Part shown: piece by piece, positions 1 through 64,000 of the stretch | How positions within the stretch are numbered: the first letter of the stretch is position 1 | How the letters are laid out: every line of letters begins with the position of its first letter | Assembly (NCBI RefSeq): GCF_020535245.1 | Contig: NZ_CP084910.1 | Span: 2,146,501 to 2,210,500, forward strand | Reading direction: 5' to 3' | Length of the DNA stretch: 64,000 nt | Origin: Asticcacaulis sp. AND118 | Lineage (GTDB): Bacteria > Pseudomonadota > Alphaproteobacteria > Caulobacterales > Caulobacteraceae | Made by a program: the position numbers and the translations under genes | The notes under the pieces: generated by a model | Database searches by the model: none | The model's input: only the letters and a program-made list of their open reading frames with translations | What the model was told of the DNA's origin: nothing

Positions 1-1576
1 GGACGTCCGACTTGGTGGCCGGTTGCGGTGCCGGTTGCGGCGCGGCGGCGTAAGGCGACTGCGTCGGAGCCGACGGCTGACGATATTCGGGCTGGCGATA
101 GTCCGGGGCCTGGGCCACCGGCGCATCGTTGCGCTTGGGGAACAGGCCGCGCCACAGGCCGCCTCGGTCGTCTTCGCGCGGCGACTGGACCGCCGGACGC
201 GCCGGCTCAGGGGCGCGCTGCGTGCCGTAACCGGCGACCGGGCGCTGCGGAATTTCGCGCTGGGCCGGCTGCGGCGCAGGCTGCATGGCCGGAATGTCGA
301 AATCGTCTTCGACCGACGGATCGACGATCTTGGCGATGATGCGGGGCTCCTCGGCGACCGGCGCGGGAGCCGGTTGCGGCGTGGAAATGGCGGGCTGAGG
401 GCGGACTTCCGGCTGGATCGTCGCCTGAACCACCGGCTGCGGCACCGCCTCGGTCACGACGGGCGCAGGGGCCGGTTGCGGCGCGGGCTGAGGGGCCTGT
501 GCCGCGGGTTGCACCGGTTGAGGCTGACCCGGACGACCCGGGGTGATGTAGACCGACTGACGCGGCGCGGTGGAAGTCGACTGCGGCAGCGGCGGCTGTT
601 GCTGAGCCGCAGCCGAATCCATGCCGGTCGCCACGACCGACACGCGCAGCTTACCCTCCAGCGACGGATCGAAGGCCGCGCCGAAGATGATATTGGCGTC
701 CGGATCGACCTCCGACGAAATGGCGTTGGCCGCTTCGTCGACTTCGAGCAGAGTCATGTCGAGGCCGCCAGTGACGTTGACCAGCACGGCCTTGGCGCCC
801 TTGAGCGAGGTTTCATCCAGCAGCGGGTTGGCGATGGCGTTCTGGGCGGCCTGAAGCGCACGATCGTCGCCCGAAGCTTCACCCGTGCCCATCATGGCCT
901 TGCCCATTTCGGACATGACCGAGCGCACGTCAGCGAAGTCGAGGTTGATCAGGCCCGGCAGCACCATCAGGTCGGTAATGGAGCGCACGCCCGAATGCAG
1001 CACCTGATCGGCCATGCCAAAGGCTTCGGCGAAGGTGGTACGCTCATTGGCGATACGGAACAGGTTCTGGTTCGGAATGACGATCAGCGTATCGACATAG
1101 CGTTGCAGCTCGGCGATGCCGGCATCGGCCAGACGCATACGATGGCGGCCTTCGAACATGAAGGGCTTGGTCACCACGCCGACGGTCAGGATGCCGCGCT
1201 CACGCGCCGTCTTGGCGATGATCGGAGCCGCGCCAGTGCCGGTGCCGCCGCCCATGCCGGCGGTGATGAAGACCATGTGCGCGCCTTCGAGGTGCTCGCT
1301 GATCTCATGCGCGGACTCTTCGGCGGCGGTCATGCCGACTTCCGGGTGCGCGCCCGCCCCCAGGCCTTGAGTCAGCGACACGCCCAATTGAACGCGGCGA
1401 TCGGTCTTGGCGAACTGGAGCTGTTGCGCATCGGTATTGGCGACAACGAACTCAACACCTTCGAGGCCCGCCTCGATCATGTTGTTGACGGCATTGCCGC
1501 CGGCCCCACCGACGCCGAACACGACGATGCGGGGCTTCAATTCGGTGGCGCGCGGCGCCGAGAGATGTATAGCCAT
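1..1576 (-). CDS. ftsZ: Cell division GTPase FtsZ (3' end beyond window)
   Basis: Tubulin-like GTPase that polymerises into the cytoplasmic Z ring and recruits the divisome. The protein opens [16 protein letters not shown] and has the N-terminal nucleotide-binding stretch [13 protein letters not shown] at residues 21-33 and the tubulin signature GGGTGTG near residue 110. After the globular domain (to about residue 330) comes a long disordered linker rich in Pro, Gln and Ala, typical of alphaproteobacterial FtsZ. At least 525 residues are visible; the C-terminal peptide that binds FtsA lies beyond base 1. The ATG at 1574-1576 matches the conserved family N-terminus. It follows ftsQ and ftsA but is separated by a terminator-like hairpin and a large regulatory region, so it probably has its own promoter. 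Confidence 0.97.
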
Positions 1577-1996
1577 GTGATCAGACCAACCTTCCGTGAC
1601 CCTGTCCGGGCGTCCTTGCTTCCCGTCCAATTTCGACCTTGGCGCGTTTCTGAAATGCGCTCCGCAAGCATCGAGCATGAGACATCGAATATGCTTAATG
1701 AATAGTTACCCGATAACTTGAGTCGCGCTGTTTTGAAGGCCTTTTCGCGATAAATTTTAACAAAAGTTACCGATTGATGAATTTCTGACTCAAGGCGGGA
1801 ATCCCGCACACCCGGTTTGAGCGAAAAAAGCCTCATTTACGGCAGGTTATGCACAGGAGGTTAATCGGGAATCAGGAATCCTTACCCCGACATTAACACA
1901 CGCGACATGCACGCAGATACCGCAGAAACACAGACGGGGCCCCCGAAGGCGCCCCGTCAAAGTTGTGGATTTTTTTGCGCTGCAGCGCTTCGCGGC
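1577..1996 (-). promoter_or_regulatory. ftsA-ftsZ intergenic control region with CtrA-like, DnaA and GANTC sites
   Basis: This 420 bp gap has no gene I can support. Reading toward ftsZ it holds a DnaA-box match TTATGCACA (1847-1855), a CtrA-like site TTAA-N7-TTAC (1695-1709), and five GANTC sites, the CcrM methylation target, at 1720, 1787, 1799, 1869 and 1876. In Caulobacter crescentus ftsZ transcription responds to CtrA, DnaA and CcrM methylation, so these matches make sense as the cell-cycle promoter. The sites are seen in the sequence; their function is inferred from that relative. Confidence 0.65.
1933..1958 (-). terminator. Hairpin after ftsA
   Basis: Perfect 8 bp inverted repeat GACGGGGC/GCCCCGTC just beyond the ftsA stop on the minus strand, followed only by a weak T-rich stretch. 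Probably a partial terminator separating ftsQA from ftsZ transcription. Confidence 0.5.
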
Positions 1997-3355
1997 CTAC
2001 AGATTCTGCTTCAGCCAGTCCACGACACGGCTTACGACGTGTCCCTTGGCGGCGCTGGGGGCGTCCTTGGGCGACAGGCGGGCGGTCATGATCTTGCGCG
2101 CCGGCACCACATCGCGCGGGCCGTAAAGCGTGCGTAAAATCACCCCGGCGCAGGCGGCGAAGGCAGGGCCGGCGGCGGCGTCGGCCAGATGCGGCACGCG
2201 CTTGGGCTTGCCCAGACGCACCGGGCGGTCGAACACGCGCACGGCCAGCTCACGCACACCGGCCAGTTGCGACGCGCCGCCGGTCAGCACGATGCCTGCA
2301 CCCGGATCGATGAGGCAGCCGGAGGCTTTCAGCTTTTCGCGCAGCAGTTCGAAGGTTTCCTCGACGCGCGGCGCGATAATCCCCTTGAGGATCGAGCGCG
2401 GCACGGAGATCGGCGGCGCGCCGGCATCGTCGCCGCGCGGCGGGGCTTCGACCATTTCACGGTCTTCGTTGGACGAGGCAATGGCCGATCCGTGCAGCGT
2501 CTTGACGCGCTCGGCCCCGGCCAGAGTCGTCGACAGGCCGCGGGCGATGTCGGCGGTGACGTGACTGCCGCCGACGTTCAGGCAATCGACATGGACCAGC
2601 GCGCCGCCATAGAAGACGGCCGCCGTGGTGCACGACGCGCCCATATCGATGCAGATGCAGCCCAGTTCCTTTTCGTCCTCTTCCAGCGCGGCGACCGCGG
2701 CGGCCAGCGGTGCCGAGACGATGGCCTGCACCTCAAGGTGCGCCATGCCGACGCACTGCATGATATTGTTGAAGACGTTCTCGTCGATAGTGACGACCAG
2801 CAGTTCAAGACCCAGGGTGCGGCCCGTCAGGTTGCGCGGGTCGCGCACGCCGTTGTGGCCGTCCACGGCCCAACTCACCGGCAACAGGTGGATGGGACGG
2901 CGGTTGGGGAAGCGCACCTGCGCCAGCCCCGAAGCGATGGCGCGGTTGAGATCGTCGTCGGAAATCGGCTTCACGCCGACCGACACCTGAGCGAAGACGC
3001 GGTGCGAGGCGGTCTGCGCGCCCGGCACCGAAACGCGCACGCCCTGCACCGAGACATTGGCCATGGCCTCGGCGCGCTCGACCGCCTGAGCGATGGCGGT
3101 GGCGGCAGCTTCCATATCGATGATATTGCCGGCGCGAACGCCGCGCGACTGCACGAAACCGACGCCGGCGACGCGGATCGAATGGTCGGCGCTGCGCACG
3201 CCGTCTGGCTTCATGATGAAACAGCCGATCTTCGACGCACCGAGGTCCAGCGAAGCGACGACGCCCGGCGTCACTGCCATCAGGCCGTTCTGACGTGCGG
3301 CGGGCTCGGCGTGGCGGCCTTCCTTGGCCAGTTTGCGATCTTCAAGACGAGACAT
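1997..3355 (-). CDS. ftsA: Cell division protein FtsA
   Basis: Actin-like ATPase that tethers FtsZ to the membrane and links the Z ring to later divisome proteins. The 452-residue product has the actin-fold phosphate-1 motif SLDLGASKIGCF after an N-terminal extension of about 33 residues, the SHS2/1C region, the IDMGASCTTAA phosphate-2 motif and the VLTGGASQLAG adenosine motif near the C-terminus. It ends in DWLKQNL, resembling the amphipathic membrane-targeting helix of the family. It begins 10 bp after the ftsQ stop, so the two are probably cotranscribed. An internal Met at residue 26 is an alternative start, because the first 25 residues look variable and the upstream ribosome site is weak. 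Confidence 0.96.
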   Translation of the reverse strand: MSRLEDRKLAKEGRHAEPAARQNGLMAVTPGVVASLDLGASKIGCFIMKPDGVRSADHSIRVAGVGFVQSRGVRAGNIIDMEAAATAIAQAVERAEAMANVSVQGVRVSVPGAQTASHRVFAQVSVGVKPISDDDLNRAIASGLAQVRFPNRRPIHLLPVSWAVDGHNGVRDPRNLTGRTLGLELLVVTIDENVFNNIMQCVGMAHLEVQAIVSAPLAAAVAALEEDEKELGCICIDMGASCTTAAVFYGGALVHVDCLNVGGSHVTADIARGLSTTLAGAERVKTLHGSAIASSNEDREMVEAPPRGDDAGAPPISVPRSILKGIIAPRVEETFELLREKLKASGCLIDPGAGIVLTGGASQLAGVRELAVRVFDRPVRLGKPKRVPHLADAAAGPAFAACAGVILRTLYGPRDVVPARKIMTARLSPKDAPSAAKGHVVSRVVDWLKQNL

Positions 3356-3365
3356 ATATTTCGGC

Positions 3366-4250
3366 CTAAGATACGGGGACGGTTTCGAACGGTTTGACGA
3401 CCAGAGCGTTGGGGTCGCGCAGGTCGATGACCGCCAGGCCCTGATCGAGGACGCGCTGCTGGCTGATCAGCACGTCGAGGCGGTTGAGGGCCTCGTCCTG
3501 ATCCAGCGCCGGCAGCTTGATAATGGTGTTGTTCTTCAGACGGATATCCCAGCGACGCGTATCGACGCGCACCAGGGCCCAGACCTTCGACATCAGTTCC
3601 GGGCGGGCCTGCATCAGACGCAGGATGTCGGCGCTGGTCGCATTGGCCTCTTCGCCCACCACCAGCGGCAGATCGATGAAATTGCCCGAACGCGCTTCGG
3701 GGATGACCTTGCCCGTATCGTCGATGACGTAGGTCTTGTTCTGGTACTGCCACACGGCCAGACGCGGGCGCTCGGTGACGGTGATGATCAGTTGATCCGG
3801 CAACTGACGGCGCACGACCGCCGACTTGACCCAACCGACGCTCTCGACATCGGTCTTGACCTTGTTCAGGTCCATGAGGGCCAGCGGCTGACCGCGCTCG
3901 AAGCGCAGCGCCTTGCGGATGTCTTCACGGGCGACGTCCGACACGCCCTGAAGGCGGACGTTCTGCAGATTGATGCCGATGGAAGCGATACGAGCGTCGG
4001 TAAAGCTGACCACACCGCTGCGCAGGGTTTCCGCACGGCCACCGGTGAGCAGGAATACGGCCATCAGGCCCGCCGCGCCGACAAGGCCCAGCCACGCCGT
4101 CAACTCGTTCGGCATGGCGACGCCACCGATCAGGGCGAATTTTCCGGCTTCGGCCTTGCGTCCACCGCGCGCGCGCGACGGCGCGTTGCGGGGCGATGCT
4201 TTCGACGCCGGGGCCGCTTGACGGCGCCCGCCTCTGACGACGGCTGGCAT
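3366..4250 (-). CDS. ftsQ: Cell division protein FtsQ
   Basis: Bitopic inner-membrane divisome protein that bridges early cytoplasmic and late periplasmic division proteins. The 294-residue form has a basic cytoplasmic N-terminus, one membrane segment near residues 50-68, a POTRA domain starting at VRLQGVSDVAREDI, and the FtsQ beta domain ending in a short tail. I chose the ATG at 4248-4250 because GAGGACAGAAT precedes it as a good ribosome-binding site; a longer frame to 4442 has no such support. It heads ftsQA. The normal upstream neighbours of the division cluster (ddl, murB, murC) are missing here. Confidence 0.93.
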   Translation of the reverse strand: MPAVVRGGRRQAAPASKASPRNAPSRARGGRKAEAGKFALIGGVAMPNELTAWLGLVGAAGLMAVFLLTGGRAETLRSGVVSFTDARIASIGINLQNVRLQGVSDVAREDIRKALRFERGQPLALMDLNKVKTDVESVGWVKSAVVRRQLPDQLIITVTERPRLAVWQYQNKTYVIDDTGKVIPEARSGNFIDLPLVVGEEANATSADILRLMQARPELMSKVWALVRVDTRRWDIRLKNNTIIKLPALDQDEALNRLDVLISQQRVLDQGLAVIDLRDPNALVVKPFETVPVS

Positions 4251-4393
4251 ATTCTGTCCTCGTGATCGTCTGGCCTCTGGGGCCGGGTGACTCTTCAGCC
4301 GCCCGTTACACGGGCCCTGCCGACGCCGGCTCTTCGAACCGGACGGTGGGCGCAAACGCAGGAGGCTGAGGGGACCAATAGACCGCAACAACC

Positions 4394-4409
4394 TTAACGA
4401 TCCGCTAAC
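4394..4409. promoter_or_regulatory. CtrA-like site upstream of ftsQ
   Basis: TTAA-N7-CTAAC matches the CtrA consensus TTAA-N7-TTAAC with one mismatch and lies about 145 bp before ftsQ. In C. crescentus ftsQA is activated by CtrA. The rest of the 396 bp gap at 4251-4646 shows no gene and no remnant of ddl or mur genes that I can recognise. Confidence 0.45.
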
Positions 4410-4646
4410 GAAGTCGTCACGAAGCCAGTTTTCGTTAGGCATATTTACGGGATTGTCACGCAGAACGTCGCCCGTATCGCCGCTTGCCCGCTCGCATATC
4501 GTAATGTATGGATAAGGTCATGAAAATGTTTGCTTTCATCGCTGTCCGCATCCGAGCCTGAGCCGGACTTCAGGCCCGCCTCTTGATGGACATTTTGCGC
4601 GGAATGGTCGCATTGCGCCGCCGCACGCCCTTTCTGAAAGCTTAAC

Positions 4647-5426
4647 ATGACTCCCATTTCCAACCGCGCCCTCAGCGATGCGCAGGTAAACCATTTCATT
4701 CATCAGGGCTTCGTGCGCCTCGACGAAGCCTTCCCTGAGGCTCTAGCCGAACAGGGTCGCCGCATCCTGTGGCAGGCCACCGGCTGCGATCCAAACCGGC
4801 CCGAAACCTGGACCCGACCCGTCGTCCGGCTGGGGCATTTTTCCGGCGCGCCCTTTGCCGAAGCGGCCAATACGCCGGGCCTGCACGCTACCTTCGATCA
4901 ACTGGTCGGCCCCGGTCGCTGGCAACCGCAGGGCGGGCTGGGCACGTTTCCGGTGCGCTTCCCCTCTCCCGACGATCCGGGCGACACCGGCTGGCACATC
5001 GACGTCAGCTTCGGCACAGAAAATCCGGATTTCCTGCAGTGGCGGGCCAATATCCAGTCCAAAGGCCGCGCCTTGCTGATGCTGTTTCTGTTCTCGGATG
5101 TGGGCGAGGCCGACGCGCCGACTCGCATCCGCGCAGGTTCGCACCTCGGCATAGCAAGACGACTGGCCCCGGCGGGTGAAGCCGGTTTGACATTGGGCGA
5201 ACTGGCGGCCACGGGCTTTGCGGAATCAGCCGGATGCGAGGAAGTGCTGGCGACAGGACCGGCAGGCACGGTCTATCTGTGCCACCCCTTCCTTGTCCAT
5301 TCGGCTCAACCTCACCGGGGCACGCAACCACGCTTTATGGCCCAGCCGCCACTCCTGCCGACGGTTCGGCTGAACGCCGACGGCCCCTCACCCGTCGAAC
5401 GGGCGATTGCGCTGGCGCTTGGGTAA
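4647..5426 (+). CDS. Phytanoyl-CoA dioxygenase (PhyH) family protein
   Basis: Likely Fe(II)/2-oxoglutarate-dependent oxygenase of the PhyH superfamily; substrate unknown. The 259-residue protein shows the metal-binding HxD pair in GWHIDVSF (His117, Asp119) and a distal histidine region, YLCHPFLVHSAQPHRG (His213 or His218), followed by the arginines expected to hold 2-oxoglutarate. There is no signal peptide, so it is cytoplasmic. It stands alone on the plus strand, divergent from ftsQ and convergent with ftsH, and occupies the place where ddl or mur genes sit in related division clusters. Start is the ATG after an upstream stop. Confidence 0.8.
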   Translation: MTPISNRALSDAQVNHFIHQGFVRLDEAFPEALAEQGRRILWQATGCDPNRPETWTRPVVRLGHFSGAPFAEAANTPGLHATFDQLVGPGRWQPQGGLGTFPVRFPSPDDPGDTGWHIDVSFGTENPDFLQWRANIQSKGRALLMLFLFSDVGEADAPTRIRAGSHLGIARRLAPAGEAGLTLGELAATGFAESAGCEEVLATGPAGTVYLCHPFLVHSAQPHRGTQPRFMAQPPLLPTVRLNADGPSPVERAIALALG

Positions 5427-5432
5427 ACAAAA

Positions 5433-5460
5433 GGCCCGTGCAGAACGCACGGGCCTTTTT
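5433..5460. terminator. Bidirectional terminator between PhyH gene and ftsH
   Basis: Perfect 9 bp stem GGCCCGTGC/GCACGGGCC with a 5-base loop and a run of five T on the plus strand; A residues on the other side also serve the convergent ftsH. Confidence 0.85.
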
Positions 5461-5478
5461 CGTTTCAGAGGAAGGCGT

Positions 5479-7386
<1,908 letters not shown>

Positions 7387-7504
7387 AAGTTTCCTCACAA
7401 GCAGCCGGATGGCTGCGGGTCTCGAAAGCGGCCCGAAGCCGCCTGTTCCTCGAACCTATATAGTAGGCTCTTTAACGCTACGCTACCGGCTGCACATAGT
7501 AAAA

Positions 7505-8803
7505 CTAAGGATCGATCGCTTCGGCCTCATTGCGGATGAGACCCAGCGCCGCCCGCAACCGGTTGCGCGTGACATCCTGCAATTCCCCTGCCGCGAACAG
7601 GCGGACCGCGTCCCCCTGTTTCAGCAGGGGCAAGGCCGCGCGCACAGCGGGCGGCAAGGCCCTGATCCGGGTCTGATCCTCCGGGGACAGACGGCTCATA
7701 TGCCCCTTCGCCGGCACGATGTCGCCGCAAAGCGCATAAGCGGGCAATCGGAATCGTCCGTCCCATATGTCGCAGATTCGCGAAGGGTGTGCGCCATTGC
7801 GGGTCATGTCGCCCGGCTCGCGGCAGATCAGCCAGCCCTCGCCTACCGTTTCGACACGCGCCCCGCAGAGGGTGAAGCGCGTGCGGCCTTCGCGTGCACC
7901 ATCAATGATGCGCTCGATTTCGCTTTGGCGCGGCAGCTTCTCGCCGCCTCCGGCGCAGACGATCAGGGCCGAGAGAATGTCAGAGGATGGTAGTGTGGGG
8001 ACGTAGACGTAAGCCCCCTCCGGCGGGACTTCGCCCGCCCCCTCCCCCGTTTCGCTGCGCTCACAAGGGAGGAGAGAAACATCCTCCTCCCCTGCATTAG
8101 CGGGGGAGGTGTCGCGGCGATAGTCCGCGACGGAGGGGGCAATCCCTTGTTGCCGCACCCTTGCGCGCAGATAGGCCGGATTGGCATTGGCCGGATCGTC
8201 GACATAGGCCACGCCCGCGGCGGTCAGCCACTCGCGCAATAGCCCCCGCCCGATGCCCAGCAAGGGGCGCAGATAGAACATCCCCTCCCCCTGCGGCCAG
8301 AAGGGCGCGGGTGACCACCGTTTCGGCGCGCCGACCGTCGAGCCCTCCGCGCGCATGGCGGCGGATTCCGTTACGTCGTCAGCATTGTGCCCCAGACAGA
8401 GGACGCCGATGCCTTTGGCCCGCGCCCCCTCAAGGATAAGGTAATGCCGCGCCCGGCGCGCCGCCGCCTGCAACCCCGCCTTCGGCTTGTCGCCGTGCCA
8501 GCGCAGCACCGTCACCGGCAGACCGATCGTCCGCCCCAGCGCCTCGACGTCGCGCGTCCATCCGGTGCTCAGCGGATGGATGCCGTGATCGACGGTGAAA
8601 ACCTCCAGCGGACGCTGCCCCCACAACCACAGCAGCAGCAGCAGGGCAACCGAATCCCCGCCGCCGGATACGGCCACACCGACAGGGCGATCCGCGGGAC
8701 CGTTCAGATAGTCGGAAAAAAGCGAAAGGCTTGCGGCAATGTCCGGAAAGTCCTCCAGAACCGCCGCAAGCCTCGATTTCAGTTCGCCGGAAATTAAGCG
8801 CAC
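7505..8803 (-). CDS. tilS: tRNA(Ile)-lysidine synthase TilS with in-frame repeat insertion
   Basis: ATP-dependent ligase that converts the wobble cytidine of tRNA-Ile(CAU) to lysidine so that it reads AUA. The 432-residue product has the PP-loop SGGGDS at 46-51, the HNADD motif and the DDPANANPAYLRARVR segment that ends the catalytic domain. The GTG start overlaps the cpoB stop by 10 bp, so the two are translationally coupled. Odd: residues about 222-264 are encoded by a 129 bp GC-rich palindromic repeat that also occurs between genes at 60255 and 63371. It sits at the junction of the catalytic and C-terminal domains and keeps the frame exactly. The C-terminal domain beyond it is intact. Confidence 0.93.
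   Translation of the reverse strand: MRLISGELKSRLAAVLEDFPDIAASLSLFSDYLNGPADRPVGVAVSGGGDSVALLLLLWLWGQRPLEVFTVDHGIHPLSTGWTRDVEALGRTIGLPVTVLRWHGDKPKAGLQAAARRARHYLILEGARAKGIGVLCLGHNADDVTESAAMRAEGSTVGAPKRWSPAPFWPQGEGMFYLRPLLGIGRGLLREWLTAAGVAYVDDPANANPAYLRARVRQQGIAPSVADYRRDTSPANAGEEDVSLLPCERSETGEGAGEVPPEGAYVYVPTLPSSDILSALIVCAGGGEKLPRQSEIERIIDGAREGRTRFTLCGARVETVGEGWLICREPGDMTRNGAHPSRICDIWDGRFRLPAYALCGDIVPAKGHMSRLSPEDQTRIRALPPAVRAALPLLKQGDAVRLFAAGELQDVTRNRLRAALGLIRNEAEAIDP
8012..8140. repeat. Palindromic repeat element inside tilS (copy A)
   Basis: Outer ends are GCCCCCTCCG and CGGAGGGGGC, and the middle contains GGGAGGA facing TCCTCCTCCCC. It consists of two half-modules in opposite orientation, each similar to the half-modules of the intergenic copies at 60255-60402 and 63371-63507. 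Its length of 129 bp is a multiple of three and neither half introduces a stop in the tilS frame. Confidence 0.8.
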
Positions 8804-9702
8804 TTGCCCTTGGTCGCCAGCGCCTTGGCCTGCGACTTGATGGCCGCCGAAGCGCCCGTGGCGTAACGCTTGTTAAACTCAGCCAGCGCCACGCAGGACT
8901 TGGCGGCGTCGGTCTGCGACAAAGCCGTGGCCAGCTTCACCGTGGCTTCGGGGGCCCAGGTCGTCTTGGGCCAGCCCTTGAGCGAGGTGGCGTAGGCCGC
9001 GACCGAACCCGATACGTCGCCCTTGACGGTGCGAATCTGGCCCAGACGGAACCAGGCCTCCGCCGACTGCGGCGCGGCGCCCCACTTGGTGGTGAATTCG
9101 GTGAAGGCGCGCTCGGCGTCGTCCATATTGCCGTTGGTCAGCAGGTCATAGGCCTGATTGAAGTCGCCTTCGGCCGTGCCGGTGGTCGGCGGCGGGGGCG
9201 GCGGGCCGGCCAGGGCGGCATCGACGTCGTTCAGATGCGCTTCGACCAGATCGAGGCGCTGAATCAGCGTGCCGATGCGCGCTTCGAGGCCGACGATCTT
9301 TTCGTTGGCCTGACGGGCGGCAAAGCCCGACTCTTCGACCTGCGACGTCAGTTGCGTGATCTGCTGCGCTTGCTCGTCGACCTTGCGCGACAGGATTTCC
9401 ACCGTAGCCTGAAGCGCCACGACTTCCGGATCCGGCTCGATCAAGGCGGGCGGCCCGGCATTCTTGCCGGTCTTGCCTTCATAATTGGTGATGGCGCGCT
9501 CCAGCTTGCGCACATTGCGATCCAGACGCTCCAGACGCTTCTTGTCCCATTCTACCGGTGGCGACTTGTCGTCGGCCTCGTCCTGATCGATGGAGAAGAG
9601 CTGGGCATGGGCAGGCGCCGGAGCGACCATGCTCAGGGAGGCGGCCGTCGCGACGACGATTGTCAGGGCGGAAAGAGTGGCCTTTAAACTCTGGCGGGTC
9701 AT
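8794..9702 (-). CDS. cpoB: Cell division coordinator CpoB (YbgF)
   Basis: Periplasmic Tol-Pal-associated protein that couples peptidoglycan synthesis to outer-membrane constriction. The 302-residue protein has a signal peptide ending at AHAQ (about residue 34), a coiled-coil trimerisation region (about 55-165), a proline stretch PPPPPP and a C-terminal TPR domain beginning FNQAYDLLTNGNMDDAERAF. The order pal, (CsgG-like), cpoB, tilS, ftsH fits its family, except for the inserted CsgG-like gene upstream. The stop overlaps the tilS GTG start. Confidence 0.92.
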   Translation of the reverse strand: MTRQSLKATLSALTIVVATAASLSMVAPAPAHAQLFSIDQDEADDKSPPVEWDKKRLERLDRNVRKLERAITNYEGKTGKNAGPPALIEPDPEVVALQATVEILSRKVDEQAQQITQLTSQVEESGFAARQANEKIVGLEARIGTLIQRLDLVEAHLNDVDAALAGPPPPPPTTGTAEGDFNQAYDLLTNGNMDDAERAFTEFTTKWGAAPQSAEAWFRLGQIRTVKGDVSGSVAAYATSLKGWPKTTWAPEATVKLATALSQTDAAKSCVALAEFNKRYATGASAAIKSQAKALATKGKCA

Positions 9703-9849
9703 GCGTGTCCTGAAAACCTGTTTGGGCGCGTGCTCAAATACCTGACGAGAGCGCCTAAGATGTCAACCATTTTTGTGACGATCTCTACCATAGGCAGGCA
9801 GTCCGGCGAAATTAAGACGCCGGCTGTGACCTCATAATCGCGCGCCACA

Positions 9850-9881
9850 AAGAAAAACCCCCGCCTTTCGGGACGGGGGTT
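9850..9881 (-). terminator. Terminator after the CsgG-like gene
   Basis: Stem AACCCCCG/CGGGGGTT with TTTTTCTTT following on the minus strand, directly after the CsgG-like stop codon. It implies cpoB has a promoter in the 9703-9849 gap. Confidence 0.8.
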
Positions 9882-9886
9882 CTGGC

Positions 9887-10822
9887 TTACTTCGCCGCGG
9901 TCAGCTTGTCGTTCTGGACCCAGCCGACATTGTCGTTGTCGTCCATGACTTCCCACCACATGCCGTCCTTGTTGCCGGTCGGATAGAGAACGAGGTCCTT
10001 GGGCAGGGCGCGGATCATCTTTCCCGTCGTCGCCGGGGTGGCGCGCAGGCTGGTCGGGGTCATGACCGTGAACGAACGCTGCGGCGCTGCGGCCTTGCCG
10101 CCGATGTCCAGCCCGCCCATTTCCTGCACCATGTTGGTGTAGGTGACGATAAAGGCCTGCGTCACGATGCGGCCGATCTCGGTGTCTTCATAACCGCCGC
10201 CGACCGCGCCGGCAAAGCCGACGCCGCCACCGACGCCCCAGGTCAGGTCGTTCTTGGCCGCGCTGCCTTCGAACGCGTTCGATTCCGAGGTGCGTACGTC
10301 GGTCAGCGACAGGATGGTGTTGGCTTCGAGCTTCTTGGTGCGGAAGCCGCCGATGACCGCGCCGGCGCGACCGCCGACCATGCCTCCGATCAGGCCCGCA
10401 GCGCCGCCACCGCCCGTATTGGAATCCGCCGCCGCAACTTCGGCCACCAGCACGAAGTCCGCCGCCTTGATCTGGTTCTTGCCGACATTCGAACCGGCCT
10501 GAAGACCGATGCCCGCTGCCAGATCGCGTTCCTTCTGCGCCGCGTTCATGCCCGCACCGCGATCGACCAGCGAGAAGCAGCCCGACTTCTGCACGATGAC
10601 GCGCAGCAGCTTTTGCGGCGGCGCAAGGTTGTTCTGCGCCCAGCCGCGCTCATCGTCACCGTTGACGATCGAAATGCTGCCCAGCTTCTTCGAGCATTTC
10701 GGAATACCGTCCATCATGCTGTTCTGGGTTTGCTGAACCTTGGACGGCTTGGCCGTCTGGGCCATGCCCGCCGACGGCACGACTAAGGCCGCCAGAGCAA
10801 CGGCACTAATAAACTTGTGCAT
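9887..10822 (-). CDS. CsgG/HfaB-family secreted protein with C-terminal SH3-like domain
   Basis: Probable periplasmic or outer-membrane-associated protein of 311 residues. It has a signal peptide ending GMAQ near residue 22 without a lipobox cysteine, a CsgG-like core with glycine-rich stretches (GGGGAAGLIGGMVGGRAGAV and the segment after LTWGVGGG), and a C-terminal bacterial SH3-type segment (about 245-311, from FTVMTPTSLRATP to VGWVQNDKLTAAK). CsgG proteins form curli secretion pores and HfaB anchors the Caulobacter holdfast, but the missing lipobox makes pore function uncertain. The start follows AGGGGG. It sits between pal and cpoB and has its own terminator. The function here is inferred only from fold family. 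Confidence 0.75.
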   Translation of the reverse strand: MHKFISAVALAALVVPSAGMAQTAKPSKVQQTQNSMMDGIPKCSKKLGSISIVNGDDERGWAQNNLAPPQKLLRVIVQKSGCFSLVDRGAGMNAAQKERDLAAGIGLQAGSNVGKNQIKAADFVLVAEVAAADSNTGGGGAAGLIGGMVGGRAGAVIGGFRTKKLEANTILSLTDVRTSESNAFEGSAAKNDLTWGVGGGVGFAGAVGGGYEDTEIGRIVTQAFIVTYTNMVQEMGGLDIGGKAAAPQRSFTVMTPTSLRATPATTGKMIRALPKDLVLYPTGNKDGMWWEVMDDNDNVGWVQNDKLTAAK

Positions 10823-10994
10823 ATCATAACCCCCTTGGATGTGATGTCCGGATAGTGTTCCTGTGATGGTCATTCGCCGCGACCGGGTACGCTTGACAAC
10901 GCGCTGAACGCGGATGCGACACTCTGCCCCTGCGATAGCAGGCCCTATCGGTCGCGGCAAGTCTGAGGTCCGCCCCTCACCTGTTCACGGCATG

Positions 10995-11033
10995 AAAAAA
11001 AGGGCTCGGCGAACCGAACCCTTTCATTTTCAG
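10995..11033 (-). terminator. Terminator after pal
   Basis: On the minus strand, AAAGGGTTCGG and CCGAGCCCTTT pair with one mismatch and are followed by seven T, shortly after the pal stop. Confidence 0.75.
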
Positions 11034-11049
11034 CCTTATGCCGAAACGC

Positions 11050-11604
11050 TTATTGCGCGCCTTCGATCAGGGCGGTGTGAGCGTTACGGTTCTGCGCCCA
11101 GGCTTCCTCATCCGTACCGGTCGAGAGCGGGTTTTCCTTACCGTAGGAGATGGTCGAGATGCGCGACGGCACCACGCCCTTCGAGGTCAGGTACTGCGAG
11201 ACGGCCTCGGCGCGACGGGCACCCAGAGCGAAGTTGTACTCGCGCGTGCCGCGCTCGTCGGCATTGCCTTCGATGCGGACCTTTACGGCCGGATAGCGGA
11301 CGAGCCACGCGGCTTGTTTGTCGAGGATCGCCTTGGCGTCTTCACGCACCGACGACTGGTCGAGGTCGAAGAAGACGCGGTCGCCGACGTTAACGACGAA
11401 GTCCTGTTGCGAACCCGGCACCGGACCCGACGGCGGCAGCGGCGTGGTGTCGGCCTTAGGCGGCGTGTAGGGGGTCGGCGTCGGGGTCGGTTGTTCGGTC
11501 ACCGCGGGCGGGGGCGTGACAACCTCTTCCTTCTTACCGGCGCAGGCGGCCACCGACAGGGTGACGAAGGTCACCAGAGCGAGTTTGAATACGGTTTTGG
11601 TCAT
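11050..11604 (-). CDS. pal: Peptidoglycan-associated lipoprotein Pal
   Basis: Outer-membrane lipoprotein that binds peptidoglycan and TolB and drives outer-membrane invagination at division. The 184-residue protein has a lipoprotein signal with lipobox SVAAC, a Pro/Thr-rich linker, and an OmpA-like domain with the peptidoglycan-binding motif NADERGTREYNFALGARRAE. The ATG at 11604 gives the expected signal peptide. It follows tolB after a 313 bp gap that probably holds its promoter, and is followed by a terminator. Confidence 0.95.
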   Translation of the reverse strand: MTKTVFKLALVTFVTLSVAACAGKKEEVVTPPPAVTEQPTPTPTPYTPPKADTTPLPPSGPVPGSQQDFVVNVGDRVFFDLDQSSVREDAKAILDKQAAWLVRYPAVKVRIEGNADERGTREYNFALGARRAEAVSQYLTSKGVVPSRISTISYGKENPLSTGTDEEAWAQNRNAHTALIEGAQ

Positions 11605-11917
11605 CGAAAACCCCTTGTGCGTAACGTTTGTAAAGTGAAAGGAAACGGCGAGCCATTTCCGGGAAAGATGAATGGTCCTACTTTTCCGTCTCGAAACGGA
11701 TTTGTCAAACCCTGAAACCACATTTAGTTACGATATGTAACAATCGTGTGGCAAAGATGTTGCGTTGCAGCGACCAAATGCTTCAAGAGCATTGTTGTGC
11801 CAAACATGGCACGCGTAAAATTAGAATATGGGTCCACAAAAATCAGTTTTTGATAGGCTGACTTTGAAAGACGGGACCCGGCGTAACGACAGGTCCGGCA
11901 ACCCCTTACTTAGGCAC
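11605..11917 (-). promoter_or_regulatory. tolB-pal intergenic region with an inverted repeat
   Basis: No gene seen in these 313 bp. The clearest structure is GTGCCA-N4-TGGCAC at 11797-11812, a small palindrome that could be an operator. AT-richer sequence nearer pal (about 11690-11760) is a plausible promoter. I cannot assign a regulator. Confidence 0.35.
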
Positions 11918-13240
11918 TTACTTCAGGCGCGGGGACCACGCCGGGTCAGATGCGCCGCCGGAATACGGCACTGCGCGCTCGATACGGCCCGAGGCCTCCA
12001 CCATCCACAGCGACGGCATGGCGCCCGGCGGTTCCCGGAAGAACATGATATAGCGGCCGTTCGGGGCCCAGGTCGGGCCTTCTTCGAGGTAGGACGAGGT
12101 CAGGAGCTTCTCATTGCCGCCACCGGCATCCATCACGCCGATGGAGAAGCGCCCGCCCGTCTGCTTGGTGAAGGCGATCTTGTCACCCTTGGGGCTGAAG
12201 ACCGGCGTCGAATAGACGCCGCCGCCGAAAGAGATACGGCGCACGCCGGAGCCATCGGCGTTCATGGCGTAGATCTGCGGCGAGCCGCCCCGGTCGGAAT
12301 TGAACACGATGGTCGATCCGTCGGGCGAGAAGGACGGCGAGGTGTCAATGCCCGGATCGGAGGTCACGCGGCGCGTGGCGCGCGACCGCAGGTCCATCAC
12401 ATAGATGTCGGTATTGCCGCCCTGCGCCACCGAATAGGCCAGCTTGGTCCCGTCGGGCGAAAAGCGCGGCGCGAAGACCATGCCCTTGATCTGGCCCACC
12501 GCTTCCTGACGGCCGGTTTCAATATTGAAGACGTAGATGCGCGCCGAATCTTCACGCAGCACCATATAGGCCACCTCCTGCGAGTCGGCGGAGAAGCGCG
12601 GCGTCATCACCTTGTACGACCCGTCGGTCAGATAGGATGGATTGGCCCCGTCCTGATCCATGATGGCCAGACGCTTGATCCGTTTGCCGCGCGCGCCGCT
12701 TTCGGCGACGAAGACGATGCGGGTGTCGAAATAGCCCTCTTCGCCGGTCAGCTTTTCATAGATGGCGTCGGCGATCTTGTGCGCGATGCGACGCCAGTTT
12801 TCCGGCGTCGCCGTCACCGACTGCCCCAGCAACTGCTTTTCGGAGAAGACGTCCCACAGGCGGAAATCGACCTGCAGACGGCCTGCGGCATCGACGCGCG
12901 CCACGCCGTTGGCCAAAGCCTGAGCATTGATCGTCTTCCAGCTGGCGAAGGTCGGGGTGGCGTCGATGCCGACGCTTTGCTCGATGAAGGCGTTGGGATC
13001 GATCGGCTTGAAGAAGCCCGAACGCTCAAGGTCGGCCATGACCACCTTGGTGATCTTGTCGCCCAGATCGGAACCGCTCGCCTCGATGTCGATGGCGATG
13101 GGCAGCGGGGCGATGACGCCTTCATTGACCTCGGCGCGGATCGGCGCCTGAGCGAAGGCGGCTAGGGGCGCACCCGCGGCTGCGAGCAGAGTCCCCAGAA
13201 GGATGGCCCAATGTCTTGGATTCAATTTAAAGGATCGCAT
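11918..13240 (-). CDS. tolB: Tol-Pal system translocation protein TolB
   Basis: Periplasmic beta-propeller protein that exchanges between TolA and Pal. The 440-residue precursor has a signal peptide ending AAFAQA near residue 31, an N-terminal alpha/beta domain, and a propeller built from repeats such as [25 protein letters not shown] and [12 protein letters not shown]. The ATG at 13240 is preceded by GAGGAAGCGAACC, a good ribosome site. It lies 19 bp after tolA in the order tolQ-tolR-tolA-tolB. Confidence 0.96.
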
Positions 13241-13259
13241 GGTTCGCTTCCTCTTATGG

Positions 13260-14066
13260 TTAGGCACCGGCGCAGGCCTTCTGCGCGTTGAAGGTGATTT
13301 CCAACGGTTGATTATACAGCCCGTCGGGCAAGTTGTCGTACAGTTCACCCTTTTTGACGGCGGCCTGCGCGCGACCGGCGGCGGCCTGCCACACAGGGTC
13401 GTTGCGCGGGTTCTCCCACTCCGGCCCCTTGATTACGCGGCCATTGGGCGAAATGGTGAAGGCGATAACGGCGCGGACCTGATTGCCGCCCGGCACGTCG
13501 CAGTTGGGCGACCACAGGCGTTGCAGCTTGGCCGTCAGGGCATTGAGCGCCGGTCCCGTATCTGCCGCCGCACTGCCGCGTTGCGAGGAGCCGTCGGTCG
13601 GGGTCTTCGTCGGGCGCGAGGGCGTGCGCGTGTTCGACTTGGGCGGCGAAGACTGCATCTGCGACAGCGAGTCGAGGTCGAGCGTCTGGGGCTTCGGCTT
13701 CTGCGCGCCCTTGGGGTCGGGCTTCTTCGGCGTCGGCTTGACCGGCTCCGGCTTCTTCGGCTCGGGCTTTTTGGTTTCCTTCTTCACCTCCGGCACCGGC
13801 TGTTTGGGCGCGGGCGGCGTCGGCACAGGCTCAGGCGCGGGCGTCGGAACGGGCTCCGGCGGCGCAGGCTCCGGGATCGGCTCAAGCACCGCCGCGTCGT
13901 CCTTGGGCGCGGCGGCCATCGAGCGTTCCGGGATTTCGGCCACGATCTCCACCGGCACCGACACCACCGGTTTGGCGTCCGGCAGGGTGTTCCAGTTGAG
14001 GAAGGCGAGCGCCAGCACGCCCGCGTGCAGGAGAAGCGAACCGATAAGGGCGCGACCCATCTTCAT
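13260..14066 (-). CDS. tolA: Cell envelope integrity protein TolA
   Basis: Energy-transducing inner-membrane protein that spans the periplasm between TolQR and TolB/Pal. The 268-residue protein has one N-terminal membrane segment (about residues 6-25), a long Pro/Lys/Glu-rich linker (about 55-140) and a TonB/TolA-type C-terminal domain from [12 protein letters not shown] to the end. It is shorter than the E. coli protein and has a proline-rich rather than helical middle, as usual in alphaproteobacteria. The start is 2 bp after the tolR stop. Confidence 0.92.
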
Positions 14067-14068
14067 GG

Positions 14069-14551
14069 TTACGGCGCCGCCTCCCCGGCGGCCGGCGGCG
14101 TTCCGGTCTTGCCGAGGTTCTCGGTCAGGAGGTTGATCTTGGTGAAGCCTGAGGTCGACAGTCGCGCCATCACCTTGGCCACCGTCTCATAGGGCGCGGC
14201 CCCTTCGGCGCGCACATAGATCGGCTTGGAGGTGTCGTTGTCGGTCATCGCCATCAGGCGCGGCGTCAACTGGTCAAAGCTGGCCGCGTCATCCATGACG
14301 TAGAGCGAACCGTCGCGCTGGATCGACACGGTGATCGGATCGCCCTCGTCTTTCAGCGCGGCGGCCTCGGTCTTGGGCAGCTCGATCTTGATGCCGGAGG
14401 TCAGGAGCGGCGCCGAGATCATGAATATGATCAGCAGCACCAGCATGACGTCGACCATCGGGGTGACGTTGATTTCGGCCAGAGCCCCGCGCCGTGCCCT
14501 GCGTCTGCCGCGGCGGCGTCCACCGCCTGCGCCTGCATTACCCATTGCCAT
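14069..14551 (-). CDS. tolR: Biopolymer transport protein TolR (ExbD family)
   Basis: Part of the proton-driven TolQ-TolR stator. The 160-residue protein has an Arg-rich cytoplasmic start, then INVTPMVDVMLVLLIIFMI, the single membrane helix with the proton-conducting aspartate, and a periplasmic domain. It lies 11 bp after tolQ and 2 bp before tolA. TolR rather than ExbD is decided by the gene order. Confidence 0.95.
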   Translation of the reverse strand: MAMGNAGAGGGRRRGRRRARRGALAEINVTPMVDVMLVLLIIFMISAPLLTSGIKIELPKTEAAALKDEGDPITVSIQRDGSLYVMDDAASFDQLTPRLMAMTDNDTSKPIYVRAEGAAPYETVAKVMARLSTSGFTKINLLTENLGKTGTPPAAGEAAP

Positions 14552-14562
14552 CTGCGTACCCC

Positions 14563-15267
14563 TTACCGGCCGGCCAGCTTGCCGCCGAGGCGACCGGTGA
14601 TCGACACCATCAATTCGTCGGCAAAGCCTTCGAGGCGGCCCACGAAGCGGGCGACCTTGGCGTTATAGAGGTTGAAGAAGATATAGGCCGGAATAGCCGC
14701 GCCGAGGCCGATGGCCGTGGCGAACAGGGCTTCCGAAATCGCCGGAGCGACGGTGGCGAGGTTGGTGTCGCCCTGCGAGGCGATGGCCGAAAAGGCGTTC
14801 ATGATGCCCCACACCGTGCCGAACAGGCCGATGAAGGGTGAGGCCGTGGCCACGACCGCCAACATGCTCAGCCCGTCTTCCATGGCGTCGGCTTCGGACG
14901 AGATGACGTGGTTCAGTTCGCGATCGACGCGCGACAAAAGCAGGTCGCCTTCGGGCGCGGAAATAGCCTTGCCCTTGTATTCGCCCCAGGCGGAGGTCAC
15001 CGTCACCAGCAGCTTCGGGAAGGGCGCGGTCGGCTGAGAGCCGTGCTTGGCGGCGATGTCTTCAAGCGCGCGGCCCGACGACAGCTCGGCTTCGAAGCCG
15101 GCGGCCTCCTTGTTCAGCTTCGACAGCTTGAAGCCCTTTTCGATGATGATGGCCCACGACCACAGCGAACCGAGCGCCAGAAGGAGCATCACGCCCTTCA
15201 CGACCCAGTCGGCCCGCAGGAACAGGTCGATAAAGCTGAGTGACTCGGCGGCGTGGGCGGCTTCCAT
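14563..15267 (-). CDS. tolQ: Tol-Pal system proton channel protein TolQ
   Basis: Inner-membrane MotA/TolQ/ExbB channel subunit that powers TolA. The 234-residue protein has membrane segments near residues 19-38, 135-160 and 170-195, and the conserved [18 protein letters not shown] motif. The ATG at 15267 ([10 protein letters not shown]) follows CAGGAG at good spacing; an in-frame start 20 codons earlier has no such site. It heads tolQRAB. The thioesterase ybgC that often precedes tolQ is absent here; a YbgC-like gene lies far away at 44553. Confidence 0.95.
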
Positions 15268-15441
15268 GAACAACTCCTGAGGCAATAATTTAGCGGTCGG
15301 GCCGGGTGTTGGCCCTAGCTTAACCATGCCCTCAAATTTTTAAAGGCGCAAAATAAAGGTTTTCGGGCGGGCCATCCCCTGCCCACAGGCTTTCATCCTG
15401 CCATGGGTTTAGCGACATTAATGTGGCGGCCGGCGCATAAA

Positions 15442-15460
15442 ATTCCGGAAAAACCGGAAT
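15442..15460 (-). terminator. Putative terminator between the small membrane gene and tolQ
   Basis: Stem ATTCCGG/CCGGAAT with a 5-base loop and TTTT immediately after it on the minus strand. Confidence 0.55.
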
Positions 15461-15471
15461 GGAGGCCAGCG

Positions 15472-15789
15472 TCACTCTGAGACTGACGACGAAGCCACAG
15501 ACGTATCCGATTGCGGGAACCTTATCTCGATGCTCACGGTCGCAAAGACAGGCGCGAGAAAGGTCAATGCGATCCACACCATCAGCCATTTCAGAGTTGG
15601 CCAGTCCTTGCGACTATAGACATGGAATACGACACCGCCGGCGGTAATAAGGTAAGCCCAGCAAGCAAGGCTAACGGGATATTCCTCACCTCTGATAGCT
15701 TGTCCGATCAAGCCACACAGACCTGCAACGATGACCGCGCCCAAATTAAAGAGAAGGGCCAGAACAAGAGGAGGCAGAACCTTCTTCAT
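15472..15789 (-). CDS. Small three-helix membrane protein, unknown function
   Basis: I do not recognise this family. The 105-residue product starts 3 bp after the ruvB stop and so is probably cotranscribed with ruvCAB. It has three hydrophobic stretches, about residues 5-30, 38-58 and 68-87, and a Ser-rich C-terminal tail. Composition is less GC-rich than its neighbours. It is probably a real gene because of the tight spacing and clean membrane topology, but nothing in it suggests a reaction. Confidence 0.6.
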   Translation of the reverse strand: MKKVLPPLVLALLFNLGAVIVAGLCGLIGQAIRGEEYPVSLACWAYLITAGGVVFHVYSRKDWPTLKWLMVWIALTFLAPVFATVSIEIRFPQSDTSVASSSVSE

Positions 15790-15792
15790 GAC

Positions 15793-16836
15793 CTACTCGA
15801 ACAAATCCCCGGTCGACGGCGCAATCGAGCCATTGGCCGGCGGATTGAGCCCCAGATGCGTATAGGCCCGCGCGCAGGCCATCCGCCCGCGCGGCGTGCG
15901 TTGGATGAAGCCCTGCTGCATCAGGTAGGGCTCGATCATGTCCTCCACCGCGTCGCGCGCCTCGGCAATAGCGGCGGCGATGGTCTCAAGCCCCACGGGA
16001 CCACCATTATAGTTCTCGATCATGGCGGCCAGATAGCGTCGGTCGAGCTGATCCAGCCCCTGAGGATCGACCTCCAGCCGCGCCAGCGCTCGCGAAGCAA
16101 CTTGTCTGTCGATGATCTCCGCCCCTTCGGCGGTGGCGAAGTCGCGCACCCGGCGCAACAGCCGCCCGGCCACGCGCGGCGTCCCGCGCGAGCGCGAGGC
16201 GATCTCGAAGGCGCCGTCCTCGCTCATCGCCGCACCCATCTTGCGCCCGGTGCCCATCACCACGCGCACCAGTTCTTCGGGCGTATAGAATTCCAGCCGC
16301 AGCGGAATACCGAAGCGGTCGCGCAGCGGCTGCGACAAAAGCCCCGCCCGCGTCGTCGCCCCCACCAGCGTGAACGGCACCAGATCGATGCGCACTGTGC
16401 GCGCCGCCGGGCCGTCGCCGATGATCAGGTCCAGCACGTAATCTTCCATGGCCGGATAGAGGATTTCCTCGACCTGCGGGCTCAGGCGATGGATTTCGTC
16501 GATGAACAGCACGTCGTTCGGTTCGAGGTTCGACAAAATAGCCGCCAGATCGCCCGCCTTGGCCAGCATAGGGCCGGAGGTGGCGCGGAAACCGACCTTG
16601 AGTTCCTTGGCCACGATCTGCGCCAGCGTGGTCTTGCCCAGACCCGGCGGGCCGTAGAACAACACGTGGTCCAGCGCTTCCTTGCGCACGGCGGCAGCCT
16701 GCACGAAGACCTTGAGATTGGCCTTGAGCGGCGCCTGTCCGACGAAGTCATCGAAGCTCTGCGGCCGCAGGGCGCGGTCGGAGGCAAAGGCCTCGACCTC
16801 GTCGTCGGTCGGTTCGCCGGAAATGATACGCGCCAT
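15793..16836 (-). CDS. ruvB: Holliday junction DNA helicase RuvB
   Basis: Hexameric AAA+ motor that drives branch migration with RuvA. The 347-residue protein has Walker A GPPGLGKT at 62-69, Walker B with DEIH near 113-116, sensor and arginine-finger regions ([18 protein letters not shown]), and a C-terminal winged-helix domain ending in [10 protein letters not shown]. Length is standard. It is third in ruvC-ruvA-ruvB. Confidence 0.98.
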
Positions 16837-16895
16837 AACTCTTCCTCTTGTCGCGCGGCTTGCCCCAAAACCGCTTTACACTTTTGGGGCCGCGC

Positions 16896-17513
16896 TTACT
16901 TGCCTATCAGTTTCAGCGACGCCCGGATCACCGCCGCCAGTTCGGCTTCGGGGCCCAGTTCCTTCACCGCCGCTTCGACGGCCTGACGCGACTGCACCTC
17001 CGGTATGCCCAGCCCCATCAGGGCCGCGACGCTTTCGCCGTTGATGCTGGGGGTCGCCGCGGTAGAGGCCAGAACCGCGCCGGGGGCCATCGGCACAAAG
17101 GCCTCCCCGACCGCCAGCGCCTTGCCCTTCAACTCGATGACGATGCGTTGCGCCAGCTTGGGACCGACGCCATTGGCCTTGTTGACCTTCGTCTTGTCCT
17201 CATTGGCGACGGCGACGGCCAGTTCGTGCGGCGTCAGTATGTCGAGCACCGACAGCGCCGCCTTCGGCCCCACGCCCTGCACGGTCAGCAATTGCTGAAA
17301 CGTCTTGCGCTCGTCTTTCGAGAGGAAGCCGTAGAGCCGCGTGCCGTCCTCGCGCGTCTGGCTTTCGATGTGCAGAATCGTTTCCTGACCGTTGCCGGGC
17401 AGATTGGCCAGGGTGCGCACCCCGCATTTGACGATATAGCCGACGCCCATGACCTCGATCACCGCTTCGTCGTCTTCGATTTCCAACAGGATACCGCGCA
17501 AACGTCCGATCAT
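16896..17513 (-). CDS. ruvA: Holliday junction DNA helicase subunit RuvA
   Basis: Tetrameric junction-binding protein that loads RuvB. The 205-residue protein starts MIGRLRG, has the OB-fold domain, the helix-hairpin-helix region VQGVGPKAALSVL and ANGVGPKLAQRIVIELKGK, and the small C-terminal RuvB-contacting domain. The start overlaps the ruvC stop by 4 bp, indicating translational coupling. Confidence 0.97.
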   Translation of the reverse strand: MIGRLRGILLEIEDDEAVIEVMGVGYIVKCGVRTLANLPGNGQETILHIESQTREDGTRLYGFLSKDERKTFQQLLTVQGVGPKAALSVLDILTPHELAVAVANEDKTKVNKANGVGPKLAQRIVIELKGKALAVGEAFVPMAPGAVLASTAATPSINGESVAALMGLGIPEVQSRQAVEAAVKELGPEAELAAVIRASLKLIGK

Positions 17514-18034
17514 GCCGCTGCCTCTTTGGTGAGAATTCTATGCTTACGCTTGTGTGCGTGGGTCACCGCCACGGCCAGCGCGTCGGCCATGTCCGCCGTG
17601 AGGCCGTTTTCCGCGGTCGCCGCGCGCGGCAGCAGACGCTTGATCATGAACAGAATCTGCGCCTTGTCGGCGCGCCCGGCCCCCACCACCGACTTTTTGA
17701 CATCGAGGGCGGCGTATTCGGCGACGCTTAAACCCGCCTGCGCCGGGGCGAGCATGGCGGCGGCGCGCGCATGGCCCAGCTTCAGCGTCGAAGACGGGTT
17801 CATATTGACGAAGGTTTCTTCGATGGCCGACTCGTGCGGGCGGTATTCGGCGATCACCTTCCCCAGTTCCTCGAACAGATAGAGCAGGCGCACCGCCAGT
17901 TCGGCTTTTTCGTCGGGCAGGATGACCCCGTGCGCGACCCAGTTCAGCCGCGCCCCTTCGACGTCGATAACGCCCCACCCAAGGCGGCGCAGGCCGGGGT
18001 CCAGACCGATAATGCGAATCCTGTTGTTCTGCAT
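17510..18034 (-). CDS. ruvC: Crossover junction endodeoxyribonuclease RuvC
   Basis: Dimeric resolvase that cuts Holliday junctions. The 174-residue protein has the RNase H-like acidic residues in GLDPG (Asp12), IEETF (Glu72/73) and TADMADALAVA (Asp148, Asp151). The ATG at 18034 gives the conserved short N-terminus; a longer frame to 18070 adds unconserved residues. It is first in the ruvCAB operon. Confidence 0.96.
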   Translation of the reverse strand: MQNNRIRIIGLDPGLRRLGWGVIDVEGARLNWVAHGVILPDEKAELAVRLLYLFEELGKVIAEYRPHESAIEETFVNMNPSSTLKLGHARAAAMLAPAQAGLSVAEYAALDVKKSVVGAGRADKAQILFMIKRLLPRAATAENGLTADMADALAVAVTHAHKRKHRILTKEAAA

Positions 18035-18112
18035 TCGTTCAGCATTACCCGTTCGCCGTTCACCGCGCAATCGGCAATTCTTGCCGCTTTGATTGGACTG
18101 ATTTTAGAACCA

Positions 18113-18238
18113 CGGAAAACACGGAAAGCACTGAAAAGGAGAATTTGGCCAAGACATCACCCCACAGCACACACCTGATGCCGATTAAAATTTCAGTGTC
18201 GCGGGTTCCGTGCTTTCCGTGTTTTCCGCGTTTAATCC
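18113..18238. repeat. Element with 19 bp terminal inverted repeats between ruvC and the TPR gene
   Basis: Perfect inverted repeats at 18113-18131 and 18220-18238, made of CACGGAAA-type units, enclose about 88 bp with no gene. A related structure with CACGAAC-type ends lies at 49340-49489. The remaining sequence of the 18035-18393 gap shows no gene. Confidence 0.7.
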
Positions 18239-18393
18239 CTTTCTTCATCACACCAAACCGTGGCCTGAAACCTGCAATACGTGACAAAATGCGGCCAAAA
18301 TCGGGCATTCGGGTGCAAACTGGCACAGCCAACACCAAGGAACCGATTGTCAAGGCCGCGCGCTTGGGGTTAAGCTTTGTCAACGGACGGTTA

Positions 18394-20220
18394 ATGGGGG
18401 TTATGGAGATGGCGGCACACAAGGGACATTCCCGCGCCAATGCAAGCCTGTTCATCGGCATCGTTATCGCCGCCGCCGGCGCGATGGCCTTTGCCCTGAT
18501 CAACGGCAGCGCGCCGCTGACCGCCGGACTGTATCTGCCCGACTGGATCGACTGGGTGCGCATCGCTCCGTCTATGTCCGGCCTGCTGGCGCTGGGCCTG
18601 GTCGGGTTGCTGGTCGGCGTGGTCGGCACGATCGTCAGCCTGATGGCCCCGGCCCGCAAAAAGCCCGTCAGACGCGCCGAAGCCATCGCCTCGGCCTCGG
18701 TGGCCGAAATCGCGCCGGATATTCTGCAAAAGCCGGCCCCGGCAGCGCCCGCCGTGCCGCAACTGGTCGCCGACAATACGCGCAAGGCCTCGCTGCGCTT
18801 TGAAACCCCCATCGCCGCAGCGCCGCCGATCATGCCGGAGCCCGCGCCCGAAGTCGCAGCGCCTGCCGAACCCCAGCCAAGCGCCGAAATCATCCCCTTC
18901 CGCGCCGAACCGGCCCTCGCCGAAGCCCCGGAAGCGGCCCCTGAGAGCGTCGAAGCGGTAGAAACCGTCGAAGTGGCGGTCGCCTCTGCCGATCCTATCG
19001 CCGCGGCCCTGCTGCACGACGGTCCCGAAGCGCGCACCGCGCCGGACGCCGCCTCCGACATCAATGCCGTCATCCACTCGGCCATGCGCTTTATCGACCG
19101 TCCCGATCCGGCCTCGGTGACCAGCGTCGAGGAAGTCCACGCCGTCCGCGCGGAAGAGACCCATTCCGACGCCCCGCCGCGCGTCGTCAAACCCGAACTG
19201 ACGCTTGAAGAGCCGGTGCGCTCGACGGCCGAGTACAAGGCCCTGTCCGAGGCCCTATCATTAACCGACGACGGCACGCTGCTCGACTCGGTGGTGCTGG
19301 AAGCCGCACCTGAATCCCTGCCCCCTGAGCCCGTGCCCGTCATTGAGCCAGTGGCAGGCATCGTTTCTGAACCCGTCGCCGAGACGCTTTCCGGGACTTT
19401 GGCCGAACCGGTGGCGATGGCCGAAGCCGATCCGGAAATCCCGGCCGATCCGCAGGCCGAGATCGGTCGCGCCCTGACGGCGGCCCTGGCCCACTGGCCC
19501 GACGCCACCCGCGACATCGCCGAGGGCGAACTGCGCGTGCGCCTGGGCCAGCTCTATCACGACAGCGCCCTGCAAAGCCGCGAAGCCTTTGCCCGCATCA
19601 CCAGCGGCGACCTGAATGGCGGCGCGGCGGTGATCGCTCAGGAAGCTCAGGCCTTTGCCAACGCCCGCCTGCCGGAAAAGGCGGCCGAGCTGTGGCGCGT
19701 CTACGGTGCGCTGCATATGGGCCGCGACGACACGGCGGCCATGCACGCCTATGAGCAGGTGTCGGCGCTCGACACCGCCGACGGCAATATCCACATGTAC
19801 CTCGTTCACCGCTACCGCATGGCCGAGGACAAGGCGAAGCTGCTGCCGGTGCTCGGCCGTGCGCTGGGCGTGGTCGGCGACCGCGACACGCGCCTCGACC
19901 TGCTGACGCAATATGCCGACCTGACGCAGGCCGGCGGGCATCTCAACCACACGGCGCAGGCGCTGGAGGAGCTGAGCCGTATCCGCGGCGAGCTGTCCGC
20001 CGAAGACCCCGACAACCTGCAAAAGCGTTCGGCTCTGGCCATTGCGCTGGCCAAGCAGGCGCAGGTGCGCGAACTGATGGGCGAAGGCCCCAAGGCCGCG
20101 CCGCTGTACCAGCACGCCCACCGCGTCTTCGCCGAACTGTCGGCGCGCGTGCCTGACCATGCGGGGCTCAAGGCCATGGCCGAAAACGCCCGGCGCGACG
20201 CCGAACGCTTAAGCGCGTAA
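18394..20220 (+). CDS. Membrane-anchored TPR-repeat protein, unknown function
   Basis: The product of about 608 residues has two N-terminal membrane segments (about residues 16-38 and 55-82), a long disordered Ala/Pro/Glu-rich region (about 85-350), and a C-terminal helical region with tetratricopeptide character (about 360-605, including KAAELWRVYGALHMGRDDTA and AHRVFAELSARVPDHAGLK). Such an architecture suggests a scaffold at the inner membrane, but I do not recognise a named family. The start may be the ATG at 18394, or at 18403 or 18409; the GGGGG at 18396-18400 best serves 18409. It is divergent from ruvC. Confidence 0.75.
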   Translation: MGVMEMAAHKGHSRANASLFIGIVIAAAGAMAFALINGSAPLTAGLYLPDWIDWVRIAPSMSGLLALGLVGLLVGVVGTIVSLMAPARKKPVRRAEAIASASVAEIAPDILQKPAPAAPAVPQLVADNTRKASLRFETPIAAAPPIMPEPAPEVAAPAEPQPSAEIIPFRAEPALAEAPEAAPESVEAVETVEVAVASADPIAAALLHDGPEARTAPDAASDINAVIHSAMRFIDRPDPASVTSVEEVHAVRAEETHSDAPPRVVKPELTLEEPVRSTAEYKALSEALSLTDDGTLLDSVVLEAAPESLPPEPVPVIEPVAGIVSEPVAETLSGTLAEPVAMAEADPEIPADPQAEIGRALTAALAHWPDATRDIAEGELRVRLGQLYHDSALQSREAFARITSGDLNGGAAVIAQEAQAFANARLPEKAAELWRVYGALHMGRDDTAAMHAYEQVSALDTADGNIHMYLVHRYRMAEDKAKLLPVLGRALGVVGDRDTRLDLLTQYADLTQAGGHLNHTAQALEELSRIRGELSAEDPDNLQKRSALAIALAKQAQVRELMGEGPKAAPLYQHAHRVFAELSARVPDHAGLKAMAENARRDAERLSA

Positions 20221-20277
20221 CTATTGCGGGCCGCTCTCAGACCGTTACACTTGCGGAGTAACCCGTGAGATTCGCCC

Positions 20278-20628
20278 ATGCCCGCCCTGCCCCCCGGTCT
20301 GATCACCGTCCTGCTGCTGATCGGCTCCAATATCTTCATGACCTTCGCCTGGTACGGTCACCTCAAGGTCAAGCATGAGAAGCTGTGGGTGATCATTCTG
20401 GTCAGTTGGGGCATCGCCTTTTTCGAATACTGCCTGATGGTGCCGGCCAACCGCATCGGCTACGGCGTGTTTTCCGCCGCCCAGCTCAAGACCATTCAGG
20501 AGGTCGTCACCCTGTCGGTCTTCGTGCTGTTTTCGGTCTTCTATCTGGGCGAAGCGATCCGCTGGACCCATATTGTCGGCTTCACCCTGATCGCACTGGG
20601 TGCCGGGTTTATCTTCTATAAGGGCTAG
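20278..20628 (+). CDS. DMT-family small membrane protein (DUF486)
   Basis: 116-residue integral membrane protein with four helices, recognisable as DUF486 from LKVKHEKLWVIILVSWGIAF and FEYCLMVPANRIGY. DUF486 proteins resemble half-size drug/metabolite transporters; the substrate is unknown. It starts 57 bp after the TPR gene and is followed directly by a GNAT remnant. Confidence 0.85.
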   Translation: MPALPPGLITVLLLIGSNIFMTFAWYGHLKVKHEKLWVIILVSWGIAFFEYCLMVPANRIGYGVFSAAQLKTIQEVVTLSVFVLFSVFYLGEAIRWTHIVGFTLIALGAGFIFYKG

Positions 20629-20952
20629 ATGAGCCATCCCCTCGACCGTCCCGTCCGGAGCGCACTCATTTCCGGCTGGCGAGCCTTTGCCGAGGCCAGC
20701 GACGTCTGCACCCACCCCGACCACCGCGGGCGTGGCCAGTCTGCCGGGCTGATGCGTGAGGTCATGACGTGCATGATGAGGCGCGGCGAAACGCCCCTTC
20801 TCCACTCCTATGCGGGGAATCATGCGGCGATCGGGCTCTACAAAGGCCTCGTTTTCATCGGCGACAGACCGTCTTCGCCACCATCCCGCGCCCTGTGGCT
20901 GAGTGATGCCGGGAAGCGACAACAGGACAGGCTTGGTATTCTAAGGCTTTGA
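20629..20952 (+). pseudogene. 5'-truncated GNAT acetyltransferase remnant
   Basis: The frame of 107 codons holds only the C-terminal half of a GNAT domain: the acetyl-CoA-binding motif region SDVCTHPDHRGRGQSAGLM and the final strand region HAAIGLYKGLVFIG. Full-length relatives have over 200 residues with an N-terminal half that is missing here, and the first 22 residues look unrelated. It abuts the DUF486 stop codon. It is probably a decayed gene, though a short product could still be made. Confidence 0.65.
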
Positions 20953-20981
20953 CTCGGACGGCATCTGTGCCAGTATAGGCG

Positions 20982-20997
20982 TTAACCATATTTTAGC
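20982..20997. promoter_or_regulatory. CtrA-like site before lipoprotein gene
   Basis: TTAA-N7-TTAGC differs from the CtrA consensus at one base and ends 22 bp before the ATG of the next gene. A GANTC site (GACTC) lies at 20951-20955. Confidence 0.4.
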
Positions 20998-21019
20998 GGC
21001 CGTATTTCGAGGGACTGGT

Positions 21020-21400
21020 ATGAAACGCGCATTGGTGATCATGGGGGGTGTTGCGCTGGCGGGGGGCCTGTCGGCCTGCGATCCCGGTCCCCGTTACGAC
21101 TATGTCGATGCGCGTACCCAGGCGCAGCGGGCCGAGGCCTGCGTGGCGCAGTTCGAGCCGACCGGTCAGGCGCCCCAGGTCATGACCTACGATTCGCAGA
21201 GCAAGACCGAAGTCCACATGAATCAGGACGGTAAGCTGGTCACCGTGACCGCGCAAAACAAACCCGATTCCACCTCGCTCGGCATGGAAGGCAAGGTCGG
21301 CGGTTCGCGCCCGGCCACCTGCACCGACGCCAGCGTGGCCCGCGGCCGCACCGACTACCCCAAGGACCCGCCCAAGAATAGCTGGTGGTGGAAAAAATAG
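21020..21400 (+). CDS. Hypothetical lipoprotein
   Basis: 126-residue protein with a lipoprotein signal and lipobox LSAC (Cys at residue 20), so likely anchored in the outer membrane. The mature part is polar and ends in WWWKK. I do not recognise the family. A ribosome-like GAGGGACTGG precedes the ATG, and a strong terminator follows, so it is a single-gene unit, possibly under CtrA control. Confidence 0.75.
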   Translation: MKRALVIMGGVALAGGLSACDPGPRYDYVDARTQAQRAEACVAQFEPTGQAPQVMTYDSQSKTEVHMNQDGKLVTVTAQNKPDSTSLGMEGKVGGSRPATCTDASVARGRTDYPKDPPKNSWWWKK

Positions 21401-21420
21401 GTCACGACTCCGGACCCCGT

Positions 21421-21470
21421 TAACAAAGGCGCGTGGCGTAAAGGCCGCGCGCCTTTGTTATTTCTTATTT
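21421..21470 (+). terminator. Terminator after the lipoprotein gene
   Basis: Perfect 13 bp stem TAACAAAGGCGCG/CGCGCCTTTGTTA (21421-21433 and 21448-21460) followed by TTTCTTATTT. Confidence 0.85.
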
Positions 21471-21574
21471 CTAAGTGCTTTTTTATATATCCGGCGTGCA
21501 TAAAGCCTGGGGCGTGCGGCGTTATGCGCCATAGAGCCCGGATTTTTTACGGTATTGATTGACAGGATAAGTCC

Positions 21575-23779
21575 TTGCGTCTGGCGGCTCCGGCCTTGAT
21601 GGCCCTCACTTGGTTGGCAGGACAGGCTACGGCCCAAACCGTGACCACGCCGACCGCCCCCCGGAACGCTCCGCAAACAACGCCCCCGACCGAAGCCACA
21701 CCTGCGGTTATCGAAGCGCCGATCATCAGCGACGACGACTTCGCAAAGGCTCTGCCTTCGCTCACCTCGCCAGCCACAACGCCAGAGACGCCGCCCGCAC
21801 CTGTCGTGGCGCAACCGGCCCCCAAGCCCGCCGAGCCGGTCCTGACAGAGACCGCCCCCTCATCGGAACCCCTTCCCGAAACGCTGGAACTGCCGCCGCT
21901 GGCGCCGTCCGACGACCCGACGCTCAATGCTGCCCTGCCGCCGCTCGACAGCTTCAATCCCGACGCCGCCCCGATCATCATCGCTCAGTCATCGACGCAG
22001 GCCGCACCGGTCATCCGCTACGACCTCCACGTCGACGGTCTGGCGGCGCTCGATCTGGAAAACCGCTTCAAGGACCTGAGCGCCCTGCACGGCGGTAAGG
22101 GCGAGGCCGCCAACGCCGCCATGCTGCGCGCGCGCCTGACCGAGGACGAACAGACCGCCGTGCGCCTGCTCAAGGGCGAAGGCTATTACGACGCCGTCGT
22201 CGTCGCGCGCATCGAATCCCCCATCCTGCAACCCGGCGAAAGCCTGACGGAGGCTACGGGCCGCACACAGGGCCGCGCTCAGGTGCGCGTCACCGCCCGT
22301 CCGGGCGAACGCTATACCCTGTCGTCGGTGACGGTGAAGGCCGATCCGAGCGAGCCCCCCGACCTCGTCGCCGACAACCTGCCGCTGAAGGTCGGCGATC
22401 CGGTCGACGCCACCCTGATCAAGTCCGCCGAGGCCAATGTGGCCCTGATCCTGCCGCAGCAAGGGTATCCGTTCGCAGAGCTGGGCCTGCGCGATGTGCT
22501 GATCGATCCGCAGACGCGCACCGGCGACTATACCCTGCCCGTCACTATCGGCCCGCGCGCCCGCTTCGGCGCCATCCGCTCCGAAGGCCGGCGTCAGGCC
22601 TTCGGCGACGATCATGTACAGATACTGGCGCGCTTCGAGTCGGGGGACCTGTACGACAGCCGCGACGTGGACGACCTGCGTCAGGCCCTGTCGGCCACGG
22701 GCCTGTTCGCCTCGGTCGGGGTCGAGCCGGTCCTGACCGGACAAAAGAACGCCGACGGCACCGCCGTGGTCGATCTCAAGGTCACGCAGAACGCCGGACG
22801 CCCGCGCACTCTGGCCGGTGATATCGGTTTTTCTACGGGTCAGGGTCTGCGCACCGAACTGAACTGGACGCACCGCAATTTTCGCCCGCCCGAAGGCGCG
22901 CTGATCGCCTCGGTCATCGCCGGGACGCAGGAACAGGGGCTGAGCGCCACCTTCCGCCGTTCGAACGCCAAACGCCGCGACCGCACCTTTCAGTACGGCG
23001 CGTCCTATAACCATCAGGCCTACGACTCGTATGAGGCCCAGACCGTCTCGCTGGCCGTCAACGTCTCGCGCGTCTCGACGCCCCTGTGGCAGAAACGCTG
23101 GACCTGGTCCTACGGGGCCGAGGTGCTGGCGACGCGCGAAACCGGCTTCTCAAAGCTGCGCAACGCCAATGTGCAGGACGATTACTTCTACGCCTCGCTG
23201 CCGCTGAAGCTGAACTACGACCAATCCGACGACCTGCTCAATCCGACCAGAGGCTGGCGCGCGGGCATACAATCGACCCCGACCGTGTCGCTCAACGGCG
23301 GCGGCGGCAACTTCGTCGCCAATGTCGGCAGCGGCACCTGGTATCGTCAGGTCAGCCCCAGGATCGTGCTGGCGGCGCGGGCGCAGGTCTCATCCATCTA
23401 CGGAGCGGAAACCTCCAAGATCGCCCCGTCACGGCGCATCTATGCCGGCGGCGGCGGCTCGGTGCGCGGCTTCGGCTATCAGGAACTGGGACCGCGCGAC
23501 CCGGCCAATAACGATCCGATCGGCGGGCGCTCCTCGGTCGAACTGGCCTTCGAGGCGCGCTACCGCATAGGCAATATCGGCATCGTGCCCTTTGTCGATG
23601 CCGGTCAGGTCTATGACAAGGAATTTCCGGGCTTTTCCGACATCCGCTTCGGCGTCGGCATAGGCGCGCGCTACTACACCAATTTCGGACCGGTGCGCAT
23701 CGACGTCGCCACGCCCGTTTCGCGCCGCGACGGTGAATCCCCCGTCTCCCTCTATGTCGGTATCGGGCAGGCCTTCTGA
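21575..23779 (+). CDS. tamA: Outer membrane translocation and assembly protein TamA
   Basis: BamA/Omp85-family outer-membrane protein that works with TamB. The 734-residue precursor has a signal peptide (about residues 1-21), a Pro/Thr/Glu-rich segment of about 110 residues, POTRA domains (from about 150 to 400) and a C-terminal 16-strand barrel with the Omp85 motif GGGGSVRGFGYQELGPRD and a terminal phenylalanine. The start is the TTG at 21575 after AGGATAA; an in-frame stop at 21560 rules out longer forms, and the first ATG (21599) would shorten the signal peptide. The stop overlaps the tamB start. Confidence 0.93.
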   Translation: MRLAAPALMALTWLAGQATAQTVTTPTAPRNAPQTTPPTEATPAVIEAPIISDDDFAKALPSLTSPATTPETPPAPVVAQPAPKPAEPVLTETAPSSEPLPETLELPPLAPSDDPTLNAALPPLDSFNPDAAPIIIAQSSTQAAPVIRYDLHVDGLAALDLENRFKDLSALHGGKGEAANAAMLRARLTEDEQTAVRLLKGEGYYDAVVVARIESPILQPGESLTEATGRTQGRAQVRVTARPGERYTLSSVTVKADPSEPPDLVADNLPLKVGDPVDATLIKSAEANVALILPQQGYPFAELGLRDVLIDPQTRTGDYTLPVTIGPRARFGAIRSEGRRQAFGDDHVQILARFESGDLYDSRDVDDLRQALSATGLFASVGVEPVLTGQKNADGTAVVDLKVTQNAGRPRTLAGDIGFSTGQGLRTELNWTHRNFRPPEGALIASVIAGTQEQGLSATFRRSNAKRRDRTFQYGASYNHQAYDSYEAQTVSLAVNVSRVSTPLWQKRWTWSYGAEVLATRETGFSKLRNANVQDDYFYASLPLKLNYDQSDDLLNPTRGWRAGIQSTPTVSLNGGGGNFVANVGSGTWYRQVSPRIVLAARAQVSSIYGAETSKIAPSRRIYAGGGGSVRGFGYQELGPRDPANNDPIGGRSSVELAFEARYRIGNIGIVPFVDAGQVYDKEFPGFSDIRFGVGIGARYYTNFGPVRIDVATPVSRRDGESPVSLYVGIGQAF

Positions 23780-26700
23780 TGAGCAACGATCCAACACCCG
23801 ACACCCCCGAAACCCCGCAAGCCCTTCCGGTCGAGCCGCAGGACCATGCACGCCCCGAAACGTCGGACGAACTGCCGCCGCCCGAACGCCCCGCTCGGGC
23901 CAAGAGAGCCTTTCCGTGGCGCAAGGCCCTGATCTGGGCCGGGGGCGCGGTCGGCGGTCTCGTCGTGCTGGCCGGTATCGGCGTAGCCGCGCTCGACAGC
24001 GCGCCGGGCAAGCGTTTCATCGTGTCTCAGATTACCGGCCTCAAGCCTGAAAACGGGCTGAAGATCGGTATCGGGCGCATCGACGGCTCGATCTATGGCG
24101 ATTTCACCGTCCACGACCTGAGCCTGTCCGATCCGCAGGGCGTCTTTTTCAAAAGCCCGGCGGTGCGCCTCAACTGGCGGCCTTTCGGCCTGATCAACAA
24201 GCACGTCGATGTGCGCGAATTGTCGTCGCCGCGCGTCGAATGGCTGCGTCAGCCGGCCTTCACCGACACGCCGAAAACCACGCCGGCCGAGCCGTTCAAG
24301 CTCCCCGACCTGCGCATCGACGCCGAAAAGGTCGATCTCAAGGCTATCTATCTGGCCCCTGCCGTCACCGGCGAAGCCCAGACCCTGACACTCGCCGGCA
24401 ATGCTCACCTTAAAAACGGCCGCGCTGTGATCGACGCGCGCCTGACCGGCGATCGCGGCGACCGCGCCGTGCTCAGGCTCAATGCCCAGCCCGACGCCAA
24501 CCGCTTCGATCTGAGCGCCGCGGTCGATGCCCCCAAGGGCGGCGCGATCACCGGTCTGGCCAAACTCGACCTGCCCCTGACGGTGCGCCTCGACGGTAAG
24601 GGGGACTGGAAGGCGTGGAACGGACGCCTGACCGGCACGGCGGGCGATCAACCGCTCGCGGACCTCAACCTGACCGCTCGCGACGGCCTGTTCGGCGTCA
24701 AGGGCACGGCGCGACCGCAGGCCATCATTCCGTCCACCGCCGACCTGTTCAGCCCGGCCGTGAACATCGACCTGTCAACGACCTTCAAGGACCGCGTCGC
24801 CGACGGCACCCTGTCGCTGGCCGCCGACGCCCTGACGCTCGACGCCAAGGGCCGCATCGATCTGGGCAAGGGCGAATTCGGCGATCTCAACCTCAACGCC
24901 GTCCTGCTCAAACCGGCCTCCATCGCCAAGGGCCTGAACGGCAAGGATGTGGTGGCCTCGCTCCTGCTCGACGGCCCGTTCAAGCGCCCGCTGATCGATT
25001 ACAAGCTGTCGGCGGCGTCGATCGGCTTCAACGACGTGGGGGTGCATCAGTTGCGCGCCGAAGGCCGCTCGCGCCTCGACGGCGACCACATTCTGATCCC
25101 CGTCAAGGCCTCGGCCAAGCACATGACCGGCCTCAATGCCGCGGCGGAATCGCTGGTCAGCAATATCACCATCAATGGCGATCTGGCGTGGTCAGACGGG
25201 CTGATCCTGTCGGACAATCTCAAAATCCGCTCGGACAAGATCAACGGCACGGCCATTATTCTGGCCCAGCCCGCCGAAGGCCGCTACGAAGGCGCGCTCA
25301 AGGGCCGGATCAATCAGTATCTGGTCGACGGCATCGGCGTGTTCAACCTGACCATCGATGCCGACCTGCGCCAACTCAAGGCCGGGGGCTTCGGCATTGT
25401 GGGTAAGGTCGACGGCCAGAGCGTGCGCATCGACAATGGCGGCATGAAGTCCTTTTTCGGCGGTAATTTCAAATTTTCCGGCGCGATGAACACGACGGCT
25501 ACAGGGGACGTCATCCTGCAACGCCTGACCCTCACCGCGCCTGATTTTCGCCTGACCTCGGCCAGTGGTCGCCTCTCGAAAGGACGGCTGAATTTCAAAC
25601 TGGCGGCGCAATCGACCCGATACGGTCCGCTCAGCGCCGAAGCCGGCGGCACCATAAACGCCCCCACCCTCGTCCTGCGCGCCGAAAAACCCGGTCTGGG
25701 CCTCGGTCTGGAGCAGGTCGTGGCGCGGCTCAGCACCACGCCGCAGGGCTATGCCGTCACCGCCGAGGGCGGATCGCAGTACGGCCCGCTCAAGGCCGAC
25801 GTGCTCGTATTGAAAGGCGCCGGCCCGCTGACCATCGACGTGCGCACCGCCGAAGTCGCAGGCTTCAGCGCCAATGGCCGTGTGGCGCAGTCAGACAGCG
25901 GCCCCTTTACCGGCGCATTGACCCTCACCGGACGCGGCGTCAACGGCACGGTCAGATTGCTGGCCTTCGACGCCGTGCAGGGCGCGCAGGTCTCGGCCCG
26001 CGCTAACAATACCCTCCTGCCCGGCGAGGCGGAAATCCGCATCGGCCGCGCCCTCATCGAAGCCACCGCGCGACTCGACGACCAGCCGACGATCAAGGGC
26101 GACGTGCAACTGGCCGACGTGGTCTACGGCGAAAATTACGTCGAAAAGGCCCGCGCCCGCATTGATCTCAAGGGGATGCGCGGCACGGTGCAAATGATCG
26201 CCAACGGCGACGCTGGAACCGCTTTCAACATCGCCGCCAATGCGCAGGTCTCGCCCGACGACATCCTTGTCGCGCTTTCGGGCCGCGCCGGTCAGGTGCC
26301 CTTCGCGCTGGAACGACCGGCCCGCATGGTGCGTCAGGGCGACGACTGGGTGCTGGCCCCCGCCGGGCTGATGACAGCACAGGGCAAGGTCAATCTGGCC
26401 GGACGCTTCGGTGAGATCATCCGCGCGCAGGCCCAGTTCGACCGCTTCGACCTGAGCATCCTCAATATCATCGACCCCAATCTGGGGGTCAATGGCACGG
26501 TGTCCGGCGGGCTCGACTACACCCAGCGCGGCAACGCCTTCCCGCAGGCGCAGATGCAGCTTAACTTCAACAATCTGACGCGCACCACCATCGCCCGCGT
26601 CTCGACGCCGCTCGACATCCAGATGCAGGCGTCCTTGAGCGAAAACCGTTCCGAGGCGCGCGGCCTGCTGCGTCAGGGCGGGGCCGATATCGGGCGCTTC

Positions 26701-28041
26701 AACCTCAATATCGACCCGCGTGGCGAAGGCGTGTGGATCCAGCAATTGCAGAACGGCGCCGTCTCCGGCGGCCTGCGCTTCAACGGCCCGTCCAGCGTCC
26801 TGTTCTCGCTGGCCGGCCTCGGCGATCAGCAGATGACCGGCAATGTGGCATTGGCCGCCGACCTGTCCGGCACGTTGGGGCAACCGCGCCTCAACGGTTT
26901 GGTGCGCGGCAACGGCCTCGTCTACGAACACCTGACCTTCGGGACGCGCATCAGCGACATCGCGCTGGAAGGCCGCTTCTCCAACGACCGGCTGGAGCTG
27001 CAAAAATTCGAAGGCCGCGCCGGAGACGGCCGCGTCTCAGCCACCGGTTTCGTGGGCCTCAGCGCCGACGAAAACTTCCCGATGAAACTGAACGCGAAGC
27101 TTGAAAATGCCCGTCTGGCGGCGTCCGATGCGCTGGCCTCGACCGTTTCGGGTACGCTCGACGTTACCAACGACGCCCAGAGCGGCCCGTGGATTCGCGG
27201 CAATCTCAACCTGCCGGAATTCCGTTATCAGGTGGTGTTTCAGGGCGCGTCCAAGGTCGATGAGCTTGAGGGCGTGCGCGTCAAGGGCGCGCGCATCGTC
27301 GAGCGCAAGTCGACCAATGTCGCGCCAACCCTGTGGAACCTCGATATTCGTCTAAGGGCCGACAATCAGATTTTCGTCTCCGGCATGGGGCTTGAATCGG
27401 AATGGCGCATGAACCTCAATGTCGCCGGCACGACCCGCGCCCCGCGCGTGGTCGGCAATCTCAATGCCCTGCGCGGCACCTATGCCTTCTCCGGGCGTGA
27501 GTTCGAGATCGACAAGGGCGTGATCACCTTCGACGGTGGCACCCTGACCAATCCGGAAATCGCCCTCACCGCCACGACCGAGGTGGATGAGATCACCGGC
27601 ACCATCAATGTGTCGGGCCGCGCCCAGAACCCGCAGATCGCCTTCGGTTCCAGCCCCTCCCTGCCGCAGGACGAGGTGTTGTCACGGCTGCTGTTCGGCG
27701 AAAACGTCGCCAACCTGTCGGCGACGCAGGCCCTGCAACTGGCGGCGTCGCTTCAGGCGCTGCAGGGCGGCGGTGGACTCAATCCGCTGGGCAAGCTGCG
27801 CTCGGTGACCGGCATCGACCGCCTGCGGGTGCTGGGGGCCGATGCCTCTACCGGGCGCGGCACGGCGGTCGCAGCGGGTCAGTACCTGACCAACGACATC
27901 TATGTGGAGATCGTTACCGATACGCGCGGCTTTACGGCGACTCAGATCGAAATCGCCCTGTCGCGCGTCCTTTCGGTCCTCACCCAGGTCGGCACGACCA
28001 CGGGCACCAGCGTCAATCTCAGATATTCACGGGATTATTAG
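23779..28041 (+). CDS. tamB: Translocation and assembly module protein TamB (DUF490)
   Basis: Very large periplasm-spanning AsmA-like protein that partners TamA and is implicated in outer-membrane protein insertion and lipid transport. The 1420-residue protein has a cytoplasmic Pro-rich start, one membrane anchor (about residues 50-74), a long beta-helical groove region and the conserved C-terminal DUF490 domain containing GTYAFSGREFEIDKG, SSPSLPQDEVLSRLLFGE and YLTNDIYVEI. Overlap with tamA in ATGA-like fashion marks an operon. Confidence 0.95.
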   Translation: MSNDPTPDTPETPQALPVEPQDHARPETSDELPPPERPARAKRAFPWRKALIWAGGAVGGLVVLAGIGVAALDSAPGKRFIVSQITGLKPENGLKIGIGRIDGSIYGDFTVHDLSLSDPQGVFFKSPAVRLNWRPFGLINKHVDVRELSSPRVEWLRQPAFTDTPKTTPAEPFKLPDLRIDAEKVDLKAIYLAPAVTGEAQTLTLAGNAHLKNGRAVIDARLTGDRGDRAVLRLNAQPDANRFDLSAAVDAPKGGAITGLAKLDLPLTVRLDGKGDWKAWNGRLTGTAGDQPLADLNLTARDGLFGVKGTARPQAIIPSTADLFSPAVNIDLSTTFKDRVADGTLSLAADALTLDAKGRIDLGKGEFGDLNLNAVLLKPASIAKGLNGKDVVASLLLDGPFKRPLIDYKLSAASIGFNDVGVHQLRAEGRSRLDGDHILIPVKASAKHMTGLNAAAESLVSNITINGDLAWSDGLILSDNLKIRSDKINGTAIILAQPAEGRYEGALKGRINQYLVDGIGVFNLTIDADLRQLKAGGFGIVGKVDGQSVRIDNGGMKSFFGGNFKFSGAMNTTATGDVILQRLTLTAPDFRLTSASGRLSKGRLNFKLAAQSTRYGPLSAEAGGTINAPTLVLRAEKPGLGLGLEQVVARLSTTPQGYAVTAEGGSQYGPLKADVLVLKGAGPLTIDVRTAEVAGFSANGRVAQSDSGPFTGALTLTGRGVNGTVRLLAFDAVQGAQVSARANNTLLPGEAEIRIGRALIEATARLDDQPTIKGDVQLADVVYGENYVEKARARIDLKGMRGTVQMIANGDAGTAFNIAANAQVSPDDILVALSGRAGQVPFALERPARMVRQGDDWVLAPAGLMTAQGKVNLAGRFGEIIRAQAQFDRFDLSILNIIDPNLGVNGTVSGGLDYTQRGNAFPQAQMQLNFNNLTRTTIARVSTPLDIQMQASLSENRSEARGLLRQGGADIGRFNLNIDPRGEGVWIQQLQNGAVSGGLRFNGPSSVLFSLAGLGDQQMTGNVALAADLSGTLGQPRLNGLVRGNGLVYEHLTFGTRISDIALEGRFSNDRLELQKFEGRAGDGRVSATGFVGLSADENFPMKLNAKLENARLAASDALASTVSGTLDVTNDAQSGPWIRGNLNLPEFRYQVVFQGASKVDELEGVRVKGARIVERKSTNVAPTLWNLDIRLRADNQIFVSGMGLESEWRMNLNVAGTTRAPRVVGNLNALRGTYAFSGREFEIDKGVITFDGGTLTNPEIALTATTEVDEITGTINVSGRAQNPQIAFGSSPSLPQDEVLSRLLFGENVANLSATQALQLAASLQALQGGGGLNPLGKLRSVTGIDRLRVLGADASTGRGTAVAAGQYLTNDIYVEIVTDTRGFTATQIEIALSRVLSVLTQVGTTTGTSVNLRYSRDY

Positions 28042-28094
28042 GCGACTTTGGAGACACGCACGAAATCTGGATTGGTACGCGGACGCCAGCTGAT

Positions 28095-28718
28095 CTACTG
28101 CACTTTTTCGTACTTCCAGAAGCGCCCCTTCCCCTGTGCGATCCAATCAAGGGAGTCATCGATACGTTTCTGACGCGTGGCCTCGGTTTTCGCATCATTG
28201 ATCCACACCAGATAGTCTTTTCGAAACGACTGCGACTTCGCTTCGAATATGTCCTTGGCCGCGGGATCGGCCGCCAGTCTCTGCGCGAACGCCTCGGGCA
28301 TGGCGATTTCCTTTGGCGTCTTGTTCTCGCGCTGCGGGGGTTTGATCCCTTGCTCATTAAGCGCCATTGCCTCCCGGATATAGGCGATCAGTTCTGCATC
28401 CGGCGGCAGATCGGCAATAGACGTTATCTTTCCCAGAAAGCGCTTCGCAGCCGGTAGGGCGGGATTGGCCTGAAGACGGGGGTCATTCATGATTTCCTGT
28501 TTCAGGAAGGTAAAGGAGCAATGTTTTGTCGCTGCGGCGAACACACACATCATTTCACCCCGATAGTTAAAATGGGGGAGGCCCCATTTGATATCTTCAA
28601 TCACTTCAGGGCAAGTCGAGTGAAGAAGAGAGCGCAGGTGATCCGCAATCGGCTGGGCAAAGGCAGGTGCCTTTGCCAGGTAGTCGTCAATCCTGGGATT
28701 GTGATTTTCAGACGTCAT
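28095..28718 (-). CDS. DUF1801 / YdeI-like protein
   Basis: 207-residue cytoplasmic protein with an N-terminal DUF1801 (SufE-like fold) region, EVIEDIKWGLPHFNYRG, and a C-terminal YdeI/OmpD-associated region with RRxRxD-like features (RLAADPAAKDIFEAKSQSFR, KTEATRQKRIDDSLDWIAQG). The biochemical role of the family is unknown. The ATG at 28718 follows GAGGATAATTTAC. It is convergent with tamB and upstream-adjacent to an ArsR/AHSA1 pair; base composition is lower in GC than the neighbouring tam genes. Confidence 0.8.
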   Translation of the reverse strand: MTSENHNPRIDDYLAKAPAFAQPIADHLRSLLHSTCPEVIEDIKWGLPHFNYRGEMMCVFAAATKHCSFTFLKQEIMNDPRLQANPALPAAKRFLGKITSIADLPPDAELIAYIREAMALNEQGIKPPQRENKTPKEIAMPEAFAQRLAADPAAKDIFEAKSQSFRKDYLVWINDAKTEATRQKRIDDSLDWIAQGKGRFWKYEKVQ

Positions 28719-28837
28719 GTAAATTATCCTCGGGTCCGGAGCCGCCGTCTTTGTAACTTGCGCGAACAAGCCTTCCGGCGTCTTACCTGGACAGGGCTCG
28801 ATAAGCGCACGTAGCAGCGGTGTCTGGATGCTCTGCC

Positions 28838-29341
28838 TTATTTAGTAAGCACAACAAGAAGTTCGTCCAGACGCTCCAGCGTCGAAGTCAAACCGTCCTT
28901 CATGCCCATTTCGATCACTTGTTCGAGTTCTTCGGCCGATTTGTACGTCACGACCGTCTGCACCAAAGCCCTTCCGGAGGCTTCGCTGAAAGTGACGTCC
29001 CACTTGGCTTGCGGCATACCCGGAGCCAGCGCGCCGGTTTCGTCGCAGAACCCGTCAAGTGCCGTATAATTATCGATCGGCTTGATGGTCTTATAGTCCA
29101 TCCGCGCCCAGTATTCCTGGCCGTCGGTATCGACCATTGCATAATGCCAATGACCGCCTTCTCTGAAATCCATGGATTTGGTTTTCGTCGTCAAAGGCTT
29201 CGGTGCGAACCAGCGATCAAGGAGTTCACTTTTGGTGTAGCAGTCCCAGACCCGTTGCCTGCCGGCTGCGAACTCCCGCTTGATTGTCAGGGTGTGGCTT
29301 TCCTTGTCCGCGATGAAGTCGAATTGCAGGTTATGTTTCAT
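28838..29341 (-). CDS. SRPBCC/AHSA1-domain protein
   Basis: 167-residue START-like hydrophobic-ligand-binding protein of the AHSA1 type, with LTIKREFAAGRQRVWDCYTK at the N-terminus and the C-terminal helix EMGMKDGLTSTLERLDELL. Its start overlaps the stop of the upstream ArsR-type regulator by 11 bp; such ArsR-AHSA1 pairs are common and usually autoregulated. The ligand is unknown. Confidence 0.88.
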   Translation of the reverse strand: MKHNLQFDFIADKESHTLTIKREFAAGRQRVWDCYTKSELLDRWFAPKPLTTKTKSMDFREGGHWHYAMVDTDGQEYWARMDYKTIKPIDNYTALDGFCDETGALAPGMPQAKWDVTFSEASGRALVQTVVTYKSAEELEQVIEMGMKDGLTSTLERLDELLVVLTK

Positions 29342-29675
29342 GATTATCTCCTGTCATTTGAGCTAAAAGAGTATCGAGGTTCTGGTATCGGCTTTCCCAG
29401 AGCGCGCGTTGTTCGCCAAACCACTTTTCGACCGCATCTAGTGTCCGGGTCTCCAGATGGCACGTCCGGACACGACCGACCTTTATCGATGTGATCAGTC
29501 CGGAGGCTTCAAGAACACCGATGTGTTTCATGAAGGATGGCAGCGCCATATCGAACGGCTTCGCAAGATCGGTGACCGAAGCCGGTCCGTAGCCAAGCCG
29601 CTGAACGACCGCCCGGCGCGTGGGATCCGCCAGAGCATGGAAGGCGGTATCAAGTGAAGCATAATTGTTTTCCAT
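29331..29675 (-). CDS. ArsR-family winged-helix regulator
   Basis: 114-residue transcriptional repressor with the winged helix at about residues 8-80 (ADPTRRAVVQRLGYGPASVT, SFMKHIGVLEASGLI). No metal-binding ELCVCD-type motif is seen, so it probably senses something other than a metal. It is coupled to the AHSA1 gene and sits just downstream of an inverted repeat that is a good candidate operator. Confidence 0.9.
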   Translation of the reverse strand: MENNYASLDTAFHALADPTRRAVVQRLGYGPASVTDLAKPFDMALPSFMKHIGVLEASGLITSIKVGRVRTCHLETRTLDAVEKWFGEQRALWESRYQNLDTLLAQMTGDNHET

Positions 29676-29678
29676 ATG

Positions 29679-29719
29679 GCTAACTATACACGCCTAAACA
29701 GTTAGCGCAATAGCTAAGT
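29679..29719 (-). promoter_or_regulatory. Candidate ArsR operator
   Basis: Inverted repeat GCTAACT (29679-29685) and AGTTAGC (29700-29706), 21 bp between equivalent positions, begins 3 bp upstream of the ArsR start. A third related half-site GCTAAGT lies at 29713-29719. Location and symmetry suggest autoregulation. Confidence 0.6.
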
Positions 29720-29836
29720 TTTGAAAATTCGTGACGGATCAGTTCGGCGTTAACGAATGCGATATTCAGAGACGACCTTTACGGTTATCGCCGCAAGGTG
29801 ATACAGGCCGTGGGTAAGCCCATCAGGAATGTAAAA

Positions 29837-30181
29837 GTGACGAAGATTCACCCCGTCCCGTCGTTCAGGGATAATCTCCGGCGATTGCCGCCCATCGAAG
29901 GACTGCAACGTATCGACCTGATCGACGCGACGGGGGCTGTCGTTGCCACCATTGAGAACGCACCGGGCAAGCAGGGCTCGCTGGCCGTCTATCAGTATCT
30001 CAAGCTTTGCTTCGGTGATCTCAATGCGGACGCGGCCCGGCATGGGCTGGAGGTGTTCGCCGAGCATACGGCAGACGCTCGCACCCGCCCCGGTGCGCAT
30101 CCGAATGTCGATCGCCTGATCGCTATTGCCGACGGCGCAGACGCTCTGCGCATCGAAAGCGTCGCTACCAATTCTCTCTAA
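29837..30181 (+). CDS. DUF2322 family protein
   Basis: About 114 residues, matching DUF2322 in FRDNLRRLPPIEGLQRIDL, AVVATIENAPGKQGSLAVY and HPNVDRLIAI. Family function unknown. I prefer the GTG at 29837, which has AGGA about nine bases upstream; the frame can extend to 29798. It is divergent from the ArsR gene and stands alone. Confidence 0.75.
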   Translation: MTKIHPVPSFRDNLRRLPPIEGLQRIDLIDATGAVVATIENAPGKQGSLAVYQYLKLCFGDLNADAARHGLEVFAEHTADARTRPGAHPNVDRLIAIADGADALRIESVATNSL

Positions 30182-30353
30182 ACCCTGCCACCCCATGGGT
30201 GGAACAGGCCGTCAGAAAGTCGAACGCCGGCGACGCGGGAATTACAGGGACATTCGCATCGCAACCTCCGGTTAACCCTCTCGTTTACCGGAATATTCAC
30301 CCGCGCCGGATAATCTCGTTACTCCTGCAATCAAGCGGTGCGCTTACTCACTC

Positions 30354-32606
30354 ATGGCCGTCCTGCCTCCGAACGTTGTATCGATAAACGGCCGTCCGAC
30401 CGAAGACGCGCCCGACGACCTCACCCGGCTTAAGGGCATCGCCGTCGATCAGATCGACACCGCGCTGGTCATCACCGACACCAGCGGCCGCATCCTCTAT
30501 GTCAACGAGCGCTTCCGCACCCTGATCGGCTACAGCCTGCCGGAGCTTGACGGGCGCACCCTGGCCGATCTGTGCCGCCGGCATTCCGATTCGTGTCAGC
30601 ACCTCGAAGACTTGCTGACCCAGGTCCATCTCAAGGGCCGGCAGAGCGGCGAGCTTCTGATCCATGACCGCGACGGCCATCCCATGTGGGTCGCCTTCAG
30701 CGCCGCCGCCGTGACGGACGCCCATCACCGCCGCCGCCTGATCGCCACCTTGAGCGACATCACCTACACCAAGCTGCACGACACGCTTCAGCGCAAGGTG
30801 CTCGATGCCCTGCTGCAGGACACGCCGCTGCGTGAGACCCTGTCCCTCCTCTGTCAAGAGGTCGAGCATCTGGTGCAGGACGTGCGCATGTCGGTCCTGC
30901 GCGTCGAAGGCGATACGCTCAGCCCGCTGGCCGCGCCCGGCCTGCCCGACTGGTACAACACCGCGCTCGAAGGCGCCGCTATCGGTCCTGTGGCTGGCTC
31001 CTGCGGCACGGCGGCGTGGCGCGGCGAGCCGGTCATGGTCAACGACATGCGCACCGATCCGTTGTGGGCGCCGTTTCAGGCACTGGCCGCGCCGCTGGGC
31101 TACACGGCCTGCTGGTCGACGCCGGTGAAGGACAAGGGCGGCAAGGTCATCGGCACCTTCGCCTTCTATTCGGCCAAACCCTTCGTCCTCAATACCTTCG
31201 TCCAGAGCATCGTCGACATCTGCACGCAACTGTGCACCCTGGCGTTTGAGAAGGGCGCGTATCAGGAACGCATCCAGTATCTTGCGCACCATGACGCCCT
31301 GACCGGCCTGCCCAACCGCGGTTTCTTTCAGGCGCGACTAACCGAGGAAGCGCACCGCGCCACGCGCCAGAAGACGCAACTGGCGCTGCACCTGATCGAC
31401 CTCGACCGCTTCAAGGAGGTCAACGACACGCTGGGCCACATGGTGGGGGACGAGGTGCTGGTCACGGTCGCCGAGACCCTGCGCCGGCTGGCCGCGCCGG
31501 GGGACGTGCTGGCGCGGCTGGGCGGTGACGAATTCGTCGTGCTTCAGGTCGGCGTCAGCGACCGCGCCCAGGCCGAGGCCTGCGCCGACCGTCTGGTCAC
31601 CGGCATCCGCGCCGATCTGGCCGATCAGTTCGGGCGCAACGGCCCGGACGTCGGGGCCAGCCTCGGCTTCGCCCTCTACCCTTCCGAAGGCCCGTCGCTC
31701 GATCACCTGACGCGCCACGCCGACATGGCGCTGTATCAGGCCAAGACCGACGGCCGCAACCGCTGGCGTGCCTTCAACGCCGACATGGCCGACGCCCTGA
31801 TCCGACGCCGGCGTCTGGAGTCCGACCTGCGCGACGCCCTCGCTCATGGTCAGTGCGGCCTGTCCCTCGTCTATCAGCCGCAGTTCTGCCTCAACCTCAA
31901 CCGCATCATCGGCTACGAGGCGCTGGTGCGCTGGGCGCACCCGGAACTGGGCAATATCCCGCCCTGCGACTTCATCCCGGTCGCCGAAGAGTCCGGCCTG
32001 ATCACGGCGCTGGGCCAGTGGATTCTGTCACGCGCGCTCGACATGGCGGCGACCTGGCCCGCACACCTGACGCTGGCGGTCAATCTCTCGCCGGTGCAGA
32101 TCTTCGAAGGCGACCTTACCCGCTATGTTCAGCACGAATTGCTGCGTACCGGCGTGCGTCCGCAGCGGCTGGAGCTGGAAGTCACCGAAGGCGTGCTGAT
32201 CGAGAATACCGAGCGCGCCCTGCACGTCCTGCGTCAGCTCAAGGGGCTGGGGGTGCGCATCGCCATGGACGATTTCGGCACGGGCTTTTCGTCCCTGTCC
32301 TACCTCCAGACCTTCCCGTTCGACCTGATCAAGATCGATCGCAGTTTCATCGACGGCCTGACGCCCTCGCCCGATCGCAAGGTGCACAAGCACGGCATCC
32401 CCGCCGAGGCCATCGTGCGTGCCGTGATCGGCCTTGCCCACGCCATCCGCGTGCCGGTGATCGCCGAAGGGGTGGAGACGCAGGCACAGCTTGAACAACT
32501 GCGCGACATGGGCGCCGACGCCGTGCAGGGCTACCTGATCGGCCGGCCGCGCGCCCACCGCCTCGACGAGGCCGAACTGGTGGAACGGACGGCCAGACAG
32601 GCGTAG
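30354..32606 (+). CDS. PAS-GAF-GGDEF-EAL cyclic-di-GMP enzyme
   Basis: 750-residue signalling protein that may both make and break cyclic-di-GMP. Order: PAS (about residues 30-125, TDTSGRILYVNERFRTLIGY), GAF (about 145-300), GGDEF (about 310-465) with the intact catalytic GGDEF near residue 390 and DRFKEVND, and EAL (about 490-735) with intact EAL near 520, the DDFGTG loop and the EGVET segment. Both catalytic centres look complete. No membrane segment is seen, so it is cytoplasmic. The ATG at 30354 has no good ribosome site. The sensed signal cannot be read from the sequence. Confidence 0.92.
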   Translation: MAVLPPNVVSINGRPTEDAPDDLTRLKGIAVDQIDTALVITDTSGRILYVNERFRTLIGYSLPELDGRTLADLCRRHSDSCQHLEDLLTQVHLKGRQSGELLIHDRDGHPMWVAFSAAAVTDAHHRRRLIATLSDITYTKLHDTLQRKVLDALLQDTPLRETLSLLCQEVEHLVQDVRMSVLRVEGDTLSPLAAPGLPDWYNTALEGAAIGPVAGSCGTAAWRGEPVMVNDMRTDPLWAPFQALAAPLGYTACWSTPVKDKGGKVIGTFAFYSAKPFVLNTFVQSIVDICTQLCTLAFEKGAYQERIQYLAHHDALTGLPNRGFFQARLTEEAHRATRQKTQLALHLIDLDRFKEVNDTLGHMVGDEVLVTVAETLRRLAAPGDVLARLGGDEFVVLQVGVSDRAQAEACADRLVTGIRADLADQFGRNGPDVGASLGFALYPSEGPSLDHLTRHADMALYQAKTDGRNRWRAFNADMADALIRRRRLESDLRDALAHGQCGLSLVYQPQFCLNLNRIIGYEALVRWAHPELGNIPPCDFIPVAEESGLITALGQWILSRALDMAATWPAHLTLAVNLSPVQIFEGDLTRYVQHELLRTGVRPQRLELEVTEGVLIENTERALHVLRQLKGLGVRIAMDDFGTGFSSLSYLQTFPFDLIKIDRSFIDGLTPSPDRKVHKHGIPAEAIVRAVIGLAHAIRVPVIAEGVETQAQLEQLRDMGADAVQGYLIGRPRAHRLDEAELVERTARQA

Positions 32607-32662
32607 CTTGTTCCCGCTTGTATAGCCTGTTATGCCTGCTAACGATTGCAGCGGAGGCGGAT

Positions 32663-33013
32663 ATGGGCGTGACGGGTATCGGTGGCTTCTTCTTCCGGGC
32701 GAAAGACCCGCAGGCGCTTCAGGCCTGGTATGCCGAACACCTCGGCGTCGGCTCGGCCCCCTACGGGGCCTGGGACACGCAGGCCGGCCCCAGCGTCTTC
32801 GCGCCGTTTGCCGCCGACACCGACTATTTCGCCGCCGACCGTCAGTGGATGCTCAATCTGCGCGTCGACGACCTCGACAGCCTGTGCGCCAGGCTGCAAG
32901 CCGCCGGCGTCGAGGTGGTCACCAATCCCGACTGGGACATGCCCGGTATCGGGCGCTTCGCCCGCATCCACGATCCGGAGAATAACCCTATCGAACTGTG
33001 GCAGCCGGCCTGA
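32663..33013 (+). CDS. VOC (glyoxalase/bleomycin resistance) family protein
   Basis: 116-residue single-domain vicinal-oxygen-chelate protein: FFFRAKDPQALQAWYAEHLG at the N-terminus and the C-terminal DPENNPIELWQP with the metal-ligand glutamate. The ATG at 32663 is preceded by GGAGGCGG; a longer frame back to 32618 lacks this. Substrate unknown. It is convergent with the lactonase-like gene, the stops being only 2 bp apart. Confidence 0.85.
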   Translation: MGVTGIGGFFFRAKDPQALQAWYAEHLGVGSAPYGAWDTQAGPSVFAPFAADTDYFAADRQWMLNLRVDDLDSLCARLQAAGVEVVTNPDWDMPGIGRFARIHDPENNPIELWQPA

Positions 33014-33015
33014 AC

Positions 33016-34107
33016 TTAAAGCGTCTCGATATAGACGGGCCGGTGCGCAACGAAACCCTTGCCCGTCGGGGTCAGCGTGCCGTCGGATTTCAGGCTGAAC
33101 TCCGTCACGCGGTGATCGCGCTGATGCGCCACCAGCAACCGCCCGTTCATCAACCGGAAAAAGCGCGGCCAGTCGCCGCCGGTCGAAATGACCTGCAACC
33201 GCTTCAGCCGCCCCTCAGGCGTCGCCGCGAACACCGCCAGACTGTTGTGGCCGCGATTGCTGACATAGACGCGGTCGCCCTTCGCATTGACGACGATGTG
33301 CGCACCGGACGATTTGCCGGCGAAATCGTCCGGCAGGGACGACAGACGCGCGGTTTCCTCCAGACGCCCATCGGCGGCGATGCGCACGGCGATCAGCTCA
33401 TTGGAATATTCCGTAAAGACAAAGGCCTGCCCGGCAACTGGCGAGACAGCCATATGACGCGGCCCCGCCCCGGTTTGCAGTTTCAGGGCCGTGCGCGGCG
33501 GTCCGACGCGACCGGCCACCGGGTCCCAATCGTAGACGCGCACCTCGTCATGCCCCAGATCGACGACATAGATATGGCGGCCGTCCGGCGACCACTGCAC
33601 CCAGTGGGCATGGCCCTTGGGTTCGCTGCCCACCGCCGCGTGCAGGGTCTGCGACGCGGGCTGGATCGCGCCGCTTTGCCGATGCAGCGGACACAGGGCC
33701 ACCGTGTCGCCGAAATAGTTGGCGACCGCCAGATGGCTGTTGCCCGGCGACAAGGCGAGATAGCAGGGCGCACCCGCCTGCGACGATACGCTGCCCAAAG
33801 GGGTCATGGTCGCGCCCTTGCCGCGCACGCGCCACGCGGCGATCCGCCCCTTGTCGCGCTCACCCGTGACGTAGAGCACCGAGCGCGTCCGGTCGATGAC
33901 GCCGAAAGAGGCGTCGGCGATCTCCGGGAAAGCTTTGAGAAACGCATAGCGGCCCGCCCCGTCGCGGGTCCACAGTTCGAGGCCTCTTCCGCCCTCGCCG
34001 GAATAGGTGCCAATCAGCATACGCTGCGGCGCATCGGCCCGTGCGGCGCCCGCGACGCCTATCGCGCCCATTCCCAACAGAATACCGCGCCTGTCGACAG
34101 GGGTCAT
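33016..34107 (-). CDS. Lactonase-family beta-propeller (6-phosphogluconolactonase-like)
   Basis: 363-residue seven-bladed propeller of the lactonase (PF10282) type, with SVLYVTGERDKGRIAAW, SPDGRHIYVVDLGHDEVRVY and NAKGDRVYVSNRGHNSLAVF. The N-terminus DRRGILLGMGAIGVAGAARA looks like a Tat-type or Sec signal, so it probably acts in the periplasm rather than in the pentose phosphate pathway. It is divergent from the GntR regulator of the N-acetylglucosamine cluster, about 196 bp apart, and could be related to sugar metabolism. Confidence 0.8.
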   Translation of the reverse strand: MTPVDRRGILLGMGAIGVAGAARADAPQRMLIGTYSGEGGRGLELWTRDGAGRYAFLKAFPEIADASFGVIDRTRSVLYVTGERDKGRIAAWRVRGKGATMTPLGSVSSQAGAPCYLALSPGNSHLAVANYFGDTVALCPLHRQSGAIQPASQTLHAAVGSEPKGHAHWVQWSPDGRHIYVVDLGHDEVRVYDWDPVAGRVGPPRTALKLQTGAGPRHMAVSPVAGQAFVFTEYSNELIAVRIAADGRLEETARLSSLPDDFAGKSSGAHIVVNAKGDRVYVSNRGHNSLAVFAATPEGRLKRLQVISTGGDWPRFFRLMNGRLLVAHQRDHRVTEFSLKSDGTLTPTGKGFVAHRPVYIETL

Positions 34108-34303
34108 ATCCAGTGCCTCCCGGTGAAATTACGGCGACCCTAATGTATCCTTTCGCCTGACGCATCCCAAATAGTGACATCGCCTGCCCGCCGCTTTCGC
34201 TTTGACGCGACCAGACCAATATTATAGACCGGTCCGAAAGGGTCGCCGATTCCGCCCGATCACTCGTCAGGGGCGGCACGCTCGCGGGAGAGACTTAAGC
34301 TTC

Positions 34304-35041
34304 ATGTCCATCATCGACGCCGTCGGCCGCCTCGAAAAAACCGATCCCGCACCCCTGTACCTGCAACTGCAAAAGGTCCTGCGCGAAGCCATCCGCTCGC
34401 GCGTCTTCATGGCCGATGACGCCATCCCCCCCGAACGCGATCTGGCCGAAGAATTCGACGTGTCGCGCATCACCGTGCGCAAGGCCATCGACGGCCTGGT
34501 CAACGAAGGCCTGCTCACACGCCGGCGCGGCGCAGGCACCTTCGTGGCGGCCCGTGTGGAAAAGAGCTTCTCCAAACTGTCCTCCTTCTCCGAGGACATG
34601 ATCTCGCGCGGGCGTAAGCCGCACAGCGTCTGGGTCAACAAATCCGCCGGGGCCGTTACACCCGAAGAGGCGTTGTCGCTGGGCCTGTCGCCCGGCTCTC
34701 TGGTCTATCGCTTTCATCGCATCCGCTACGCCGACGACTCGACCATGGCGCTCGAATATTCGACCATACCCGGCTACTGCCTGCCTTCGGTCGAAGCGGT
34801 CGGCGACTCGCTCTACGCCGCGCTCGAAGCCTCCGGTCACCGCCCGGTGCGTGCGCTGCAACGCCTGCGGGCCATCTCGTTCAACCGCGATCAGGCCGAA
34901 CAACTGAGCGTCAATATTGGCGAACCGGGCCTGTTTATCGAACGGCGCGGCTTCCTGGCCGACGGCCGCGCGGCAGAATTCACCCAGAGCTACTATCGCG
35001 GCGATGCCTATGACGTGGTCGCCGAGTTGAACGACCTCTGA
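34304..35041 (+). CDS. GntR/HutC-family regulator of GlcNAc genes (NagR/NagQ-like)
   Basis: 245-residue repressor with an N-terminal winged helix (PPERDLAEEFDVSRITVRKA, LLTRRRGAGTFV) and a C-terminal UTRA effector domain (about residues 85-240). The family senses phosphorylated amino sugars and the gene heads a cluster of N-acetylglucosamine uptake and catabolism genes in the same direction, so it is most likely their local regulator. The ATG at 34304 gives the family N-terminus. Upstream AT-rich sequence with AGACCAAT and TAGACCGG half-sites at about 34213-34238 may hold its own operator. Confidence 0.85.
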   Translation: MSIIDAVGRLEKTDPAPLYLQLQKVLREAIRSRVFMADDAIPPERDLAEEFDVSRITVRKAIDGLVNEGLLTRRRGAGTFVAARVEKSFSKLSSFSEDMISRGRKPHSVWVNKSAGAVTPEEALSLGLSPGSLVYRFHRIRYADDSTMALEYSTIPGYCLPSVEAVGDSLYAALEASGHRPVRALQRLRAISFNRDQAEQLSVNIGEPGLFIERRGFLADGRAAEFTQSYYRGDAYDVVAELNDL

Positions 35042-35411
35042 GTCATTCCGACCCAAAACCAAGACCTTTCCGCAAAATTGGTATTCTTTCGCGTCGCTCA
35101 CTCGCCGCTGACGGTCACTGATCGACGCTCGATCCTATCCTCCATGATATAAGATACCCTGACAACGTTCCCGATTGCGTCCAAAAACGCCGTTTTTGTG
35201 ACGATTTGGCCACACGCGAAATTGGTTTCACATAATTTTTACAAACCGCCATTTTTGGTATTGACAAAAAACCATACCAAATTGCCAATTGGTCCTATCA
35301 AAAGCCGTACCGATGAGCCAGTAAACAGTATAACGGCAGGCTTTGGATGGGGCGCAGGTCATTACCCAGGCAGACCTCCCCCGAACCGTCACCAACTCAG
35401 GGGATTTCATT
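35042..35411 (+). promoter_or_regulatory. Control region before the TonB receptor gene
   Basis: The 370 bp gap holds no gene. It contains TTGGTATT at 35078-35085, a palindrome CAAAAACG-C-CGTTTTTG at 35182-35198, and the perfect inverted repeat TTTGGTAT-N12-ATACCAAA at 35254-35281. The 10-mer TTTTGGTATT within the last also occurs, inverted, before the permease gene at 39595-39604, pointing to a shared regulator, probably the GntR protein next door. Confidence 0.55.
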
Positions 35412-38078
35412 ATGACCACCAGATCAAAGGCCATGCTGACTACGGCGCTCACCGCCGTCCTGTCAGGACTGATGCTGACCGCGACCGCCGTCACGCCCGC
35501 CGCCGCGCAGGAGACATCCGCTGCTTCCGAAGAGATTCAGGAAGTTGAGGTCGTCGGCATCCGCAAATCGCTGCAATCGGCGCTGCGCCAGAAGAAGAAC
35601 TCCAACATCATTCAGGAAGTGGTCACCGCCGAAGACGTCGGCAAGTTCCCAGACAAGAACGTCGCCGACTCGCTGTCGCGCGTCACCGGCGTCAATGTCG
35701 TCACCGGGTCGGCCGCTGCCGGCGGCTTCGGTGAAAACGAGAAGATCTCGATCCGCGGCACCGACCCGGAACTGAACCTGACCCTGTTCAACGGCCACAA
35801 CCTCGCCACCGGCGACTGGTTCGTGCTGGATCAGATGGCCGGCGGTCGCTCGTTCAACTACACCATGCTGCCGTCGGAAGTCGTCGGCCGCATCGACATC
35901 ATCAAGGCGGCGCGCGCCGATCTCCCCGAAGGCGGCGTGGGCGGCACGGTCGACGTGCACACGCGCTATCCGCTGGACCTGAAGCCGCATACCTTCAACG
36001 CCTCGCTGCAGGGCCTCTACACCACCCGCGCCGACAAGTGGACGCCGCAGGTGTCCGGCCTCTATTCGTGGCGCAATGACGACCGCACCCTCGGCTTCCT
36101 GATCAGCGCCTTCGATCAGGAACGCGAATTCCGCCGCGACGGTCAGGAAGTGCTGGGCTATTCCGAAATCACCAATTTCAACGGCACGGGCCAGAAGGTT
36201 ATCGCACCGAACCTGATCGGCAACGCCTACTTCACCCAGAACCGCAAGCGTTCGGGCGTCAACTTCGTGGGTCAGTACAAGCCCGCCGAGAACCTCGAAT
36301 TCACCCTGTCGGGCCTGTTCTCCAACATGAAGGCCGACAACATCAATGTGAACAACATGATGTGGGTCAGCCGTATGCTGGGCAACAATACCGGCGGTGC
36401 GGGCAACGCCCTGCAATCCTACACCATCAAGGACGGCTATCTGACCGCCGCCAACTGGGCCAATACCGGCGCCGACGGCAGCCTGGTGCAGGGCATGGTG
36501 CAGGACGACATCTTCCGCAAGGCGCATTCCGAGACCAAGTCGCTCAATCTCGACGTCAAATACGATCTCTCCGAGAACGTCACCCTGACCGGTCAGATCG
36601 GCCGCACCACCGGCGAAGGCGTCACCGACGACACCTATGCCTGGGAAACCTTCTGGAACACGGGCGCGTCCTACGAGCTGGGTTCGCCGGTGACCAAGGT
36701 CAACTATTCCGGCCTGCCGACCGACACCGGCTCCGCCGCCTATCTCAACAACCTCTATAGCTGGTCGTGGGGCGGCAACATCACCTCGGCGGACGAGGAA
36801 AGCTACGCCAAGGGCGATCTCGAATACCGCTTCACCGGCGACAGCATCTTCGAACGCTTCCGCACCGGCGTGCGCTTCACCGACCACGACCGCACCCTGA
36901 CCTATAACGCCTATAGCTGGGCCGGCAACGGCGCGGGCGGCGCGCCCCTGTCCGCGGTCTGGGCCGGGGCCAAGGTGCCCTCCGACTTCTTTGAAAATCT
37001 GGGCGGCGCGCGTCAGTACGCCCTGGCGGATGCGGCCAAGACGCTGGCCTATCTGAACAACAACAATGGCGGCCGCGTGTTCGACTTCTTCGCCAACGAA
37101 AGCTACGCCGTGAGCGAAAAGACCTCGGCCATCTACGGCATGATCGATTTCGGTGGCGAGAAGTGGAAGGGCAATGCCGGCGTCCGTGTCATCAAGACCG
37201 AGCAGGACACCACCCAGTACGCGCCCTCCGCCGCTGGTAAGCAGACCTCGATCTTCGGCAATTACGACATCGTCCGCGTCAAGCGTGACTATACCGACGT
37301 CCTGCCCAGCGCCAACCTGACCTACTTCGCCACCGACGAACTGGTCCTGCGCGCCGGGGTGGCCAAGGTCATCTCGCGTCCGGGCTTCGCCAAGCTGGCC
37401 GGCTCCGCCACGCTGAACGAACTGGCCAATACCGGCACGTCGGGCGGCAACCCCTATCTCGACCCGTTCAAGGCGACGCAGTTCAACGCCACGGCCGAGT
37501 GGTACTACACCCCCGAAGCCCTGCTGTCGCTGAACCTGTTCAAGCTCGACATCGACAGCTACATCACCACGGAACAGTTCACCGCCTTCTATGTCACCCC
37601 GCAGACGCCGCAGGGCAAGAACTTCCTGATGACCGGCCCGGCCAACGGCAACGGCGGCAGCAACGAAGGCTTCGAACTGAACTGGCAGCAGCCGCTGGCC
37701 TACGGCTTCGGTTTCATCGCCAACTACACCTATGCCGACGGCAAGACGGCTTCGGGTGCGCCGATCGACGGCAATTCGAAGACCACCTACAACCTCACCG
37801 GCTATTACGAGAACGACCGGGTCTCGGCGCGTCTGGCCTATAACTTCCGCTCGAAGTTCAAGTCCGGCACCGACCGCGGCACCGACATGTGGCAGGACGA
37901 CATCTCGTCGCTCGACACCTCGGTCTCGGTCAATCTCACCGATCAGGTGGCCCTGACCTTCGACGCCCAGAACCTGACCGAAGAGAAGCTCTACTACTTC
38001 GTCGGAAACCCTTCGATCCCGCGCGCCGTCTATGACAACGGCCGCACCTTCTACCTGGGTGTGCGCTTCAAGCAGTAG
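35412..38078 (+). CDS. TonB-dependent outer-membrane receptor (GlcNAc/chitooligosaccharide type)
   Basis: 888-residue outer-membrane transporter of the Caulobacter/Xanthomonas TonB receptor class. It has a signal peptide ending AAAQ near residue 36, the plug starting EVEVVGIRKSLQSALRQKK and containing VADSLSRVTGVNV and ISIRGTDPELN, and a 22-strand barrel finishing GVRFKQ. Its position between the GntR regulator and the NagX-permease-kinase-NagA genes suggests that it imports N-acetylglucosamine or chitin oligomers; this is contextual. A terminator follows, so it is probably its own transcription unit. Confidence 0.9.
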   Translation: MTTRSKAMLTTALTAVLSGLMLTATAVTPAAAQETSAASEEIQEVEVVGIRKSLQSALRQKKNSNIIQEVVTAEDVGKFPDKNVADSLSRVTGVNVVTGSAAAGGFGENEKISIRGTDPELNLTLFNGHNLATGDWFVLDQMAGGRSFNYTMLPSEVVGRIDIIKAARADLPEGGVGGTVDVHTRYPLDLKPHTFNASLQGLYTTRADKWTPQVSGLYSWRNDDRTLGFLISAFDQEREFRRDGQEVLGYSEITNFNGTGQKVIAPNLIGNAYFTQNRKRSGVNFVGQYKPAENLEFTLSGLFSNMKADNINVNNMMWVSRMLGNNTGGAGNALQSYTIKDGYLTAANWANTGADGSLVQGMVQDDIFRKAHSETKSLNLDVKYDLSENVTLTGQIGRTTGEGVTDDTYAWETFWNTGASYELGSPVTKVNYSGLPTDTGSAAYLNNLYSWSWGGNITSADEESYAKGDLEYRFTGDSIFERFRTGVRFTDHDRTLTYNAYSWAGNGAGGAPLSAVWAGAKVPSDFFENLGGARQYALADAAKTLAYLNNNNGGRVFDFFANESYAVSEKTSAIYGMIDFGGEKWKGNAGVRVIKTEQDTTQYAPSAAGKQTSIFGNYDIVRVKRDYTDVLPSANLTYFATDELVLRAGVAKVISRPGFAKLAGSATLNELANTGTSGGNPYLDPFKATQFNATAEWYYTPEALLSLNLFKLDIDSYITTEQFTAFYVTPQTPQGKNFLMTGPANGNGGSNEGFELNWQQPLAYGFGFIANYTYADGKTASGAPIDGNSKTTYNLTGYYENDRVSARLAYNFRSKFKSGTDRGTDMWQDDISSLDTSVSVNLTDQVALTFDAQNLTEEKLYYFVGNPSIPRAVYDNGRTFYLGVRFKQ

Positions 38079-38100
38079 GCGACGCGCCGCCTGAAACCGA

Positions 38101-38135
38101 GGCCGGAGTCCTTCGGGGCTCCGGCCTTTGCTTTT
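38101..38135 (+). terminator. Terminator after the TonB receptor gene
   Basis: Stem GGCCGGAG/CTCCGGCC with a 10-base TTCG-type loop, followed by TTTGCTTTTT. Confidence 0.8.
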
Positions 38136-38221
38136 TGTGAGAGGGTTTTTGACTTTTTCTCATAAACGGGCATCGTAACCGGATAACCATAACAGGTCGG
38201 CAGATCAGGGGGCCAGACACC

Positions 38222-39370
38222 ATGACCGACACCCGAACATCGGGACAACGCCTGCCGTCGCTGGACGTGCTGCGCGGCCTGACCGTCATCGGCATGATCC
38301 TCGTCAATGCCACGGCGGGCATGTATTACGGCCTTGAAGCCAAGGTCTTCCCGCTGCTGCTGCACGTCCACTGGGACGGACTGAAGATCGCCGATGTGGT
38401 CTTCCCGGCCTTCCTGACCATGGTCGGGCTGTCGATTCCCCTGGCTCTGCACAAGGCCAAGGCCGCGGGTGGTCTCGACGCCGCTCAGGCGCAGAAGATA
38501 TTCTGGCGCACCTTTCGTCTGTTTTTTATCGGCTGGCTGCTCTCGAACCTGAGCTGGCTGGCCGATTTCGACAGCGGCCCGTGGCGCTTCTGGGGCGTGC
38601 TGCAACGCATCGGCCTCGTCTACGGCGCAGCGGCGGTGCTGTTCCTGCTGTTCGGCCCGAAGACGCGCCTCGGCATCGCCGCCGCCATCCTGCTGCTCTA
38701 CTGGCCGCTGAGCCTTATGCCGGCTCTTGACGGCCTGCCCAACGACCTGTGGGCGCGCGGGCATAATTTCATCGCCTCGGTCGACCGCGTCATGTTCGGT
38801 GCCAGTGGTCATAACTATGTCAAGGGCCCGGAAGGCTACGACCCCGAAGGCCTGCTCGGCACCCTGCCCGCCATCGCTCAGGCCCTGATCAGCATGGCCG
38901 CCGGTGAGTTCCTGATGCAGGCGCGCAAACGCAGCGCCTTGACGCTGGCCGGCGCGGGCGCGGTCCTGCTGGCGGTCGGCATCGGGTGGGGCTTCGTCTT
39001 CCCGGTGGTCAAGGACATCTGGTCCTCGTCCTTCGTGCTGGTCACGACGGGAATCACCCTGCTGATCCTCGCGCCCCTGCACGCCCTTTTAGACAAGAAC
39101 GGGCTGGACAACCGCGGGCCAGTTACCGGTCTCCTCAACGGGCCTGTCACCTTCGCCACCGCCTTCGGCGTCAACGCCATCGCCGCCTACGTCCTGCACT
39201 TCCTGATGAACAGCCTGCTCGGTTGGCAGCTTCTGACCCAGACCTATTTCGCCAGCCGCGACACGGTCGGCGAAGCGGTCGCCGCCCTTTTTCCGGTCAT
39301 CCTGTTCATCCTCGCCGTGTGGCTGCCGGTCGAATATCTGCGCCGCAGGAAATGGATCATCAAGGTCTAG
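38222..39370 (+). CDS. nagX: NagX-like membrane protein (heparan-alpha-glucosaminide N-acetyltransferase type)
   Basis: 382-residue polytopic membrane protein (about ten helices) of the DUF5009/HGSNAT-like family. It opens RLPSLDVLRGLTVIGMILVN and has the conserved HVHWDGLKIADVVFPAFL with the histidine pair and aspartate, and FGVNAIAAYVLHFLMN. NagX proteins recur in bacterial GlcNAc gene clusters; their exact role, possibly transfer of acetyl groups across the membrane or uptake, is not settled. It sits between the receptor and permease genes. Confidence 0.87.
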   Translation: MTDTRTSGQRLPSLDVLRGLTVIGMILVNATAGMYYGLEAKVFPLLLHVHWDGLKIADVVFPAFLTMVGLSIPLALHKAKAAGGLDAAQAQKIFWRTFRLFFIGWLLSNLSWLADFDSGPWRFWGVLQRIGLVYGAAAVLFLLFGPKTRLGIAAAILLLYWPLSLMPALDGLPNDLWARGHNFIASVDRVMFGASGHNYVKGPEGYDPEGLLGTLPAIAQALISMAAGEFLMQARKRSALTLAGAGAVLLAVGIGWGFVFPVVKDIWSSSFVLVTTGITLLILAPLHALLDKNGLDNRGPVTGLLNGPVTFATAFGVNAIAAYVLHFLMNSLLGWQLLTQTYFASRDTVGEAVAALFPVILFILAVWLPVEYLRRRKWIIKV

Positions 39371-39472
39371 AGCGAGATGATTTAAAGTGGAAACATCATT
39401 TCGCTCTCAGTTTCTGAGTGGTTGCGCAATTTTTCCGAAAAGTGGTGCCCACTTTAGCGGATTGCGCTCTAA
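39369..39472. repeat. RIME-like alphaproteobacterial palindromic repeat
   Basis: AGAGCGAGATGAT pairs with ATCATTTCGCTCT (39369-39410), followed by CCGAAAAGTGG facing CCACTTTAGCGG and a final GCGCTCTA. The layout of AGAGCG ends and a CGAAAAGTGG core is that of widely dispersed intergenic mosaic elements in alphaproteobacteria. Confidence 0.7.
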
Positions 39473-39573
39473 AGCCCAATACATAGCCAATTCACACAAA
39501 CCCGGTTGGGGAAAACGCCGTCAAAACCCTACATGAAACAATTGAAACCAAGTTTCCTGTAGACAGGATGACG

Positions 39574-39612
39574 ATTTTGCCCTCCTATCTTTATAATACC
39601 AAAAGGCAAAAT
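39574..39612 (+). promoter_or_regulatory. Candidate operator before the permease gene
   Basis: ATTTTGCC (39574-39581) and GGCAAAAT (39605-39612) form an inverted repeat around AATACCAAAA (39595-39604), which is the complement of the TTTTGGTATT found before the TonB receptor gene. It ends 14 bp before the ATG. Confidence 0.5.
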
Positions 39613-39626
39613 AGGTCTTATCGATC

Positions 39627-40916
39627 ATGAACGCGCCCACCCCGGATAAAGCCCCCAGCCCATTCGTCACCATGGGCCTGATCGGCCTGATGTTCTTCAT
39701 CTTCGGCTTCGTGACGTGGCTGAACGGCCCGCTGATCACCTTCGTCAAGTTCGCCTTCGACCTCGACGACGTCGGCTCGTTCATGGTGCTGATGGTCTTC
39801 TACATGTCCTATTTCGTACTGGCCCTGCCTTCGGCCTTCATACTCAAGCTGACGGGGATGAAAAAGGGCATGGCGCTCGGCCTGCTGGTCATGGCCGCCG
39901 GGGCGGTCATGTTCGGGCAATTCGCCACCCATCGCATCTACGTCGGCGCGATGACCGGCCTGTTCACCATCGGCGCGGGCCTTGCCCTGCTGCAGACGGC
40001 GGCCAACCCCTATATTTCCATCGTCGGGCCGATCGAGTCGGCGGCCCAGCGCATCGCCGTCATGGGCATTTTCAACAAGCTGGCCGGCATCACCGCCCCC
40101 TTCGTCTTCGGCGCGCTGGTGATGAGCGGCATTACCGAGTTCGGCGCGCAGCTTGACGCCGCCGCCGATCCCGCCGCCCGCGAAGCCCTGCTCAGCGGCT
40201 TCGCCCAAAAGGTCCTGTGGCCCTATATGGGCATGGCCGCCCTGCTGGTCGCGCTCGCCCTGTTCGTGCTGAAATCGCCGCTGCCCGAATTGAAGGGCGA
40301 ATCGAAAGCCGAAATCACTGCGCAAAAGGGCGGCCAGAAAGTTCGGGGAGGTCTGTTCGCTCATCCCAACCTGTTCTTCGGCGTACTTTGTATCTTCCTC
40401 TATGTCGGCGTTGAAGTCATGGCCGGCGACGCCATCGGCACCTATGGCGCAGCCTTCGGCCTGCCCTTGAACCGCACCGTGCTGTTCACCTCTCTGACGC
40501 TGGGCGGCATGCTGGTCGGCTATATCGTCGGCTGGATCGTCATTCCGCGCTTCGTGTCGCAGGAAAAGTACCTCGCCTTCTCCGCGGTGCTGGGCATCCT
40601 GTTCACGCTGGGCGCCTTCCTGACCAGGGATTACGTATCGGTCGGCTTTGTCGCCGCGCTCGGTTTCGCCAACGCCATGATGTGGCCGGCCATCTTCCCG
40701 CTGGGCATCCGCGGCCTCGGTCGTCACACAGAGATCGGCTCGGCCCTGATGATCATGGGCATCTGCGGCGGCGCCGTTCTGCCGCGCCTCTATGTCGGCC
40801 TGGCCGAAACCGTGCCGTTTCAGACCGCCTTCCTCATTGTCATGGCCCCCGCCTATCTCTACATCCTGTTTTTCGCCCTGTTCGGCAGCCGCGTGGCGGC
40901 CAAGGCGCAAGGTTAG
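39627..40916 (+). CDS. nagP: N-acetylglucosamine permease, FHS-family MFS transporter (NagP-like)
   Basis: 429-residue inner-membrane transporter with 12 predicted helices, of the fucose:H+ symporter (FHS) family: FGFVTWLNGPLITFVKFAF, MSYFVLALPSAFILKLTGMK and LLQTAANPYISIVGP. Members next to nagA and a GlcNAc kinase carry GlcNAc by proton symport. The kinase gene begins 3 bp after its stop. Confidence 0.9.
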   Translation: MNAPTPDKAPSPFVTMGLIGLMFFIFGFVTWLNGPLITFVKFAFDLDDVGSFMVLMVFYMSYFVLALPSAFILKLTGMKKGMALGLLVMAAGAVMFGQFATHRIYVGAMTGLFTIGAGLALLQTAANPYISIVGPIESAAQRIAVMGIFNKLAGITAPFVFGALVMSGITEFGAQLDAAADPAAREALLSGFAQKVLWPYMGMAALLVALALFVLKSPLPELKGESKAEITAQKGGQKVRGGLFAHPNLFFGVLCIFLYVGVEVMAGDAIGTYGAAFGLPLNRTVLFTSLTLGGMLVGYIVGWIVIPRFVSQEKYLAFSAVLGILFTLGAFLTRDYVSVGFVAALGFANAMMWPAIFPLGIRGLGRHTEIGSALMIMGICGGAVLPRLYVGLAETVPFQTAFLIVMAPAYLYILFFALFGSRVAAKAQG

Positions 40917-40919
40917 CTC

Positions 40920-41819
40920 ATGACTCAGTATTTCCTCGGCATAGACGGAGGCGGCTCGAACTGCCGCGCGCGTCTGCGTGACGCCGACGGCCGCCGCCTC
41001 GGCGAAGGCATGAGCGGTTCCGCCAATATCCGCCTCGGGCTCGACCTGATCTGGGGTCACATCCTCGAAGCTACGGATCAGGCCTTTGCGCAGGCCGGGC
41101 TGACGCGCGACGCCTTTGCCTGGACTTTGATCGGGCTGGGATTGGCCGGCATCACCACCGCCGAAGACGCCGCCCGCACCATCGCCGCAGGCCCGCGCTT
41201 CGCCTTCGCCTCCGCCGGGACCGACGCGCACGCCGCCGTGCTGGGGGCCTTTTCCGGACGCGACGGGGCCATCCTCATCACCGGCACCGGGTCCGCCGGC
41301 TACGCCTGGGTCAAGGGGCAGGGCCACGCCGTCGGCGGCTGGGGCTTCGAGGTCTCCGACGACGGGTCTGCCGCCGTACTGGGTCGTGAGGCCACCCGCG
41401 TGGCTCTGCACGCCTTCGACGGCCTGACGCCGCGCACCCCCTTTACCGACGCCGTTATGGCCCGCTTCGGCGGGCAGCCGTCGCAGGTCGTGGCCTGGGC
41501 CACCACCGCCCGGCCCAAGGACTACGGCACACTGGCCCCGCTGATCCTGTCGCACGCGCAGGAAGGCGACCCGGTCGCCGTGGCGCTGGTCGAACAGGCC
41601 GCCCGCGATCTGGGCCGCTATATCCGCCGCCTGAACGAGCTGGGGGCCGCGCAGGTCTGTCTCGTCGGCGGCATGGCCGGCGTCCTGACGCCGTGGCTGG
41701 CGCCATGGACGCGCGCTATACTGGCGACGCCGGAGCAGGACGCCATCGAGGGCGCGCTGCTGATGGCGCAGGGGGCGGGCAACGGCCTGAGCCCCGTCAC
41801 ACATGAGGTAGTTTCGTGA
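40920..41819 (+). CDS. nagK: N-acetylglucosamine kinase, BadF/BadG/BcrA/BcrD ATPase family
   Basis: 299-residue ASKHA-fold kinase: phosphate-1 motif FLGIDGGGSNCRAR, phosphate-2 region GAILITGTGSAGYAWV, GGWGFEVSDDGSAAVLG and adenosine motif VCLVGGMAGVLTPWL. It would phosphorylate cytoplasmic GlcNAc to GlcNAc-6-phosphate for NagA, whose gene overlaps by 4 bp. The specific sugar is inferred from the neighbours. Confidence 0.88.
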   Translation: MTQYFLGIDGGGSNCRARLRDADGRRLGEGMSGSANIRLGLDLIWGHILEATDQAFAQAGLTRDAFAWTLIGLGLAGITTAEDAARTIAAGPRFAFASAGTDAHAAVLGAFSGRDGAILITGTGSAGYAWVKGQGHAVGGWGFEVSDDGSAAVLGREATRVALHAFDGLTPRTPFTDAVMARFGGQPSQVVAWATTARPKDYGTLAPLILSHAQEGDPVAVALVEQAARDLGRYIRRLNELGAAQVCLVGGMAGVLTPWLAPWTRAILATPEQDAIEGALLMAQGAGNGLSPVTHEVVS

Positions 41820-42952
41820 GTCTGACCTTCTCCAACGCCCGCCTCATCACGCCCGTCGGCGTCGTCGAAGGCTCCCTGACCGTCGAAGGCGACCACATCG
41901 CCGCCATCGGTGCAGAGACGGGCGGGCTCGATCTCGACGGCGGCTATCTGCTGCCGGGCTTTATCGATACGCAGGTCAATGGCGGCGGCGGGGTGCTGTT
42001 CAACGACGCCCCGACGGTCGAGGCCATCGCCGCCATCGGCGCGGCGCACCGCGCCTACGGCACCACCGGCTTCTTCACCACCCTGATCTCCGACGATCTG
42101 GCCGTGGTGGACAAGGCGCTGCGCGCGACCGAAACCGCGATTGCCAAGGGTGTGCCGGGCGTGCTCGGCATCCATGTCGAAGGCCCCTTCCTCAATGTGA
42201 AGCGCAAGGGCACCCACGATGAGACCAAGTTCCGCCGCCTCGATGCGGAGGCCATCCGCCTGCTGTCGTCGTTGAAAGCCGGCAAGACGCTGGTGACGCT
42301 GGCCCCCGAACTGGCCGCCCCGGAAGACATCCGCGCGCTGTCCGCCGCCGGGGTGATCATCGCTGCGGGCCATACGGACGCGACCTATGCCGAGGCCCGC
42401 CGCGGCATCGAAGCCGGCATCAGCGGCGTCACCCACCTGTTCAACGCCATGTCGCCCCTGTCGCATCGCGCGCCGGGCGTGGTCGGCGCCGTGCTGGAAG
42501 ACGACGACCTCTATGCCGGCATCATCGTCGATGGCGCGCACGTCGATCCGGTGGCGCTGAAGATCGCGCTGAAGGCCCGCCCCTACGACCGCTTCATGCT
42601 GGTCACCGACGCCATGCCGACCGTGGGCTCGACCACCAAGCGCTTCAATCTGATGGGCAAGGACATCCGCGTCGAGAACGGCGTCTGCGTCGGCCCGGAC
42701 GGTACGCTGGCCGGGTCCGACCTCGACATGGCTACCGCCGTGCGCAACGCCGTGGAGATGTTGGGTCTCGAACTTGAAACCGCCTCGATGATGGCCTCGG
42801 AAGCCCCGGCGCGCTTCATGAAACTGCCCCGAACCTACGGCCACCTCGCCGTCGGCGCGCGCGCCGATCTGGTGTGGCTCGACGCCAATCTTCAGGTGCG
42901 CGGCGTGTGGATCGGCGGTCAATCGGACGCGACCCTGAGCCACGCCGCCTGA
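41816..42952 (+). CDS. nagA: N-acetylglucosamine-6-phosphate deacetylase
   Basis: Amidohydrolase that converts GlcNAc-6-phosphate to glucosamine-6-phosphate. The 378-residue TIM-barrel protein has GFIDTQVNGGGG, the metal-binding glutamate in IHVEGPFLN, GHTDATY, THLFNAMSPLSHRAPG and the catalytic aspartate in LVTDAMPTVG. The start overlaps nagK by 4 bp. It ends the cluster; the next enzyme, glucosamine-6-phosphate deaminase, is not in the window. Confidence 0.94.
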   Translation: MSLTFSNARLITPVGVVEGSLTVEGDHIAAIGAETGGLDLDGGYLLPGFIDTQVNGGGGVLFNDAPTVEAIAAIGAAHRAYGTTGFFTTLISDDLAVVDKALRATETAIAKGVPGVLGIHVEGPFLNVKRKGTHDETKFRRLDAEAIRLLSSLKAGKTLVTLAPELAAPEDIRALSAAGVIIAAGHTDATYAEARRGIEAGISGVTHLFNAMSPLSHRAPGVVGAVLEDDDLYAGIIVDGAHVDPVALKIALKARPYDRFMLVTDAMPTVGSTTKRFNLMGKDIRVENGVCVGPDGTLAGSDLDMATAVRNAVEMLGLELETASMMASEAPARFMKLPRTYGHLAVGARADLVWLDANLQVRGVWIGGQSDATLSHAA

Positions 42953-42962
42953 TTATTCCGAA

Positions 42963-42990
42963 GCCGCAGCCGGCGCAAACCGGCTGCGGC
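42963..42990. terminator. Hairpin between nagA and the OmpA-like gene
   Basis: Perfect 11 bp stem GCCGCAGCCGG/CCGGCTGCGGC with a 6-base loop, between convergent genes; the following T stretch is weak on both sides. Confidence 0.6.
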
Positions 42991-42998
42991 AATCGATT

Positions 42999-43562
42999 TT
43001 ACGACAGAACCACAATTACCACACGGCGGTTGGCCGCACGGCCTTCGCGCGTATTGTTCGGCGCGACGGGTTGTTCGGCGCCGTAGGAGATGGACGCCAT
43101 GCGGTTCAGGGCCACGCCCTGACTGTTCAGGAAGCGCTTCACGCTTTCGGCCCGCGCATTGCCCAGACGGTAATTGATGTCGTCCGTGCCGGTGGCGTCG
43201 GTAAAGCCCTGGATTTCGAGATAGACATTCTTGTTGTCGGTCTTCAGACGGGTGGCGAGATCCGCCAGCACCTGCTTGGCCTGTTCCGACAGAACCGCCT
43301 TGTCCGTATCGAACTTGATCGAATCGTCGCTCAGCACGACAGAATAGTTGAACTTGCCTTCGGCCAACTTGCCAGCGGCGGTAGCGCGGTTCAGCGCTTC
43401 CTGCGTCGTCTGGTCCAGTTGCGCAAGGCGGGTTTCCTGCTGGTCGATGCGACCATTAGTCGTAGATATCTTCTCATCGACGTACTTGTGGCTGGCACAG
43501 GCCGTCATCGAGAGCATAAGGGGGACCGCCACAAGCAGGGCCCCGGATTTTAAACGCTTCAT
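42999..43562 (-). CDS. OmpA-family lipoprotein
   Basis: 187-residue protein with lipobox SMTAC, a coiled region (about residues 28-60) and a C-terminal OmpA-like peptidoglycan-binding domain with IQGFTDATGTDDINYRLGNARAE and NRRVVIVV (the final arginines present). It probably ties the outer membrane to the wall; it is distinct from Pal at 11050. The ATG at 43562 follows AGAAAGG. Single gene, convergent with nagA. Confidence 0.88.
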   Translation of the reverse strand: MKRLKSGALLVAVPLMLSMTACASHKYVDEKISTTNGRIDQQETRLAQLDQTTQEALNRATAAGKLAEGKFNYSVVLSDDSIKFDTDKAVLSEQAKQVLADLATRLKTDNKNVYLEIQGFTDATGTDDINYRLGNARAESVKRFLNSQGVALNRMASISYGAEQPVAPNNTREGRAANRRVVIVVLS

Positions 43563-43677
43563 CGAAAACCTTTCTGTTTCGAATCCACCCATTTCCACCA
43601 CGCGCTTTGACTAAAAGGGCAGAAAAAGACCGAAAAAAGGCACTTTAATTCCGGAATCGGCGATCCACATCGTCCCC

Positions 43678-44502
43678 TTATATTTCGATCAGCACCCAAC
43701 TGGCGTCGTCGTGCGGCTTGAAGCGCGGGTAGCGCAGCCCCTCCGGATCGGCGCGTTCGATGTCGCGCAGGGCTTGAGTCAGCGCCTCCCCCCGTCCGGA
43801 TATAAGCCCTTCAAAAACCTCGGTAAACGGCACGCCATACGCCCCCCACAAATCGTAGAAGCCGTCCGTCGCCATCAGCACATAACGCGCTTGCGCCGCC
43901 GGAACGCGCGTTACCTCCATACCGTCGAGACAGGCGTCGTCCAGGCTCAGGACCCAGTACCCCCCCTCGGTATTCATCTTCGCGCGGTTTTCGCGCAACA
44001 GCGGATCGAGCTGCAACCGCGCCGCCTTCAGCCCGATCGGCCCCTGCTCCGCGCGCAGGGCGACCAGTTGTTCCAGCGCCGCCGCATCCAGAGCCTCCAG
44101 CACCTCGCCGCCGCTCAAAGCCGTTACCGCGCCGTTGGCCGCTATCAGCCACACCTTCACATCGCCCAGCACGCCCAGTTCGAGTTCGTCGCCATCGCGC
44201 CGCACCATGGCCGCGCCCGCCGAGGGCATGGCCCACGGCTCTTCCGGCAAGGGCCCCGACGCTTCGTAGACGGTGCGGGCTTCGCCGATGGCCGCGCTCA
44301 GCCGGTCGCGGATGCTGCCCGTCTTAGCCTCCAGATTGTGCGAGACGGTGTGCGCAAACCACGCGGCGTCGCTGATGCCCTCCAGGCGCGACGGCCCCAG
44401 CGAGGTCGCCCCGTCGAGCAGCCATACGGCGTCGCCCGACGCGCCCAGCGCATCCTCATTATAGACCCCGCCGCGATCCGAACCCTGTGAGACGATGCGC
44501 AT
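43678..44502 (-). CDS. PP2C-like serine/threonine phosphatase domain protein
   Basis: 274-residue cytoplasmic protein with a PP2C-type fold: GGVYNEDALGA (with the metal-binding aspartate region), WLLDGATSLG, LGDVKVWLI, LMATDGFYDLWGAYG and a C-terminal HDDASWVLIEI. Motif spacing is compatible with an Mn2+/Mg2+-dependent phosphatase. The ATG at 44502 follows AAGGAGG. It is downstream of the thioesterase gene, with an unusual array of 13 bp repeats between them. Confidence 0.8.
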   Translation of the reverse strand: MRIVSQGSDRGGVYNEDALGASGDAVWLLDGATSLGPSRLEGISDAAWFAHTVSHNLEAKTGSIRDRLSAAIGEARTVYEASGPLPEEPWAMPSAGAAMVRRDGDELELGVLGDVKVWLIAANGAVTALSGGEVLEALDAAALEQLVALRAEQGPIGLKAARLQLDPLLRENRAKMNTEGGYWVLSLDDACLDGMEVTRVPAAQARYVLMATDGFYDLWGAYGVPFTEVFEGLISGRGEALTQALRDIERADPEGLRYPRFKPHDDASWVLIEI

Positions 44503-44517
44503 ATGCGCCTCCTTATG

Positions 44518-44563
44518 CTGGCCAGTTACCTCTGGCCACTTATACTGGCCAATTATACTGGCA
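44518..44563. repeat. Short tandem CTGGCCA array between thioesterase and phosphatase genes
   Basis: CTGGCCA at 44518, 44532 and 44545 and CTGGCA at 44558, spaced 14, 13 and 13 bp. It covers the thioesterase stop codon and ends just before the ribosome site of the phosphatase gene. Confidence 0.75.
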
Positions 44564-44960
44564 TGTATTTGTCGAACCAGTCGCCGCGCGTCAGGCGGCC
44601 GTCGATCTTGCAGATGACATCGACCCGCGCACGGATACACACGGCCTGATCGGCAACGCGCACCACCTGCTGATCGAAGACGATCTTGGCGCGTTCGCGC
44701 CGCACGGTCGAGCGCACCTCAAAGACCTGCCCGCCGCTCAGCGAGTTCACGAAGTCGATTTCCATGTGCGACGTCATCAGAAAGACCTTCTGCGGGATCA
44801 GATCGGCGAACCTCACGCCCTGCTGCTCCAGAAATTCGTGCCGCGCATACTCCATATAGACGAGATAGTTGGCGTTATTGACCACGCCCTGCGCGTCGCA
44901 TTCGGAGTCGCGCACCTTGAGCGTGGTGATGAAAACGCCGTCCTCGATCCGGTTGAGCAT
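44553..44960 (-). CDS. Hotdog-fold acyl-CoA thioesterase (YbgC/FcbC type)
   Basis: 135-residue thioesterase with the 4HBT active-site region VRDSECDAQGVVNNANYLVYMEYAR (aspartate in SECDAQG). I chose the ATG at 44960 because GGAGG precedes it; the frame extends further without a ribosome site. YbgC is normally next to tolQ, but here it is far from tolQRAB, so it may be a general thioesterase rather than the Tol-linked one. Confidence 0.83.
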   Translation of the reverse strand: MLNRIEDGVFITTLKVRDSECDAQGVVNNANYLVYMEYARHEFLEQQGVRFADLIPQKVFLMTSHMEIDFVNSLSGGQVFEVRSTVRRERAKIVFDQQVVRVADQAVCIRARVDVICKIDGRLTRGDWFDKYMPV

Positions 44961-45158
44961 AGGTGCCTCCGCCAAGCGCATCGGTCAGGATGCGCGACTA
45001 ACAAGCTTTTGCTGGTAAAGGGCCGCGCGCCGCCCTGCAACCCTCAAAGTCGTACGCCACATTTACGTCGAAATTACAAACCGGGAGGTTTCCGACACAG
45101 CAAATCCATTATGAAAGGACGAAGCTCCGGTCACCATCCCTCATAAGGAGACACTGTC

Positions 45159-45236
45159 ATGGGCCGTGGAATTCTACTCTGGCTTCTCGGGGTGCCGATC
45201 CCCGTCATCATCCTGCTGGCGCTTCTGTTCCGCTGA
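45159..45236 (+). CDS. 25-residue single-helix membrane peptide
   Basis: A short gene of 26 codons: ATG after a strong AAGGAGACACTGTC ribosome site, then a basic start (MGRG), one hydrophobic helix with the phrase LGVPIPVII, and a terminal arginine before TGA. I recall near-identical tiny proteins in other alphaproteobacteria, which needs a search to confirm. It lies 8 bp before a larger membrane protein gene, so the two are probably cotranscribed. Confidence 0.65.
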   Translation: MGRGILLWLLGVPIPVIILLALLFR

Positions 45237-45244
45237 TCGAGGAC

Positions 45245-46138
45245 ATGCAAATGAACACGCTCGATCCGGCGGCTGCGGCCGCGCCATCGGACATATATGA
45301 AGACGACTATTACGAGGTCACGCCGGGTTCAGGCGCCTGCTGGCCATCGATCCTCGCCGGCGCGGCAGCGGCAGCGGCCTTGTCGCTGATGCTGCTCATG
45401 CTGGGACAGGGTCTGGGCCTGTCGTCCGTCTCGCCGTGGGAACCGCTGGGCGAGACCGCCGCCAAGCTCACCGTGTGGGCCGCCGTATGGCTGATCGTCA
45501 TGCAGTGGCTGTCCTCGGCGCTGGGCGGTTATCTGGCCGGTCGACTGCGCAAGACCTATGTCGGCGTCGATAAGGACGAAGCCTTCTTCCGCGACACGGC
45601 GCAGGGCTTTCTCGCCTGGGCTATGGCCACCCTGTTCACTGCCGCCGTGCTGGCCAGCGTCGCCGGAGCGGTCGTGGGGTCGGGCGTGCAGGCCACGGCC
45701 ACCGTAGCGGCGGGCGGCGCGGCGGGCGACAAGACCGATCCGACGGCCGCCTACTATACGGACATGCTCTACCGCGCCAATCCGACGACTCCGGTCGCGG
45801 GTGCACCGGCCGGTCAGACCCCGGCCGACGTAACCGCCGAAACCGGGCGCATCCTCGCCTACGGCGTCGAACAGGGAGATGTGTCTCCCGCGGACAAGGC
45901 CTATCTCGCTTCGCTGGTCGCTGCGCGCACCAATCTGAGCGAAGCCGAGGCCGCCGCCCGCGTCGACACAGTGCTGGCTCAGGCCAAGGTCGCGCGTGAC
46001 GCAGCGCTCGAAGCCGCCGACGAGGCGCGCAAGGCGTGGGCCAAGGTGATGCTGTACAGCTTTATTTCGCTGCTGATCGGCGCATTTATCGCTTCGGTGG
46101 CCGGCGCGATCGGTGGCCGTCAACGCGATCAGGATTAG
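45245..46138 (+). CDS. Integral membrane protein, unknown function
   Basis: 297-residue protein with four or five membrane segments (about residues 30-56, 75-98, 120-145 and 270-290). The segment between about 150 and 265 is polar, with TPADVTAETGRILAYGVEQG and a helical stretch. I do not recognise the family; annotators sometimes call such proteins PhnA-like without evidence. The start may be at 45245 or 45251; GAGG lies just before. It is followed by a strong bidirectional terminator. Confidence 0.75.
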   Translation: MQMNTLDPAAAAAPSDIYEDDYYEVTPGSGACWPSILAGAAAAAALSLMLLMLGQGLGLSSVSPWEPLGETAAKLTVWAAVWLIVMQWLSSALGGYLAGRLRKTYVGVDKDEAFFRDTAQGFLAWAMATLFTAAVLASVAGAVVGSGVQATATVAAGGAAGDKTDPTAAYYTDMLYRANPTTPVAGAPAGQTPADVTAETGRILAYGVEQGDVSPADKAYLASLVAARTNLSEAEAAARVDTVLAQAKVARDAALEAADEARKAWAKVMLYSFISLLIGAFIASVAGAIGGRQRDQD

Positions 46139-46153
46139 GCGTTCCACACAAAC

Positions 46154-46187
46154 AAAAAACGCGCTGCCCGTTTGCAGCGCGTTTTTT
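46154..46187. terminator. Bidirectional terminator
   Basis: Stem AAAAAACGCGCTGC/GCAGCGCGTTTTTT, perfect over 14 bp with a 6-base loop, between convergent genes. Confidence 0.9.
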
Positions 46188-46208
46188 CATGTCTTTGTTC
46201 GCAGTCAA

Positions 46209-46637
46209 TTACGCAATGATATCCGGGCGGATGCGGTCTTCCAGCGTGGTGATCTGGTCGCGCAGAGCCAGCTTCTTGCGCTTGAGGCGCGCGATCAGGA
46301 TCTGATCCGGAAGGGCCATGGTCTCAAGCGCCACAATCGAATCGTCCAGATCCTTGTGTTCCTGACGCATGTGCGCCAGTTGAGTGCGCAGATTGACCGT
46401 CTCGGCATCCAGCGGCAGGGCCGCTATCCCCGGATCGGTTTCGCGCATCACCGGCTCCAGATCGTCCTTCTGGTATTCCAGCGCCTCTTCGGTCACCAGT
46501 TCCAGATTGGTGTGGTCGAGGTCTTCACGATGAATCACCCGGCGTTCGACATCGCTGCTCGATTCCACCGGCGTGTTTTTCACCAGTTGCAGCGAATCGG
46601 GACGGAATAGAGCGCGGATATTGCTGTCATCATGCAT
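46209..46637 (-). CDS. DUF465 (YdcH-like) family protein
   Basis: 142-residue soluble protein whose C-terminal 60 residues form the short helical hairpin of DUF465 (LAHMRQEHKDLDDSIVALE, RLKRKKLALRDQITTLEDRI). The N-terminal 75 residues are acidic and unrelated to anything I know. The family function is unknown. A second, shorter DUF465 protein is encoded at 48017, on the other side of ubiX. Confidence 0.8.
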   Translation of the reverse strand: MHDDSNIRALFRPDSLQLVKNTPVESSSDVERRVIHREDLDHTNLELVTEEALEYQKDDLEPVMRETDPGIAALPLDAETVNLRTQLAHMRQEHKDLDDSIVALETMALPDQILIARLKRKKLALRDQITTLEDRIRPDIIA

Positions 46638-46709
46638 GTGGACCAGCTCCGGTTCGTTCTGAATAGTGAGACAGCGTCCTGTGATTACTTTCAGGACGAC
46701 CTGTGGATA

Positions 46710-47204
46710 TTAAGTATTATACCTCAAAAAACCGCGCTCCGAAAGAGCATCGCAGAAGGCAATCAGCGGATTTCGCGGCACGACCCGCGCCCACAGCTTC
46801 GCCACGGCAATCAGATTGTCGCGCGCCGTCTTTTGTGGCTCGGCGGCCCCTGTACCGACCAATGCCGACAAGGCTTCCATCTGGGCGCGTTCGGCCTCGA
46901 TCTCCAGCGCTTTGACCCGCGTGCGCAGGGCTTCGCGGTGCGCATCATCCATATCCCCAACCACGGCGCGCATCCGCTGGCGGATGGTGCGTAGGGGCAC
47001 GACCACCGTATCGGCGTAGGCGCGCGAAATATCGACCGCCGCCTCTGCCGTCTCTTCGTCCAGCGCCACGCCCCTTACCCCGGCCCAAACCGCAAACAGA
47101 ACCAGCGGCACGTTCTGCCCGTGCGTGTCCTGCAGTTCGAGGCATCTGTCCGCCACGCCCTCGCCCCCATAGGCGGCCACGGCCCAATCCCAGAAATCAC
47201 TCAT
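46710..47204 (-). CDS. TIGR02444 family (DUF2390) protein
   Basis: 164-residue all-helical cytoplasmic protein recognised by FWDWAVAAYGGEGVADRCLE and NVPLVLFAVWAG. Function unknown. Its start overlaps the ubiX stop by 8 bp, so it is translated with UbiX. Confidence 0.82.
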   Translation of the reverse strand: MSDFWDWAVAAYGGEGVADRCLELQDTHGQNVPLVLFAVWAGVRGVALDEETAEAAVDISRAYADTVVVPLRTIRQRMRAVVGDMDDAHREALRTRVKALEIEAERAQMEALSALVGTGAAEPQKTARDNLIAVAKLWARVVPRNPLIAFCDALSERGFLRYNT

Positions 47205-47775
47205 CCCTGAGCCCGGTCCAGCGCGTCATCGGCGCGTCGAGCCCGAACAGGTCCAGCGCCCTCGCCACGCTCTGATCGACCATGTCCTGCAAGGTCTGCG
47301 GGCGCGTATAGAAGGCCGGCACCGGCGGCGCGACCACCGCCCCCATCTCGGTCACCGCCGTCATGGTGCGCAGGTGCCCCAGGTGCAGCGGGCTTTCGCG
47401 CACCATCAGCACCAGCCGCCGCCGCTCTTTCAGCACCACATCGGCGGCCCGGCTGATCAGGTTCGAGGTCACGCCTGTGGCGATTTCGCTCATCGTCTTG
47501 ATCGAGCAGGGCGCCACCAGCATCCCCAGCGTACGGAACGAGCCCGACGCGATCGTCGCCCCGATATCGGCGACCTTATGCACCTGATCGGCCATGGCAT
47601 TGAGGTCGGAAATCGTGAAATCGGTTTCGGCGCTGAGCGACAGGGCAGCAGCCCGCGACACGACCAGATGGGTCTCGATACCCAGATCACGGAGCATCCT
47701 GAGTGCCGTGATACCGTAGACCGCGCCGGACGCCCCGGAGATGGCCACGATAAGTCTTTGATTAGCTTCCGCCAT
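47197..47775 (-). CDS. ubiX: Flavin prenyltransferase UbiX
   Basis: Attaches a dimethylallyl group to FMN to make the prenylated cofactor of UbiD decarboxylases in ubiquinone synthesis. The 192-residue protein has the flavin-binding AISGASGAVYGITALRML, the conserved VAPCSIKTMSEIATGVTSNL, and RRRLVLMVRESPLHLGHL. The ATG at 47775 fits the family N-terminus. UbiD is not in the window. Confidence 0.95.
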   Translation of the reverse strand: MAEANQRLIVAISGASGAVYGITALRMLRDLGIETHLVVSRAAALSLSAETDFTISDLNAMADQVHKVADIGATIASGSFRTLGMLVAPCSIKTMSEIATGVTSNLISRAADVVLKERRRLVLMVRESPLHLGHLRTMTAVTEMGAVVAPPVPAFYTRPQTLQDMVDQSVARALDLFGLDAPMTRWTGLRDE

Positions 47776-48016
47776 TGGCCATCGCCTTTTTTTCACCGCA
47801 ATAAGTAGCTCATAAATTTAAGCTTTTACTAAATATGAATCTCGCAATTCCGTGATCGGATGTAATGGATCGTGATTACACAGTAAAGCGCTTTGGGTGT
47901 TTCCTATACGTGTTCAGGCCTCGATCCGACCACGGAGGATGTGGGAAAGGGATGGGGTTCAGGTCGGCGGGTATCCTCCTTCCGGCCAACTCTTACGAGC
48001 ACAAAGGAGATGGCTC

Positions 48017-48217
48017 ATGAGCATCGAAGCGAGAGTGCGTGAACTTGATCACCGTCATCAGGTCCTCAAGGACACTATCGCCCGCGAATCGCGTTCGCCC
48101 TCGGCGGACTCGCTCTATCTCAAGGAACTGAAGCGTAAGAAGTTGAAGCTTAAGGACGAAATCGACGGCATCAAGTCTATGATGCGACAGGAACGAACGC
48201 TTGAGACTCTCCAGTAG
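48017..48217 (+). CDS. Short DUF465 (YdcH-like) protein
   Basis: 66-residue helical protein typical of YdcH/DUF465: ARVRELDHRHQVLKDTIARE and LYLKELKRKKLKLKDEIDGI. An ideal AAAGGAG ribosome site precedes the ATG and a strong terminator follows, so it is a compact single-gene unit. Function unknown. Confidence 0.88.
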   Translation: MSIEARVRELDHRHQVLKDTIARESRSPSADSLYLKELKRKKLKLKDEIDGIKSMMRQERTLETLQ

Positions 48218-48240
48218 ACGGGGGGTGATGGCAACCTGAG

Positions 48241-48272
48241 AAAACGCCGGAGGGTAACCTCCGGCGTTTTTT
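48241..48272 (+). terminator. Terminator after the short DUF465 gene
   Basis: Perfect 13 bp stem AAAACGCCGGAGG/CCTCCGGCGTTTT with GTAA loop, followed by more T. Confidence 0.9.
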
Positions 48273-48295
48273 ATTGCGCGTGGAGATGTCTCTGA

Positions 48296-48334
48296 ATATA
48301 CAATACATATACACATCATATACGGAACATATTT
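48296..48334 (+). promoter_or_regulatory. 11-bp-spaced ATATAC repeats before the ParD-like gene
   Basis: ATATAC occurs at 48296, 48307 and 48318, exactly 11 bp apart, with a partial fourth (ATATTT) at 48329, ending at the ATG. Spacing of about one helical turn fits cooperative binding of a ribbon-helix-helix antitoxin to its own promoter. The array overlaps the likely ribosome site GGAAC. Confidence 0.6.
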
Positions 48335-48547
48335 ATGGGTATCCTCAAGATCGACGACGACCTGCACGAAGAGGTGCGTAAGGCCGGCAGCGTCATGTGC
48401 CGCTCGGCCAATGCCCAGGCCGAATTCTGGATACGCATCGGCATGATCGCCGAAGCCAATCCCGGCCTGACCTTCAACGACATCGTCCGCCTTCAGCTCC
48501 GCGGCGCAGGCGTCAGGATCGAGGGTCTTCATGATCAAATCGCCTGA
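48335..48547 (+). CDS. ParD-like antitoxin-family protein
   Basis: 70-residue protein of the ParD-like family: KIDDDLHEEVRKAGSVMCRS, NAQAEFWIRIGMIAEANPGL and DIVRLQLRGAG. It resembles ribbon-helix-helix antitoxins, but no ParE-like toxin follows; instead its 3' end overlaps a methionine aminopeptidase gene by 17 bp. The AT-rich iterated sequence upstream is a likely autoregulatory operator. Confidence 0.82.
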   Translation: MGILKIDDDLHEEVRKAGSVMCRSANAQAEFWIRIGMIAEANPGLTFNDIVRLQLRGAGVRIEGLHDQIA

Positions 48548-49292
48548 CGAACTGCGCCTGATGGCCCAGAGCGGGCGACTGCTGGCCGAGGTCTTCCACA
48601 TGCTCGATCGCCAGACCCTGATCGGACGCTCGACCCTCGACATCAACGACACCGTCGAACGCTTCATCGTTGACGAGCTTAAATCCCGCCCGGCCAGCAA
48701 GGGTCAGTACGGATTCGCCTACGTCCTCAACAGCTCGATCAACGAGGTCATCTGCCACGGCGTGCCCAGTCGCCGCGACATCCTGAAAGACGGCGATATC
48801 GTCAATCTCGACATCACCCTCGAAAAAGACGGCTATATCGCCGATTCCAGCAAGACCTACCTGATTGGCAATGTCTCCGCCGCGGCCCGCCGTCTCGTCC
48901 GCGTCACCCAGGAAGCCATGTGGAAGGGCATTCGCGCCGTCCGCCCCGGTGCCACACTCGGCGATATCGGCTTCGCTATCGAAAAACACGCCAAGGCCCA
49001 CGGCTACAGCGTCGTGCGCGACTTCTGCGGCCACGGCATCGGACGCGAAATGCACGAAGACCCCAGCGTCCTGCACTTCGGCCGCCCCGGTTCCGGCCAG
49101 ACGCTGAGAGAAGGCATGACCTTCACCATCGAACCTATGCTCAATCAGGGCACGGCCAGGTCGGTGACGCTGGACGACGAATGGACCGTCGTGACCCGCG
49201 ACGGCAAGCTCTCGGCCCAGTGGGAACACACGGTCGCCGTCACGGCCACCGGCGTGCAGGTGCTGACCTTGCGTGAGGATGAGAGGGTTTGA
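48531..49292 (+). CDS. map: Type I methionine aminopeptidase
   Basis: Removes the N-terminal methionine of new proteins. The 253-residue pita-bread-fold enzyme has all the metal ligands: Asp94 (NLDIT), Asp105 (IADSSKT), His168 (GHGIG), Glu201 (TIEPM) and Glu232 (QWEHT), plus His76 (ICHGVP). It starts inside the ParD-like gene after GAGGG, indicating coupled translation. Whether this is the main housekeeping enzyme or a second copy tied to the ParD-like protein cannot be decided from the window. Confidence 0.93.
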   Translation: MIKSPDELRLMAQSGRLLAEVFHMLDRQTLIGRSTLDINDTVERFIVDELKSRPASKGQYGFAYVLNSSINEVICHGVPSRRDILKDGDIVNLDITLEKDGYIADSSKTYLIGNVSAAARRLVRVTQEAMWKGIRAVRPGATLGDIGFAIEKHAKAHGYSVVRDFCGHGIGREMHEDPSVLHFGRPGSGQTLREGMTFTIEPMLNQGTARSVTLDDEWTVVTRDGKLSAQWEHTVAVTATGVQVLTLREDERV

Positions 49293-49339
49293 GAGAAAAT
49301 TCTGGGGCCAGTTGGCCCCAGACCCCGTAAATATCATTC

Positions 49340-49489
49340 ACCACGAACGGCACGAAAAGAACGAACGGGAGCAGACCGAAACGCCCGGCGCGCAGCGCCA
49401 GTCACCATGCTTGCCGCACAATGGAAAGGGCCCTTCGGGCCGGTTCGTTTCCACGCAATGATGTTCGTGAAATTCGTGCCGTTCGTGGT
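49340..49489. repeat. Element with 17 bp terminal inverted repeats after map
   Basis: ACCACGAACGGCACGAA (49340-49356) is a perfect inverted copy of 49473-49489. The middle holds a GGGCCCTTCGGGCC-like hairpin and no gene. It resembles the element at 18113-18238. Confidence 0.7.
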
Positions 49490-49545
49490 CTAAACCTACC
49501 GGGTGCAGGGGCCGAGCCCCTGCCCGCCGGAGGCCTTTCCCTTAC

Positions 49546-51480
49546 TTACTTGACCGAAATCTCGAACGGGCTGACCGGCAGAGCGGCATCGGTGAGATTG
49601 CACACCGGCGAATCCCCCCAGCAATAGCGCACCCTCGCCGCCGTAGCGGCCAGCGGCCCGCTGAGGACCACCGTCTCGCCGATGATATGTGCGTCGGCAT
49701 ATTGGCAACTGGCCCAGCCTTCGCCGCACAACTCGAAACGCAACGGCACCTGCCCGCCGCGTGCCGTCAGAGCGCCGTCAAGGCTGGCGAAGCGCACTGT
49801 GACCTGACCGTTAGAGCGGATGGCGTCGACCGGCACCGGCCCGGAAGGCGTCAGCGGAGCCTTATAGATCAGGCTTTGCGCGGCGCGCGACAAACGCTTG
49901 CCGACCGTCAGCTTGTCGCGCGGGTGAATGTCTGTTGGGTTGCCGATATCGATAGTGACGGCGTAGGCGGCATTGCCGTCATTCAGGGCCGCACGGCGCT
50001 GGGCGTCGCGCACGCCGGCCCAGCCCGACTCGACGGGTGCACTCGGCATAGCCCCGAAATTGGCCAGTTGCACCAGAAGGAAGGCCGTATCCCGCCCGTA
50101 CTGCTGCCGCCAGTCGGCCATCAAACCCGCCATCAGCGCTTCGTACTGCGCCGCTTCGCCGGTATTGGACTCGCCCTGATACCATAGGGCGCCGGTCAGA
50201 GCGTAAGGTCCGATCGGCGCGATCATGGCCTGATGCAGCGTGATCAGGCCGCCGGTCGGATCCCACGGCGCGGTCGGCGGGAAGCGGACATTGGCGGGCG
50301 GCTGCCAATAGCGCCAGCCCGTCTGCAAGGGCTTGGCCTTGCCATCGGCAAGGCGCAGTTCACGCGCGGCTTGACCAAACATGCCGCCCTTGGCCCACAG
50401 GTCGACCGCCTGCACGACGATAACATTGTCTCCGGCCTTCAGGCTGCCCGGCGCCAGCTTGTAATGGCGGGATTCCGGCGGGGCCGAGGTATAGCCCACG
50501 GCCACCCCATTGACGAAGGTCAGGTCGATATCGTCGATGGCCCCCAGGCTGAGCGTCGCGCCCTGCTTCGCCTCGTCGGCGCTGAGCTTCACCGTGATGG
50601 CGTACCACAGCGGGCCGTTATAATCGGCCAGCGCCTTGACGCCCCAGTCTTCGAAATTGCGGCTGACATCGGGGGCCGCCGCCCAGCCGCTCAGCGCCTG
50701 CGGCGTCACCGCCCACGGCGTCCCCGGCCCCTTTGAGGCCTGCCACCAGCGGACAAAGGCCTGACCATAGGTTTGAGCCGCCTTGCCGGGATCGGCGGCA
50801 TAGGTGTCGAGCATGTCGAGCCCGGCCTCATAGCCGCCGATCTTTTGCAGGGCCTCGCGGCTCATCCACGGTTGGATCTTCGACCCGCCCCACGACGAAC
50901 TGATCAGGCCGACAGGCACGCGGGTCTGGGTCTGGAGGTCGCGGGCGAAGGTATAGCACACCGCGGACCAGTGGGGCGTGGTGGCGGGCGAGGCGATCTG
51001 CCAGTCGGTCGGCGTAGCGAAATGCGTTTGCGGGGTGAAGGCCTGCGTTTTCGTCACCGTCATCATGCGGAGGGTGTCGTTTTGCGACGTGGCGATCAAC
51101 TCGGTCGCCCCGTCCGAGTCCTTGAGGTTCCATTCCATGTTCGACTGACCGGAACAGAGGAAGACATCGCCGACCAGCACGTCGGACACGGTCTGCCTGG
51201 CTGCGCCGGCCGCGGCTTCCAACACATAGGGCCCACCCGCCGACATAGGCGGCAGTTCGGCGCGCCAGCGACCCGAAGCGTCGCTTACCGCCGTGACGCG
51301 GTTGGACCCGAAAGTCAGGGTCACCGTCTCGCCCGGCCTGGCCTCGCCCCACACCGGCACGGGCCGGTCGCGCTGAAGCACGGCGTGGTCGCGGAACATG
51401 TCGCCCAATAGAGGTTTATCCTGCGCCTGCGCCGTCAGCGGCAGACCCAGCGCAATCAGTCCGGCAAGCCAGTGTCGCAT
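49546..51480 (-). CDS. Sialate O-acetylesterase family protein
   Basis: Secreted SGNH-type carbohydrate esterase of 644 residues, expected to remove acetyl groups from sugars. It has a signal peptide ending AQAQ near residue 19, an N-terminal beta domain, block I with the nucleophile in LCSGQSNMEWNL, a beta-sandwich insertion (about 290-390), LWYQGESN, and the catalytic DIHPRDK. The ATG at 51480 follows GGGAGCTACAGG. Upstream is a LacI-type operator palindrome, so it is probably controlled by a LacI-family repressor encoded elsewhere. True substrate unknown. Confidence 0.88.
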   Translation of the reverse strand: MRHWLAGLIALGLPLTAQAQDKPLLGDMFRDHAVLQRDRPVPVWGEARPGETVTLTFGSNRVTAVSDASGRWRAELPPMSAGGPYVLEAAAGAARQTVSDVLVGDVFLCSGQSNMEWNLKDSDGATELIATSQNDTLRMMTVTKTQAFTPQTHFATPTDWQIASPATTPHWSAVCYTFARDLQTQTRVPVGLISSSWGGSKIQPWMSREALQKIGGYEAGLDMLDTYAADPGKAAQTYGQAFVRWWQASKGPGTPWAVTPQALSGWAAAPDVSRNFEDWGVKALADYNGPLWYAITVKLSADEAKQGATLSLGAIDDIDLTFVNGVAVGYTSAPPESRHYKLAPGSLKAGDNVIVVQAVDLWAKGGMFGQAARELRLADGKAKPLQTGWRYWQPPANVRFPPTAPWDPTGGLITLHQAMIAPIGPYALTGALWYQGESNTGEAAQYEALMAGLMADWRQQYGRDTAFLLVQLANFGAMPSAPVESGWAGVRDAQRRAALNDGNAAYAVTIDIGNPTDIHPRDKLTVGKRLSRAAQSLIYKAPLTPSGPVPVDAIRSNGQVTVRFASLDGALTARGGQVPLRFELCGEGWASCQYADAHIIGETVVLSGPLAATAARVRYCWGDSPVCNLTDAALPVSPFEISVK

Positions 51481-51513
51481 CCTGTAGCTCCCTGAATACT
51501 TATAAGCCGTTTT

Positions 51514-51527
51514 TGTTAGCGCTAACG
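51514..51527 (-). promoter_or_regulatory. LacI/GalR-type operator
   Basis: GTTAGCGCTAAC, a perfect 12 bp palindrome at 51515-51526 with the central CG typical of LacI/GalR-family sites, lies 35 bp upstream of the esterase ATG. No LacI-family gene is in the window. Confidence 0.7.
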
Positions 51528-51553
51528 CTACGCCTGACCGGCCGTTCCGGTCA

Positions 51554-51600
51554 AATGCAAAAAGGCCGGACACCCTGCGGTATCCAGCCTCCTTTGGTCG
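51554..51600 (-). terminator. Terminator after the PhoX-like gene
   Basis: On the minus strand GGCTGGATACC pairs with GGTGTCCGGCC (one wobble) around a GCAG loop and is followed by TTTTT. Confidence 0.65.
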
Positions 51601-51616
51601 TAGATCGACGCCCGCT

Positions 51617-54067
51617 TTAAAGCGCGACCACACCGCCGTCCGTCTTGGTGATGACGATGGTGGCCGAGCGCGGACGGCCCGAGGTCGTGCCCGACTGGCT
51701 GGCGGGCCAGTTCGAGGTGATGCTGGCCGCGTTGCCGTTCTCACCCGGGTGCTGGATATTGACAAACAGGGTGCGACCGTCCGGCGTCGAGTCGATACCG
51801 GTGATTTCGCACTCCTTCGGCCCGACCAGGAAGCGGCGCAGTTGCATCCCCGGCGCTTTGCCGACGAAGGTGGCCTGCGTGGCCGTCACGCCGCCCGTGC
51901 CCGTATTGGTGAGGGTGCGCGCAGCGCCGTCACCGACGCGGCCCGGCATGGCCGCTAGCATCATGCAGTTGGTGACGTCGGTATAGGCGCCGTCGTCCGT
52001 CTGAATCCACAGCAGCGGATTGACCAGACCGCCGGCATTGCTGCTGCGCGAGAACCACAGACCGTCCGGGCTGGAGAAGTCGTTGGTGGCGTCGAGGCCG
52101 GAGATGTTGATGTTGGTCGGATCGAGGTCCGCACCGGCGCCGAAAGCGTAGATGTCCCACTGGAAGGTGGTAGACTCGGCGTTGTCGCCGGCTTCGCGCA
52201 GACGGATGATATGGCCGTTCGGGTTACCGAAGTTGTTCGTCGCGCCGACCGGGTCGTTATAGTGACGCGGATTGGCAGCATTGGTGCCGGTCAGCGGACG
52301 GGTCGCGGCATTGTTGTTGGTCAGGGTCAGGTAGACCTCGCCATTGGCCGGATTCACCGCCGCCCATTCCGGACGGTCCATCTTGGTCGCGCCGACGGCG
52401 TCGGCGGCCAGACGGGTGTTGATCAGCACGTCGGCCTGATTGGCGAAGGCGTACGGCGTGGCGGAGGCGGTCAGCGGGCCGGTGCCGAAGACCAGCGGCA
52501 GCCACACGCCCTGGCCCGTGGCGTCGAAGCGCGCGACATAGAGCGTGCCGTTGTCGAGATACTTGTCGCCGATGGCCAGACGGTCGGTGGCATTGGCGTC
52601 GGCAGCGGACCACGGCGTGGCCGAGACGAACTTGTAGAAATATTCGCCGCGCGAGTCGTCGCCCATATAGAAGACCGGCTTGCGGCCCGCGACGAAATTG
52701 GCCGGCCATGCGCCTTCGTGACCCATGCGGCCCAGCGCCGTACGCTTGCGCGGCACGGAGTTGACGTCATAGGGGTCGATTTCGACCACCCAGCCGTACT
52801 GGTTGGCTTCGTTGCGGTAGTCGCCCGTGCCGTCGGCGGGTTTGGTGGTGTCGACCGTGGTGTTCCACTTGGAGAATTTCCACTGATCAGCGGTATTGGC
52901 GGCGGTGACCGTGGCCCAGTTATTGGCCCCGCCCGCGCCCTGCGACACGCCGTAGCGGTTCAGGGCGACGACGTCCCTGGCCGTGCGGTTGGCGTTGTCG
53001 CCCGCGCCGCGACGGAAGTAGCCGGCCCAGTTTTCTTCACAGGTCAGGTACGTGCCCCAGGCGTTGACGCCGTTGGCGCAGTTGTTGATCGTGCCGCGTG
53101 CCGCGGTGCCGTTGGTCGAATAGACGGTTTTGAGCAGCGCATCGCCGCGCGCCGGGCCGTTGAGGACCATGGGCGTGTTCGGCGTGATGCGGCGGTTGAG
53201 CGCGCCGCCCTGAACGTAGGACCACGCGCCGGCGGTCTGCGTCACTTCGACGATAGCGACGCCGTGGGCTTCGATTTCCTTGATCGCTTCGGCTTCCGGG
53301 CGCGCCCCGGCGACCGTCGTCGGGCCGTTCGGGTGCAGATAGGCGGCGGTGATGTTCTCGTGGTTCATCACCAGCAGGCCGCGGGTCGAGTTGTTGACGT
53401 CGCGCGCCGTGCCCGTGGCGGCCAGACCGAAGAAGGCCATGCCGTCGTGGTGATCGCCCGCGCGACCGGCGAAATTGGTGTCGGTGCCGTTATTGGCGTA
53501 GGCGGCGACACCGGCGAGGATCGGATCGCCCAGACGGTAGAGGACGCTGACCGAATAGCCTTCCGGCACGGTGACGATGTCGTTCTTGTTCTTGGCGACG
53601 GCGGTAAAGCCGAGCTGAGCCGGGCTGACCGTCACCGACGTGTCCTGATAGGTGCTGCGGCCCTGACCGTCGACGGCGGTCAGACGGAATTCCAGCACGG
53701 TCGGCGTGGCGACCGACGGGGCGATGAAGGTGGGCGTGCCCGACGTGGCGTTGGTCAGCGTCACCGACGGGCCGGATGTCTGGGTCCAGTTCAGCGAAGC
53801 CGCCTGCGTGGCGCTGCCGTTGAGGGTCACGACGCGGCCCGAAGTCGAGGCGCCGGCCTGACCGGCGTTGATCACGGCCGCCGATTTGTTGTCGTCGTCG
53901 CTGCCGCAGGCGCTCAGACCGAACAGACCGGCTACGGCGGCCATGCCGCCCAGCATCTGACGGCGCGACTGACGCTCACTGATGACATCGCTCAGCGACG
54001 GATTGTTCGACAGATTGACTTCGATATCGCCGTCGGAATGACGGCCCGTGAATTTGGAGTCGGACAT
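51617..54067 (-). CDS. PhoX-family (DUF839) secreted phosphatase
   Basis: 816-residue exported protein of the PhoX alkaline phosphatase family, which uses Ca and Fe to hydrolyse phosphate esters. It has a Tat-type twin arginine, ERQSRRQMLGGMAAVAG, then LSACGSDDD, which could also be a lipobox. Residues about 75-150 form an Ig/PKD-like insert (SLNWTQTSGPSVTL, FRLTAVDGQGRSTYQD). The phosphatase part follows, with TCEENWAGYF, YGWVVEIDPYD, RMGHEGAWP and SPDGLWFSRS. No convincing Pho box is seen upstream. Confidence 0.88.
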   Translation of the reverse strand: MSDSKFTGRHSDGDIEVNLSNNPSLSDVISERQSRRQMLGGMAAVAGLFGLSACGSDDDNKSAAVINAGQAGASTSGRVVTLNGSATQAASLNWTQTSGPSVTLTNATSGTPTFIAPSVATPTVLEFRLTAVDGQGRSTYQDTSVTVSPAQLGFTAVAKNKNDIVTVPEGYSVSVLYRLGDPILAGVAAYANNGTDTNFAGRAGDHHDGMAFFGLAATGTARDVNNSTRGLLVMNHENITAAYLHPNGPTTVAGARPEAEAIKEIEAHGVAIVEVTQTAGAWSYVQGGALNRRITPNTPMVLNGPARGDALLKTVYSTNGTAARGTINNCANGVNAWGTYLTCEENWAGYFRRGAGDNANRTARDVVALNRYGVSQGAGGANNWATVTAANTADQWKFSKWNTTVDTTKPADGTGDYRNEANQYGWVVEIDPYDVNSVPRKRTALGRMGHEGAWPANFVAGRKPVFYMGDDSRGEYFYKFVSATPWSAADANATDRLAIGDKYLDNGTLYVARFDATGQGVWLPLVFGTGPLTASATPYAFANQADVLINTRLAADAVGATKMDRPEWAAVNPANGEVYLTLTNNNAATRPLTGTNAANPRHYNDPVGATNNFGNPNGHIIRLREAGDNAESTTFQWDIYAFGAGADLDPTNINISGLDATNDFSSPDGLWFSRSSNAGGLVNPLLWIQTDDGAYTDVTNCMMLAAMPGRVGDGAARTLTNTGTGGVTATQATFVGKAPGMQLRRFLVGPKECEITGIDSTPDGRTLFVNIQHPGENGNAASITSNWPASQSGTTSGRPRSATIVITKTDGGVVAL

Positions 54068-54171
54068 GGCGGGGCTTCCCTTTTGGATTATCTTCGGTCC
54101 CCTTTCATCCGACGCGAGTGTGACGGCTGTTTATACCCTTGGTATTCCTTTTATGACATCATGTGATCACG

Positions 54172-55143
54172 TTACCGCGCCCGTGCCTTCATCGCCTCGG
54201 TGATGGCCACGGTCTTCACGCTGACCGTGGTGACGCGCTGCAACAGGTCGATCACCGTCTCCTTATAGTCGGCAAAGCGGTAGGTGTTGAATTTCTCGCG
54301 GATGGTTTTGTCCTTCGGCGTCTTTTCCTTGTACTGATCCAGCACCCAGTCGATGGCCGAACGGTTGCCGAGGCGGTAGTCAAAGGCCTCAGGCGGCACG
54401 CCGGTCAGCACGGTTTCAGAATCGATCGTGATGAGGCCGTTTTGCGCGTCGGATTTCAGCTTCGGGGTGGGATGAAGCCCCGCCGCACGGGCGCGCGTGT
54501 CCGGTGTATCCACCCGCGTCAGAGCGAACGGCTCAACGCCTTCATAGCCGATATGCAGGTCGAGCAGGGCCTGCCCCCAGTCGCGCCAACGGGCAAAATC
54601 GTCATAAAGCGGCACGCGCGGGAAGTCGCGCTTGAGGTTCTGCGCATAGGTCTCCCGATAGGCCGGATTGTGCAATACGCCATAGCAATAACTAAAGATA
54701 TCGTCCTTCGTCACCTTGCCCTTGCCATACTTCGCCTCAAAGGTTTTCAGCCCCCAGTCGGTAATATTGTCGATCCGCTCGCCATCCGTGTTGTAGCGAT
54801 AGCGGGGGAAATGTTGTGCCGCGCTAGGCATAAAGAAGTCTTTATTTGGAAGGCCTTTAAGCGCTAGTGAAGAGAACTCAGCTCTGGGCTCCACAACAGA
54901 GGCAATAGTCAAATTTCTCTTCTCAAAATCAGGAAATATGTCGGAGTTTTGGTAAGGACGATGGGTTATCGGTTTATTGAAGTAGGTATATTTCGCAACG
55001 AACGGCCTGTAATCCGAACGGACATAATGCTTTTCGTCCAGGAATATTTTTTTTCCTCTGGCAAGCTCTGCTTCCAACTCAGACGTCCATTTTATTGATC
55101 TATCTACGAAATCCCCAACAGCCGTTCGTTTCTCTGAATTAAT
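54172..55143 (-). pseudogene. C-terminal (target-recognition) part of the restriction-modification gene, after a TGA
   Basis: This is the continuation, in exactly the same frame, of the gene at 55144-57252, separated from it by one TGA codon. There is no ATG near its beginning (the first possible start is a TTG at 55077), so it is unlikely to be an independent gene. It encodes about 323 residues of a target-recognition region and the C-terminus of type ISP-like enzymes: FVAKYTYFNKPITHRPY, DIFSYCYGVLHNPAYRETYA, RVPLYDDFARW and VIDLLQRVTTVSVKT. The stretch from about 54840 to 55600 is much more AT-rich than the rest of the gene. Confidence 0.75.
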
Positions 55144-57252
55144 TCATCTCTCGACGTCTGCGTTAAAAACAGCAGAAAACTTATCCATCTTGGTACGCAA
55201 GCTTGTCAGACTGTGGTCGTAGGCCCACTCGTCTCTATTAGTCACAATACCTAAGGAGTACAACCTGAACAAAGCTCGTTCCTGCCCCTTAGTGCCGGCT
55301 GTTTTTGTTTTTTTATCGGCCAAGGGCACAAGGGTTTCCCAATTATTATCTGATATATTCAGCCAATTTCCTTTGGCATCCGGTTTCAGGATTTCAAAGC
55401 GGCGCTCAGACAAGCGCTTGGTAGCTACAAACGCTCGTTTTTCTTCAGAGTTGGTATAGTCATCAACGGCCTCATATCGGATGACGCAATTCTGCTTATT
55501 CTTTTTCTTTACGAAGAAGCTGATAGCGACCCCGACCTTTATCTGGTCATCGAATATGTTTCCGCCTTCCCGACGTCTCTGTTCACCGCTGTTGCGGGCA
55601 TTTCCCTTTAGATCAACAAGATATATTTCGGCAAAATCGCGCGCCACCACCTTGCGGAAGCCGTCAAAGGTACGGCTGTCGATAAAGGAGCGGTTGGTCA
55701 CAAAGGCCAGCACCCCGTCCTTATCCAGACGATCCGACGCCCAGCGGAAGAAGCGGGCATACATGTCGTAAAGCTTTGTCTTCTGCGCCGTCGATTGCTT
55801 GATATAGCTTTCCTTGATCCGCTCATCTATGCGCGGATAGGTGCGGTTCTTGTTATTGTCGTTCTCGTTCTGCTGATTGGCATTATAGGGCGGATTACCG
55901 ATAATGACGCTGATCGTCTTTTCGTTCTGACGCTTCACACGGGCGATGTTTTCGTCGGACATGGCCCCGAAAAGGTCGTGCTGATAGCCCGAATGCAGGC
56001 CGAGCGCCGCCACATTGTCCAGCGTATCGACAAAGCACAGATTGGGGTATTCGGCGAACTGCCCTGAGGCGGCGGCATAGGTGGCTTCGATATTCAGATT
56101 GGCCACGTAATAGGGCAGGATGGCCACTTCGTTGGCGTGCAGTTCTTCCTTATATTTGCGCTGAAGCTTGTCCGGCTGGCCTTTGAAATAGTCGATCAGC
56201 TCGCAGATAAAGGTGCCCGTGCCGGTGGCGGGGTCCAGAATCTGAACGTCGCGGTCGATCAGGTTGCGCCCAAAATGCTTTTGCGTCAGCCAGTCGGCGC
56301 CTTCGATCATGAAGCGCACGATCTCATTAGGCGTATAGACCACCCCCAGCCGGTCCGCCGCCTTGGGGTTATAGACCTTGTAGAAGTTTTCGTAGATCAC
56401 CTTAAGGAAGGTCTGCTTCTCGGCGTGGCTGGTGATCATGGCGGCATTGGCGCGGATGGCCGAATAATAGGCCTCCATGGCCTTCAGCGTGTCGCGCTTC
56501 ACCGAACCGGTGAAAAACTTGGCCTCAAGGCCGTAGAGGGCCTGCGCGATATTGTTTTCGCGGTGGAAGTCGCCTTCGTTGAAGACGTGGGCGAAGATTT
56601 CCTCGGTCAGGATGTGCTGAATCAGCATTTCGCGCACATCGGTTTCGGTCACGGCGGGGTTGATGGTCGCCTTGGCCTGCGCCAGAAAGGCCTCCGCCGC
56701 CGTCTTGAACGCCGCATTGCCGGCATAGGCGTCGTCGATGCGCTCGCGCAGGGCCTCCAGCACGGCGGGCAGGTCGCTCTTGAACTGCGCCACGGCGCGG
56801 CGGAAATCGGCGATCTCCTTACGCTCATAGGCGAAAAACAGCGACAGGAGGCGGTTGAGTTCCCTGGTGTCCAGCATCTGGGCCCGCATCACTTCGTTGC
56901 CGTTCTGGATCAGGACGGCGGTGTGCGAGTTTTCGAAGATGATGTTGTCGGTGGGGTAGCCTTTCAGGCGTTTCTTGCGGATTTCCTCATCAAGGTCGTC
57001 CTGGGTGTCCTTCGACTCCCAATAGCCCAGCGGGACGCGCAGGTCGTGCAGGATGGTGCCGTCGGGGATGACCGCCGTCTTTTGCGCGCTTTCCATGCGC
57101 AGTTCGGGGGCGAAGACCAGACCCGACTGCTTGGCCCAGCCTTTGAGCAGGTCCTTGAAGGCTTCGCGTATCACCGATTCCGACAGGGAACCGGACACCT
57201 TTTTCAGGGTGGTCAGTTCGTTGAGAAACTGCTGGATCAGTATCTGACTCAA
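55144..57252 (-). CDS. N-6 adenine DNA methylase/endonuclease, type ISP or IIG-like, truncated by TGA
   Basis: About 702 residues of a single-chain restriction-modification enzyme. The N-terminal part has a PD-(D/E)xK nuclease signature (VIPDGTI, then GYWESKD), followed by a helical connector, then the gamma-class methylase with motif I LDPATGTGTFI and motif IV IIGNPPYN. No helicase domain is present. The start is probably the TTG at 57252, which follows GGGAG; family members begin at the same place (QQFLNELTTLKKVSG). The frame ends at TGA (55144-55146) but continues uninterrupted to 54172, so an intact ancestor would have about 1,026 residues. Readthrough, a recent nonsense mutation or a sequencing error are all possible. 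Confidence 0.82.
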   Translation of the reverse strand: MSQILIQQFLNELTTLKKVSGSLSESVIREAFKDLLKGWAKQSGLVFAPELRMESAQKTAVIPDGTILHDLRVPLGYWESKDTQDDLDEEIRKKRLKGYPTDNIIFENSHTAVLIQNGNEVMRAQMLDTRELNRLLSLFFAYERKEIADFRRAVAQFKSDLPAVLEALRERIDDAYAGNAAFKTAAEAFLAQAKATINPAVTETDVREMLIQHILTEEIFAHVFNEGDFHRENNIAQALYGLEAKFFTGSVKRDTLKAMEAYYSAIRANAAMITSHAEKQTFLKVIYENFYKVYNPKAADRLGVVYTPNEIVRFMIEGADWLTQKHFGRNLIDRDVQILDPATGTGTFICELIDYFKGQPDKLQRKYKEELHANEVAILPYYVANLNIEATYAAASGQFAEYPNLCFVDTLDNVAALGLHSGYQHDLFGAMSDENIARVKRQNEKTISVIIGNPPYNANQQNENDNNKNRTYPRIDERIKESYIKQSTAQKTKLYDMYARFFRWASDRLDKDGVLAFVTNRSFIDSRTFDGFRKVVARDFAEIYLVDLKGNARNSGEQRRREGGNIFDDQIKVGVAISFFVKKKNKQNCVIRYEAVDDYTNSEEKRAFVATKRLSERRFEILKPDAKGNWLNISDNNWETLVPLADKKTKTAGTKGQERALFRLYSLGIVTNRDEWAYDHSLTSLRTKMDKFSAVFNADVER

Positions 57253-57346
57253 TGGTGGCGCTCCCCGCGTCGATTCCCGCCGCCACAGTGGCGCAGGTGT
57301 GTTGCCGGATGCAACCCTGAATACCGCTTGCGAGACCTGCGCACAC

Positions 57347-57375
57347 AAAAAAAGCCAGCGTTTCCGATGGCTTTT
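57347..57375 (-). terminator. Terminator after trcR
   Basis: AAAAAGCCA/TGGCTTTTT stem with a 10-base loop and a T run on the minus strand, just after the trcR stop. Confidence 0.75.
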
Positions 57376-57401
57376 TCCGTTTTAATGGTCATTCAGACCA
57401 A

Positions 57402-58112
57402 TCAGTACTCGTCGTCTTCCTCGTCATGGACGGGCTTCGACGGCGCGGAGCCGAACACGTCCTCGACCGTCAGGTCGGCCTTGCGGCCATAGGTGTCTTC
57501 TTCTTCGTCATAGGCCGGGACCACCGGCTGGGCCGGTTGCAGCGACGGATCGTCCAGCGGGATGCCCAGCTTTTCGGCCTGCTTGCGCTTGACTTCGGCG
57601 GCCTTCTTGACGGCGGCGTCCAGTTCGATCTGCGAGACGAGGCCCAGCGTCACGGGGTCGACCGGCTTGAGGTTGGCGGCGTTCCAGTGGGTGCGGTTGC
57701 GCACCTGCTCGATCGTGGTCTTGGTGGTGCCGAGCAGCTTGGAAATCTGCGCGTCGGTGACTTCCGGGTGGTTCTTGACGAACCAGTGGATGGCGTCCGG
57801 ACGGTCCTGACGGCGCGACACGGGGGTATAGCGCGGGGCCTTCTTCTGCGGCTTGAGCAGTTCGGCGTGGCGGCTCTTTTGCGCCTGCATGCGATAGGCC
57901 GGGGTCTTTTCCGCCTTATCCAGTTCTTCACGGGTCAACTGACCGTTGGCGATGGGGTCGGCGCCGCGGATGTCGCGCGCCACTTCGCCGTCGGCAATGC
58001 CTTTCACTTCGAGCAGGTGCAGGCCGCAGAAATCGGCGATCTGCTCGAACGAGAGGCTGGTATTGTCGACCAGCCACACGGCGGTCGCTTTCGGCATCAG
58101 GATGTCGGCCAT
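57402..58112 (-). CDS. trcR: Cell-cycle transcriptional regulator TrcR (DUF1013)
   Basis: 236-residue protein of the alphaproteobacteria-specific DUF1013 family. It has MPKATAVWLVDNTSLSFEQI at the N-terminus, a helix-turn-helix-like region PEVTDAQISKLLGTTKTTIE, RTHWNAANLKPVDPVTLGLV, and a long acidic tail ending DEEDDEY. The family is known as TrcR, a factor linked to RNA polymerase and cell-cycle gene expression in Caulobacter-type bacteria. The ATG at 58112 gives the family N-terminus. It is followed by a terminator. Confidence 0.85.
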   Translation of the reverse strand: MADILMPKATAVWLVDNTSLSFEQIADFCGLHLLEVKGIADGEVARDIRGADPIANGQLTREELDKAEKTPAYRMQAQKSRHAELLKPQKKAPRYTPVSRRQDRPDAIHWFVKNHPEVTDAQISKLLGTTKTTIEQVRNRTHWNAANLKPVDPVTLGLVSQIELDAAVKKAAEVKRKQAEKLGIPLDDPSLQPAQPVVPAYDEEEDTYGRKADLTVEDVFGSAPSKPVHDEEDDEY

Positions 58113-58245
58113 ATTCAGTCTCACAAATAGCTACGCCCGGCCTTTGCGACCGGGCGTGAGGGATTCTTGCGACCGGTATAGACCGATTTTTCAGTAAGGG
58201 AAATAGTTTATCACTTAGGCATCACTCGCGCGACGCTCGCTGCGC

Positions 58246-59217
58246 TCACCACCGCAGCACGACCTTGCCCGTGTGGTTGCCGCTATCGAGATACTCCTGC
58301 GCCGCACCGGCTTCGGCCGCATCGAACACCTTCGCCAGCACCGGGCGGATCGCCCCGCGCTCGATCAGCGGCCACACCCGTTCGGCCACGGCGGCGCTCA
58401 AACGCGCCTTTTCGTCCGCCGAGCGCGGGCGCAGCATCGAGCCGGTCAATATGCCCTGCTTTTGCATCAGACGCGGCAGGTCGATCTCGGTCCTGTTGCC
58501 GCGGATCATGCCGACCTGCACGATGCGGCCCCGGTGTTTCAGGCCCAGGATGTTTTTCGGCGTATAGTCCCCGCCCATGATGTCGAGCACCACATCGGCC
58601 CCGCCCAGCTCCTTCACCGGCGTGACGAAGTCGGTCTCCTGGGTGTCGATGACGTGATCGGCCCCCAATCCCTTCACCCACGCCGCACGTTCGGCCCCGC
58701 GCACCGTGGCGATAACGGTCGCGCCGAAGCCCTTGGCCATCATAACCGTCATCGAGCCGATGCCGGAATTGGCCCCGTGGACCAGCACCGTTTCACCGGT
58801 CTGCAAGGCCCCGTGCTCGATCAGATTGGCGTAGACGGTCAGGCACACTTCGGGCAGGCCCGCCGCCTCGGCGTCGCTCAGACCGCGCGGAATGGGCAGA
58901 AGGTGCCGGGCATCGACGGCGACATATTCGGCGTAGCCGCCGCCATTGACGAGGCTGCACACCCGATCACCCGCTTTCCACACCTTTTCGTCTTCGCCCA
59001 CAGCCTCGACCGTTCCGGCGACTTCGAGGCCCATGATCGGCGACGCGCCCGGCGGCGGCGGGTAGCTGCCCTGCCTCTGGAGGATGTCGGGGCGGTTCAC
59101 CCCGGAATGGTTGACCCGAATTAACACATCTGAACGCCCCACTTCGGGACGCGGGACATCGCCGACATACAGATCGGCGCTGCTGTGGCCGCCGTCGCGG
59201 ATGAGGATGGCTTTCAT
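58246..59217 (-). CDS. NAD(P)H:quinone oxidoreductase (zeta-crystallin-like, MDR superfamily)
   Basis: 323-residue medium-chain dehydrogenase of the quinone reductase branch: GVNRPDILQRQGSYPPPPGA, PIMGLEVAGTVEAVG, and the dinucleotide-binding VHGANSGIGSMTVMMAKGFG. It lacks the catalytic and structural zinc cysteines, as expected for this branch. The ATG at 59217 matches the usual MKA start. It is divergent from the DUF1192 gene with 136 bp between. Confidence 0.9.
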   Translation of the reverse strand: MKAILIRDGGHSSADLYVGDVPRPEVGRSDVLIRVNHSGVNRPDILQRQGSYPPPPGASPIMGLEVAGTVEAVGEDEKVWKAGDRVCSLVNGGGYAEYVAVDARHLLPIPRGLSDAEAAGLPEVCLTVYANLIEHGALQTGETVLVHGANSGIGSMTVMMAKGFGATVIATVRGAERAAWVKGLGADHVIDTQETDFVTPVKELGGADVVLDIMGGDYTPKNILGLKHRGRIVQVGMIRGNRTEIDLPRLMQKQGILTGSMLRPRSADEKARLSAAVAERVWPLIERGAIRPVLAKVFDAAEAGAAQEYLDSGNHTGKVVLRW

Positions 59218-59353
59218 GGTGAACCGTGCCGCTTGCTTTCTTCGCCCCATAGGGGTTTTATATAAAATTGTAGAGACATTTGCGGCCTGCGCAACGATTT
59301 GCGTTTGCGCGCAAAGGTTTCCGCGCCACGACATAACCCAGAGGAGACGCCGC

Positions 59354-59578
59354 ATGTCGGAGGAGGAAGCGTTTGAGTCCGCTTTTCGCCCGGGCACAGG
59401 GCCGGGCGGGCCGCTGAATGCCTTGATCCGTGAGGATCTGAGCGGTTATTCGGTCATCGACCTTAAGGACCGCATCACCGCGCTTGAGGCCGAAATCGTG
59501 CGTACCCGGAAGATGCTGGACTCCAAGCAATCCGGGCGCAGCGCCGCCGACGCCCTGTTCTCTTTCAAGGGGATTTAG
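59354..59578 (+). CDS. DUF1192 family protein
   Basis: 74-residue protein of the alphaproteobacterial DUF1192 family: LREDL-like LIREDLSGYSVIDLKDRITAL followed by a short coiled coil EAEIVRTRKMLDSK. Function unknown. The ATG follows GAGGAG. It lies 154 bp before rcdA on the same strand; this pairing may be a functional hint. Confidence 0.85.
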   Translation: MSEEEAFESAFRPGTGPGGPLNALIREDLSGYSVIDLKDRITALEAEIVRTRKMLDSKQSGRSAADALFSFKGI

Positions 59579-59732
59579 GGAGAGTTAGGGTTTTCTTAGG
59601 GTTCGCCGTGGCAGGTCCGCGCCCCGCCTTTTCGTCAGGGGTGGCACGCCCGTTGCAGGACCAGCAGCGACCCGCAGGGTGCGTTTTGCGCACTCACCGA
59701 TTATGAGTTTTGAGATTTTCCGAAGGCCAGCC

Positions 59733-60251
59733 ATGTCCGATACCGGTGCCGTAGTTTCCCTGTCCCAGCGTGCGGACCTCGTGCGTGATTTCGCCAAGTC
59801 GGATCTGTTTGACCGCACCTTCCGTGAGGGCATGGGCCTGGTGGAAGAGACCGCCTCCTATCTGGACGGCGACGGCCGCCGCGACTCGCGCATCCTGAGC
59901 CGCGAAGACGCCCTGCTCTATGCCGGCGAGTCGATGCGCCTGACCACGCGCCTTATGCAGATCGCCTCGTGGCTTCTGGTGCAGCGCGCCGTGCGCGAAG
60001 GCGATATGGAAGCCATGGACGCCTGCGACGACAAGTATCGCCTGTCGCTCGCCACCCAGAGCGAATATGGCGACCAGCTCAAGGTGCTGCCGCAGGGCCT
60101 GCTGGAACTTCTCGACCGCTCCAACCGCCTGTACGACCGTATCTCGCACCTCGACCGCCGCATGTTCGTCGAAGCCGAGGCCGATCAGCCGCAGACCAAT
60201 GCCGTGCTCGATCAGTTTGCGCGCCTGCAGAACGTCTTCGGCAATATCTAA
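59733..60251 (+). CDS. rcdA: Protease adaptor RcdA (regulator of CtrA degradation, DUF1465)
   Basis: 172-residue helical adaptor that, with CpdR and PopA, delivers the cell-cycle regulator CtrA to ClpXP in Caulobacter. Recognised from FDRTFREGMGLVEETASYLD, GESMRLTTRLMQIASWLLVQ and LDRSNRLYDRISHLDRRMF. The C-terminus is short and polar as in the family. The ATG at 59733 fits; the upstream frame extension is unconserved. A palindromic repeat follows it. Confidence 0.9.
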   Translation: MSDTGAVVSLSQRADLVRDFAKSDLFDRTFREGMGLVEETASYLDGDGRRDSRILSREDALLYAGESMRLTTRLMQIASWLLVQRAVREGDMEAMDACDDKYRLSLATQSEYGDQLKVLPQGLLELLDRSNRLYDRISHLDRRMFVEAEADQPQTNAVLDQFARLQNVFGNI

Positions 60252-60254
60252 GAA

Positions 60255-60402
60255 TCCTCCTCCCCTGTAGCGCAGCGTACGGGCGAGGTGGCATTTTGAG
60301 CGTCAGCGAAAAATGACGGAAGGGGCGAAATTGGGGAGAATGCCCCCTCCGCCTCGACGCGCTACGCTTGCTCGGCACCTCCCCCGCGTTGCAGGGGAGG
60401 AT
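60255..60402. repeat. Palindromic repeat element between rcdA and thiE (copy B)
   Basis: Outer ends TCCTCCTCCCCTG and GCAGGGGAGGA, with inner GACGGAAGGGGC facing GCCCCCTCCG. It is made of two inverted half-modules similar to those in tilS (8012) and after efp (63371). It probably folds into a long hairpin that could end rcdA transcription. Confidence 0.8.
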
Positions 60403-60458
60403 GAACCGGTGAGGATGAAAAACTTGCCCCGCGAGTCGTTTTCAGGCAGGACGGGCCC

Positions 60459-61076
60459 ATGACCTCGCAACTCTATCTCATCACGCCGCCGACCATTGCC
60501 GACCACACCGCCTTTGCACGCGGGCTGGAGGACACCCTGTCCGCGGGGCCGGTGCCGGCGCTGCAAATCCGTCTCAAGGACGTGTCGCTCGATGAGATCC
60601 GCGCCCTGACGCGACTGATCACGCCGGTGGCGCACCGTCACGGCACGGCGGTCCTGATAAACGACCACGTCGATCTGGCGAAGGAACTGCGCCTCGACGG
60701 CGTGCATGTGGGTCAATCCGACACGCCGTACAAAGACGCGCGCAAGCGGCTGGGCACCGAGGCCATGATCGGCGTCACCTGCCACAACAGCCGCCATCTG
60801 GCCATGGAGGCCGCCGAATCCGGGGCCGACTACGTGGCCTTCGGGGCCTTCTACCCGACCTCGACCAAAGACGTCGAACACATGGCCGAACTGGAGACCC
60901 TGACCATCTGGCAGGAAAGCATGGAAGTGCCTTGCGTGGCCATCGGCGGCATCACCGCGGCCAATGCTGCCGAGGTCTCCGCCGCCGGGGCCGACTTCAT
61001 CGCGGTGTCGGGTGCGGTGTGGAACCACCCGGATGGCCCGGCCGCCGGCGTCAAGGCGCTGCTGGCGGCGCTTTAG
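60459..61076 (+). CDS. thiE: Thiamine phosphate synthase family protein ThiE
   Basis: 205-residue TIM barrel that joins the thiazole and pyrimidine moieties of thiamine. It has [68 protein letters not shown] and [14 protein letters not shown]. The usual SCH is changed to TCH (GVTCHN). The gene is alone, with no thiamine riboswitch visible upstream, so biosynthetic control is not obvious; it could be a salvage or TenI-like paralogue. Confidence 0.83.
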
Positions 61077-61826
61077 TCATTTCACCGCCGCATTGCCGCC
61101 GTCGGCATAGAGAGCGCTACCTGTGACGAAGCTCGACATCGGACCGGCCAGAAACAGCATGGCCTCGGCGATCTCTTCGGGTCTGGCGATGCGCTTCATG
61201 GCGTGCAGCCCCGCCGCCCAGTCCTTCTGCGCCTGATCCCCGGCCATCGCCGTATCGACGCCGCCGGGCAGGAGCGCATTGGCGCGGATGCCCTGCGCCG
61301 CATAGTCGGCGGCAATCCCCTTGACCAGCCCCATCAGACCGGCCTTTGCCGCGCCATAGGCGCTCATACCGGGCAGACCGACGCTGGTGCCGACAAAACT
61401 GGAGGTGAAGACGATCGACCCACCGCCGCGCGCCAGCAGGGCCGGTGTCTGCGCCCGCGCCCCCAGAAACGCCGCCGTCAGATTGGCACCCAGCGTGACC
61501 TGCCATTCGTCGGGCGTAATCTCTGCCAAGGGACGCATCGCCCCGACCGTGCCCGCATTATTGATGGCAATGTCGAGCCCGCCGAAGCGCTCCATAGCCA
61601 TAGAGACAAGGGCGTCATGGGTTGCCGGCAGGGCCACATCGCCGGTCACGGCTTGGGCCTCACCGCCTTGGGCACGTATAGCCCGCACGACGGCCTCAAG
61701 CGCGGCTTCGCCCCGCGCATTGAGCACCACCGCGGCACCTTCCGCGGCGAAACGCACGGCTGTGGCGCGGCCGATACCCGACGACGCACCGGTGATGATA
61801 GCGACCTTGTTGGCCAGCATGGACAT
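61077..61826 (-). CDS. Short-chain dehydrogenase/reductase
   Basis: 249-residue classical SDR with cofactor motif TGASSGIGRA (residues 13-22), NNAG, the catalytic serine in FTSSFVG, YGAAK with Tyr and Lys four apart, and the PGGVDT segment. The basic residue after the second strand (NARGE) suggests NADP(H). Substrate unknown. It is convergent with thiE, stops adjacent. Confidence 0.9.
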   Translation of the reverse strand: MSMLANKVAIITGASSGIGRATAVRFAAEGAAVVLNARGEAALEAVVRAIRAQGGEAQAVTGDVALPATHDALVSMAMERFGGLDIAINNAGTVGAMRPLAEITPDEWQVTLGANLTAAFLGARAQTPALLARGGGSIVFTSSFVGTSVGLPGMSAYGAAKAGLMGLVKGIAADYAAQGIRANALLPGGVDTAMAGDQAQKDWAAGLHAMKRIARPEEIAEAMLFLAGPMSSFVTGSALYADGGNAAVK

Positions 61827-61925
61827 GTTGAACCTCCGTATGAAAATGGAGGCTCAGACATAGTCAGGACCACAGTCGCATACGCCCCGTTTCTTGCGAT
61901 GTTATTGGCGCCGGTATTGGCGGCC

Positions 61926-62615
61926 TTATTGCACGCCCGCCGAAAGCGACGGCCAGCCCACCGACATTTCGACCAGCACCGGCTGGAGCGACTGGAGATT
62001 GGGATTGCCCGACGGCACCTGCGTGTCACCGACGATATCGCTGGTCAGTTGGCCCGTATGGCTTTCCGGCGGCGCAAAGCGCAGGCCCAGCACGCAGCCG
62101 CCCGGCATCATGCCCAATGTCCCGCCCTTGAAGTCCGCCGCGTAACCGCCGTAGTCCCACTCAAAGCCATAGAGGTCGAAACCCTTGCCGTTGGCGGCCT
62201 CGACGTCCTTGAGCGGCGACCCGACGCGGATATTGCCGGGGCCGTACCATTGCACCGCGCCGCGGCCGACGCGCACATCGGCGACCTGCGTCTTGTCCTC
62301 GTCCCAGAAGGTGACCACCACCTTGCGCGCCGCGTCGTCGGGATAAAGGATCACCGCGCTTTCAGTCGTGCCTTCGGGGCCAGGGATGGTCTCTTCGCGC
62401 GACTGCCGCGGAAAGGCTTTCAAAAGCTGCGCCGCCGTGGCGTCCTTCGCCACCGGCCCTTCGCAGGACAGGGCCTGCACACCCTTGTCGGCGATCGATT
62501 CCGCCGCCGCGCCATTGCCGTTTCCGGGCGTCTGATCCGGCTTGCCGCACGCCGACAGGCTCAACAGGGCCATAACGGCTGCACCAGAGAAGAATTGGCG
62601 GGTTTGCCTCAACAT
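61926..62615 (-). CDS. Hypothetical lipoprotein
   Basis: 229-residue protein with lipobox LSAC (Cys at residue 23), a short Gly/Asn-rich linker and a mature domain containing GPGNIRVGSPLKDVEAANGK and GFEWDYGGYAADFKGG. I do not recognise a named family; the region from residue 120 resembles domains that compute a substrate-dependent baseline in small periplasmic proteins but this is not enough for a function. Single gene, divergent from efp. Confidence 0.75.
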   Translation of the reverse strand: MLRQTRQFFSGAAVMALLSLSACGKPDQTPGNGNGAAAESIADKGVQALSCEGPVAKDATAAQLLKAFPRQSREETIPGPEGTTESAVILYPDDAARKVVVTFWDEDKTQVADVRVGRGAVQWYGPGNIRVGSPLKDVEAANGKGFDLYGFEWDYGGYAADFKGGTLGMMPGGCVLGLRFAPPESHTGQLTSDIVGDTQVPSGNPNLQSLQPVLVEMSVGWPSLSAGVQ

Positions 62616-62794
62616 GTCGTGGACCTTTCGATTTTCAGAACAGGCACCATGCGGCGTCGTGGATAAAAAGTCGATTCCCCCCTCGCCCTCTCCCCTTGCC
62701 TAGTCATGGGGTAAGGGTGTAGTAACGCGCGCAAGCTTTTCAGCCTTCTTTTCCGGGCCGTCGCGGCCCCTACTCTTTGACAAGTCATATCCTT

Positions 62795-63364
62795 ATGCCC
62801 AAAATTAACGCCAATACGATCAAACCCGGCATGGTTCTGGAATATCAGGGCGGCCTGTGGTCGGTCGTGAAGACCGCGCACGTGAAGCCCGGCAAGGGCG
62901 GCGCCTTCGCTCAGGTCGAACTGAAGAACCTGATCACCGGCACCAAGCTCAATGAGCGCCTGCGCTCCGAAGACACGGTCGACCGCGTTACGCTAGAGCA
63001 AAAGGATCACCTGTATCTGTTCGAAGACGGCGACATGCTGGTCTTCATGGATCAGGAAAACTACGAACAGATCAGCCTGCACAAGGACTGGGTCGGCGAA
63101 GAGCAGATCCAGTATCTGCACGACGGCATGATCGTCATTCTCGAATTCCACGACGAACGCCCGATCTCGATCACCCTGCCCGACACGGTGATCCTTGAGG
63201 TCGTTGAAACCGAGCCCACCATCAAGGGCCAGACCGCTTCGTCTTCGTACAAGCCCGCCAAGGCGTCCAACGGCATGCGCGTCATGATCCCGCCGTTCAT
63301 GGGCGTGGGCGAACGCATCGTCGTCTCGACCGCCGACGGCGAATATATGAAGCGCGCGGACTAA
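62795..63364 (+). CDS. efp: Translation elongation factor EF-P
   Basis: Relieves ribosome stalling at polyproline stretches, which suits a genome with proline-rich FtsZ, TolA and TamA proteins. The 189-residue protein has the three barrel domains: [20 protein letters not shown], the modified-residue loop [10 protein letters not shown] with Lys34, and the C-terminal signature region. The lysine suggests EpmA-type modification; no modifying enzyme gene lies in the window. The ATG at 62795 matches the family N-terminus. Confidence 0.96.
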
Positions 63365-63370
63365 CCCCCC

Positions 63371-63507
63371 TCCTCCCCTGTGAGCGCAGCGATACGAGGG
63401 AGGTCGCATTGAGCGTCGCGAAATGACGGAGGGGGCAACCCGTCCGTCGCACCGCCCCCTCCGGCCGGACTTCGCCGGCCAACTCCCCCGCTCACGCAGG
63501 GGAGGAT
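63371..63507. repeat. Palindromic repeat element between efp and suhB (copy C)
   Basis: Begins TCCTCCCCTGTGAGCG and ends GCAGGGGAGGATG, with inner GACGGAGGGGGC facing GCCCCCTCCGGCC and a GGCCGGACTTCGCCGGCC hairpin. Same family as copies at 8012 and 60255. Confidence 0.82.
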
Positions 63508-63529
63508 GTGTTTTTTAAAAGGCCCTGAC

Positions 63530-64000
63530 ATGGTTCTTCAATCCGCCCTCATTCAGGCCATGGTCGCCGCCATTCGCAAGGCGTGCAAGGGCGTGTCCCG
63601 CGACTTCGGCGAAATCACCGAACTTCAGGTCTCGCGCAAGGGCCCCGGCGACTTTGTCACCGCCGCCGACAAGCGCGTCGAGGCCGCCCTGTTCGAGGAA
63701 CTGCTGCGTCTGCGTCCCGGCTACGGCTTCCTGGGCGAAGAGCAAGGCCTGCGCGAAGGTACCGACAAGACGCACCGCTGGATCGTCGACCCTATCGACG
63801 GCACCACCAACTTCATGCACGGCATCCCGGTCTTCGCCTGCACGGTCGCCCTTGAGCGCGACAGTGAAATCGTCGCGGGCGTGACCTATAATCCCATCAC
63901 CAACGACCTCTACTGGGCCGAAAAGGGCAAGGGCGCCTATCACAACGACCGCCGCCTGCGCGTGTCGGCGCGCAAGGTGCTGGAAGACTGCCTGATCGCC
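63530..64000 (+). CDS. suhB: Inositol monophosphatase family protein (3' end beyond window)
   Basis: First 157 residues of a lithium-sensitive-type phosphatase. It shows the metal-binding GEEQG (residues 69-73) and WIVDPIDGTTNF (Asp87, Asp90), the core signature of the family, and continues past base 64000. Family members dephosphorylate inositol phosphates, and SuhB also acts on ribosomal RNA transcription complexes in some bacteria. It follows efp after the repeat element. Confidence 0.92.
   Translation, partial: MVLQSALIQAMVAAIRKACKGVSRDFGEITELQVSRKGPGDFVTAADKRVEAALFEELLRLRPGYGFLGEEQGLREGTDKTHRWIVDPIDGTTNFMHGIPVFACTVALERDSEIVAGVTYNPITNDLYWAEKGKGAYHNDRRLRVSARKVLEDCLIA

Follow-up and report, generated by a model that had tools for sequence, protein, structure and literature searches.

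A dispersed palindromic repeat lies in frame in the tilS linker of Asticcacaulis sp. AND118

How does a palindromic repeat that is dispersed through a genome come to be read in frame inside the gene for tRNA(Ile)-lysidine synthase (TilS), and what becomes of it there? The question is raised by a segment of tilS in the 64,000-nucleotide stretch of the Asticcacaulis sp. AND118 chromosome analysed here (the window). An earlier note, made from the letters of the window, had taken the segment for a copy of a repeat that also lies between genes.

The tilS locus

The following features of the window are referred to throughout:

7505..8803, minus strand: tilS (tRNA(Ile)-lysidine synthase), 432 aa, GTG start; from profile matches and homology
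8012..8140, minus strand: repeat-derived in-frame segment, TilS residues 222-264, 43 codons; from blastn, repeat search, pattern and pLDDT
8013..8073, minus strand: module 1 (61 nt), with CCTCCC hairpin, hairpin 2 GGCGGGCGAAGTCCCGCC and GGAGGGGGC end; pattern match
8074..8084, no strand: inter-module spacer, 11 nt; by subtraction
8085..8140, plus strand: module 2 (56 nt), with CCTCCCC hairpin, hairpin 2 GTCGCGGCGATAGTCCGCGAC and GGAGGGGGC end; pattern match
60255..60402, no strand: intergenic copy, head-to-head pair; only the right half fits the strict pattern
63371..63507, no strand: intergenic copy, head-to-head pair; blastn query; too degenerate for the strict pattern

The 432-aa reading frame is matched by Pfam ATP_bind_3 (103.8 bits) and NCBIfam lysidine_TilS_N (104.6 bits, cut-off 93.6), and the PP-loop residues S46, G47, G48, D50 and S51 are invariant in 41 sequences; the protein also has the TilS fold. 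A search of the 4.05 Mb genome matches it once, so the gene is single-copy, and it is otherwise intact. As the earlier note had read it, the segment is 129 bp long, a multiple of three, and free of stops in the tilS frame, where it translates as APSVADYRRDTSPANAGEEDVSLLPCERSETGEGAGEVPPEGA.

The identity of the segment as a dispersed repeat was upheld by several lines of evidence. A blastn search with the intergenic copy 63370-63507 gave 45 genomic hits, of which three are segments of tilS (8013-8049, 8041-8074 and 8085-8140; 86-91% identity, E 1.2e-8 to 9.3e-7), and a repeat search of the window recovered the same pairs (D15, 89%; I2, 91%; I20, 89%). The modules were further described by the strict pattern CCTCCC N5-35 GGGGAGG N12-42 GGAGGGG, to which all module counts below refer. 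Both halves of the tilS segment fit this pattern and neither half of the 63371 copy does; of four matches in the window, three are in tilS, one of these being an overlapping reading, and one is at 60342. At 63% GC the window might be thought prone to chance similarity among GC-rich sequences, which the earlier note had named as grounds for abandoning its claim, or an assembly error might have produced the segment. However, none of 50 windows simulated by a Markov-1 model contained a pattern match and the same feature occurs in the genomes of three species, so that either explanation is exceedingly improbable.

Similarity to the intergenic copies is not the same as identity of layout. Each module runs TCCTCCC-loop-GGGGAGG-hairpin 2-GGAGGGGGC, and the GGAGGGGGC ends face outwards in tilS and inwards in the copies at 60255-60402 and 63371-63507. 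The tilS segment accordingly ends in GCCCCCTCC..GGAGGGGGC, whereas both intergenic copies end in TCCTCCCC..GGGGAGGA. Compared with these copies, the segment is an inside-out, tail-to-tail pair of modules; the resemblance that had been noted holds for the sequence and fails for the module order.

In the AlphaFold2 model of TilS the repeat-derived stretch is of low confidence (block means of pLDDT 68, 50, 50 and 47 over residues 221-260) and is flanked by two confident domains. The repeat leaves the frame unbroken and is probably translated as a floppy or disordered linker. Elsewhere in the window, an imperfect inverted repeat with 28-nt arms (89% complementary, spaced 70 nt) lies at 18108-18233, and an Rfam scan of the window at gathering scores gave no match.

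The repeat family in the genome

The genome-wide search that the earlier note had proposed returned 121 pattern matches, among which are the overlapping tilS reading and one or more G-rich sequences of doubtful standing, such as C1:2300432. The repeat looks mobile and is scattered mostly between genes. A reversed-pattern control (31 + 26 matches in the same genome) proved unsuitable because a palindromic family fits the reversed pattern too. Among the matches listed, 60 fetched stretches yielded 110 modules of 47-73 nt, 108 of them distinct. Genomic context was taken from contig C1, where the matches listed form 70 clusters: 39 pairs and 31 single modules by the strict pattern. The pairs are head-to-head in 36 of 39 cases among these matches and tail-to-tail in three, namely tilS, C1:1168075 and the doubtful C1:2300432. 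A strong codon signal flanks 30 of the 70 clusters on both sides; nine of these lie between converging genes, one between diverging genes and 20 between genes of the same direction.

The sequence of hairpin 2 is remarkably free, with 88 distinct versions in 108 modules among the matches listed. Even so, its longest Watson-Crick stem averages 4.4 bp within a module vs 2.2 bp for halves mixed between modules, and stems of at least 6 bp are found in 24 of the 88 real hairpins vs 1.4% of 5000 mixed pairs. As a hairpin's own halves pair better than mixed ones, pairing has been retained and sequence has not. Folding hairpin 2 alone gives a weak signal relative to shuffles (mean z -1.7; 37 of 88 under -2), and the mixed-halves test is the stronger of the two. 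This raises the question of what keeps the hairpin arms matched despite complete sequence change.

Of 289 genomes sampled across the class, 32 have at least one pattern match, some of which are plainly other G-rich sequence; the high counts are 127 in G072 (another family), 121 in the window genome (G000) and 45 in G026. In the overall reading given below, the repeat belongs to a REP-like palindromic family that would be patchy but widespread across Alphaproteobacteria.

Comparison with known repeat systems

The closest anatomy is that of the CGTC-tagged REPs. In the available text of their description (PMC3733652), these are elements of 20-40 bp with one hairpin, an unpaired, terminal CGTC tag at the hairpin foot, a CCA tail and A-T pairs at the first two stem positions. 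They are found mostly in Alphaproteobacteria and mainly after genes, head-to-head pairs dominate and tail-to-tail pairs are rare, no dedicated transposase is known for them, and in-gene copies are reported, including in tRNA synthetase genes (PMC3733652). By that account the Asticcacaulis family is similar in its class of host, in its placement mainly after genes, in having no known dedicated transposase, in its in-gene copies and in its head-to-head order (the 36 of 39 pairs above), to which the tilS pair is an exception. In 74 of the 108 modules among the matches listed, hairpin 2 has CGTC at its foot, though internally, flanked by the G-rich end, and not at the terminus; 56 of these 74 have the CCA tail that the same text gives for CGTC-tagged REPs. 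However, against that description, the first two stem pairs are A-T in just 24 of the 74 among the matches listed, the 110 modules listed measure 47-73 nt and not 20-40, every module has a second, outer CCTCCC..GGGGAGG hairpin, as the pattern is built to demand, and the 108 distinct modules listed contain 88 different hairpin sequences.

The earlier note had likened the segment to the Rickettsia palindromic elements (RPEs), described in the available texts as palindromes no longer than about 150 bp that are read in frame in conserved genes; a guanylate kinase carrying an RPE insert is reported there to be active (PMC2229807, PMC10969869, PMC3767692). The likeness, drawn by description, holds for in-frame entry into conserved genes (tilS, ileS and three more). 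It would not extend to identity: the host is another, and 5 of 70 clusters among the matches listed are genic vs nearly half of RPEs according to one review. The Caulobacter CcrM-associated intergenic repeats (CIRs) of Caulobacter and Brucella, at about 110 bp, likewise have two hairpin arms; as described in the available texts they carry GANTC and are strictly intergenic (PMC2229807, PMC10969869). With GANTC in 2 of the 108 modules among the matches listed, identity with CIRs was excluded.

REP/REPIN systems with a RAYT differ in their mover. A profile search for the Y1/RAYT-type transposase (PF01797), positive in five of 14 control genomes including Caulobacter vibrioides, gave no match in the window genome; such an enzyme encoded by this genome was therefore rejected as the mover of the repeat.

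As far as these descriptions go, the Asticcacaulis repeat is classed here as of the REP/RPE kind and not as a member of either family. The same texts already report REPs and RPEs that are read in frame. Among the open-access literature matches listed, there is no report of this family in Asticcacaulis or of a repeat inside tilS. The present case adds the tRNA-lysidine enzyme of Asticcacaulis to the genes known to take in-frame palindromic insertions, and ileS, also the gene of a translation enzyme, is a second and recurrent site.

Copies in ileS and other genes

The suggestion that the family can enter genes and be tolerated in linkers and loops was borne out by further copies. Among the matches listed, 5 of 70 clusters lie in frame within genes: tilS, ileS, one gene for a membrane protein and two small genes that are paralogues. 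Codon scores flagged six of the 70 listed clusters as having the same frame on both sides, and four were upheld on inspection (tilS, ileS, the membrane protein at C1:1273408 and the small protein at C1:1986980). The other two, C1:749461 before an Aconitase_C gene and C1:2288173 before rnpA, each lie ahead of a likely start codon and were set aside as intergenic. C1:1168075, a paralogue of the C1:1986980 small protein, escaped the codon-score flag and was included because of its homology. Long open frames that span other clusters (C1:775903, C1:1122255 etc.) were rejected as well, because the repeat precedes a likely start codon or another frame has the better codon scores. A common translation frame for the in-gene copies was also discarded, as the ileS copies of G020 and G040 begin in another frame.

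The ileS insert falls between WVKFPVK and SVVIWTTTPWT, where the solved IleRS structure 8c9e has seven residues by alignment. Of 30 loci, 28 were readable; five have the repeat (G000, G011 with a half, G009, G020 and G040), and in seven the loop is bare, at 46 residues. The repeat is absent from the close kin of G009 (G004, G013, G014) and from those of the window genome (G001, G006, G012, G017, G019). G040 belongs to another family and its congener G044 is without the insert by coordinates, which makes the G040 event a separate one. The loop was hit by the repeat in several lineages, one of them in another family, and is a very permissive spot. More repeats had been expected among a further 44 Caulobacteraceae ileS genes, chosen by eye from 249 for weak or broken matches, yet none of the 43 readable ones has two module arms in the loop, which is merely variable. 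Across 71 Caulobacteraceae loci the loop before WTTTPWT measures 46 to 92 aa (WSPVE to PWT), mostly of non-repeat sequence.

At the insertion site, the membrane proteins of G000 and G011 are 33-40 residues longer than the other 11 aligned homologues. In the multi-copy small protein family (C-terminus like GWADKQAQMREQRAARTGKWPDGTPY), the linker seems partly built of repeat in several species and paralogues (L099 and L085; L259, L266, L270 and L273 of G012; L256, L257, L263 and L264).

Origin and fate of the tilS insert

Whether the repeat was added to TilS can be judged from relatives. The gene is present in all 25 genomes of the genus that were examined (split across two contigs in G023), and three of them have the repeat in it: the window genome, G012 and G017, where it starts at the same codon and in the same tail-to-tail order. 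From LRxRVR to CAGGG the linker measures 65 aa in the window (65, 74 and 75 aa in the three carriers), 50 aa in five repeat-free sisters (G001, G006, G011, G019, G023) and 57, 60, 60 and 62 aa in four outgroups (L009, L010, L013, L016). Repeat-bearing linkers thus exceed those of the outgroups by 3-18 residues and those of the sisters by 15-25. Given so small an excess, the repeat mostly replaces linker, and the 43 extra residues counted in the earlier note cannot be kept; the alignment it had called for does find the repeat missing in the five sisters, with linkers only 15 aa shorter than that of the window.

The history that we favour, at a probability of about 0.75 for the explanation as a whole, is a single ancestral entry. 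A tail-to-tail module pair would have entered the interdomain linker in the ancestor of a small Asticcacaulis clade, with a length and phase that preserved the tilS frame. It would have been moved in trans by some activity, no PF01797 transposase having been found in the window genome, and carried since as a disordered linker that is presumably translated. In the sister clade it would have been lost or eroded, and its persistence elsewhere would reflect a permissive site rather than a benefit. Later flipping or conversion between the arms may have rewritten the linker in frame. As tail-to-tail order is rare (3 of 39 pairs among the matches listed), the entry would not have been a simple drop-in of the standard unit.

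The alternative is that two separate insertions struck a permissive spot, one in the window lineage and one in that of G012 and G017. A tree built without the linker groups the window with the five repeat-free sisters at a support of 100 (99 for the sisters as a group) and G012 with G017 (100). A trace of the repeat in these sisters is weak: over the first 17 linker codons only G019 stands out (z 4.5, 1/1000), the other four giving z 0.3 to 2.0 (44 to 337 of 1000). When the entire linker is taken, G019 (z 1.95) does no better than the repeat-free outgroups L010 and L011 (z 2.2 and 2.1). No clean empty tilS site was found, the 50-aa sister linkers holding this weak trace. With the outgroup control, one gain and loss is therefore unproven over two gains. 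Recurrent insertion has precedents in the ileS loop, hit in several lineages, and in the tilS linker itself, which holds a different repeat in a Brevundimonas MAG (L131). However, two independent events would have had to reach the identical codon with the modules in the same uncommon, tail-to-tail arrangement. Against codon shuffles, the likeness of the window insert to that of G017 scores z 15.2 and to that of G012 z 5.6 (0/1000), and window and G017 have in common the hairpin core CGGGCGAAGTCCCG, which in the window genome is found only in tilS among the 110 modules listed. Mainly because of this shared codon, order and core, we prefer one ancestral gain followed by erosion, and regard two insertions as the less likely course of events. 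Filled, possibly eroded and empty orthologous sites in relatives make the neutrality of such inserts testable.

Has the insert been co-opted, so that either the stable hairpin of its mRNA or the linker as such tunes the expression or function of TilS? All three inserts are more stably folded than dinucleotide shuffles (z -8.3 for the window, -7.2 for G017 and -4.6 for G012), as this would lead one to expect, even though their hairpin arms differ from one another. However, head-to-head clusters elsewhere are just as stable (mean z -8.5 for 24 clusters, relative to simple shuffles), and hairpin stability is therefore a trait of the family. Sister species manage without the repeat, and the predicted order of the segment is low. 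Co-option is thus improbable.

Hairpin 1B of the G012 tilS is the reverse complement of hairpin 1A of the G017 tilS at 30 of 30 bases, and G012 1A matches the reverse complement of G017 1B at 22 of 23. This swap would be accounted for most simply by inversion in place between the arms. Conversion from other copies is also possible, as both loop types occur elsewhere in the window genome (in 3 and 14 of the 110 modules among the matches listed). A self-rewriting linker, in which flipping and conversion between inverted modules keep exchanging hairpins in place and in frame without new insertion, is offered tentatively, as a conjecture more apt to fail than to hold. If true, the linker of an essential enzyme could be replaced wholesale without fresh insertion.

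Two observations concern more distant tilS genes. The Brevundimonas repeat is dispersed and in frame in the same linker, and its 47-bp core recurs at five further places of that genome. L162, labelled Oceanobacillus and possibly mislabelled, has a tilS product 35% identical to that of the window and falls among alphaproteobacterial matches.
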